A DNA stretch of 37,351 nt from Fimbriimonadaceae bacterium (GTDB lineage Bacteria > Armatimonadota > Fimbriimonadia > Fimbriimonadales > Fimbriimonadaceae), in the NCBI GenBank assembly GCA_025451715.1, contig JANWJY010000134.1, positions 1 to 37,351 on the forward strand, read 5' to 3'. Every line of letters begins with the position of its first letter. Position 1 is the first letter of the stretch. A program made the translations under genes and the position numbers. The notes beneath the pieces are model-generated. The model was given only the letters and a program-made list of their open reading frames with translations. It ran no database searches and had not been told where the DNA came from. Positions 1 to 37,351 of the stretch are shown piece after piece.

Positions 1-423
1 GTCACGGGCCGCGAGTTCCTGGTCGATGAGACTGCCGGAGCGGGGCCAGCCGCCGCACTCATCGCATTCAGCCCACAAACGGACCTTGTCTTCGTCGTCG
101 CGTGCGACATCCCGTTTTTCAATGCAGAAGTCGTCGGAGAACTAAGGGAGCGGATCGGAGTCCATGATGCAGCAATCCCGCTGCTTGACGCGAAGCCGCA
201 GTACTTCTGCGCGCTGTACTCAAAGTCTGCGTTTGAGAAGTGGCAACATACGCCGCCCCGGGAAAGTGATCGAGGCGAGCCCCATTGGCGGGGAGCTTCG
301 ATGTGCGAACTCATCGCAAAAATTGAAGCCCTCGAGACAGTGCTCGAGACCGACCCAATTCACATCACCGGGGTCAACACGCCCGCCGAGCTCGAAGACC
401 TAACTCGAAGGGTCAGGCCTTGA
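1..423 (+). CDS. mobA: Molybdenum cofactor guanylyltransferase (MobA-like NTP transferase), C-terminal part, truncated at window start
   Basis: Frame 1 is open from base 1 to TGA at 421-423; translation contains ...LVFVVACDIPFFNAEVV... and ...ITGVNTPAELEDLTRR, typical of MobA/IspD-type NTP transferases. Missing from the ORF track because the start is outside the window. Confidence 0.72.
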   Translation, partial: VTGREFLVDETAGAGPAAALIAFSPQTDLVFVVACDIPFFNAEVVGELRERIGVHDAAIPLLDAKPQYFCALYSKSAFEKWQHTPPRESDRGEPHWRGASMCELIAKIEALETVLETDPIHITGVNTPAELEDLTRRVRP

Positions 424-700
424 ACTTGTCGGCCACGCGCCGCGCGCCGTGTTCGACGCCCTCGGCCGCAGACACGACGTGTTCCTTGACGTCGTCGATG
501 GCGTCGTCGTATCGGCTGATCAGGCGTTTGCCCATGTCGGCTGCGCCAAGCTTTGTCCTGCGCACCGCTCTGCCGAACTTCTCTTCGTTCGCGGCGACCA
601 CGAGCACAGTTCCGACCACGCCGATTCCGACACCCAAGAGGAGAGCGGTCAGCGTGCTCATCCCATTCCTGTCTTCGTAATTCTGTAGTTCTCTTGACAT
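413..700 (-). CDS. Small membrane-anchored hypothetical protein (YtxH-like layout); start may be the internal Met (MSTLTALLLGV)
   Basis: 95-aa ORF with an N-terminal TM segment (LTALLLGVGIGVVGTVLVVAA) followed by a charged amphipathic tail; convergent with the mobA end. Confidence 0.55.
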   Translation of the reverse strand: MSRELQNYEDRNGMSTLTALLLGVGIGVVGTVLVVAANEEKFGRAVRRTKLGAADMGKRLISRYDDAIDDVKEHVVSAAEGVEHGARRVADKFKA

Positions 701-786
701 CTTTTCTTCCTTCCCCGCTTCTGGCTACGCCGCGCAATGTTGGGGCGTTCATCGCGGCCCGGGCCCCCTGAATCCATAATAACGCT

Positions 787-1452
787 GTGCCCAAGGCTGT
801 TGTGCTCTTGAGTGGAGGTCTTGACTCCGCGACCTGCCTCGCGATAGCCCGCGAACGCGGGTTCGAGTGTCATTGCCTCAGTTTCCAGTATGGACAAAGG
901 CACGCGTATGAGCTCGATTGCGCGAAGGAGTTAGCAAAAGTGCTGGGTGCAAATGAGTTCCGGGAGGTGGAGGTCGACCTCCGCGCGTTCGGCGGATCAT
1001 CCCTGACTTCCGACATCCCCGTTCCAAAATCTGGTGGGGTGGATGGGATCCCCCTGACATATGTCCCGGCCCGTAACACAGTGTTCCTTTCATACTCGCT
1101 GGCCCTCGCTGAAGTCATCGGTGCGTCGGCGATCTTCATCGGGGTAAATGCGCTCGACTACTCTGGCTACCCCGATTGCCGACCAGAGTACATATCCGCC
1201 TTCCAGGCAATGGCGGACCTTGCTACGCGCGCTGGCATTGAAGGGCGAGGACCGCGCATTGAGACGCCATTGATCGGGATGACCAAGGCGCAGATCATAG
1301 CCGAGGGTCTGCGGCTCGGTGTCGACTACTCGCGGACCTCTTCCTGCTACGACCCTTCGCCGTCCGGCATGCCCTGTGGAGAGTGCGATTCGTGCAGGCT
1401 AAGGGCGAAAGGCTTCACAGAACTGGGCGTTCGGGATCCCCTACTGGTATGA
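787..1452 (+). CDS. queC: 7-cyano-7-deazaguanine synthase QueC
   Basis: N-terminal PP-loop [19 protein letters not shown]-terminal Zn ligands SSCYDP...[14 protein letters not shown]. Confidence 0.95.
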
Positions 1453-2147
1453 AACTACGGATCGCCGAGGTGTTCGCGAGCGTTCAGGGCGAGGGGCTCT
1501 GGGCCGGCACGCCGTCGGTGTTCGTGCGGGCGAGCGGTTGCAACCTGCGGTGTGTGTGGTGCGACACGCCCTATGCGTCTTGGTCGCCCGAGGGGTCGGT
1601 AATGACGGTCGATGAGATTGCCTCCGAGGTCGATGCTCTGCGCGGATCCGCAACGCACGTCGTGCTCACGGGCGGCGAGCCGATGATGTTCGATGCGATC
1701 GTGCCACTCGCCTCGCGTTTGAAAGCTGACGGTTTCACGATCACGGTCGAGACTGCGGGAACAGTGTATCAAGAACTTCCCTGCGACCTCATGTCCATCA
1801 GTCCGAAGCTGGAAAACTCGTCGCCACCAATTGAGAGCGGATGGCTCGCGAGGCACGAGGGAACGCGAACCAACACGATCGTCCTTTCACGCTTGCTCGA
1901 GAGTTACGACTACCAACTCAAGTTCGTCATCGGCGACGACCCGTCGCGGGATTTGCAGGAGATCGACACGCTCCTTTCGCAGCTTTCACCGGTCGATCCG
2001 TCGCGGACTCTGCTTATGCCGGAAGGGACGGACGTTGAAACGCTACGCAGGCGGATGTCTACCATCGAACCAATCGCAAACGTGCGCGGATGGGGCACGA
2101 GCCCTCGGTTGCACATTGAGATGTTCGGCAACGTGCGGGGCACGTGA
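1449..2147 (+). CDS. queE: 7-carboxy-7-deazaguanine synthase QueE (radical SAM)
   Basis: [43 protein letters not shown] with CX3CX2C; ATGA overlap with queC. Confidence 0.94.
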
Positions 2148-2214
2148 CCTCCACCCCTGCCTCTCCTCCTCCACTCTACGCAAGATGAGGGGGGATGCGG
2201 AGTAACATCCACCC

Positions 2215-3057
2215 ATGCCGTCGCGCGAGTTCGAGCCGGGGATCGAGACCGACTTCAGCAACAAGCTGGACTACAGCAAGTACCTCCGGCTCGATAAGAT
2301 CCTTACCGCGCAGGTTCCACTGAGCGACCCAGAGCACCACGACGAGACGCTCTTCATCATCCAGCACCAGACCAGCGAGCTGTGGATGCTGCTCGCGATC
2401 CACGAACTCAGGGCCGCAATTGGCTGGATCAATAAGGGGCAGCTCGAACCGTGCTTCAAGATCCTCTCGCGCGTCAAACAGATCCAGCGGATGCTTTTCG
2501 AACAGTGGAGCGTTCTCGAGACTCTCACACCAAGTGAGTACATCCAGTTCCGTCACGTGCTCGGCAACGCGAGCGGGTTCCAGTCGTTCCAGTACCGCAC
2601 GATCGAGTTCCTCTTCGGCAACAAGGACCGCGACTCGGTGCAGGTGTTCAAGCACGACCCGGAGGTCCACGCGCAATTGATCAACGACCTCGAAGCACCG
2701 AGCCTGTACGACGAGTTCCTGATCCACCTCGACCGCAAGGGGTTCGCCGTCCCCAAGGACGCGATCGCACGCGATTGGTCAAAGCCGTACGAGCCCCACC
2801 CCGAGCTCGTGCAGGTGTACAAAGCGATCTACGAGCGCCCGCACGACAACTGGGACATCTATGAGATGTGCGAAAAACTGATCGACGTGGACGAAGGGAT
2901 GGCGCTGTGGCGGTTCAGGCACGTCAAGACAGTGGAGCGAATTATTGGGTTCAAAAAGGGCACCGGAGGCAGCAGCGGGGTCTCGTTCCTCAAGCGGATC
3001 GTGGACATGAGGATGTTCCCCGAGCTGTGGGACGTACGCACGGAGATCGAGCGGTGA
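2215..3057 (+). CDS. kynA: Tryptophan 2,3-dioxygenase
   Basis: [35 protein letters not shown] and [30 protein letters not shown] are hallmark TDO motifs. Confidence 0.96.
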
Positions 3058-4268
3058 ACATCCCGGATGGGCCGTTGACGCCTGAGTTCGTCGAAGACCA
3101 TATCGCACCACTGTTCTCGCTGGCGCTCAAGGCCGAGAAGCTGCGCGGGGAGACTTACCTCGCCAACCACTCGCTGGGGCGACCGCTGGACCAGATGTGT
3201 GCGGACGTGCACTCCGCGCTCGAACTTTGGTACGCGCGGATGGACCACTCTTGGTACGACGACGACGGGTGGCTTGCTGAAGTGAACCTATGGCGGTCTA
3301 ACACAGCGCGACTGATCGGACTTCCCTCTTACGACTGCATCGTTCCGAAGGTGAGCGCGGGCCAAGGGTTGCGCGCTGTGCTCAATGCGCTTGTCGGCAC
3401 GAAGCCGATCAACATCGTCGCGACGACCGGCGAGTTCGACTCGATCGACTTCATCCTCAAGACTTACGCGGCAAAGGGCGTCGCAAACGTCACGTGGGTC
3501 GCCCCGTCGAAGAGCGACCAGGGCGTGCCGCTGTACGACGCGAAGGACATCGTGCAGGCGATCAACAAGGACACGGACCTCGTGGTGTTCTCCCGCGTGT
3601 TCTACATGACCGCGCAGATCCTAGACGGCTATTGCGACATCATTGCCGCGGCGCATGCAAACGGCGCACTAGTTGTGTGCGACCTCTTCCACGCGGCCGG
3701 TGTGATCCCCGTCGACATGGTCTCAGAGGGTTACGACTTCGCGATCGGCGGTTCGTACAAGTATTTGCGCGGCGGCCCGGGCGCGTGCTGGCTTGCGATC
3801 CACCCCTCCACGTTTGCAAAGGGGCTCAGATCGCTCGACACCGGCTGGTTCGCAAAGGCGGACACTTTCGGCTTCGAGCGGCCGGACGAGCCGCGGTTTA
3901 AGGAGCGCGGCGACGGATGGCTCGAAGCGACCCCGTCGATCTTGACCCCGTACCAGGCCAAGTCCGGGTTGGAGTTCGCGCTCGAGGTCGGGGTGGACAG
4001 GCTGAGGCCGTTCAGCCTGGAAAGGCTCGCCAGGTTGCGCGAAGTGTTCAAGTCACGAGGCATAGACATGCACACACCTGAACAACCGGATGGCCACGGC
4101 GGGTTCGCGCTGATGCCCCACAAATACGCCACGGGGCTCTGGAAGAGCCTCACAGAAAACGGGGTGAACGTCGACGCCCGGCTCGGCTTCGTGCGCTTTG
4201 GCCCGGACCTGTTGAACACCGACGAGGACTTCGATCGGGCCGCGTGCGTCGTAAAATCGCTGCTGTGA
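3054..4268 (+). CDS. kynU: Kynureninase
   Basis: GTG start overlapping the TDO stop (GTGA); PLP-fold with YANHSLG-type N-terminus ([14 protein letters not shown]), [34 protein letters not shown]. Confidence 0.95.
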
Positions 4269-4804
4269 CCTGCGATCCGGCAAAGTGGCTCGAAGAGCAC
4301 GGCGACGTGCTGTACCGTTTCGCGCTCTCGCGCCTGCGCGACCGCACTCTCGCAGAGGACGTCGTGCAGGAGACGCTGCTCGGCGCGTTGAAGAACGCAA
4401 AGGACTTCGAGGGCCGCGCAGAAGTGCGCACGTGGCTGATCGGAATCCTCAGGAACAAGATTGCAGACCAACTTCGCCGTACTGGCCGCATACGAGAAGA
4501 TTCGACTGAACGTATCTTCGACGACAGAGGCGCGTGGGCTGCTGCACCTGGCGATTGGCATGACCCAGAGAGCCAGTTGAGCAGCAAGGAGTTCCAGCAG
4601 ACGTTTAGTGACTGCATGGAGAAACTGCCAGAACCGCTCGCCGAGGCGTTCATCCTGCGTGAAGTCGAGGAGACGGACTACGAAGAGGTGTGTGACGCGC
4701 TGGAGATTTCTGCGACTAACCTATCGACCCGCCTTTACCGCGCCCGGCTGCTCTTGCGAAAGTGCCTGGAGCAGAACTGGTTCGGCGAGGGAGTCAAGCG
4801 ATGA
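4265..4804 (+). CDS. ECF-type RNA polymerase sigma factor
   Basis: GTG start overlapping the kynU stop (GTGA); LYRFALSRLRDRTLAEDVVQETLLGALK (region 2), LSTRLYRARLLLRKCLEQNWF (region 4). Confidence 0.88.
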   Translation: MTCDPAKWLEEHGDVLYRFALSRLRDRTLAEDVVQETLLGALKNAKDFEGRAEVRTWLIGILRNKIADQLRRTGRIREDSTERIFDDRGAWAAAPGDWHDPESQLSSKEFQQTFSDCMEKLPEPLAEAFILREVEETDYEEVCDALEISATNLSTRLYRARLLLRKCLEQNWFGEGVKR

Positions 4805-5055
4805 ACGCTGTGTGGAAGATACTGACACTGCCGTGCGAAGAGGCATCTCGGATCATGTCCGACGGCATGGACCGAGCGCTGACAAATGTCGAGCGAATCG
4901 CGCTCCGTGCACACCTCATCTCGTGCAGATCGTGCAAGAGATTTAGGAAGCAGCTCTTCGTGATCGAGGCGGCGGCCAAGGCGGCTGCTGACGAGAAGAT
5001 GCCGGAAGATAGTCGAGAAAGAATCCGCGCGAACATCGACGATGAACGCAGCTAG
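4801..5055 (+). CDS. Zinc-finger anti-sigma factor (ZAS-like)
   Basis: ATGA overlap with the sigma factor; HLISCRSC = HX3CX2C motif in an ~84-aa protein. Confidence 0.75.
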   Translation: MNAVWKILTLPCEEASRIMSDGMDRALTNVERIALRAHLISCRSCKRFRKQLFVIEAAAKAAADEKMPEDSRERIRANIDDERS

Positions 5056-5615
5056 GGCTCGACGTCCTCGCTGCCACGCATCATTGCTTCGAACGCAACG
5101 ACCGCTGCCGCGACGTGTACGTTCAGTGAACGGCCCTTGCCGTACATCGGGATAGCCACAACCTCGTCGCACGTTTTAAGGAGCCCTGGCGTTACTCCCC
5201 CGCCTTCGCTACCTAGAACTAGGCAGCACCGGGGGCCATATTCGCACTTCATGTAGTGAGTTGCGCCCTCAGCGACCTCGACGGCAACCAAGCGATGTCC
5301 TTCGGACCGCAACACCTCGACAGCCTCGCCCCACTTTGCGAACTGCCGCCATGTAACGCGGCGATGGAACCCCAGAGACGTCACGCCGATGCGCGGGGCG
5401 GGCGGAACGGGCGTGCGTCCCACCATGACGAGCTCCGAAGCCCCACACGCAGCAGCAACGCGGAACAGGCCACCGACGTTGTAGCCGTCGTCCCAGTCCT
5501 GCAGTAGGAACACAAGCGAGCGCTGTTGGGGAAAAGCCTCCTCGAACATCGCGCGGCGCTTACGCAGCGCCGTCTTCTTCCTGATCTGCCCAGCCACCAG
5601 GCGCGAGTATGCCAT
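5052..5615 (-). CDS. TrmH/SpoU-family RNA 2'-O-methyltransferase
   Basis: NVGGLFRVAAACGASELVMVGRTP, LVLGSEGGGVTPGLL, IPMYGKGRSLNVHVAAAVVAFE (SPOUT motifs 1-3). Confidence 0.9.
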   Translation of the reverse strand: MAYSRLVAGQIRKKTALRKRRAMFEEAFPQQRSLVFLLQDWDDGYNVGGLFRVAAACGASELVMVGRTPVPPAPRIGVTSLGFHRRVTWRQFAKWGEAVEVLRSEGHRLVAVEVAEGATHYMKCEYGPRCCLVLGSEGGGVTPGLLKTCDEVVAIPMYGKGRSLNVHVAAAVVAFEAMMRGSEDVEP

Positions 5616-5668
5616 GCTCTGAACCCGGCAATTCCAGCAGGGGCTGGCCGTGTAGAATTGCCAGTATC

Positions 5669-7687
5669 ATGCTCCTCGCTGGGTTAGTTCTCATGACGCT
5701 TGGGATGACGACGACACCGACCGAAACACTCCTACCGCAGGACTCGCGCATGGACTGGTGGCGCGAGGCCCGTTTCGGGATGTTCATCCACTGGGGACTG
5801 TACGCGGTTCCTGGCGGCGAGTGGGGCACGGGCACCGACCACGGCGAGTGGATCATGACGACCGCGCAGATCCCCGTGCCGGAGTACGAGAAGTTCAAAG
5901 ACCAGTTCAACCCGGTCAAGTTCAACGCCGACGAGTGGGTGAAGATGGCGAAGGACGCGGGGATGAAGTACGTCGTCATCACGACGAAGCACCACGACGG
6001 GTTCGCGCTCTTCGACAGCAAAGTGAGCGACTACGACGTGATGGCCTCTCCGTTCAAGCGCGACATTATGAAAGAGATGGCAGAGGCGTGCCGCAAGCAT
6101 GGGTTGAAGATGTGCTGGTACCACTCGATCATGGACTGGCACCACGCTGACTATCTTCCGCGCCGCGACTGGGAGTCGCGCAGCGCTGAGGGCGCTTCGA
6201 TGGACCGGTACGTCGAGTACCTGCGCGCCCAGGTGACTGAGCTCTTGACCAACTACGGCGACGTGGCGGTGATGTGGTTCGACGGCGAGTGGGAATCGAC
6301 TTGGAACTCTAAGTACGGCGACGCCCTGTACGAGCTGTGTCGAAAGCTGCAGCCGAACGTGGTCGTCAACAACCGCGTGACCGTCGGCCGCGACGGAATC
6401 GAGGACGCGACAAAGCAGAAGACCGGAGACTACGGCACGCCCGAGCAGTACATCCCGCCCGAGGGCATCCCCGGCCTTGACTGGGAGGTGTGCATGACGA
6501 TGGGCCGGCACTGGGGATACAACAAGCGCGACACGTTCAAGACCCCGCGCGAGCTCGTGCGCAACCTGATCGACATCGCAAGCAAAGGCGGCAACTATCT
6601 GTTGAACGTCGGCCCCCGGCCCGATGGGACCTTCCCGCAGGAATCCATCGACATCCTCAAGAACTATGGTCGATGGATGTCGAAGTTCGGCGAGTCGATC
6701 TATGGCACCGTCGCGTCGCCGCTCGGCGCGATCCCCTGGGGCAGGTGCACGGCGAAGGAGGTAGGCGGCAAGTGGCGTCTCTACTTGCACGTCTTCGAGT
6801 GGCCGACTGACGGCCGGCTGCGCGTGCCGCTCGTGGGCAACGAGCTGTCGAGTGCGTGGATGCTCGAGGGCGGCTCGCGCCTGCGTTCGCGCAAGGTCGG
6901 GAGCGACATCGTGATCGACGTGATCGACGTTCCGCGCGCGTTGAAGGACGACGACGCGACGGTCGTGGTGCTGGAGCTGCCGACAAAGCCGATCGTCTAC
7001 AAGGCTCCTCGGATCATGGCTGAGACCGACGTTTTCGTCGAGTCAGTGTCTATCTCCGTGGGCGAGGTTTCCGAAGGGCTCGATGTGAAGTACACCGTGG
7101 ACGGCTCCGACCCGATTGCTTCGTCCGAAACGTACATCGAACCGGTAACGATGAAGGCGACGGGCGTCTTCAGAGCACGTGCCTTTCACAACGGCAGACC
7201 GGTGAGCGACGTCTCCGAGAGGAGGTTCGTACTCGTAGAGCCGCTCCCCGCCCAGAAGGCTGGAAAGCGCAAGGGGCTCTCGCGCAGCGTCTTCCAGGGC
7301 GACTGGAACAAGCTGCCCGATTTTGGAGCGCTGACGCCCTCGGGGACTGGCGTCACGGAAAAGGTCCAGCTCGGAGTCGAGCCGTTTACCGAGTACACGG
7401 GCCTGCGCATCGAGGGAACGATTTCCGTCGAGGCGACCGACGTCTACCGTTTCAACCTCGGTTCTGACGACGGCGCGCGCCTGTGGATCGACGGTGAGCT
7501 TGTCGTGGACCACGACGGCCTGCACTCGGCGAGCGGCAAGACCGGGGCGATTGCGCTTGTGAAGGGCGCGCACACAGTCCGTGTGGACTACTTCAACAAG
7601 ACCGGCGGTGCCGCGCTCTCGCTTTCAATGGCGGGCTCGGGCAAGGAGTTTGTCGAGGTCCTCGCGACCGCGTTTCGGCACGGGTGA
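5669..7687 (+). CDS. Secreted alpha-L-fucosidase (GH29) with C-terminal chitobiase-like and PA14-like modules
   Basis: WWREARFGMFIHWGLYAVPGGEW, YVVITTKHHDGFALFDSK, VAVMWFDGEW; signal-like N-terminus MLLAGLVLMTLGM; C-terminal ..GDWNKLPDF...DVYRFNLGSDDGARLWIDGELVVDHDGLHS. Confidence 0.92.
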   Translation: MLLAGLVLMTLGMTTTPTETLLPQDSRMDWWREARFGMFIHWGLYAVPGGEWGTGTDHGEWIMTTAQIPVPEYEKFKDQFNPVKFNADEWVKMAKDAGMKYVVITTKHHDGFALFDSKVSDYDVMASPFKRDIMKEMAEACRKHGLKMCWYHSIMDWHHADYLPRRDWESRSAEGASMDRYVEYLRAQVTELLTNYGDVAVMWFDGEWESTWNSKYGDALYELCRKLQPNVVVNNRVTVGRDGIEDATKQKTGDYGTPEQYIPPEGIPGLDWEVCMTMGRHWGYNKRDTFKTPRELVRNLIDIASKGGNYLLNVGPRPDGTFPQESIDILKNYGRWMSKFGESIYGTVASPLGAIPWGRCTAKEVGGKWRLYLHVFEWPTDGRLRVPLVGNELSSAWMLEGGSRLRSRKVGSDIVIDVIDVPRALKDDDATVVVLELPTKPIVYKAPRIMAETDVFVESVSISVGEVSEGLDVKYTVDGSDPIASSETYIEPVTMKATGVFRARAFHNGRPVSDVSERRFVLVEPLPAQKAGKRKGLSRSVFQGDWNKLPDFGALTPSGTGVTEKVQLGVEPFTEYTGLRIEGTISVEATDVYRFNLGSDDGARLWIDGELVVDHDGLHSASGKTGAIALVKGAHTVRVDYFNKTGGAALSLSMAGSGKEFVEVLATAFRHG

Positions 7688-7690
7688 GTT

Positions 7691-8026
7691 GTGCCTCAGT
7701 ATCTTCGTACCGATCTGAGAGTCTTCGTCGCCAAGTTTCCGGGCGTTTCGCTAGCGATCAATGTCTGTGCGCTTCCTGCGCTCTTCGTCTGGCTATGGGT
7801 GTCACTGGTCCAGCAGATTCCGAGAGCGCTCGTTGTCGTCGCAATGATCGTGATCCTCGCGATTTGGGCGATCGTCGCAATGATCACGTGGAGGACTTTC
7901 GACAGGTTCAGGCCCCTTACCTACGCCCTTGACCTCGTGTTCCCATTCTCCTACTTTGTCGCTCTCTGGCTCTTGTGGCAGGTGGTTCGAAGTAAGCACA
8001 CGATAGACTTGTCAGATCGACCTTGA
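7691..8026 (+). CDS. Small integral membrane protein, unknown function
   Basis: 111 aa, ~3 hydrophobic segments, GTG start just after the fucosidase stop. Confidence 0.65.
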   Translation: MPQYLRTDLRVFVAKFPGVSLAINVCALPALFVWLWVSLVQQIPRALVVVAMIVILAIWAIVAMITWRTFDRFRPLTYALDLVFPFSYFVALWLLWQVVRSKHTIDLSDRP

Positions 8027-8041
8027 CTCCATAATCGAGGC

Positions 8042-9532
8042 ATGGCAACGATGAGGGTTCGCGGCCTGTGGTGCGGGGCGGGCGACGCGGGGATGACGAA
8101 GGAGTCCGTCGATGCGTTCGTCGAACGCGTCGCGGACGCGGGGTTCAACCTCATCCTCCCGAACCTCAAGCAGGGCCATGGGCGCGTGTGCTGGCCCAGC
8201 AAACTGTTCCCTTCGCAAATCGCTGACGGCTATCAGGACTTCGACCTCCCACGCCACTTGATCGATGCATGCACGCGCCACAAGGTCGAGCTGCACGCGT
8301 GGTTCATCGACTTCATGGAGGGCGTGCAGCACCCGAATCCCAAGTGGGCGATGCTCGACAAGAACGGGAACCCCACGGACAGCGAGATGCTGCGCGGAAA
8401 GCGATTCAACGCGCGATGGATGTGCCCCGCGCGGAGGCCCGGCTACACCGACCAGTGGCTCGTGCCGCTGTACCGCGAGTTTGCGGAGATGTACGAGTTT
8501 GACGCGGTGCACCACGACTACGTGCGCTATCCAGGCGACCTTGCGCCCGACCAGTACTGCTTCTGCGATTATTGCCTCGAACATCTTCCGCTGTGGGCAG
8601 GCTATGTCACGCGCTCAATGCCAGAGAGGGCTTTCAACCACCCGACGTACGACCGCGAGTACCTCGAGTCGCACTGGGAGCCATCGCCGCGCGTGCTGCC
8701 AAGTGATTGGGCTTCATTGTCGAGAAGCGAGAAGTCGCGGTTCCTGTTGGAAGAAGGGTTTTTCGAGGGCGGGCGTAAGGACCTCGACCACTTTTTCTAC
8801 GAGTACCGCACGCATTGGATCACGGAGTTCAACCGCGAGTGTGCGAACGCGGTGCGACAAGCGCGCCCTGGGATGAAGATCTCGTCTGCGATTTTCAAGA
8901 ACCCGATCCAGAGCGGACGGTTCATCGGGCAGGACTGGCGACGGCACGCGCCGTACGTCGACGTCGCAATGCCCATGGACTATCGCGACCACTTTCCCGG
9001 ATCGTTCGACGACTACCTCGTCCTTCTTGCCGAGCCGATTGAAGATCAGAAGGTGTGGGCCCGCGACTTCCGCGAGTACTACCCCGGCGCGGCGATCAAC
9101 TTCATGTTCTGGGAGGAGGAAATCCCATTGAAGGCGCTCGCCCTGGCCGCGGAGTTCGGTGACCGGACCAACGCGGTCGTGTTCTTCGGGCAGATCGCTG
9201 CGCGCCTCGCGCACGAGGATCGCGAGTTGCACGACGAGATTGCAAAGTGGGTCGGGTTTGGCGGTGCGGGCGACCTGCGCGATGCGCAACGGTACGTTTC
9301 TCACAAGCGAGAGCAGTTCTTCAGCGTCCCCTCGGGCGGCTCAGCGCCTGCGTTCGCGACAAGGCTCCGCGTGTTCGCGGACAACCCACCAAAGTCCTAC
9401 TGGCCTAAGGAGAAGCTGGAAAGGTTGGTCGGGACGGTCGAGAGAACTGGCGTCGACGGGCTCATTTTGTTTTGTGAGGGCCACTTGCACCAATACGGAC
9501 TGTGGGAGACGGCACGGGCGCTGTTCGTTTAG
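8042..9532 (+). CDS. Glycosyl hydrolase-like GHL10/DUF187-type (TIM-barrel) protein
   Basis: VRGLWCGAGDAGMTKESVDAFVERVADAGFNLILPNL, ACTRHKVELHAWF, DAVHHDYVRYPGD, ISSAIFKNP pattern of GHL10 proteins. Confidence 0.75.
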   Translation: MATMRVRGLWCGAGDAGMTKESVDAFVERVADAGFNLILPNLKQGHGRVCWPSKLFPSQIADGYQDFDLPRHLIDACTRHKVELHAWFIDFMEGVQHPNPKWAMLDKNGNPTDSEMLRGKRFNARWMCPARRPGYTDQWLVPLYREFAEMYEFDAVHHDYVRYPGDLAPDQYCFCDYCLEHLPLWAGYVTRSMPERAFNHPTYDREYLESHWEPSPRVLPSDWASLSRSEKSRFLLEEGFFEGGRKDLDHFFYEYRTHWITEFNRECANAVRQARPGMKISSAIFKNPIQSGRFIGQDWRRHAPYVDVAMPMDYRDHFPGSFDDYLVLLAEPIEDQKVWARDFREYYPGAAINFMFWEEEIPLKALALAAEFGDRTNAVVFFGQIAARLAHEDRELHDEIAKWVGFGGAGDLRDAQRYVSHKREQFFSVPSGGSAPAFATRLRVFADNPPKSYWPKEKLERLVGTVERTGVDGLILFCEGHLHQYGLWETARALFV

Positions 9533-11100
9533 TGCCAGAACATTGAGTACGGCATCTCGACCATAGCTTCCCCTCTTGGCCCCATTGCCAAATTGAGCCT
9601 TGCGTCACCGCCGTTCTGGAAGTAAACGAGGCGAATCTTGTGATAGCCACTTCTAAGAGCGGTCAGACCTTTCTTCATTGACGCCGCGTGCATGCCGTCG
9701 TGATCGACGACCACGCGGTCATCGATCGTCAGAACCGCGCCATCGTCGCAATAAAGCCCGAACTGAAAGACACCGTCCTCTTCGACCTTGAAGTACCCTT
9801 CGAACCGCGCAGCAAACTCCGTCGCGCCCCATCCCACAATCTCGGTTGGCCGAGCGGACACTCTTGAAACCTTGTCTGCACTGAATGTGATCTCCTTTGT
9901 CGACGAATAGCGCCCTTCTAGAACAGTGCATGCAAGCCCTCGGTTAAGTTGCGCGGGAGTGACCGCAGCGAAGTAGTCGCCTTGGACTGTGAAAAGGGCG
10001 AAAGATGACGGGCCGACTGGTTCGCGATCCTTAAATGCGCGTGCGCGGACGAGCGCTCCCTTCTCGAGCACAAAGCTCGTAGCGGACAGGCTCGTGTCCG
10101 TCGGCAGCGACCCATCGACTGTAAAGCGCACGACAAGCTCGGTGTCTTCGGCTCTGAGACCAACCTCTTGAAGACCCAACAGGAACCCGTCAGTTGGACT
10201 GAACGTGACGATGCTGCTGTCACGCTGTCTAGCAAGCACGATACTGTCTATTCCCTTCAGACCGACTGGAACACCATCCCAATCAACTTCGTATGCTCGA
10301 ACGAGCCCAAGATGCGCGAACACGGTCGGTGCGACGTCGACCAGCGTCGGGATCACGTCGAACCCGTCCGACGAGGACGACCCGCTGACGATGAACGGCA
10401 CGTTCATGTGCTCAGGTATCGCCTGCCCGTGAGACGTCCCCGACCCCCCGTGGTCGGAAGTCAGGATCACCAGCCAATTCTCGTCGAGGCTCTTCTTGCG
10501 CGACTGCACGGCCGCTAAAAGCAGGCCCACGTTTTTGTCGGTCTCTTCGATCGCCCGCAAATACTGCGGGACGGACGCGCCAAACCCAAACGCGTGCCCA
10601 GCAGTGTCCACCGCGCCAAAGTGCACGAACACAACGTCAGGGTCGAAGTCTGTGATCTGCGTCGCCGCCTCGAGCGCGGTCGCCTCATCGCCCTCCCCAC
10701 TTCTAGAACCCTCGTAATCGGCCTTCTGCACGATCTTGTCGAGGACCGGCTTCCACTCGGCCACTGCAACGGTCCGCAGCGAGGGCCTTGAACGCTCGAT
10801 CAGGGTCAGGAAGTCCGGATACTCCTTGGTGTTCGCGCCGACAAACGAGTTGTCCGTCACGCCGTGCTTGGGCGCCCACACCCCGCACAGCACCGTGCTC
10901 CAGCACGGACCGCTCAGAGTCAGCGGATCAGCCTTCCCCACCGCCCAGCACCCGTTCCTGATCAGTGAGTCGATGTAAGGCGTCGACGCTTTCGTCAGCG
11001 CGTCCGGCCGGCACCCGTCCACTCCGATCACCAGCACCTTCTTCACTGGTGCGTTCGGCATCGCCAACGCAAGCGCGATCGTCGCGAGGAGCATCATCAA
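9529..11100 (-). CDS. Secreted type I phosphodiesterase/nucleotide pyrophosphatase (alkaline phosphatase superfamily) with C-terminal chitobiase-like and PA14-like modules
   Basis: KKVLVIGVDGCRPDALTKASTPYIDSLI, GPCWSTVLCGVWAPKHGV, VILTSDHGGSGTSHG; C-terminal GYFKVEEDGVFQFGLYCDDGAVLTIDDRVVVDHDGMHAAS. Confidence 0.88.
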   Translation of the reverse strand: MMMLLATIALALAMPNAPVKKVLVIGVDGCRPDALTKASTPYIDSLIRNGCWAVGKADPLTLSGPCWSTVLCGVWAPKHGVTDNSFVGANTKEYPDFLTLIERSRPSLRTVAVAEWKPVLDKIVQKADYEGSRSGEGDEATALEAATQITDFDPDVVFVHFGAVDTAGHAFGFGASVPQYLRAIEETDKNVGLLLAAVQSRKKSLDENWLVILTSDHGGSGTSHGQAIPEHMNVPFIVSGSSSSDGFDVIPTLVDVAPTVFAHLGLVRAYEVDWDGVPVGLKGIDSIVLARQRDSSIVTFSPTDGFLLGLQEVGLRAEDTELVVRFTVDGSLPTDTSLSATSFVLEKGALVRARAFKDREPVGPSSFALFTVQGDYFAAVTPAQLNRGLACTVLEGRYSSTKEITFSADKVSRVSARPTEIVGWGATEFAARFEGYFKVEEDGVFQFGLYCDDGAVLTIDDRVVVDHDGMHAASMKKGLTALRSGYHKIRLVYFQNGGDARLNLAMGPRGEAMVEMPYSMFWH

Positions 11101-11211
11101 AGCGTACCGCCGGATATCCGACGTGCCGGGCGACCGGAGAATTCACACCTACAGAACACCAAGCACGCCGACCTGCGTTGAACCTGGCCGAGAGGTAGAC
11201 TCGGCGCCTTC

Positions 11212-11778
11212 ATGCTCTCCAAGAAGGGTGGTCCCAACAGGGAGCGATTCGAGCGGTTGGCCGAAGTCGTATTCCCGTCGCTCTATGGGACGGCCCTGCG
11301 CCTGACAAGGAGCCCGGAGGACGCCAGCGACCTCTCACAGGAGGCGCTCGTGCGGGCCTACGAGGCGTTCGACCGTTTCGACGGCCGGAACTTCAAGGCG
11401 TGGATGCTGCGCATCCTGACAAACCTCTACATCAACAGGTACCGCAAGATCCAGCGGACAGGCAGGGCGTCGAGCCTCGATGAGGAGGACGCCGCCGAAC
11501 CTGTGGCCCCAGCCGAGGAGGCCCCCGACAGGCAGGTCTTTGACGGACTCCTGGGTGCGGAGGTCGAGGACGCCCTCGCAAAAGTACCGGACGTGTTCCG
11601 GGTCGCGGTGATCCTAAGCGACATCGAGGGGATGAGCTACGACGAGGTCGCCGAGGCTACAGAGGTTCCCGTAGGCACCGTTAGGTCCCGGTTGGCACGG
11701 GGAAGGGCGATTTTGAGGAAGGAACTGGAATCATATGCCCTGCAACAGGGTTACTTAAAGCAGGCAAGTTTAGAATGA
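11212..11778 (+). CDS. ECF-type RNA polymerase sigma factor
   Basis: LYGTALRLTRSPEDASDLSQEALVRAYEAFDRFDGRNFKAWMLRILTNLYINRYRK; VAVILSDIEGMSYDEVAEATEVPVGTVRSRLARGRAILR. Confidence 0.95.
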   Translation: MLSKKGGPNRERFERLAEVVFPSLYGTALRLTRSPEDASDLSQEALVRAYEAFDRFDGRNFKAWMLRILTNLYINRYRKIQRTGRASSLDEEDAAEPVAPAEEAPDRQVFDGLLGAEVEDALAKVPDVFRVAVILSDIEGMSYDEVAEATEVPVGTVRSRLARGRAILRKELESYALQQGYLKQASLE

Positions 11779-12512
11779 GTGATTGGATCGAAAAAGTACA
11801 CGCGCACGCCGACGGCGAGCTCGACAGAGCCGAGTCCGCCGAAGTCGAGGCCGTCCTTGCCCGTGAGCCAAGGGCCGCGGCCGAGCACCAGTGGGCGGTC
11901 TACCTGAAGGAGATGCTCTACACGAAGCACTTGAAGCCGGACTATGCCGAGGCATGGCAGAAGGGGCGCGCGCGCCTCGACGCGATTGACGCACTGACTG
12001 GCAACACCAAGGTCGAGTCGTTCGTTGGGCGCTTTAGCTGGGGCTTCGTCGCAGCGCTGTTCGCTGTGATCCTCTTCGCCGATTTCTTGAACCGCGGCTC
12101 TGGGCAGATCTCCGACCAGCAGCTCGCCGGCCTCTTCATGGCCAACACGACTGAGCGAAGCGTGGACGGCGCGAACGACGCCGACAACTATGTGCGTCGC
12201 GAGACCGGCAACGCACTCCCACAGATTGAGGCGGTGATCGAAGTCACGAGCGTAGGCAAAGGATCTGTCGAGGGCCGCGAGTTCCTCAAGGTCGACCTGC
12301 ACGACAACTCCGGCGCGTTCGAACTGTACATCTTCCAGGGGGCGAACCGATTCGAAAGCCTCGAACCGATCTCCGGCCGAAGCGAGTTCTTTGGTGGGAC
12401 GGTGAACAACCAGTCTTGCGTGGCTTGGAGCAGGAGCGGCGCGACCTACATCCTCGTCGCCCCACGCACGACCGACGAAGTTGTGTCAATGGCCGATAGA
12501 ATGCGACGATAA
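11775..12512 (+). CDS. Membrane anti-sigma factor-like protein
   Basis: ATGA overlap with sigma gene; N-terminal HAHADGELDRAESAEVEAVLAREP (anti-sigma-like), single TM (WGFVAALFAVILFADFL), extracytoplasmic domain. Confidence 0.75.
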   Translation: MSDWIEKVHAHADGELDRAESAEVEAVLAREPRAAAEHQWAVYLKEMLYTKHLKPDYAEAWQKGRARLDAIDALTGNTKVESFVGRFSWGFVAALFAVILFADFLNRGSGQISDQQLAGLFMANTTERSVDGANDADNYVRRETGNALPQIEAVIEVTSVGKGSVEGREFLKVDLHDNSGAFELYIFQGANRFESLEPISGRSEFFGGTVNNQSCVAWSRSGATYILVAPRTTDEVVSMADRMRR

Positions 12513-12524
12513 AACGGGGGAGAA

Positions 12525-12574
12525 TGGCAGGGGCAGCAGGGCTCGAACCCGCGACCTGCGGTTTTGGAGACCGC
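12525..12574 (-). repeat. attL: duplicated 3' half of tRNA-Trp (50 bp exact copy)
   Basis: tggcaggggcagcagggctcgaacccgcgacctgcggttttggagaccgc is identical to 22269-22318 and in the same orientation; sequence diverges immediately after. Confidence 0.93.
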
Positions 12575-12644
12575 AAAACAGCCACACAGATCGCTTCGAT
12601 TAGGTTCGAAATGTCCTCTGGAAAGGGCCCTGCGCGCAGCAAAG

Positions 12645-12666
12645 AGTATGAACAAGAGTATAAACA
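12645..12666 (+). repeat. Putative integrase arm-type site pair (left end)
   Basis: AGTATGAACA-AG-AGTATAAACA: two 10-bp direct repeats, 12-bp phasing, 70 bp inside the att core. Confidence 0.55.
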
Positions 12667-13044
12667 CCCGTTCGTGCTTGAGGCTCCTTTGTCAGCTAGT
12701 GCGGTGTGCCGCATTATTCGTCGCGTCAGCAGTCGACCAGGTTGGCCGTTAGCGATCTCGGGCTACTGGACTCGCGCATAGTTCAGGGCAGGCTGCATAG
12801 CGGGGCTTTCACGTGGTCTTGCCGCAATGGCTCCTTAGAGGGGGCCCAGCTACCATCTCGGGCAAGGACGCTCACTGCAGCCGTTGCAAAGGGAGGAAGT
12901 TCGCGATTGGCCCGATATGGGCGCTTCACGAAGCTGAGGGGCTGGAAACGCGCAGTAACAGCGGAAACTTGAGAATGTGCGTGAGATTAAGAGACATTTC
13001 ACAGTGATGTCTGTAAAATGTGTACTTGAGAGCATCGGAACGTA

Positions 13045-13114
13045 GCGTTAGGGGTCGTCATTGCCCAAGGATTTGCTCTCCCCTTGCCTTGGTATCGGTG
13101 GCGGCCCCTAACGC
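13045..13114. repeat. Long imperfect hairpin A
   Basis: GCGTTAGGGG...CCCCTAACGC outer stem continued by TCGTCATTG/CGGTGGCGG (with G.T pairs on the + strand) and CCAAGG/CCTTGG inner stem, loop ATTTGCTCTCCCCTTG. Confidence 0.6.
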
Positions 13115-13219
13115 ATTTAGCAGCTCACGATCGGCAAAGTCGCCAAGTTGCTTGGACGATCGCGCACTCAAAGTCGTGAGCCGACACATGTTGACTGCTA
13201 GTCAGCTATACCAGACCAG

Positions 13220-13597
13220 TTACTTCACTGGCTCGAAGTGGAACCGCTCGGCGTACAGCCCTTTTATGAGAGTGCCCGAGACGTTCATGTACACAGTGAA
13301 CCGGATCTCGCCGGTAGGCGATGCTTTCGTGTTCGTCGCAAGCTCCGGATGGTCGGTCTTCATCACACCATGAAGCGCATAGCCAGACGGCGTCTTCTCA
13401 ATCCAGGTGCGCTCGTCGTCGACCGAGCTGACTGTGAATGTGGTCGCGCCTGCGTAACGGCTTCGCAAGTGCATGACCGCGATGTCATATTCCGTCTTGT
13501 TGACGCGGGGCTGCAAGCGACACGCGAAGAAGGCGAATCCGCCGAACACGACAATCGACCCCGCGATCAGCCACACAAGGATCGAGTTCTTGCGCAT
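13220..13597 (-). CDS. Hypothetical membrane-anchored protein
   Basis: N-terminal TM MRKNSILVWLIAGSIVVFGGFAFFA, soluble tail. Confidence 0.55.
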   Translation of the reverse strand: MRKNSILVWLIAGSIVVFGGFAFFACRLQPRVNKTEYDIAVMHLRSRYAGATTFTVSSVDDERTWIEKTPSGYALHGVMKTDHPELATNTKASPTGEIRFTVYMNVSGTLIKGLYAERFHFEPVK

Positions 13598-13688
13598 CAC
13601 TGATTATTGTGCCCCGGAGAGGGCGGCTCTCCTTCGCCCTTCCGAGGCAAGTCGCGGCAAGCGGATCGACTTAGCGACTTGTAAGGGG

Positions 13689-14558
13689 CTAGCTACCCTC
13701 AGCTTTAGCCTTCTTCGATCCGAACAGATTCTCGAAGATGCGCGAATCAATCCCTATGCCAAAGGCGAGACGCGACTTCGCCTTGGCGTCGTCCGCAAAC
13801 GTCGCGCCTACCGTCAACAGCACAAGGGGGTCAAGTGCGTATGACACGCCCACGAAGAACTTTGAGTCAGCTTCGCCACCCCAACCAAAGTTGAAGCTCC
13901 ACGCTGCCTCCTTGAGACTGCCGACGGCAGCCGGGTCATCCTGCGCCGCCAAGACCGAGACCATTTGCGGCCCGTGTGCCTTTGCGACCGCCCTAAACCT
14001 CCGAGTCAAGACCTCGCGTTCATTGTTGTCCGCACGGGTGTTAGCAACAGCCAGGCACATCTCCGCGATCGCCTCGATTATCTTGTCCTTCTTCGGGTGC
14101 TTCAGGCGCGAAAACGGATACAGGTTCGCCGAAGGAACGGTCTTGAAGCCAAGCCCCTGTACATAGAGCATTCCGCTGGAGACACGCAGCTTGTCACCCA
14201 AGTTAGTCTGTGAGCTCTTTGGCGCGGGCTCTTCTTTATCGAGCGTCTCGAGTATGAATTGATTGAGTCCCGCTTTGACTTCGTCCACGGTTGCGTCCTT
14301 GATTCGCGGGTCGGCGGAGAACATGGTCTTAACCGTGCCTGCCATCACGGTGAAGTCCATGTTTCGGAGTTGCGTTGAAGCGGTAGCTACGCTAAAGGAT
14401 CCGCTGGACTTGGGACCAAACAGCAGCTCTATCAGGTCCTGGCCCTGCGTACCGCCTGCTGCTGGCGTCGTTGCCGTTACTTGCGCGTTAGCAGCGACCG
14501 GCGCGAGTGCGCAGAGTGCCGCGATGACGATATACGAGTTCTTTAACAGTTGTCTCAT
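13689..14558 (-). CDS. Hypothetical exported protein (signal peptide)
   Basis: SD AAGGAG upstream of ATG; signal peptide ...IVIAALCALAPVAANAQ; C-terminal region rich in alternating aromatic/polar strands. Confidence 0.65.
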   Translation of the reverse strand: MRQLLKNSYIVIAALCALAPVAANAQVTATTPAAGGTQGQDLIELLFGPKSSGSFSVATASTQLRNMDFTVMAGTVKTMFSADPRIKDATVDEVKAGLNQFILETLDKEEPAPKSSQTNLGDKLRVSSGMLYVQGLGFKTVPSANLYPFSRLKHPKKDKIIEAIAEMCLAVANTRADNNEREVLTRRFRAVAKAHGPQMVSVLAAQDDPAAVGSLKEAAWSFNFGWGGEADSKFFVGVSYALDPLVLLTVGATFADDAKAKSRLAFGIGIDSRIFENLFGSKKAKAEGS

Positions 14559-14635
14559 TTCTTTCACTCTCCTTATCAGGAGCGCGGGTAGGCGCTCGCT
14601 GCTACTGCTCCCTTAGTCTTGCGATCTGTAATTCG

Positions 14636-14672
14636 CCCCGGAGCGTAATGCTCTCCCTCCTCCGCTCCGGGG
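14636..14672. repeat. Hairpin C (10-bp perfect stem)
   Basis: CCCCGGAGCG-TAATGCTCTCCCTCCTC-CGCTCCGGGG. Confidence 0.7.
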
Positions 14673-14685
14673 GCTCCTGCGATTG

Positions 14686-14784
14686 CTATAGCACGGTCAC
14701 GGCGCTCATGGCCGCTTCAAAGCTGATTTGAGCGTGCCACGGCGAAGCGAAAGGCATGCGCATCGGGTACCAGTCTGCTGGCAT
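14686..14784 (-). CDS. Possible 32-aa small protein/leader peptide
   Basis: ATG preceded by strong SD (AGGAGAGGAGAGAGAAAACATG) and a sigma70-like promoter; MPADWYPMRMPFASPWHAQISFEAAMSAVTVL. Confidence 0.4.
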   Translation of the reverse strand: MPADWYPMRMPFASPWHAQISFEAAMSAVTVL

Positions 14785-14842
14785 GTTTTCTCTCTCCTCT
14801 CCTAGTTTTGGAAAAAGCGTTCGACCGCCCCTTCCGTTTTCG

Positions 14843-14873
14843 ATCATAGACCGCGCCCCGCGCGGCGTGTCAA
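14843..14873 (-). promoter_or_regulatory. Sigma70-like promoter
   Basis: Minus strand TTGACA (14868-14873) and TATGAT (14843-14848), 19-bp spacer; alternative TCTATG gives 17 bp. Confidence 0.5.
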
Positions 14874-15036
14874 GTGTTTTTTGAAAAAAGTTTTTCGCGC
14901 GGTGCGGAATGTTCTCGCAATGGATCGGGAGCCGCGTGCGGCGTGCCGGAGAAGGCGCTGGGTGTCGCAGAGGCGGCGCGGGATGGACCGCTGTGGTTTC
15001 TGCGTCTGCGTGCGCGCTCGCTCCGCCGCGCCGCGC

Positions 15037-15099
15037 GGTCTCTGGCCGAGGGAGGGAGGTTTCTGGACGGCGCAGTGACGTCTCCGGACGGCCCAGAAA
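15037..15099. repeat. Three degenerate 21-bp tandem repeats
   Basis: GGTCTCTGGCCGAGGGAGGGA / GGTTTCTGGACGGCGCAGTGA / CGTCTCCGGACGGCCCAGAAA at exact 21-bp spacing. Confidence 0.45.
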
Positions 15100-15250
15100 C
15101 GCCGGATTTGAACCTGTTTGAACCTGGGCGGGCCCGGACGGTACTATTAAGGCGTTGTGGACGTGCTCGTTGCGCGATATCCCTGGCACCTCCGGCTCCT
15201 CCTGCTCGCCAGCTTCACCGCCGGGTGGCAACTCGCCCCCTGGTTGCGCT

Positions 15251-15339
15251 GACCTAGCGCCTTGGCCGTGACTGCCCAGGGATTTGCCTCTCCTTAGCCC
15301 TGGCTCCGCTCGCAGCCGTTATGGATTCACGTTTAGGTC
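15251..15339. repeat. Long imperfect hairpin B
   Basis: GACCTAG...TTAGGTC outer stem, CCAGGG-ATTTGCCTCTCCTTAG-CCCTGG inner hairpin; sequence-similar to hairpin A. Confidence 0.55.
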
Positions 15340-15382
15340 GAGCCGTTTGTTCCCTCGTGACGCGGCGCGGAGAAGGGCCAGT

Positions 15383-15610
15383 TTAGATGGAGCTTTCGAG
15401 CTCGTGGAGATACTGTACAACGACCACGATGTCGGACGCCGGTGAACTGCTCTTACCTCGGATAATCCGATTCAGATCGTCCATCACCTTATCGCTAGGT
15501 TTCACGTGGGGGGCTAGTAGTGCTGCCGTTTGTGCGGCAAGCGTGCCCAGGTGGCTCAAATCGCAAGATTCCCACGCTTCGCGAACGTTGATTACTTCTT
15601 CCTTTGTCAT
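15383..15610 (-). CDS. Hypothetical 75-aa protein downstream of the AbiEii-like gene
   Basis: MTKEEVINVREAWESCDLSHLGTLAAQTAALLAPHV...; ATG about 26 bp after the AbiEii-like stop, same strand. Confidence 0.5.
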   Translation of the reverse strand: MTKEEVINVREAWESCDLSHLGTLAAQTAALLAPHVKPSDKVMDDLNRIIRGKSSSPASDIVVVVQYLHELESSI

Positions 15611-15635
15611 TTCATGAGACCTCGTGCTTGCAATA

Positions 15636-17036
15636 CTACACTAGGTAGCCGCGACGCCCAGGGCACTTGCTGCCAAACGTGTTCTTGTGAGCGTTTAGCT
15701 TTGTCGTCGGCTTGGAACGAGGAAAGGTCTTGCCACATAGGGGACATTGCACTCGGTAACTCATGACGGGGCGCGGGCGCCAGCCACGTGTTGCTGGCTT
15801 TCTCGGACGCACCACTCTCATCGGTTGGTTCCACGGAGATGTCTTCCTGGTCCCTTCGAAGTGAAGCTTGTCCGGAATGTCACCGGCTTTGGACAGCTCA
15901 ATCTCGTAGCGTGGACTAAAGGCGATCTCCGTTGGTTCCAACAACTCGATGTCTTGATGAAGGAACTGCTTGATTCCCGGGCCGCTGTTCACGCCGCCTG
16001 TTTGGTCGTACGCATAGAAGTATTCCTGGCCGACACCGTCGGATCTGCGCACCTTAAACGTAAGCGAATACGGCTCTACCAGTCGTTCTCGACGGTGATA
16101 CCGCAAACGTAAGACAGTCTTGCTGCGGCCCGCTTCAATTATCTTGTTGCGGTGTTCAACGGGATAGAACGCATGGAGGCCAGCACTCGAAGGGTAGGGC
16201 TGAAAGAGGGCTGCAATCGACTCCGCGAATCGTGCGAGAGCTTCTGTAAATGGAAAGCGGCTCGCAGTTGGTGGGACGACGTAGCTATTCCAGTCGTCCT
16301 CCCGAAGGTTCGAGGGCACGCTTTCTAAGATGTCCCTGGCAGCGGCAGGGCTACGATGAAATATGGACTTCTCTAGGAATGTTCTCGCGACCAATCCTCG
16401 ATTCACGTCATATTCGCCGTTTACAAACAAAGAAAAGACGAGATCGAAGAGGTCGACGATATGACGCCGCTGAATCAGGCACTTGAGCTTGTCGGCGAGG
16501 AGTTCTTCAAGTTGCACACACCGGACATCAGCCTTACACTTGGTTGCGTCGGAGTAGGCATGGATCAAGGGCCGCGACTGTATCGGCAGTCGCGGCCTAT
16601 CGTATTCGGAGATGTCAAGCGTCACTCGAATATCGAAGGTGCGGTCGACTCCGTAGAAATCCTTGAAGTAAAGCTTAGCCTCGATCTTGTTCCGCTCACT
16701 GTCAATAGCACGCACGTGGTTAACGGATGTCCGCTCGAGCTGAAAGTCCACGCCAGTCGCTGCTTGCACGTACTCGCAGACCCCAGTTAGTTGTTCTCTC
16801 ATTCTGTTGTAGTCGACGCGCAGCTGCGCTGCAAAATCTAGATCGTTCGAGAATCTTCCTAGAGGGGCGTATGCCTTACGAAAGCAGTTGCCGCCCTTGA
16901 GAACGAGATGCGGGCCCAAGTCCGACTGGCCATATATTCCTGCAAGAATCCAACCAAAAATGTAGTCTCGCTGTACGTTTGTGGTCGAGATTCCTAGATG
17001 GTTTGCTTCTTGCTCGATTTCGGTTCGGTCAATCAT
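15636..17036 (-). CDS. AbiEii/type IV TA-like nucleotidyltransferase fused to a WYL-like domain and C-terminal zinc finger
   Basis: HLVLKGGNCFRKAYAPLGRFSNDLDFAAQ (KGG...RxSxDLDF); EELLADKLKCLIQRRHIVDLFDL; C-terminal EAGRSKTVLRLRYHRRERLVEPYSL..FYAYDQTGG..LEPTEIAFSPRYEIEL; CPLCGKTF..LNAHKNTFGSKCPGRRGYLV. Confidence 0.82.
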   Translation of the reverse strand: MIDRTEIEQEANHLGISTTNVQRDYIFGWILAGIYGQSDLGPHLVLKGGNCFRKAYAPLGRFSNDLDFAAQLRVDYNRMREQLTGVCEYVQAATGVDFQLERTSVNHVRAIDSERNKIEAKLYFKDFYGVDRTFDIRVTLDISEYDRPRLPIQSRPLIHAYSDATKCKADVRCVQLEELLADKLKCLIQRRHIVDLFDLVFSLFVNGEYDVNRGLVARTFLEKSIFHRSPAAARDILESVPSNLREDDWNSYVVPPTASRFPFTEALARFAESIAALFQPYPSSAGLHAFYPVEHRNKIIEAGRSKTVLRLRYHRRERLVEPYSLTFKVRRSDGVGQEYFYAYDQTGGVNSGPGIKQFLHQDIELLEPTEIAFSPRYEIELSKAGDIPDKLHFEGTRKTSPWNQPMRVVRPRKPATRGWRPRPVMSYRVQCPLCGKTFPRSKPTTKLNAHKNTFGSKCPGRRGYLV

Positions 17037-17454
17037 TCCAGCCTTTGTTCACTTCCTCTGCCTTCAGCTTTATTGAGCTTCTCGTGCGCTCTTCCTCTTC
17101 CTCTCGCGCCTTCAGCTGTTGAAGTTTCTTCGTCATGTACGCATTGTATTGCGCGTTTGCTTCGTTGACGCAAAGCTTAAGCGTCTCCTTGTGGTACTGC
17201 TCCACTTCTTCTAGGGTCGTTTTCGTCAAGACAATTCGGTCACCATGTGCTTCGGCGATGCCGGGCCGATGCATGCTTGAGAAGCTAGGCGGTCGATTCC
17301 AGAGGTGAACAAGCAGTTCACACCATTCGGACGGGGCCTGCGCGGAGAGCTTGAAAGGCACCCTGTAAAGAGCGCTCCCCGGCGTGCCATCGTTTCGGGG
17401 CTGACCAACGTTTGCAGTGTCAATGCCAGTGATTTGGATGTTGACCGTGCTCAT
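17029..17454 (-). CDS. Hypothetical upstream partner of the AbiEii-like protein (possible antitoxin/adaptor)
   Basis: MSTVNIQITGIDTANVGQPRNDGTPGSALYRVPFKL...; 8-bp overlap with the AbiEii-like gene; charged coiled C-terminus. The longer ORF-track start (17877) runs into unrelated sequence. Confidence 0.6.
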   Translation of the reverse strand: MSTVNIQITGIDTANVGQPRNDGTPGSALYRVPFKLSAQAPSEWCELLVHLWNRPPSFSSMHRPGIAEAHGDRIVLTKTTLEEVEQYHKETLKLCVNEANAQYNAYMTKKLQQLKAREEEEERTRSSIKLKAEEVNKGWND

Positions 17455-17484
17455 AGTAGCTAAGTATGGCATCCGCAATGGTAA

Positions 17485-17739
17485 TGCCGTCGCTTCGTAA
17501 TCGCGACCAACCTCACGACCAAGAAGACGCGGCTGCTGAGCATCGACGCGCAGAACAAGGGCGCGGCCAACGCGTTCCTGCGCCTCTACGACAAGGCCAC
17601 GGCGCCCGCGCCCGGATCGGACGTGCCAAAGATGACTTACATGCTCGCGCCGGGGGGCGGGAAGGTGATCGAGAAGAACATCGCGCTCGAGTTCGCGAAC
17701 GGCTTCGGCTACGCGATCACCGGCGGCGCGGGCCGGTAG
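17485..17739 (+). pseudogene. C-terminal remnant of a small phage structural-like protein
   Basis: Open frame without a credible start: ..ATNLTTKKTRLLSIDAQNKGAANAFLRLYDKATAPAPGSDVPKMTYMLAPGGGKVIEKNIALEFANGFGYAITGGAGR*. Confidence 0.5.
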
Positions 17740-17749
17740 AATCGGCCCC

Positions 17750-20374
17750 GTGGCTGGACGGGGCGGTGGCCGGGCTGAAGGGCCCTGCATCGAAGGGGAC
17801 CGCAGGAGGGCGCCCGGTTCTGCGCCTGCCGCATTCACCCACCTCTTACTGGCAAGAGTCCGACACGACTCCGCCAACTCTCATTCGCTTGATTGGCTTG
17901 ACGTTGCCGCCAAGCAGTTCAACGCCACCCTAATTAGTACTGCCGGGGACCGCTTGTACTCGCTTCCCACAGCGCGTGCGTGCCTTGACCTTGCAATGTG
18001 CATCCAGCTTCACAAGGAGGTGCGCCCGATCGACGGAGGCGCAATCGTCGTGTTCGCTGGGGACGATGGCTACGGCTCGTCTGCGCGCGCGCGTCGACTT
18101 GAATCGCTCGCGGAGCGCGGAAGGATCGGCCAGGTGCTTGCAGTCGGCAAAGTGATCGCGACACTCGGGCCCGTGACGACAAACTTGCGCATTGTGTCCC
18201 TTGGCACACACCGGTTCGAGGACATGCTTCCAGAGGAGGAGGTCGCTTCGCTTTCGATCGGTGCCGGGTTCGATGCGCCAACCTTCAACCTTGAGGGACT
18301 GGACCTCTACGACCACAACCTTCCAGTGTTCTTCGACTCATTCGTCGGACGGGACGGGATGATTGACGAGGTCATCGGCGCGGCGGACACAACTAGGCTT
18401 GTGACTCTCGTCGGCTGTGGCGGCGTCGGGAAAACTCGGCTGGCGATACACGCCGCAGCGCGGCTGATGTTGGACGGGTTCCACGTACTGCGCCTTGTGC
18501 GGCTGGCTGAAGCGGACCGAGGCGGGGATATCGGGTCAGTGGTTGCAGCGAAGGCGGGGATTCGCTCTGCACGAATCGAGGACTTCGTTGGGGCCTATCG
18601 CGCCAAACGTTGCCTGTTCGTGATCGACAACTGCGAGCACGTGCTAGCAAGCGCCGTGTCTGTCGTGCGCAGGATCATTACTGAGATTCCGGGCGCATTG
18701 GTCTTGGTTACCTCTCGTGAGATCCTGGACCTTGGTGGCGAGGTGGCGATCGAGGTACCGCCGCTGTCGCTGCCCGGCGAGGAGTATGACTTTAGTTCCA
18801 TAGAGCGATCAGGTGCAGTGGAGCTTTTTGTCGACAGGTTGCGCGAACGTGCGCCAGAGTTTCAAGTCGGTGAAGAGTGCTTGGACTCGGTCGTGTCTTT
18901 ATGTCGGCGCTTGGACGGTCTGCCGCTCGCGCTGGAGCACGCTGCTGGACAGGCGGCGTATTTGGGACTCGAAGAATGCGAAAGAGGGCTCTCGCGGCGG
19001 TTCGACCTTTTACGCTCGGAGCGGCGCGATTACGACGAGCGACACAGGACGGTATGGGCGACGATCGATTGGAGCTATGGGCTATTGAGCGACAAAGAGA
19101 AGCATTGCCTGTGCTCGCTTTCCGTCTTTGCAGGCTCGTTTTCAATGAGCGATGCGACTGCGATTGTCTCTGACGAAGTTGTCGATGAGACGAGCGCGCA
19201 ATCAGTACTGACATCATTGATAAGAAAGAGCCTAGTGGTTCGAGAATTCGACTCACGCGGCAACGCCGTCTACCATATGCTCGAGACAGTGCGCGACTTC
19301 GCAAGAGCGCAGTGCGTTGATCGCGGTGATCGCATGCGAGCGCGGCATTTTGAACACATCCGGGGCCTGGTCGATAGCGCATTTGACACGTGGGAAGGCA
19401 AGGCGTCTCCGGTCAAGTTTGCGGATCTTCAGGGTAGATATGTGGACGTGAAGGCTGGGCTCGATTGGGGCGTTGAGGCTGACCACCCGTCGATCGCCGA
19501 GACGCTACGGCGGTTGACGCGCTATTGGATCGAGTACGGGCCAATCTCGGACGGTGTTAGATTCTTGAAGCGTGCGGTGCAGCCGTCGATCGACTCGGAT
19601 CAGTTCTCGTGCGACCATGCGAACGCGCTGGCGGCGATGCTATGGATGGACGGTAAGTTTGACGAGGCGCGGCCGATCTTTGAGAGAGTGCTCTCAAAAG
19701 CGAGTCTAATGGGAGACCTTGTGACAGCTGCGACGGCTCACAACAACCTTGCCGGGCTCTCCATCCACTCAAATGACGCCAGCGCGGCCGTTGAACACTT
19801 CCGTCTCGCATATGGGATCTATCAAGAGGCGGGCGAAAGCGGTAAAGCGGCAATGTGCGCAGCAAACCTCGGATACCAGCTCGCGCGTGCCGGCGAACAA
19901 GCAGAAGCGATCAACGTCCTCAGAGGAGCATTGTCAGAAGGACGGGGAATTGTTCCATTCGAGACTGAGGCTGTACTGTTGCTCAACCTCAGCGACGCAC
20001 TCCGTTTTGATGGCCGTATCGACGAGTGCCTGTCCGTACTATGCGAAGTATTGTCCAAGTGCTCGGCCAATGAACATGCCTCCTCTGTCCCGAAGGCAGT
20101 CCTTCGCGCTTGCATTGCCCTTCAGAAGCGTTGTGGCGCTGAAGACGTCGCTCGGCTCTATGGAATCGCTTCGCAGGGGTTCGCCGAATTCTCGAGCACG
20201 GAGTTTGGTGAGCGTGCAGCAATGCAAATCGAGGTCGTGAAGTTCCTTGGGAGTTCCCTTGTGCCGGACGAGAGAGACCGAATCGTCGCCGGTGGCGCCG
20301 TCGTCATTGGCTCGCAGCGGGTGAGAGAGGCTTTGATAATCATTAAAAAAGCCCTTGACATGTCGGTGGAATAA
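17750..20374 (+). CDS. STAND-type ATPase (COG3903-like NB-ARC) with degenerate cyclase-like N-terminus and C-terminal TPR-like repeats
   Basis: FVGRDGMIDEVIGAADTTRLVTLVGCGGVGKTRLAIHAA (Walker A), KRCLFVIDNCEHV (Walker B), GALVLVTSREIL, LDGLPLALEHAAG; start codon uncertain. Confidence 0.85.
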   Translation: MAGRGGGRAEGPCIEGDRRRAPGSAPAAFTHLLLARVRHDSANSHSLDWLDVAAKQFNATLISTAGDRLYSLPTARACLDLAMCIQLHKEVRPIDGGAIVVFAGDDGYGSSARARRLESLAERGRIGQVLAVGKVIATLGPVTTNLRIVSLGTHRFEDMLPEEEVASLSIGAGFDAPTFNLEGLDLYDHNLPVFFDSFVGRDGMIDEVIGAADTTRLVTLVGCGGVGKTRLAIHAAARLMLDGFHVLRLVRLAEADRGGDIGSVVAAKAGIRSARIEDFVGAYRAKRCLFVIDNCEHVLASAVSVVRRIITEIPGALVLVTSREILDLGGEVAIEVPPLSLPGEEYDFSSIERSGAVELFVDRLRERAPEFQVGEECLDSVVSLCRRLDGLPLALEHAAGQAAYLGLEECERGLSRRFDLLRSERRDYDERHRTVWATIDWSYGLLSDKEKHCLCSLSVFAGSFSMSDATAIVSDEVVDETSAQSVLTSLIRKSLVVREFDSRGNAVYHMLETVRDFARAQCVDRGDRMRARHFEHIRGLVDSAFDTWEGKASPVKFADLQGRYVDVKAGLDWGVEADHPSIAETLRRLTRYWIEYGPISDGVRFLKRAVQPSIDSDQFSCDHANALAAMLWMDGKFDEARPIFERVLSKASLMGDLVTAATAHNNLAGLSIHSNDASAAVEHFRLAYGIYQEAGESGKAAMCAANLGYQLARAGEQAEAINVLRGALSEGRGIVPFETEAVLLLNLSDALRFDGRIDECLSVLCEVLSKCSANEHASSVPKAVLRACIALQKRCGAEDVARLYGIASQGFAEFSSTEFGERAAMQIEVVKFLGSSLVPDERDRIVAGGAVVIGSQRVREALIIIKKALDMSVE

Positions 20375-20383
20375 TCGGATAAT
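20355..20383 (+). promoter_or_regulatory. Strong sigma70-like promoter
   Basis: TTGACA (20355-20360), 17-bp spacer, GATAAT (20378-20383). Confidence 0.65.
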
Positions 20384-20388
20384 GGGAC

Positions 20389-20412
20389 GTCGCCTGACGC
20401 AAGTCAGACGAC
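20389..20412 (+). promoter_or_regulatory. 5'-UTR stem-loop with GCAA (GNRA) tetraloop
   Basis: GTCGCCTGAC-GCAA-GTCAGACGAC, 10-bp stem with one mismatch, just downstream of the predicted promoter. Confidence 0.6.
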
Positions 20413-20429
20413 AAAGGAGAGAGAGAATC

Positions 20430-20873
20430 ATGGTCAATCCAGTTACTAGTGGCAACGGCATTATTCCGATCACTATGGCGCCGCCCGAGGACGTCGCCCC
20501 TACAATCGAAGGCTATGGAACGTCGATCGGCGTCATTGAGATGACGCTGCCGGAGAGCGAACTTCCAGCCTCGCTGTTCGAAGAGGGACTGCCTGAGTTC
20601 CCTATCACTTACGAGTTCGAGGAGTACACGCTTGTCCTCCAGGGCGGATCGCTGACCCAAATACAGCTGTCTGGCGTAACGATCGACTGGGCAGCATCAG
20701 ACCTCGCCGAGTCAGGCTCGTTTAATGGGCAGTTCGGGGTCACGACCTTCTACAACTTGATCGGCAAGGAGTTCAGCACCTTTCAGTACACGTACTTGAG
20801 GTTCGCTTGCGTCCTGGTCGAGAACGGCGTTGAAAAGTCGGACTCCTGGACGGTACGGATGAAGCACTTCTGA
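20430..20873 (+). CDS. Hypothetical protein, 147 aa
   Basis: ATG preceded by AAGGAGAGAGAGAATC; own promoter and 5' hairpin; followed by hairpin 20888-20913. Confidence 0.7.
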   Translation: MVNPVTSGNGIIPITMAPPEDVAPTIEGYGTSIGVIEMTLPESELPASLFEEGLPEFPITYEFEEYTLVLQGGSLTQIQLSGVTIDWAASDLAESGSFNGQFGVTTFYNLIGKEFSTFQYTYLRFACVLVENGVEKSDSWTVRMKHF

Positions 20874-20887
20874 GTGCTTCCAAATGT

Positions 20888-20913
20888 GAGCGGGCTCGAT
20901 GTCGGGCCCGCTC
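20888..20913 (+). terminator. Terminator-like hairpin (no U tract)
   Basis: GAGCGGGC-TCGATGTCGG-GCCCGCTC perfect 8-bp stem 14 bp after the stop codon. Confidence 0.45.
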
Positions 20914-20933
20914 CCAGTATCATAGATGCGGCA

Positions 20934-21452
20934 ATGGATCGCGTCGAATCTGGATTCACCGCATACGAAAGCCAGCGGTTGGAGCTCAAGAGTGCTTTCA
21001 CTTGGAACGCGCGTCACGGTCGAGAAGACGGTGACCTCAGGCTAGGATCGGTGCGAACGATCGCTGCCTTCGCCAATACGTCTGGCGGTCGGCTCTATAT
21101 TGGAGTTGGTGACGACGGCACGATACACGGTATTGAGGAAGAGGTGTCGGCACTGTTTGGCGATTCCCATCTTGATCAGTTTGAAGGTTTGATCCTGGAA
21201 CACCTCAAGAACACGCTTTGGCCAAACCCAACCAGAGCCTACACCGTTGGGTTTGAACAGCTGGAGTCGAAGTGGATCTGCGCCATAGATGTGAGTCCAT
21301 GTCCAGGAATCACATATGTGAGAACGAAATCTGGGGGAGGCACGGTCGAACACAGTATCTACGTTCGAACGGGCAATCGAACTGTCAAGGTAGCCGACAT
21401 TGAACGCGACCGCTTCATTGTAGAGAGGAACGGTGGCTCCTGGTCTCTTTGA
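20934..21452 (+). CDS. AlbA/Schlafen_AAA_4-like putative ATP-/nucleic-acid-binding protein
   Basis: ESQRLELKSAFTWN....GDLRLGSVRTIAAFANTSGGRLYIGVGDDGTIHGIEEEV is the canonical AlbA_2 signature; start may be 20874 (GTG) or 20934 (ATG). Confidence 0.78.
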   Translation: MDRVESGFTAYESQRLELKSAFTWNARHGREDGDLRLGSVRTIAAFANTSGGRLYIGVGDDGTIHGIEEEVSALFGDSHLDQFEGLILEHLKNTLWPNPTRAYTVGFEQLESKWICAIDVSPCPGITYVRTKSGGGTVEHSIYVRTGNRTVKVADIERDRFIVERNGGSWSL

Positions 21453-21548
21453 CGAAGGCGACGGCGAGGAAAGGCAGTGATTACCGTGTCATGTCAAGTG
21501 GCAACGCGCAATTAATTCTCTCTTAAATAGGCTCAAATCAAGCGCATG

Positions 21549-21567
21549 TGTGGAAAACTTTTCCACA
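21549..21567. repeat. 19-bp perfect palindrome resembling inverted DnaA boxes
   Basis: TGTGGAAAA-C-TTTTCCACA; each half is one base off TTATCCACA. Confidence 0.6.
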
Positions 21568-21656
21568 GTCCATTGGATTTCAGCTAGAGTGGCGGAGAAA
21601 GTCCACATAGCAGGGTGGAGGAGTTGCGATGTATCGTTAATCTGGTCTGCGCCCTC

Positions 21657-22199
21657 ATGCTCGGGAACGTGAACCCGGTGTTCACCGGGCTGCCCGACGC
21701 GATTCGTCTTGTTGCCGTCGACGAGTACTACCCCCGGACGAGCGACGTCATCAACCCGGGAGGGCCAAGCATCACGCAGGACGTCGAGGACCGGCACGTG
21801 CTGTCGTTCATCTTCAAGAACGTCGCGCTGCCGGCAGGCGAGCACGGGCCGTGGTACCAGATCGCGATGCAGTATCCAGGCGAGGCGCCGTACAACGTCA
21901 GCGCCACGCTTGTCTCCGACTCGAACTGGAGTGGGGATCCCGATGAGGAGTACGGCATGCAGGTTAACTGGAACGGAAGTGGCTTTGCAAAGTTCTTTGT
22001 TGTCGTCGACAACGATGACCTTCCCGAGGAGGTCCACTTTTCGATACTCAAGATTCAAGAGTACTACAACGAAATGACTGAGTCTTGGGAGCCGCAGTAT
22101 TGGGGCTGGACGCCTACCTTCGAGATCAACAAGGTCAGCGCAGAAGACGCTGCGATCGATACGCGCAAACTGACCGAAACGAGCTTCATCGAGCGGTAG
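21657..22199 (+). CDS. Hypothetical protein (start uncertain, 21615-21657)
   Basis: 181-codon ORF MLGNVNPVFTGLPDAIRLVAVDEYYPR..., last gene before the right att site. Confidence 0.55.
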   Translation: MLGNVNPVFTGLPDAIRLVAVDEYYPRTSDVINPGGPSITQDVEDRHVLSFIFKNVALPAGEHGPWYQIAMQYPGEAPYNVSATLVSDSNWSGDPDEEYGMQVNWNGSGFAKFFVVVDNDDLPEEVHFSILKIQEYYNEMTESWEPQYWGWTPTFEINKVSAEDAAIDTRKLTETSFIER

Positions 22200-22201
22200 A
22201 T

Positions 22202-22223
22202 AGTATGAACCAAAGTATGAACA
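22202..22223 (+). repeat. Putative integrase arm-type site pair (right end)
   Basis: AGTATGAACC-AA-AGTATGAACA: same 10-bp repeat and 12-bp phasing as 12645-12666, 45 bp inside the att core. Confidence 0.55.
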
Positions 22224-22268
22224 AAGCGAGGGATTCGAAACTTCCCTTCGTGTTCTTAGGTTGAAATC

Positions 22269-22344
22269 TGGCAGGGGCAGCAGGGCTCGAACCCGCGACC
22301 TGCGGTTTTGGAGACCGCTGCTCTACCAACTGAGCTATACCCCT
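22269..22344 (-). tRNA. tRNA-Trp (CCA anticodon), CCA end encoded
   Basis: Minus strand AGGGGTATAGCTCAGTTGGTAGAGCAGCGGTCTCCAAAACCGCAGGTCGCGGGTTCGAGCCCTGCTGCCCCTGCCA; all four stems pair, anticodon loop CTCCAAA. Confidence 0.96.
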
Positions 22345-22437
22345 GCAGGCAGGGGAAATATACCGTAACCTGGCCTTGCACCCACAGTCCCGGTCGGGCC
22401 TTTGCGAAGGAGAACTCGAATGCGGCAGAATGCACCT

Positions 22438-23313
22438 ATGAGTTGGAGGATCGGGCTAGCACTTCTCGCGCTCCTTGGAGTCGGGACTGGCTGTGCGAGC
22501 AAGCAGGACAACGTCGGGGGAAAGCCGTACGATAAGGTCTATGCGAACGTCGTCAGTCTGAGCCCGAGCACCACCGAGTATCTCGTCGCCCTCGGAGGCT
22601 CGATGTACCTCGCGGGTCGGACCGCGTCCTGCGACAGGCCGAAGGAGATTCTCTCCATACCGATCGTCGTCCAGGAGACCGGCCCAGACCTTGAAAAGAT
22701 CGCAGCGGTCAATCCCGACCTCATTGTTTACGATAAGGCCCTCTACGGCGAAGACGCGGTCGCAAAGATCAAGGAAATGGGCATCGAGACGCTCGAGTAC
22801 AACGCGACCAACGTCGATTCTTACGCGGACTTCGGCTATCGCCTAGCGGGAAAGCTCAGCATCGAGACCTCGAACGAGACCCACATCAACAACGTGTATC
22901 GCGAACTTGCAAAGGCCGCCGCAAACAAGACGACAAACCCACGCACAACCGTGCTGCTCGGTAAGCCTGCAGACGGCGAGTACCTCATCATGGGACTCGA
23001 GGGTATGCACTCGTTCCTCATAAAGGCTTGTGGTGCAACTCCGGTCGGCGCTGGCGGCAGCTTGTTCCAACTGGCGAAGATCGAGAGCTTGATCGATTGG
23101 GACCCGCAGGTCATCTACAGCGACGGCAACGCGCAAGGAGTCTACAGCGACCCCCGCCTGCAACAGCTCACCGCAGTCAAAGAACTGCGAGTGTTCGACA
23201 TGGACGCAAAGACGCTCGTGCGCATCGGTGGCAAGCTCGACGAGGTGATTCGCATCATTGCGGCCGACGTAAGAGACATGCCCATCAGCCCACGAAAGGA
23301 AGCGGCAAAGTGA
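22438..23313 (+). CDS. ABC transporter substrate-binding lipoprotein, BtuF/FhuD type
   Basis: Lipobox LLGVGTGCAS; VVSLSPSTTEYLVALGG, DLEKIAAVNPDLIVYDK. Confidence 0.85.
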   Translation: MSWRIGLALLALLGVGTGCASKQDNVGGKPYDKVYANVVSLSPSTTEYLVALGGSMYLAGRTASCDRPKEILSIPIVVQETGPDLEKIAAVNPDLIVYDKALYGEDAVAKIKEMGIETLEYNATNVDSYADFGYRLAGKLSIETSNETHINNVYRELAKAAANKTTNPRTTVLLGKPADGEYLIMGLEGMHSFLIKACGATPVGAGGSLFQLAKIESLIDWDPQVIYSDGNAQGVYSDPRLQQLTAVKELRVFDMDAKTLVRIGGKLDEVIRIIAADVRDMPISPRKEAAK

Positions 23314-24146
23314 GCAAGGCAGAAATCGGCGTCTTCGGTGGCTCTGGCTTCTACAGTCTTCTCGAGAACGTTAAGGAGATCAAGGTCGATACGCCGTACG
23401 GCCCGCCAAGCGACTGCGTCATGCTCGCCGAGGTCGCCGGCAAGAAGGTCGCGTTCCTACCTCGCCATGGTCGCAGCCATACTCTCCCACCGCACAAGGT
23501 CCCCTACCGCGCAAACGTGTGGGCGTTCCACAAGCTTGGTGTGAAGGCGGTCGTAAGCCCATGCGCCGTCGGTTCATTGCAGAGGCATATCGAGCCTGGT
23601 AGCTTCCTCCTCGCCGACCAGTTCGTCGACCGCACCAAGGGGCGCGACGACACGTTCTACGACGGACCGGTCACGACACACGTATCGCCAGCCGACATGT
23701 ACGACAAGACGATGCGAGAGATTGCTGCACGCGTCATCAAGAAGCACGGGATCACCTGCCACGAAATGGGCACGGTCGTCGTCATCCAGGGCCCACGGTT
23801 CTCCACCAAGGCCGAGAGCACGTGGTTCACAAAGATGGGCTGGGACATCATTAACATGACCCAGTACCCCGAGGCGTACCTCTGCCACGAGCTGGGGATG
23901 GCCGTGCTCAACATATCGCTGGTCACGGACTTCGACAGTGGCGTGGTCGCCGACACAGAGGCCGTGACCGCTCACAGCGTGCTCGAGGTATTCAAGCAGA
24001 ACTCCGAGAACGCCCGGAAGGTCGTGCTCGACATCATCTCCGAACTGCCAAAGGACCTTGGTTCCCTAGGCTCCCGAGACTCGCTCAAGTACACGAGGGG
24101 CGACGGGCACGCCGCCAGCGACATGGACATCCGCATCTTCGACTAA
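23310..24146 (+). CDS. mtnP: S-methyl-5'-thioadenosine phosphorylase
   Basis: GTG start overlapping previous stop; IGVFGGSGFYSLL, FLPRHGRSHTLPPHKVPYRANVWA, VVIQGPRFSTKAES, NMTQYPEAYLCHELGM. Confidence 0.94.
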   Translation: MSKAEIGVFGGSGFYSLLENVKEIKVDTPYGPPSDCVMLAEVAGKKVAFLPRHGRSHTLPPHKVPYRANVWAFHKLGVKAVVSPCAVGSLQRHIEPGSFLLADQFVDRTKGRDDTFYDGPVTTHVSPADMYDKTMREIAARVIKKHGITCHEMGTVVVIQGPRFSTKAESTWFTKMGWDIINMTQYPEAYLCHELGMAVLNISLVTDFDSGVVADTEAVTAHSVLEVFKQNSENARKVVLDIISELPKDLGSLGSRDSLKYTRGDGHAASDMDIRIFD

Positions 24147-24164
24147 AATCGAAGGTACGGACCC

Positions 24165-26945
24165 ATGATCGCCGCCTTCATCACACTCGCCCTGGGCGTC
24201 CAGACTGTGCAGCTCGGCACGGTAGACGTCGGAGGCCGCCAGGTCGCGGTCACAGTCCCCTCTTTGCGCGGCCCTTTTGGGCCAGGCTCTCCCCACGTCG
24301 TGATCGACGGCTATAGCTTCGAGGTCAAGCCCGACATGAACCTCGGGGTCCGGTACAAGAGCGACGGAGGCTGGGGCGAAGTCGCGGACTCCTACCCTGC
24401 CGCAGCTGCGAAGTCAGCTTCAGCGCCCGAGTACCGGATCAAGGTCTACATCATCGAGAACACATTGATCCTTGAAGAAGGGCGCGACGGCGTATGGCGC
24501 GAGCGGCCGGGCTCGCTCAGCAACGCCATAAAGGACGAGATCTATTCGTCACTGGCTCGCTTGAAGGCGCTTGCGGAGACCGCCGCCGATGGCGGCGTTC
24601 GACTGACATTCGACGTCACGGTCGACACAGACCTTGTGTTCCGCGTTTCGCGAGAGGGAGTGACCCACGAGTACCGGCCCTCACAAACAGAGGTCGTTCA
24701 CATGACCGCCCCTCAGCGTCCAGAAGAGAAGGGCCTGCTCGGGCCAGGATTCATTTACGACGAGATCGGCCCGCGCGTGAACAACGACGCATTTGAAATC
24801 GAGGACGGAAAGTACCGCGGCCCCTACTCGTCGGTGTTCGTGATCCACGGGCTAAAGTCATGGGACGCGGTGACTTACTTGCTCGACCGAACCCCAGTTA
24901 GCTCGTTCAGTTGGTCGACGTTCACCGACCGCGAGCCCGGCCCCGCCTTGAGCATCCAGCTGTTCTACGCGTGGCTCCAGCACCTTGGGGTCTCGGCAAG
25001 GGCCGCATTGCACGACGTCGCGTTCACCGGATCGCTGCCGACCGGAGACGATCTACCAAAAGTGCCGCGTGTGTTCGACACCTTGGTGACACCGACCTTG
25101 CTGAAGTACGGCAACCGCTTACAATCGCCTGGATACGGCGACGGTGTAGCCGAGCGCAAGTTTGGCGAAACGGACTTTTCAATCGCCAGCGCACGCGCGC
25201 TTAACTTCGAAGTGCTTCCCCCTATCCGCAAGAACGACAACGAAATCGCTGTCGGATGGCTGCCACCAAAGGACGCGAGGACAGTCCAGGCGGGCTCCTT
25301 CGTCGCGGTACATCCCGCAGTGGTCGTCCAATTCATGCAGAACAACCCTGCCGCTAAGCCAAAGGGGAGGATCGAGAACGCAGGTGGCGGTTGGGACTAC
25401 GTGCTGTTCGAAGGCGCGGCCGCTGCGGAGAACGACGCGCGCGCGCTCGGTGTCGAGATCGGCTCGTTTCCTGCGATGCGGATGATCGGCCCGAGCCCGA
25501 CCGTCGGCAAAGTCGAGTTCTCGCCGTCGAAGGTCGGGGAGTTTGAGGCAAAGCTTGAGACGGATCCTTCGGTCGGCCCAATCGTTACCGTACAGGAGCA
25601 GGGAGCGGAAAGGCGCGGTTATGCCGTGCTGGCGTCCTCCAACGGCGGTGATGCCCTGTTCCGCGTTGAGGCTGGCTCAGGGATCAGTTTCAAGGCAAGC
25701 TGTGACCTGATCGACCCATACGTCCTGCGACTCGTCACACGCAAGGGCCGCACAGTGGACGTCCAGCTATTTGGCAAGTCCCAGATTCCAGCTGAAGCGC
25801 GCACACAAGACACTGTGATCGATGCGAGCAGACGTCGCGGGCCGTTTTGGAACGAGTTCAACGTGCCGCTCGGCGCGAGCCTTGCCGGAGAGGAGATCGT
25901 AGAGATCCGCCTTGCACCTCCGCAGTACGCGGAGTGCTACGAGCGACCCTCGGACGGGTCGAAGAGCTTGAAGATCGGTGTGATCAGCTTCGGCCCTGCA
26001 CAGACGGGCGAGCAGCCCCTCCCCGAGCAGATGTCCGCAGACCTCAAGTGGCTGATCGATATCAAGGCGCCGCTCGACGAGACAACTGTGGGCCGATTAA
26101 GGACGATCCTACACGGCGACGACCTGGAGCTCAGGATCAACGCGCTTGCAGCGCTAACCGCGATTAAACAACTCGACCTCATTCCCGACATCGGGCCCCT
26201 CACCTCGAGTGGTTTCCCAGGCGAGTCATTCCTTGCGTTCAAAGCCCTGATGCACCAGGACACCGACAAGGCGTGGTCAGAGATCGCGTTCGCGGCGATC
26301 CGAGGGCCTTTCGGCGCAAACTTCATGTTCGCGGCAGAAGCGCTCGGCACGAAGAAGGAGGATGTCACCCTCGAGATCCTAGGCATGGCGCTCCTCTCGA
26401 GTAGCTGGCACGCGCGCTTGGCGGCAGTCCGGGCCGTCAACGGAATCGAGAGCGAGCAGTCGGCGATCGTGTCGTCCGCAACGCTGGGCAGTACGGAGCC
26501 GGATCCAGCCGTTAGGTTCGCGATTGTGAGCAAATCCAGGCCCGAGAGCGGTCTGTTCTCCCGTCGTGTGTTGTTTGCGGCAGTCAACGACGACAGTGAA
26601 TGGGTCCGCACAAGGAGTTACCTCGCGCTCATCGACAACAGTGCCGAAGAGATCAAGAACGACGCGCTCAAGGGCGTGCGCGACGACAGCGTCGGCGTCA
26701 GGCTTGCGATCCTTGCCGCTATGACGGCATCCCCTAAAGAGCACTACCGCCCAGCCTTGAGGAGCGCGGTGGTCGACATTCAGGCGGTCGTCCGCGCCGC
26801 CGCGCTGCGCGCGTTCGCTGTGCAACCGGGCGAAGTGGTCGTAGGCGAGATCCAGAACACATTGACCGACCCAAGCCCGCTCGTCAGGGCTGCATTACAA
26901 GAGCTTGCCAAAGCGAAAGGACTCCAGATACCGCCAAGCAAATGA
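24165..26945 (+). CDS. Large exported(?) hypothetical protein with C-terminal HEAT-like repeats
   Basis: 926 aa; hydrophobic N-terminus; C-terminal ..DPAVRFAIVSKS..DDSEWVRTRSYLALI..DDSVGVRLAILAAM..DPSPLVRAALQELAKA. Confidence 0.7.
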   Translation: MIAAFITLALGVQTVQLGTVDVGGRQVAVTVPSLRGPFGPGSPHVVIDGYSFEVKPDMNLGVRYKSDGGWGEVADSYPAAAAKSASAPEYRIKVYIIENTLILEEGRDGVWRERPGSLSNAIKDEIYSSLARLKALAETAADGGVRLTFDVTVDTDLVFRVSREGVTHEYRPSQTEVVHMTAPQRPEEKGLLGPGFIYDEIGPRVNNDAFEIEDGKYRGPYSSVFVIHGLKSWDAVTYLLDRTPVSSFSWSTFTDREPGPALSIQLFYAWLQHLGVSARAALHDVAFTGSLPTGDDLPKVPRVFDTLVTPTLLKYGNRLQSPGYGDGVAERKFGETDFSIASARALNFEVLPPIRKNDNEIAVGWLPPKDARTVQAGSFVAVHPAVVVQFMQNNPAAKPKGRIENAGGGWDYVLFEGAAAAENDARALGVEIGSFPAMRMIGPSPTVGKVEFSPSKVGEFEAKLETDPSVGPIVTVQEQGAERRGYAVLASSNGGDALFRVEAGSGISFKASCDLIDPYVLRLVTRKGRTVDVQLFGKSQIPAEARTQDTVIDASRRRGPFWNEFNVPLGASLAGEEIVEIRLAPPQYAECYERPSDGSKSLKIGVISFGPAQTGEQPLPEQMSADLKWLIDIKAPLDETTVGRLRTILHGDDLELRINALAALTAIKQLDLIPDIGPLTSSGFPGESFLAFKALMHQDTDKAWSEIAFAAIRGPFGANFMFAAEALGTKKEDVTLEILGMALLSSSWHARLAAVRAVNGIESEQSAIVSSATLGSTEPDPAVRFAIVSKSRPESGLFSRRVLFAAVNDDSEWVRTRSYLALIDNSAEEIKNDALKGVRDDSVGVRLAILAAMTASPKEHYRPALRSAVVDIQAVVRAAALRAFAVQPGEVVVGEIQNTLTDPSPLVRAALQELAKAKGLQIPPSK

Positions 26946-27379
26946 CAATCGTCTTTTCCTCCGACCACGCCGGCTACTCGCTCCGCGAGTCGCTCGTCGA
27001 GCACGCGAAAACTGCGGGCTATGAGACGATAGCCGTCGGTGCTCCGTCGGAGGACGCTTACGACTATCCCGACGCCGCTGATGAGGCTGCTAAGCTTGTG
27101 CTTAGCGGGACTGCGCACTTCGGCGTGTTCGTCTGTGGCACGGGGATTGGAATCTGCATCCGCGCGAACCGCTACAAGGGTATTCGCGGAGCGCCGTGCA
27201 CGAGTGTTGAGATGGCCGAGCTGGCGCGCGAGCACAATGACGCGAACGTACTGTGCCTCGGCGCACGAATCACGCCCGCGGGCCTGGCCGTAGAGATAAT
27301 GGACGCCTTTCTCGCCGCGCCCGCCAGCGAAGTCGATAGGCACAAAAGACGGGTCGCCAAGCTCGATGGGAACGTTTAA
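26942..27379 (+). CDS. rpiB: Ribose-5-phosphate isomerase B
   Basis: SSDHAGYSLRESL, FVCGTGIGICIRANRYKGIRGA, REHNDANVLCLGARI. Confidence 0.93.
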   Translation: MTIVFSSDHAGYSLRESLVEHAKTAGYETIAVGAPSEDAYDYPDAADEAAKLVLSGTAHFGVFVCGTGIGICIRANRYKGIRGAPCTSVEMAELAREHNDANVLCLGARITPAGLAVEIMDAFLAAPASEVDRHKRRVAKLDGNV

Positions 27380-27414
27380 GCCCGAACCGGCATAGAACCT
27401 GATGGAAAGGAAGC

Positions 27415-28716
27415 ATGCAGGAAGCTAAAAAGAGCCTGATCGCCACGGGGGCGGTCGTCGCTGTGGTCGGAGCGGTGATTGTCGGCGGGCTCGTGCGCAA
27501 CCGCATGGAGGTGGGTCCAGGAGTCACTGTGGGCGGCCCGATCACGATGGAGAGCCTGGTCAGCAGTACCAACGGTATCCCCAATCCCAGCGAAGCAGCC
27601 AAGAACCCGATCAGCGAGTCCACATACTTCTACCAGCTCACGCAACTGCTCGAGAAAGAGTACGTCGACACGATCAAGAGTGAGCGCGATCTCGCGATCG
27701 GCGCGGTGCGCGGCATGGTCAACTCCCTCGCGGACAGCAACAGCGTCTTTCTCAAGCCGGACCAGATGGCCGCGTTTAAGAGCCGCAGAAACGGGTCGTT
27801 CGAGGGGATCGGCGTCGAAGTCAAACTTGCGTACGACGAAGCTGAGCTGCGAAAAATGCAGAACAACTCAATCGGATCGACCGGCCCCGACGCCGACATC
27901 AACTTTGAGCCTCTTCTCTTGATCCCGACGGTGAGGGTCACAGCGGTCGTTCCGGGCGGCCCGGCCGAGAGGGCCGGTATCCGGGTCGGCGATCGCATCA
28001 CGAACGTCAACAACAAGTGGGCACTCTCATCTGAAGAGCTCGCAAGGATCCTCGCGATCCGTGCGAAGTTCGACGCAGGAGAGATCGACAAGACTGAGTT
28101 TGAAAAGCACGGTAACGAGTTCCGTTCACGATTTGAGTCTTCTGTAACGCCCATGCGGGTCACCGAAGAACTGCTGCTCGGCAAGAGCGGCACGGTCAAA
28201 GTTGGTTGGCGCTCGCCCGGAGGTGCTGAGAAGGCCGCGGTCATCGAGAAGTCCGTGCATGAGCTCCCCGCAGTCGAATTGAAGGGCAACGTCCTCCTGC
28301 TGCGCTTTTTCAAAGACTCACCAAAGCTCCTTGAGGCGCTTGCCCTTCCTGACTTGCTCACGATCGACCTAAGGCAGAGCACTGTGGGAGACTACGACGC
28401 GATGCGCGTTTGCCTGGCGCTGATTGCTCCCAGTGGCGACTATGGCTTCATCACGCGCGAGCAGACGGGCGCAACGAGAAAGCTGAGCGTAGCCGACAGC
28501 ACAGCCCCTGCGCGGAAGATCAGCCTCATCGTCGATGACTCGACCTGGGGCGCAGCGGCCGTGTTCGCCGAGGCGCTCGTAAAGTCGGGCCGTGCTACGA
28601 TCAAGGCCGGAAAACTCTCCGACCAGCTCCCTTGGATCGACACGGTCGAGCTTCCGGACGGCAGCGGGTACACGCTTAGAACTGGCACTTTCGTCGCAAG
28701 GAGGGAAAGTAAGTGA
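27415..28716 (+). CDS. S41/CtpA-like PDZ protein with apparently degenerate protease site
   Basis: N-terminal TM, ATVSD-like helical region, PDZ VPGGPAERAGIRVGDRITNVN; C-terminal DDSTWGAAAVFAEAL in place of DSASAAEIFAG. Confidence 0.78.
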   Translation: MQEAKKSLIATGAVVAVVGAVIVGGLVRNRMEVGPGVTVGGPITMESLVSSTNGIPNPSEAAKNPISESTYFYQLTQLLEKEYVDTIKSERDLAIGAVRGMVNSLADSNSVFLKPDQMAAFKSRRNGSFEGIGVEVKLAYDEAELRKMQNNSIGSTGPDADINFEPLLLIPTVRVTAVVPGGPAERAGIRVGDRITNVNNKWALSSEELARILAIRAKFDAGEIDKTEFEKHGNEFRSRFESSVTPMRVTEELLLGKSGTVKVGWRSPGGAEKAAVIEKSVHELPAVELKGNVLLLRFFKDSPKLLEALALPDLLTIDLRQSTVGDYDAMRVCLALIAPSGDYGFITREQTGATRKLSVADSTAPARKISLIVDDSTWGAAAVFAEALVKSGRATIKAGKLSDQLPWIDTVELPDGSGYTLRTGTFVARRESK

Positions 28717-29966
28717 ACAAGATCCTGCGGTATGGCGTGTTCGTCGTGATCCTCACGTTTGCGTTCTGCGTCGGATTCTCGTGGCGCGACGTCCGCCTCG
28801 GCAATTCGCCGTCAAAGGACGCCTTCTCACGCCTCTTCAGTGGAAGGCTTGACGACGGTGAAACACCGACACAGCTCTTCCGCGACAACTACAGCCTCAT
28901 CCTTTCGCGCTTCCATCGGCCGATCGCCCCGGACAAACTCAAGTACGCTGGCATGGAAGGGCTCTTTGCCGCTCTGGGCGATCCGCACACAGTGTTCATG
29001 GAGCCGCAGGCTGCCGAGAACTTTTCGATCGAGACCAAGGGCAACTACGCTGGAATCGGCGCACGACTTGGCCCAGACCCGCTCGGAGCACAAGTTGGGA
29101 CGGTTTTCAAGAATGGCCCGGCCGAGAAGGCGGGGCTTAAGACCAACGACATCGTCACGCACATCGGAAAGACAGACATCGCGGGGATGTCGATCGAAGA
29201 AGTCGTAAACTTTGTCCGTGGCGGAGAGGGCACCGCCATCACAATGACAGTGTTGCGCAAGGGAGAGGCGCTTCCCCTCAAGCTCACGATCACGCGCGCG
29301 ATCGTCATCGTCCCAACGTCCGAGGGCGAAATGATCGAGGGCACGAAGGTCGCATACATCTCGGTCGACCAGTTCTCAGGCACGACTGTCGACCAGTTCG
29401 ACGCCTCCCTGCACGACGTCTTCCAGCACAATCCTGAGGGGCTCGTCATCGACGTGCGGAGCAACCCAGGCGGTCTGCTCGATACCGCCGTCGCGATGCT
29501 CAGCAGATTCATCGAGAACAAGACGGTCGTTACGATGGGACAGAAGGGCGGTAGGCGCGAAGTCAGCTCAACGCCCGCCGGAAACCTGATCGGCTTTACT
29601 GGCCCTATCGTCATCCTGATGAACAAGGACTCTGCGAGCGCAGCTGAGATCTTCGCTGGAGTCATGCGCGACTACAAGCGAGCGACACTGGTCGGCGAGC
29701 ACAGCTATGGAAAGGCTTCGGTGCAGACTGTCGTGCTCCTTAAGGACATGTCGACGGCGAAGGTGACCGTTGCGCGCTATTATCTCCCTAGCGGCGAGGA
29801 CATTAGCCGTAAGGTTGACGAGGACGGCACGTACTTGAGCGGTGGGATCAAGCCGAACTACGTCGTTGAGGTCGAACCCGGATATGACTTCGAGCGCGGT
29901 GTTCCTGCAAAGGACCCTCAGCTCAAGAAGGCAATCGAACTGATACAGCAAAAGCGCGGCGGCTAG
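28713..29966 (+). CDS. S41-family C-terminal processing peptidase
   Basis: FKNGPAEKAGLKTNDIVTHIG, GLVIDVRSNPGGLLDTAV, NKDSASAAEIFAGVMRDYKRATLVGEHSYGKASVQ (Ser/Lys dyad). Confidence 0.94.
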   Translation: MNKILRYGVFVVILTFAFCVGFSWRDVRLGNSPSKDAFSRLFSGRLDDGETPTQLFRDNYSLILSRFHRPIAPDKLKYAGMEGLFAALGDPHTVFMEPQAAENFSIETKGNYAGIGARLGPDPLGAQVGTVFKNGPAEKAGLKTNDIVTHIGKTDIAGMSIEEVVNFVRGGEGTAITMTVLRKGEALPLKLTITRAIVIVPTSEGEMIEGTKVAYISVDQFSGTTVDQFDASLHDVFQHNPEGLVIDVRSNPGGLLDTAVAMLSRFIENKTVVTMGQKGGRREVSSTPAGNLIGFTGPIVILMNKDSASAAEIFAGVMRDYKRATLVGEHSYGKASVQTVVLLKDMSTAKVTVARYYLPSGEDISRKVDEDGTYLSGGIKPNYVVEVEPGYDFERGVPAKDPQLKKAIELIQQKRGG

Positions 29967-31042
29967 TTCGATTTAGGGTCGGCCAAGGTGCGCAGCCCGT
30001 CCCCAACGAAGTTAAGCGCGAAGATCGTAAGGCTTAGGATCAGACACGGCCACAAGAGCATGATCGGCTCGCTGCTCATGTTGATGCGGCCAGCCTGGAT
30101 CATCCCACCCCAGCTCGCCGTTGGTGCCTGAATACCGATCCCGAGGAAACTCAGTGCGCTCTCCGCCAAGATCACCGCCGCGACGTCGATCATTGCTACC
30201 GCGAGCAGGATTCCCCAGAGGTGAGGAAGGATGTGCTTGCGCACAAGGTAGGTCGTTGAAGCGCCGAGCGCCTTCGACGCAATGACATACTCTCGATCTT
30301 TCAGGGTCGCGACTTGAGTCCGTGTAAGTCGTGCGACGGCCGGCCAGGCAGTGATCGAGAGCGCGATGATCATCGCACCGAACCGCGCGTTCCAGATGCC
30401 GACGATCAGAATCGCGAGCAGGATGTCAGGGAACGCGAACATTCCGTCGGTGAGTCGAAGGATCGGGATACTGATGGGCTTTGGCGCGAACACACCTAGC
30501 GTGCCCATAACGATCCCGAAGAGCAGCGCGATGATCTGCACAGTGAAGCCGATCGTCAACGACATGCGCGCACCGAACGCGAGGCGCGCGAAAACATCGC
30601 GGCCCTGCTCGTCGGTTCCCAGCCAGAACTCAGAAGACGGCCTCATGAAGGGCGTAGCGATGAGCCGCTCGGTCCTCTCCAGGGCGGCGGTTCTCACGAT
30701 GCCGCCAGACGAGTAATTGACCGTGACGCTGCTCCCCTGCGGGCCCGCAAGGGCCCTTTCGAGGCCATCGCTGTCGAGTGAGCCAAGCTGCCTGCCATCG
30801 GCGCTCAGAATAACGTCGCCGCGCTTGATCCCGGCGACGTCGGCGGGCGAGTCGTTCTTTGCGAAGGTCACTTCCATCCCGAGCTTGCCCGGCTCGCCGC
30901 GAGCGCCGGTGTCATAGAGGTCGCGCTCCGGGACCTCAGTCGGACCGTATCGCACGATCGGCCCGACGATCGCGAACAAGAGTAACACGACAAGATAGCT
31001 GACACCGATCCAGAACAGCCAGTCGAGTCGCCGCTTCTTCAT
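29963..31042 (-). CDS. Peptide/nickel-type ABC transporter permease (DppC/OppC) with PDZ-like insert
   Basis: WLGTDEQGRDVFARLAFGARMSL, EYVIASKALGAS, ILAESALSFLGIGIQAPTASWGGMI; between TM1 and this core: GMEVTFAKNDSPADVAGIKRGDVILSADGRQLGSLDSDGLERALAGPQGSSVTVNY. Confidence 0.93.
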   Translation of the reverse strand: MKKRRLDWLFWIGVSYLVVLLLFAIVGPIVRYGPTEVPERDLYDTGARGEPGKLGMEVTFAKNDSPADVAGIKRGDVILSADGRQLGSLDSDGLERALAGPQGSSVTVNYSSGGIVRTAALERTERLIATPFMRPSSEFWLGTDEQGRDVFARLAFGARMSLTIGFTVQIIALLFGIVMGTLGVFAPKPISIPILRLTDGMFAFPDILLAILIVGIWNARFGAMIIALSITAWPAVARLTRTQVATLKDREYVIASKALGASTTYLVRKHILPHLWGILLAVAMIDVAAVILAESALSFLGIGIQAPTASWGGMIQAGRINMSSEPIMLLWPCLILSLTIFALNFVGDGLRTLADPKSN

Positions 31043-32016
31043 ACCTGCGACTCCCTGATCCGCGGATCTATGAGCTGCTGCACGAGGTCGACGATCAGGT
31101 TGACCACGATGAACATTGCGCCGGTGACGATGACGCAGGCCATGATCACGGGGGTGTCGCCCTTCTGGATCGCGTTTATAGCCTCGTGCCCGATTCCAGG
31201 AACGAGGAACGCGGTCTCAACGATGAACGACCCCGTCAACAAGTAGCCAAAGCTCGTTCCGATCCCGGTCAGAACCGGCAAGATCGCATTGCGCAGCGCG
31301 TGCTTGAAGTAAAGCCGCCCAGAGGGCACGCCCTTCGCTACGGCGAGTCGGATGAACTCTTGGTTGAGCGTGTCGATCATGCTCGCGCGAGTGAGGCGCG
31401 TCAGAGTCGCCATCGGCCTGGCAGCGAGTACGACGACCGGCAGGATCAAGTAGTAGAACTTCGGCCCATCCATCTGCGACTCGGGCGCCCACGTCAATGG
31501 CAACATCCCAAGGCGGATCGCGAAGAAGTACGCGAGCACGGGCGCGAGCACGAAGTTTGGAACCGTCACACCGAGCGTGCTGAGGCTGAGCGCGAACCGG
31601 TCCGGCGCGCGGTTCTCATAGATCGACCCGATCGTGCCGAATGTCAGACCGAGCGCAGACGCTAACAGAACCGCGAGGAACGCAAGCTGTGCCGAGACGG
31701 GAACGACCTTCTTGAGGATGTCGCTCACCTCGTCGCGCGTGCCCCAGTAGCTCTGGCCGAAGTCGCCCTGCGCGGCGTTGCCCATGTACTCGACGTAGCG
31801 GACCGGCCAGGGGCGGTCGAGCCCCATGTCCTTCTTCATCGCTTCGTAGCGGGCTACTGTGAAGTTCTTGTCGCCGATGCGCGCCATCGCGGCGTCGCCT
31901 GGCGCGATCTCGTCCGCCAAAAACGTGACGAGGGAAATGAACACGAGGCTGGCGGCGCCATAGAGGAGCCGCAACAGCACGTTTCTGAGGACTCGAAACC
32001 CGGACTTGCCTGCCAT
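31039..32016 (-). CDS. Peptide/nickel-type ABC transporter permease (DppB/OppB)
   Basis: LGLDRPWPVRYVEYMGNAAQGDFGQSYWG, FIRLAVAKGVPSGRLYFKHALRNAILPVLT; ATGA coupled to DppC. Confidence 0.94.
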   Translation of the reverse strand: MAGKSGFRVLRNVLLRLLYGAASLVFISLVTFLADEIAPGDAAMARIGDKNFTVARYEAMKKDMGLDRPWPVRYVEYMGNAAQGDFGQSYWGTRDEVSDILKKVVPVSAQLAFLAVLLASALGLTFGTIGSIYENRAPDRFALSLSTLGVTVPNFVLAPVLAYFFAIRLGMLPLTWAPESQMDGPKFYYLILPVVVLAARPMATLTRLTRASMIDTLNQEFIRLAVAKGVPSGRLYFKHALRNAILPVLTGIGTSFGYLLTGSFIVETAFLVPGIGHEAINAIQKGDTPVIMACVIVTGAMFIVVNLIVDLVQQLIDPRIRESQV

Positions 32017-32564
32017 CAGCCGCGAACGATCGTGGCTGACGTTACCTTATCGCCGAGGGCGATCTTGTTCACCGAGTCAAGGCCGAACGCGACCTGCCCG
32101 AATACGGTCGATGCGCCGTTAAGGAACCTGCTGTTGGCCAGCAGGATGTAGAACTGGCTGTCGCCGCTGTCGCGGTCGTTCTCCTGGGTCGCAAGACCGA
32201 CCGCGCCGGTGACGTTGGCGAAGCCGGAGTCCTCGAACGGGACACGCGTGCCTGTGCCGCCCGTACCGAGCGTCTTGTCGTCCATTGACTTGGTCTTGGA
32301 GCCTGGGTCGCCGATTTGGACGAGGAACGGCCGCGGGTTCTTCACGACCTTGTGGAACCGCTGACCGTTGTAAAAGCCCTGCTGGACCAAGTTGATGATC
32401 CGCGACGTGGTCTTGGGCGCCTGCTTGGTGTAGAGCAGGATGTCGATGGTGGAGTTGCTTTCCAGCGTCAGGCGAACGACGGTCTCGCCCGGCTTCGGCT
32501 TGTACTGCGCGAAGACGAGCGACGCGAGCGCCGCCAGCATGACTACGAGGAAGAACCTACGCAT
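32016..32564 (-). CDS. Peptidyl-prolyl cis-trans isomerase (cyclophilin type), exported
   Basis: NLVQQGFYNGQRFHKVVKNPRPFLVQIGDP, GTGGTGTRVPFED, GDSQFYILLANSRFLNGASTVFGQV. Confidence 0.9.
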   Translation of the reverse strand: MRRFFLVVMLAALASLVFAQYKPKPGETVVRLTLESNSTIDILLYTKQAPKTTSRIINLVQQGFYNGQRFHKVVKNPRPFLVQIGDPGSKTKSMDDKTLGTGGTGTRVPFEDSGFANVTGAVGLATQENDRDSGDSQFYILLANSRFLNGASTVFGQVAFGLDSVNKIALGDKVTSATIVRG

Positions 32565-32618
32565 CTATTCACCTTCATACCCTTAGACGAGTGGCGGGCG
32601 CATATGGAACAGGGAGTC

Positions 32619-33179
32619 TCAGTCGTCGAGCCTGCGCCCGTATCCGTCGAGCCTGACCCCCCCAGCAAGAATGTAGATGGCGTCGATCCAGGCCCAAATG
32701 AGCCCAATCCCGCAGAACATGAACGTGAACAACTGAAGGATCCCATGGGCCATGTAGCCCAGGTACAGCCGCCCGACTCCGGGGATGAAGTTCAGCAGGC
32801 CGCCCGTCACCCGGCTCTTGTCGCTCTTGGGCGCGTGGGTCTGGATGTACTGCCAACCAGTCTGGCTGTGGACGCTGTACGTCGTGAACGGATCCGGGGT
32901 CACCGGGCTGATCGCCCTTGATCCCATCGGCGTAGGGGGCGGCGAGGCGATAGGTCGGGCCGGTGGGTAGAGCTCGGACTGCGCAATGCCGAGTGAGGCA
33001 CGCAGATCGGTGACGTTCATCGCCTGCGTCCAATCGGACATTCCGCTGCGCCAGACGTACGTTTCTTGAGAGATCACACCGTCTCCGGCCAGCTCTGACA
33101 TCTGGGCCAGGGTCAAGGGCCCGAGCTGACCGTAATGGCCCACGTAATACCATTCAGCCTGGGCGTTGCCTTCACTCAT
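32619..33179 (-). CDS. GYF_2 plus TM2 domain membrane protein
   Basis: WYYVGHYGQLGPLTLAQMSELAGDGVISQETYVWRSGMSDW; TM2 FIPGVGRLYLGYMAHGILQLFTFMFCGIGLIWAWIDAIYIL. Confidence 0.83.
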   Translation of the reverse strand: MSEGNAQAEWYYVGHYGQLGPLTLAQMSELAGDGVISQETYVWRSGMSDWTQAMNVTDLRASLGIAQSELYPPARPIASPPPTPMGSRAISPVTPDPFTTYSVHSQTGWQYIQTHAPKSDKSRVTGGLLNFIPGVGRLYLGYMAHGILQLFTFMFCGIGLIWAWIDAIYILAGGVRLDGYGRRLDD

Positions 33180-33280
33180 ACGGCGTTGGGAGGATCGTGT
33201 GGAGTTTATCTAATACAGGGTAGGCGGGAACGGGGTTTCGGCCCGATGCCCCAGAGGGTTGGCAGGTATCTTGGGTGGCG

Positions 33281-34798
33281 ATGTCCGTCCGTGTCCGCTA
33301 TGCCCCAAGCCCTACTGGCAGCCCACACGTCGGGAACATCCGGACAGCCCTCTTCAACCACCTGTTTTCCCGGCACCACGGTGGAGTCAACATCGTCCGC
33401 ATCGAGGACACAGACCGGTCTCGGTATGTCGAAGGGTGCGAGGAGGAGATCATTGAAAGCCTTCAGTACGTCGGCGTCGAGTGGCAGGAGGGACCGGACG
33501 TCGGTGGGCCGTCGGCGCCGTACCGGCAAAGCGAGCGGAAGGGTACGGGGCTTTACCAGCCTATCATCGACCGACTTCTGTCATCGGGTGCGGCGTACTG
33601 GGCGTTTGACACGACCGAAGAGCTCTCCGAGATGCGCGACTATCAGCAGATCAACAAGCAGCCGATCGGATACTACGGTGGGGTCTGGCGCGACGCACCC
33701 TCATCGAAGGTCGAAGAGGCGCGCGCAGCCGGACTGCCGGGCGTCATCCGGCTGAAGATCCCGCGCGACGAGACGATCGTGGTCGACGACGCGATTCGCG
33801 GCCGTGTCGAGATCGCGTCGAACGGCGTGGATGATCCGGTGTTGATCAAAGCGGACGGGATGCCGACCTACCACTTCGCCGCGATGGTGGACGATCAGCT
33901 CATGGGGATCACGCACGTCTTTCGCGGAGAGGAGTGGATCAGCAGCGCGCCGAAGCACGTGGTCCTGATCAAGGCACTAGGCTGGGAGCCTCCTGTGTTC
34001 GTACACGTGCCGGTGATCAAGGGCAAGGACGGCAGCAAGCTCAGCAAGCGGCACGGCGACACCGCTTGTTTGGACTTCCGACGTGCGGGCTTTTTGACCG
34101 AAGCGCTGGCGAACTTCATTGCACTGATCGGCTGGTCGCCGGGCGGCGACCGCGAGCTGATGACGATGGACGAGATGGCGGGGGCGTTCGACATCAAGGG
34201 CATCCAGCCGTCGCCCGGCATCTTCGACATCGAAAAGCTGTCGTGGATGAACGGCAACTACATTCGGCAGAAGCCGATCGATGAGCTTGCGCCGATGGTG
34301 CGCGACTACAGTTTCTGCTCGGAGAACCAGGCGTACTGGGAAACCAAGAACCCGGCGGTCGCGAGCGCGATGCGGCTGCTCGTGGGCACCTGGCAGAAGG
34401 ATCCGGACCTGGTCAAGAGCGCGATCGGTTTGGAGCAGGAGCGCGTGACGTCGCTCGCGGAGTTCGGGACGGCTTGCGAGTTCTTCTTCGTTGACGAGGT
34501 GACCTTCGACCCGAAGGCGGTCGAGAAGTGGAAGGGCCAGGAACACGTCCCAAAGATGCTCGACGCTTTTCTAGAGTTCTTCTCTGGCAAGTCGAGCGTA
34601 TCGACCAGCGAGTGCGAGAGCCTCCTGAGACAGTTTCAAGAAGCGAATGGATTTGATAAGCTCGGCCCCATCGTGCACCCGGTGCGGGTTGCATTGTCCG
34701 GAAAGACCGTCGGGCCGGGGCTGTTCGAAATGATGTCCGTGCTCGGGCCCGAGCGGATCGTTAGGCGGCTCGAGCGAGCGAAGGAAGTCCTGGCGTGA
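33281..34798 (+). CDS. gltX: Glutamyl-tRNA synthetase
   Basis: RYAPSPTGSPHVGNIRTALFNHLF (HIGH-like), GSKLSKRHGD (KMSKS-like), RIEDTDRSR. Confidence 0.95.
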   Translation: MSVRVRYAPSPTGSPHVGNIRTALFNHLFSRHHGGVNIVRIEDTDRSRYVEGCEEEIIESLQYVGVEWQEGPDVGGPSAPYRQSERKGTGLYQPIIDRLLSSGAAYWAFDTTEELSEMRDYQQINKQPIGYYGGVWRDAPSSKVEEARAAGLPGVIRLKIPRDETIVVDDAIRGRVEIASNGVDDPVLIKADGMPTYHFAAMVDDQLMGITHVFRGEEWISSAPKHVVLIKALGWEPPVFVHVPVIKGKDGSKLSKRHGDTACLDFRRAGFLTEALANFIALIGWSPGGDRELMTMDEMAGAFDIKGIQPSPGIFDIEKLSWMNGNYIRQKPIDELAPMVRDYSFCSENQAYWETKNPAVASAMRLLVGTWQKDPDLVKSAIGLEQERVTSLAEFGTACEFFFVDEVTFDPKAVEKWKGQEHVPKMLDAFLEFFSGKSSVSTSECESLLRQFQEANGFDKLGPIVHPVRVALSGKTVGPGLFEMMSVLGPERIVRRLERAKEVLA

Positions 34799-36123
34799 GC
34801 GTTTTGCGCGTCCTTCACTACGGCGACCCTTCGTTGGAGAAGTGGCTCGACCGGCGGCCCTCGTTCGATGCCGGGCTTGTGAGCGTGGTTTCGCAGACGA
34901 TTCGTGAAGTCGCCGAGCGGGGCGCAGAGGCTGTGTTGGAGCACACCAGGCGTCATGACGCGCCGTCACTCGAGAGCCTGTACGTCGAAGTTGGCGATGC
35001 TGTCCTGCCTGAAGAGCACCAACTGGCGATCCGCATAGCGATTGAGCGAGTAATGGAGTTCCACCAAGTGCAGCTCGACACTCTGACTGAGGGTTGGACC
35101 GAGGTCGGGAGCGGGTGGGGCTGGCGAACCTATTCTCACGAGCACGAGGACGGACGCGAGACCGGCATGATCGGCCAAAGGATGCTCCCAGTCCTGAGCG
35201 CGGGGATCTATGTGCCCGGCGGGAAGGCCGACTATCCGAGCAGCGTCATCATGAACGTCGTGCCGGCGCTGATTGCGGGCGTCGAGCGCATCGTTGTTGC
35301 GACGCCTCCTGACCGCGATGGCAACGTTTCTCCGGCCGTGCTGTTCGCGTGCCGCGAGCTGGGGGTCGAGACCGTCCTCAGGGCCGGCGGCGCGAGCGCG
35401 ATCGCGGCTATGGCGCTCGGGATCGACGGCTTGCCGCGCGTCGACGTGATCGCCGGGCCGGGAAACAAGTACGTTAACGAGGCCAAGCGGCAACTGTGGG
35501 GGGCCGTCGGGCTCGACTCCTACGCGGGCCCGAGCGAGGTGTGCGTCTTCGCCGACGACTCCGCAAACGCCGCGTTCGCCGCGGCAGACCTGATCGCACA
35601 GGTCGAGCACGCGCCGGACAACGTGGGCGTGCTCGTGACGACAAACCAGGAGACGTGCAACGAGGTGATCACCGAGGTCGAGAAGCAACTCCTGAACGCG
35701 CCGCGCGCGAACGTGATTCGCCAGGCGCTGATGGAGCACGGCGTAGCCGTCGTGTGCGCTTCGCTCGACGAAGCGGTCTCGACGATCAACCGGTTTGCCC
35801 CCGAGCACCTGGCCCTGCACACGATGGACGCTGCGGAGGTCCTCCCGCTCGTCACTAACGCAGGCGCTGTGATGATGGGGCTATGGACGGCTCAGTCCGT
35901 AGCAGACTACTGCGAGGGGCCGTCGCACACGCTGCCGACGTCCGGTTCTGCGCGGTTCGCAAGCCCGGTCAACGTCTTGACCTTCCTTCGTCTGCAGTCT
36001 GTCTCGATGTTGGAAGAGGAGGACGCCGTCTCTCTCGCGCCGACCGCCGAGGCGTTCGCCGAGATGGAGGGCCTGTCAGCCCACGGCGCAGCCGCACGGA
36101 TCCGTTCTGAAAAGGCGCTATAG
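34795..36123 (+). CDS. hisD: Histidinol dehydrogenase
   Basis: VPGGKADYPSSVIMNVVPALIAGV, AGPGNKYVNEAKRQLWGAVGLDSYAGPSEV, EHAPDNVGVLVT, EGPSHTLPTSGSARFASPVNVLTF; GTGA overlap with gltX. Confidence 0.96.
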   Translation: MSVLRVLHYGDPSLEKWLDRRPSFDAGLVSVVSQTIREVAERGAEAVLEHTRRHDAPSLESLYVEVGDAVLPEEHQLAIRIAIERVMEFHQVQLDTLTEGWTEVGSGWGWRTYSHEHEDGRETGMIGQRMLPVLSAGIYVPGGKADYPSSVIMNVVPALIAGVERIVVATPPDRDGNVSPAVLFACRELGVETVLRAGGASAIAAMALGIDGLPRVDVIAGPGNKYVNEAKRQLWGAVGLDSYAGPSEVCVFADDSANAAFAAADLIAQVEHAPDNVGVLVTTNQETCNEVITEVEKQLLNAPRANVIRQALMEHGVAVVCASLDEAVSTINRFAPEHLALHTMDAAEVLPLVTNAGAVMMGLWTAQSVADYCEGPSHTLPTSGSARFASPVNVLTFLRLQSVSMLEEEDAVSLAPTAEAFAEMEGLSAHGAAARIRSEKAL

Positions 36124-36226
36124 CTCCCCGAAGAGCACGTGCCGCTACCTTTCTCCCCAATTTGGCTACAAATGAGAAAACCGGTCAGGTTGCGCCTACA
36201 CTAGGGGCCGGACAATCAGGGCAGCC

Positions 36227-37162
36227 ATGGGGCAGAAGGCAGTCAGTTTCGAGCAGAGGATCGATAGGTTGGTCGAAGGGTTCCTCAATGAAGCCTCGCG
36301 TCGACCGTCGGGGCGCGAGATCGCGAGGAGGGCGGCGTACAGCGTCGCTCAGACGCACCGGAGCTTTTTGTCGGCATACGGCGAGGCGCCGGGGGCGTTC
36401 CGCCGCCGACTTGTCCTGGAGCGTGCCGCCGACATGCTCGCTCGCAGCGACTCAACTGTATGGAAGATCGCGGTGGAGAGTGGGTTCGCCTCCGGCGAGG
36501 CGTTCTCGCGCGCGTTCCGCAGGTCGTTCAAAGTGACACCGCGCGAATACCGAAAGGCGCCGACGCACGGATGGATCCCCGCACCGAACCGGGTCCACTA
36601 CTGGAAAGGCAGCCTTCTTCGCACCATGGCGACAGGAGAAAACAAGATGAACCTCACAGACAGACTTGTCGAACACGACATCGCCGACACGCGCGCGCTG
36701 CTCGAGCGCGCCCAGACTCTCACTTCCAAGCAACTGGACGCGAAGATCGACGACCCCCAGCCGCGGCTCTTCCTCGAGTGCTATGACGCGACGATCAGAG
36801 GTCGGCTCGACTACCTCGTGCTGACGAAGGAGTGTTGGCTTTGCGCCGTCTATGCGAAGTTCAATCCGATGGAGAGCAAGCGGGACAAGACTCCGAAGGG
36901 CATGCTCGCCCGGTGGGAATCCGTTGAGAAAGAGTGGCGAGACCTCGTAAAGAGCGTGGAAGCGGAGGGACGATGGGACGAGATGTTCATCGACGCCCTG
37001 TGCGATCAGCCGGAGACTTTCAGCTTTGGCGGGATGATCGCGCACGTGCTCGACCAGTCGGCGCGCAACCGCACGGAGGTCTTCCGGGCGTTCACAGCGC
37101 TCGGCCACGCCGACGCGGCCTTCGGGGACCCCCTAAGCTGGGAGATGCGCAAGCAAGCCTAG
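36227..37162 (+). CDS. AraC-type HTH domain fused to a DinB-like C-terminal domain
   Basis: EIARRAAYSVAQTHRSFLSAYGEAPGAFRRRLVLERAADML..WKIAVESGFASGEAFSRAFRRSFKVTPREYRK (AraC HTH); C-terminal four-helix DinB-like region with HVLDQSARNRTEVFRAFTALG. Confidence 0.75.
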   Translation: MGQKAVSFEQRIDRLVEGFLNEASRRPSGREIARRAAYSVAQTHRSFLSAYGEAPGAFRRRLVLERAADMLARSDSTVWKIAVESGFASGEAFSRAFRRSFKVTPREYRKAPTHGWIPAPNRVHYWKGSLLRTMATGENKMNLTDRLVEHDIADTRALLERAQTLTSKQLDAKIDDPQPRLFLECYDATIRGRLDYLVLTKECWLCAVYAKFNPMESKRDKTPKGMLARWESVEKEWRDLVKSVEAEGRWDEMFIDALCDQPETFSFGGMIAHVLDQSARNRTEVFRAFTALGHADAAFGDPLSWEMRKQA

Positions 37163-37172
37163 CGGCTCGGGC

Positions 37173-37203
37173 GCCCTCTGCCTCGGATTGAAGGGCGGAG
37201 GGC
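37173..37203 (+). terminator. Terminator-like hairpin
   Basis: GCCCTCTGCC-TCGGATTGAAG-GGCGGAGGGC, 10-bp stem (one T.G) just after the AraC/DinB stop. Confidence 0.5.
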
Positions 37204-37268
37204 ACCCTCAAACCCTAAAAAGAGGGGCTGTTGCGGCGTCCGGGTGCCGACAATATCCTTGGAGCCGT

Positions 37269-37351
37269 ATGACCACCCCCAGACTGGCACTCATCGTCTT
37301 GTCCCTGACACCGGTATCGGCCTTCGCCCAGGAGCCGGCTGTCGAGTTCGA
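37269..37351 (+). CDS. Exported protein, N-terminal fragment (runs off window)
   Basis: MTTPRLALIVLSLTPVSAFAQEPAVEF: Sec signal peptide with AFA-Q cleavage site. Confidence 0.55.
   Translation, partial: MTTPRLALIVLSLTPVSAFAQEPAVEF

Follow-up and report, generated by a model that had tools for sequence, protein, structure and literature searches.

Paired decamers at the ends of a tRNA-Trp island are probable arm-type sites of a lost tyrosine integrase

What kind of element left a displaced fragment of tRNA-Trp in this Fimbriimonadaceae genome, and do the pairs of short direct repeats just inside its two ends mark the sites used by its integrase? Analysis of the window, by which we mean the whole 37,351-nt stretch of DNA, revealed two components of a tRNA island as Islander defines it: an intact tRNA gene, the tRNA-Trp (CCA) identified by ARAGORN at 22269–22344 on the − strand, and a displaced 3′ fragment of this gene at 12525–12574 on the + strand. 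The fragment (the left core copy) is a perfect 50-bp copy of 22269–22318 (the right core copy), such that a core repeat derived from the target site is present at both ends, with one copy lying within tRNA-Trp. The repeat extends up to the distal side of the anticodon stem, consistent with a crossover within the anticodon loop, a recognised sub-site of tRNA genes for this step (PMC4383910); in the left core copy this loop, the presumed point of crossover, spans 12563–12569. The Islander definition also includes an integrase gene inside the island, and here only an 18-codon remnant was found. The two island ends are best read as hybrid att sites, left by an element whose integrase has been lost, and the decamers described below are very probably the arm-type sites of that enzyme, a conclusion drawn from sequence comparison.

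The original prediction proposed that two copies of one decamer at each island end are candidate arm-type sites, and its positions for all four, each on the + strand, proved exact. The left pair consists of AGTATGAACA (12645–12654) and, in 12-bp phase, AGTATAAACA (12657–12666), and the right pair of AGTATGAACC (22202–22211) and, in the same phase, AGTATGAACA (22214–22223); their candidate status derives from sequence, motif counts and the geometry in relatives. These four decamers were the only exact matches to AGTATRAACM in the window, and with one mismatch or fewer there were seven matches compared to 2.1 expected, a number reached in none of 100 shuffles. The left and right 22-mers are identical at 19 of 22 bases, a value reached by one of 2930 random pairs from 150-bp window segments. 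When the phased pair AGTATRAACM-N2-AGTATRAACM was searched with up to three mismatches in the 2.0-Mb assembly (G000, 69% complete), solely 12645–12666 and 22202–22223 were recovered, and a reversed-pattern control gave no matches in this assembly. Rather than being common genome-wide, a finding that would have counted against the prediction, the pair was rare both in the assembly and in 85 genomes of the family. Two-mismatch decamer matches in G029:C2 and G043 were set aside as chance, as the former lies within an ordinary ORF and neither is near a tRNA.

Of the genomes searched, just one other, G029, belongs to the genus, and it provided a direct comparison. Its tRNA-Trp is orthologous to that of the window, with both flanks related at the protein level, and also bears an island, 3.3 kb long and containing a nitroreductase-family gene, with no detectable similarity in cargo to the window island. 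The decamer pair is present at both ends of this second tRNA-Trp island, where the original prediction could have foundered on its absence, and in the same geometry: relative to the core start the decamers lie at +118/+130 and −68/−57 in G029 and at +119/+131 and −68/−56 in the window, so that the core-to-decamer distances are equal within 1 bp. The right pair of G029 overlaps the stop codon of a 5′-truncated tyrosine integrase ending in ...ELHRQVDSMNKV. Given this overlap with a coding region, conservation of the protein could account for part of that of the right pair. The Trp islands may have arisen by separate insertions, or a single old insertion may have had its cargo exchanged, and in the latter case they would not count as independent examples. 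Another 24 tRNA-Trp copies were inspected across the family, and none had a decamer within 400 bp. Separately, a tRNA-Trp fragment in another genome (L023 1501–1547; G063:C16:11145–11191) diverges within the anticodon loop and lacks decamers, and it probably marks one end of an unrelated island that shares this target.

The integrase of the window island survives as the last 18 codons of a tyrosine integrase gene (YAQTDRNELHRAVDSMNQ; 22160–22213, + strand), which overlap the right arm sites and share 14 of 18 residues with the terminus of the integrase fragment in G029 (in tblastn, E=2e-6 for a query of 30 aa and 2e-4 for one of 152 aa). Judged from its sequence, the remnant appears to begin at the catalytic tyrosine. 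No intact integrase was found in the window island or in the 69%-complete assembly, no close relative in a GTDB scan, which returned only a weak 21-aa match, and no phage source among 50,697 phage records. Since the island has no intact integrase, it would be either a decayed element or one mobilised in trans. The two tyrosine recombinases of the assembly were considered as cognate integrases and rejected, having an Xer-like domain make-up and loci that lack the decamers.

The cargo of the island includes an AbiEii-type nucleotidyltransferase homologue of 466 aa (15636–17036, − strand; Pfam PF08843 E=1.1e-22, PADLOC AbiEii 4.3e-42), a possible defence gene, for which no partner antitoxin was recognised in the window with Pfam or PADLOC. 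This toxin homologue has a long C-terminal extension with a weak match to the WYL model and a Cys/His-rich tail. Also present are an 874-aa ORF with TPR repeats, identified from the ORF list and Pfam and of uncertain start codon (17750–20374, + strand), and a 192-aa Schlafen AlbA_2-domain protein (20874–21452, + strand; PF04326 E=1e-15).

The original prediction had envisaged an integrase elsewhere that carries such decamers in its own att site, and in addition to the truncated one at the G029 tRNA-Trp, intact and distant ones were found at two tRNA-Thr genes of another genome in the class (G056). These two 352-aa integrases, one of them encoded at L053 9786–10844 on the − strand, share 95% identity across the aligned part and have about 27% identity with the fragment in G029, and their genes end at tRNA-Thr(TGT) and tRNA-Thr(CGT); pairs of the AGTATAAAC/AGTATAAAT type overlap the 3′ ends of the genes, followed by TTAGGTTC and then the tRNA. 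A search of 113 genomes of the class for AGTRTRAAY-N3-AGTRTRAAY gave five exact matches, all at att ends, and two one-mismatch matches elsewhere, which we take as chance. Two of the five were previously unknown and, although found blind, adjoin tRNA-Thr fragments (48/48 and 47/48 bases) that mark them as the far termini of the G056 islands; in the CGT case the termini fall on separate contigs and their connection is inferred. In all four islands the left pairs start +77 to +79 and +89 to +91 from the centre of the anticodon loop and the right pairs −104 to −108 and −91 to −97, and thus each island carries, at the level of sequence, repeats on both arms that are distinct from the core and conserved in position. 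Together, the rarity of the pair, the same geometry in the sister-species island and the integrases accompanied by such decamers support the predicted att function. The intact integrases contain about 65–75 residues before the core-binding (SAM-like) domain, in which no arm-binding domain was matched by Pfam, so their putative heterobivalent character rests on the DNA layout and the length of this N-terminal stretch. Outside one G056 tRNA-Thr fragment, at L068 1254–1275, lies a further decamer-like pair, AGGATAAACCCCAAGCATAAAC, which might mark one end of an adjacent, older island.

When one of the G056 integrases was used to search the class, further family members were obtained, most with a tRNA nearby, and in several of them the layout recurs with other repeat sequences. 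Direct 9-mer repeats spaced 10–14 bp apart were found within 70 bp of the integrase stop codon in 7 of 12 cases, compared to 190 of 4800 random segments. Two copies of AAAGGGACAGT are present at each end of the G015 island (tRNA-Thr) and two copies of ATAGGGTTCA at each end of the G068 island (tRNA-Val); the G077 island (tRNA-Thr) has imperfect AAGTGAC/AAGGTGAC repeats at both ends, and in the islands of G011 (tRNA-Leu) and G024 (tRNA-Arg), to which the accessory motif discussed below had led, each end carries TTGAGAGAC repeats, some of them as imperfect or single copies. Thus, at each end of islands at tRNA-Thr, -Val, -Leu and -Arg, direct repeats occur as pairs spaced by roughly one helical turn, in an element-specific sequence, suggesting that the pair is a layout common to many elements whose sequence varies by element, as would be expected if heterobivalent integrases use the repeats as arm-type sites (PMC4880445). 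In G024:C19 (L167–L169), tRNA-Arg fragments at joined coordinates 42497 and 44629, separated by about 2.1 kb, are each followed by TTGAGAGAC-type repeats, constituting tandem islands at one tRNA-Arg.

Directionality factors can bind short repeated sites in att arms, Xis-like factors among them, and the decamers might therefore serve such a factor, or an element-encoded regulator, instead of the integrase. We regard this as unlikely: the pairs occupy both arms at fixed distances, their sequence varies between elements while the layout stays constant, and no Xis/RDF candidate was recognised in the window island with Pfam or PADLOC, a search by which a small one could be missed. The overlap of the right decamers with the gene remnant raises a different explanation, in which the right pair is merely the coding end of the integrase gene, its internal repeat a coding oddity, and the left pair a chance or copied likeness. 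This is highly improbable given that a left pair recurs at this offset in the G029 island and the two of G056, and that, where other integrases have unrelated repeats near the 3′ end of the gene, these are matched by repeats at the opposite end of the island. Least credible of all is an origin of the repeats as iterons, which are likewise short phased direct repeats, as transposon ends or as some other repeat unrelated to integration, because the copies at the two ends are direct rather than inverted and tied to tRNA cores and integrase stop codons, and neither Pfam nor PADLOC revealed a gene for replication or a transposase in the island.

The original prediction also listed a second motif at both ends, and it is indeed present, at the stated position on the right (TTAGGTTGAAAT, 22256–22267, + strand, between the right arm pair and the core) and shifted by one base on the left (TTAGGTTCGAAAT, 12600–12612 instead of 12599–12611, + strand, between the core and the left arm pair); both copies were identified from sequence and their motif class was tested. 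Allowing one mismatch on either strand, AGGTTCAAA was found within 65 bp inside 17 of 20 island ends, compared to 154 of 9600 random segments (1.6%), a count in which the right ends of G011, G024 and G019 are not independent, since these islands were chosen via the motif there. At 8 of 10 left ends, a distance of 27–29 bp separates the core end from AGGTTCAAA or a two-mismatch form. The exact 13-mer TTTAGGTTCAAAT occurs 166 times in the 113 class genomes, mostly in the window's own family, compared to four times for the reversed pattern, counts that are summed over a per-genome table and use a control not dinucleotide-matched. About 12 of 70 loci inspected, partly judged by eye, adjoin a tRNA 3′ end or fragment (examples of TTTAGGTTCAAAT loci are L082, L087, L089, L097, L102 and L108 near 1500 and L148 near 400); the remaining loci are not beside a tRNA, indicating that the motif is not confined to att sites. 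One copy with no tRNA nearby (L086 1400–1600) lies between GTGACGGGTT repeats and inverted AACCCGTCAC repeats, perhaps an att-like site at a non-tRNA target. The AGGTTCAAA motif resembles the tRNA T-loop GGTTCRA, and was not found in a relevant context in the literature searched.

The motif occupies the place of the lambda IHF sites, between core and arms, and HU/IHF (PF00216) was detected in only 3 of 113 class genomes compared to 9 of 14 control genomes, being undetected in G000, G029 and G056; as judged from these genome sequences, the class seems to be largely without HU/IHF. One possibility, which we advance tentatively and hold to be somewhat less probable than its negation, is that AGGTTCAAA (13-mer TTTAGGTTCAAAT) is the site of a host-encoded architectural protein that replaces IHF/HU in the class, shared by many integrases as a core-arm bending element and also used elsewhere in the genomes.

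From what was directly observed, namely the sequences, their rarity, the geometry conserved in other islands and the gene remnant, we infer the following route. The island would have entered the 3′ half of tRNA-Trp via a lambda-type (heterobivalent) tyrosine integrase. Its circular form would run from the right decamer pair through an accessory motif to the tRNA core, where the anticodon loop would be the point of crossover, and on through the other accessory motif to the left decamer pair. The N-terminal domain of the integrase would grip the decamers while its catalytic part, on the inverted repeat of the anticodon stem, exchanged strands, and the AGGTTCAAA-type motif between core and arms was probably bound by a helper that would bend the DNA. 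The integrase gene would have lain at the right end with its 3′ end over the arm sites and later lost all but its last 18 codons, so the present copy would be immobile or dependent on an integrase in trans.

These results suggest a sequence-only rule for locating the two ends of a tRNA island in the class, including islands that have lost the integrase, namely paired repeats 11–13 bp apart together with AGGTTCAAA. A set of integrases with differing arm sequences and one layout would also be useful for studying arm-site recognition. Because most class genomes lack detectable HU/IHF, the conserved accessory motif raises a testable question: what bends att DNA without IHF?

Comparison with known systems indicates that the decamers would be a new example of an already known kind of site. 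In the att site of phage lambda, the Int arm-type sites P and P′ are accompanied by the IHF sites H1, H2 and H′ (PMC4880445), and as in lambda the arm-type sites described here lie on both sides of the core, differ from it in sequence and are separated from it by accessory sites. Unlike lambda, each arm has two direct-repeat sites, the core is the anticodon region of tRNA-Trp, the accessory motif is AGGTTCAAA in hosts without detectable HU/IHF, and the window island has no intact integrase. The anticodon-centred tRNA islands of Islander (PMC4383910) are likewise bounded by an intact tRNA on one side and by a displaced 3′ fragment on the other; the Islander strategy, however, seeks an integrase gene, which here is reduced to 18 codons. 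The attL of the KplE1 prophage at argW, with its IntS arm sites (PMC2951348), is similar in its tRNA target and in the proximity of the arm sites to the integrase gene, but those sites lie over the integrase promoter, whereas in the window island they lie over the integrase stop codon. What makes the variant worth following is a layout shared across the clade together with a conserved motif, other than that of IHF, in hosts without detectable HU/IHF.
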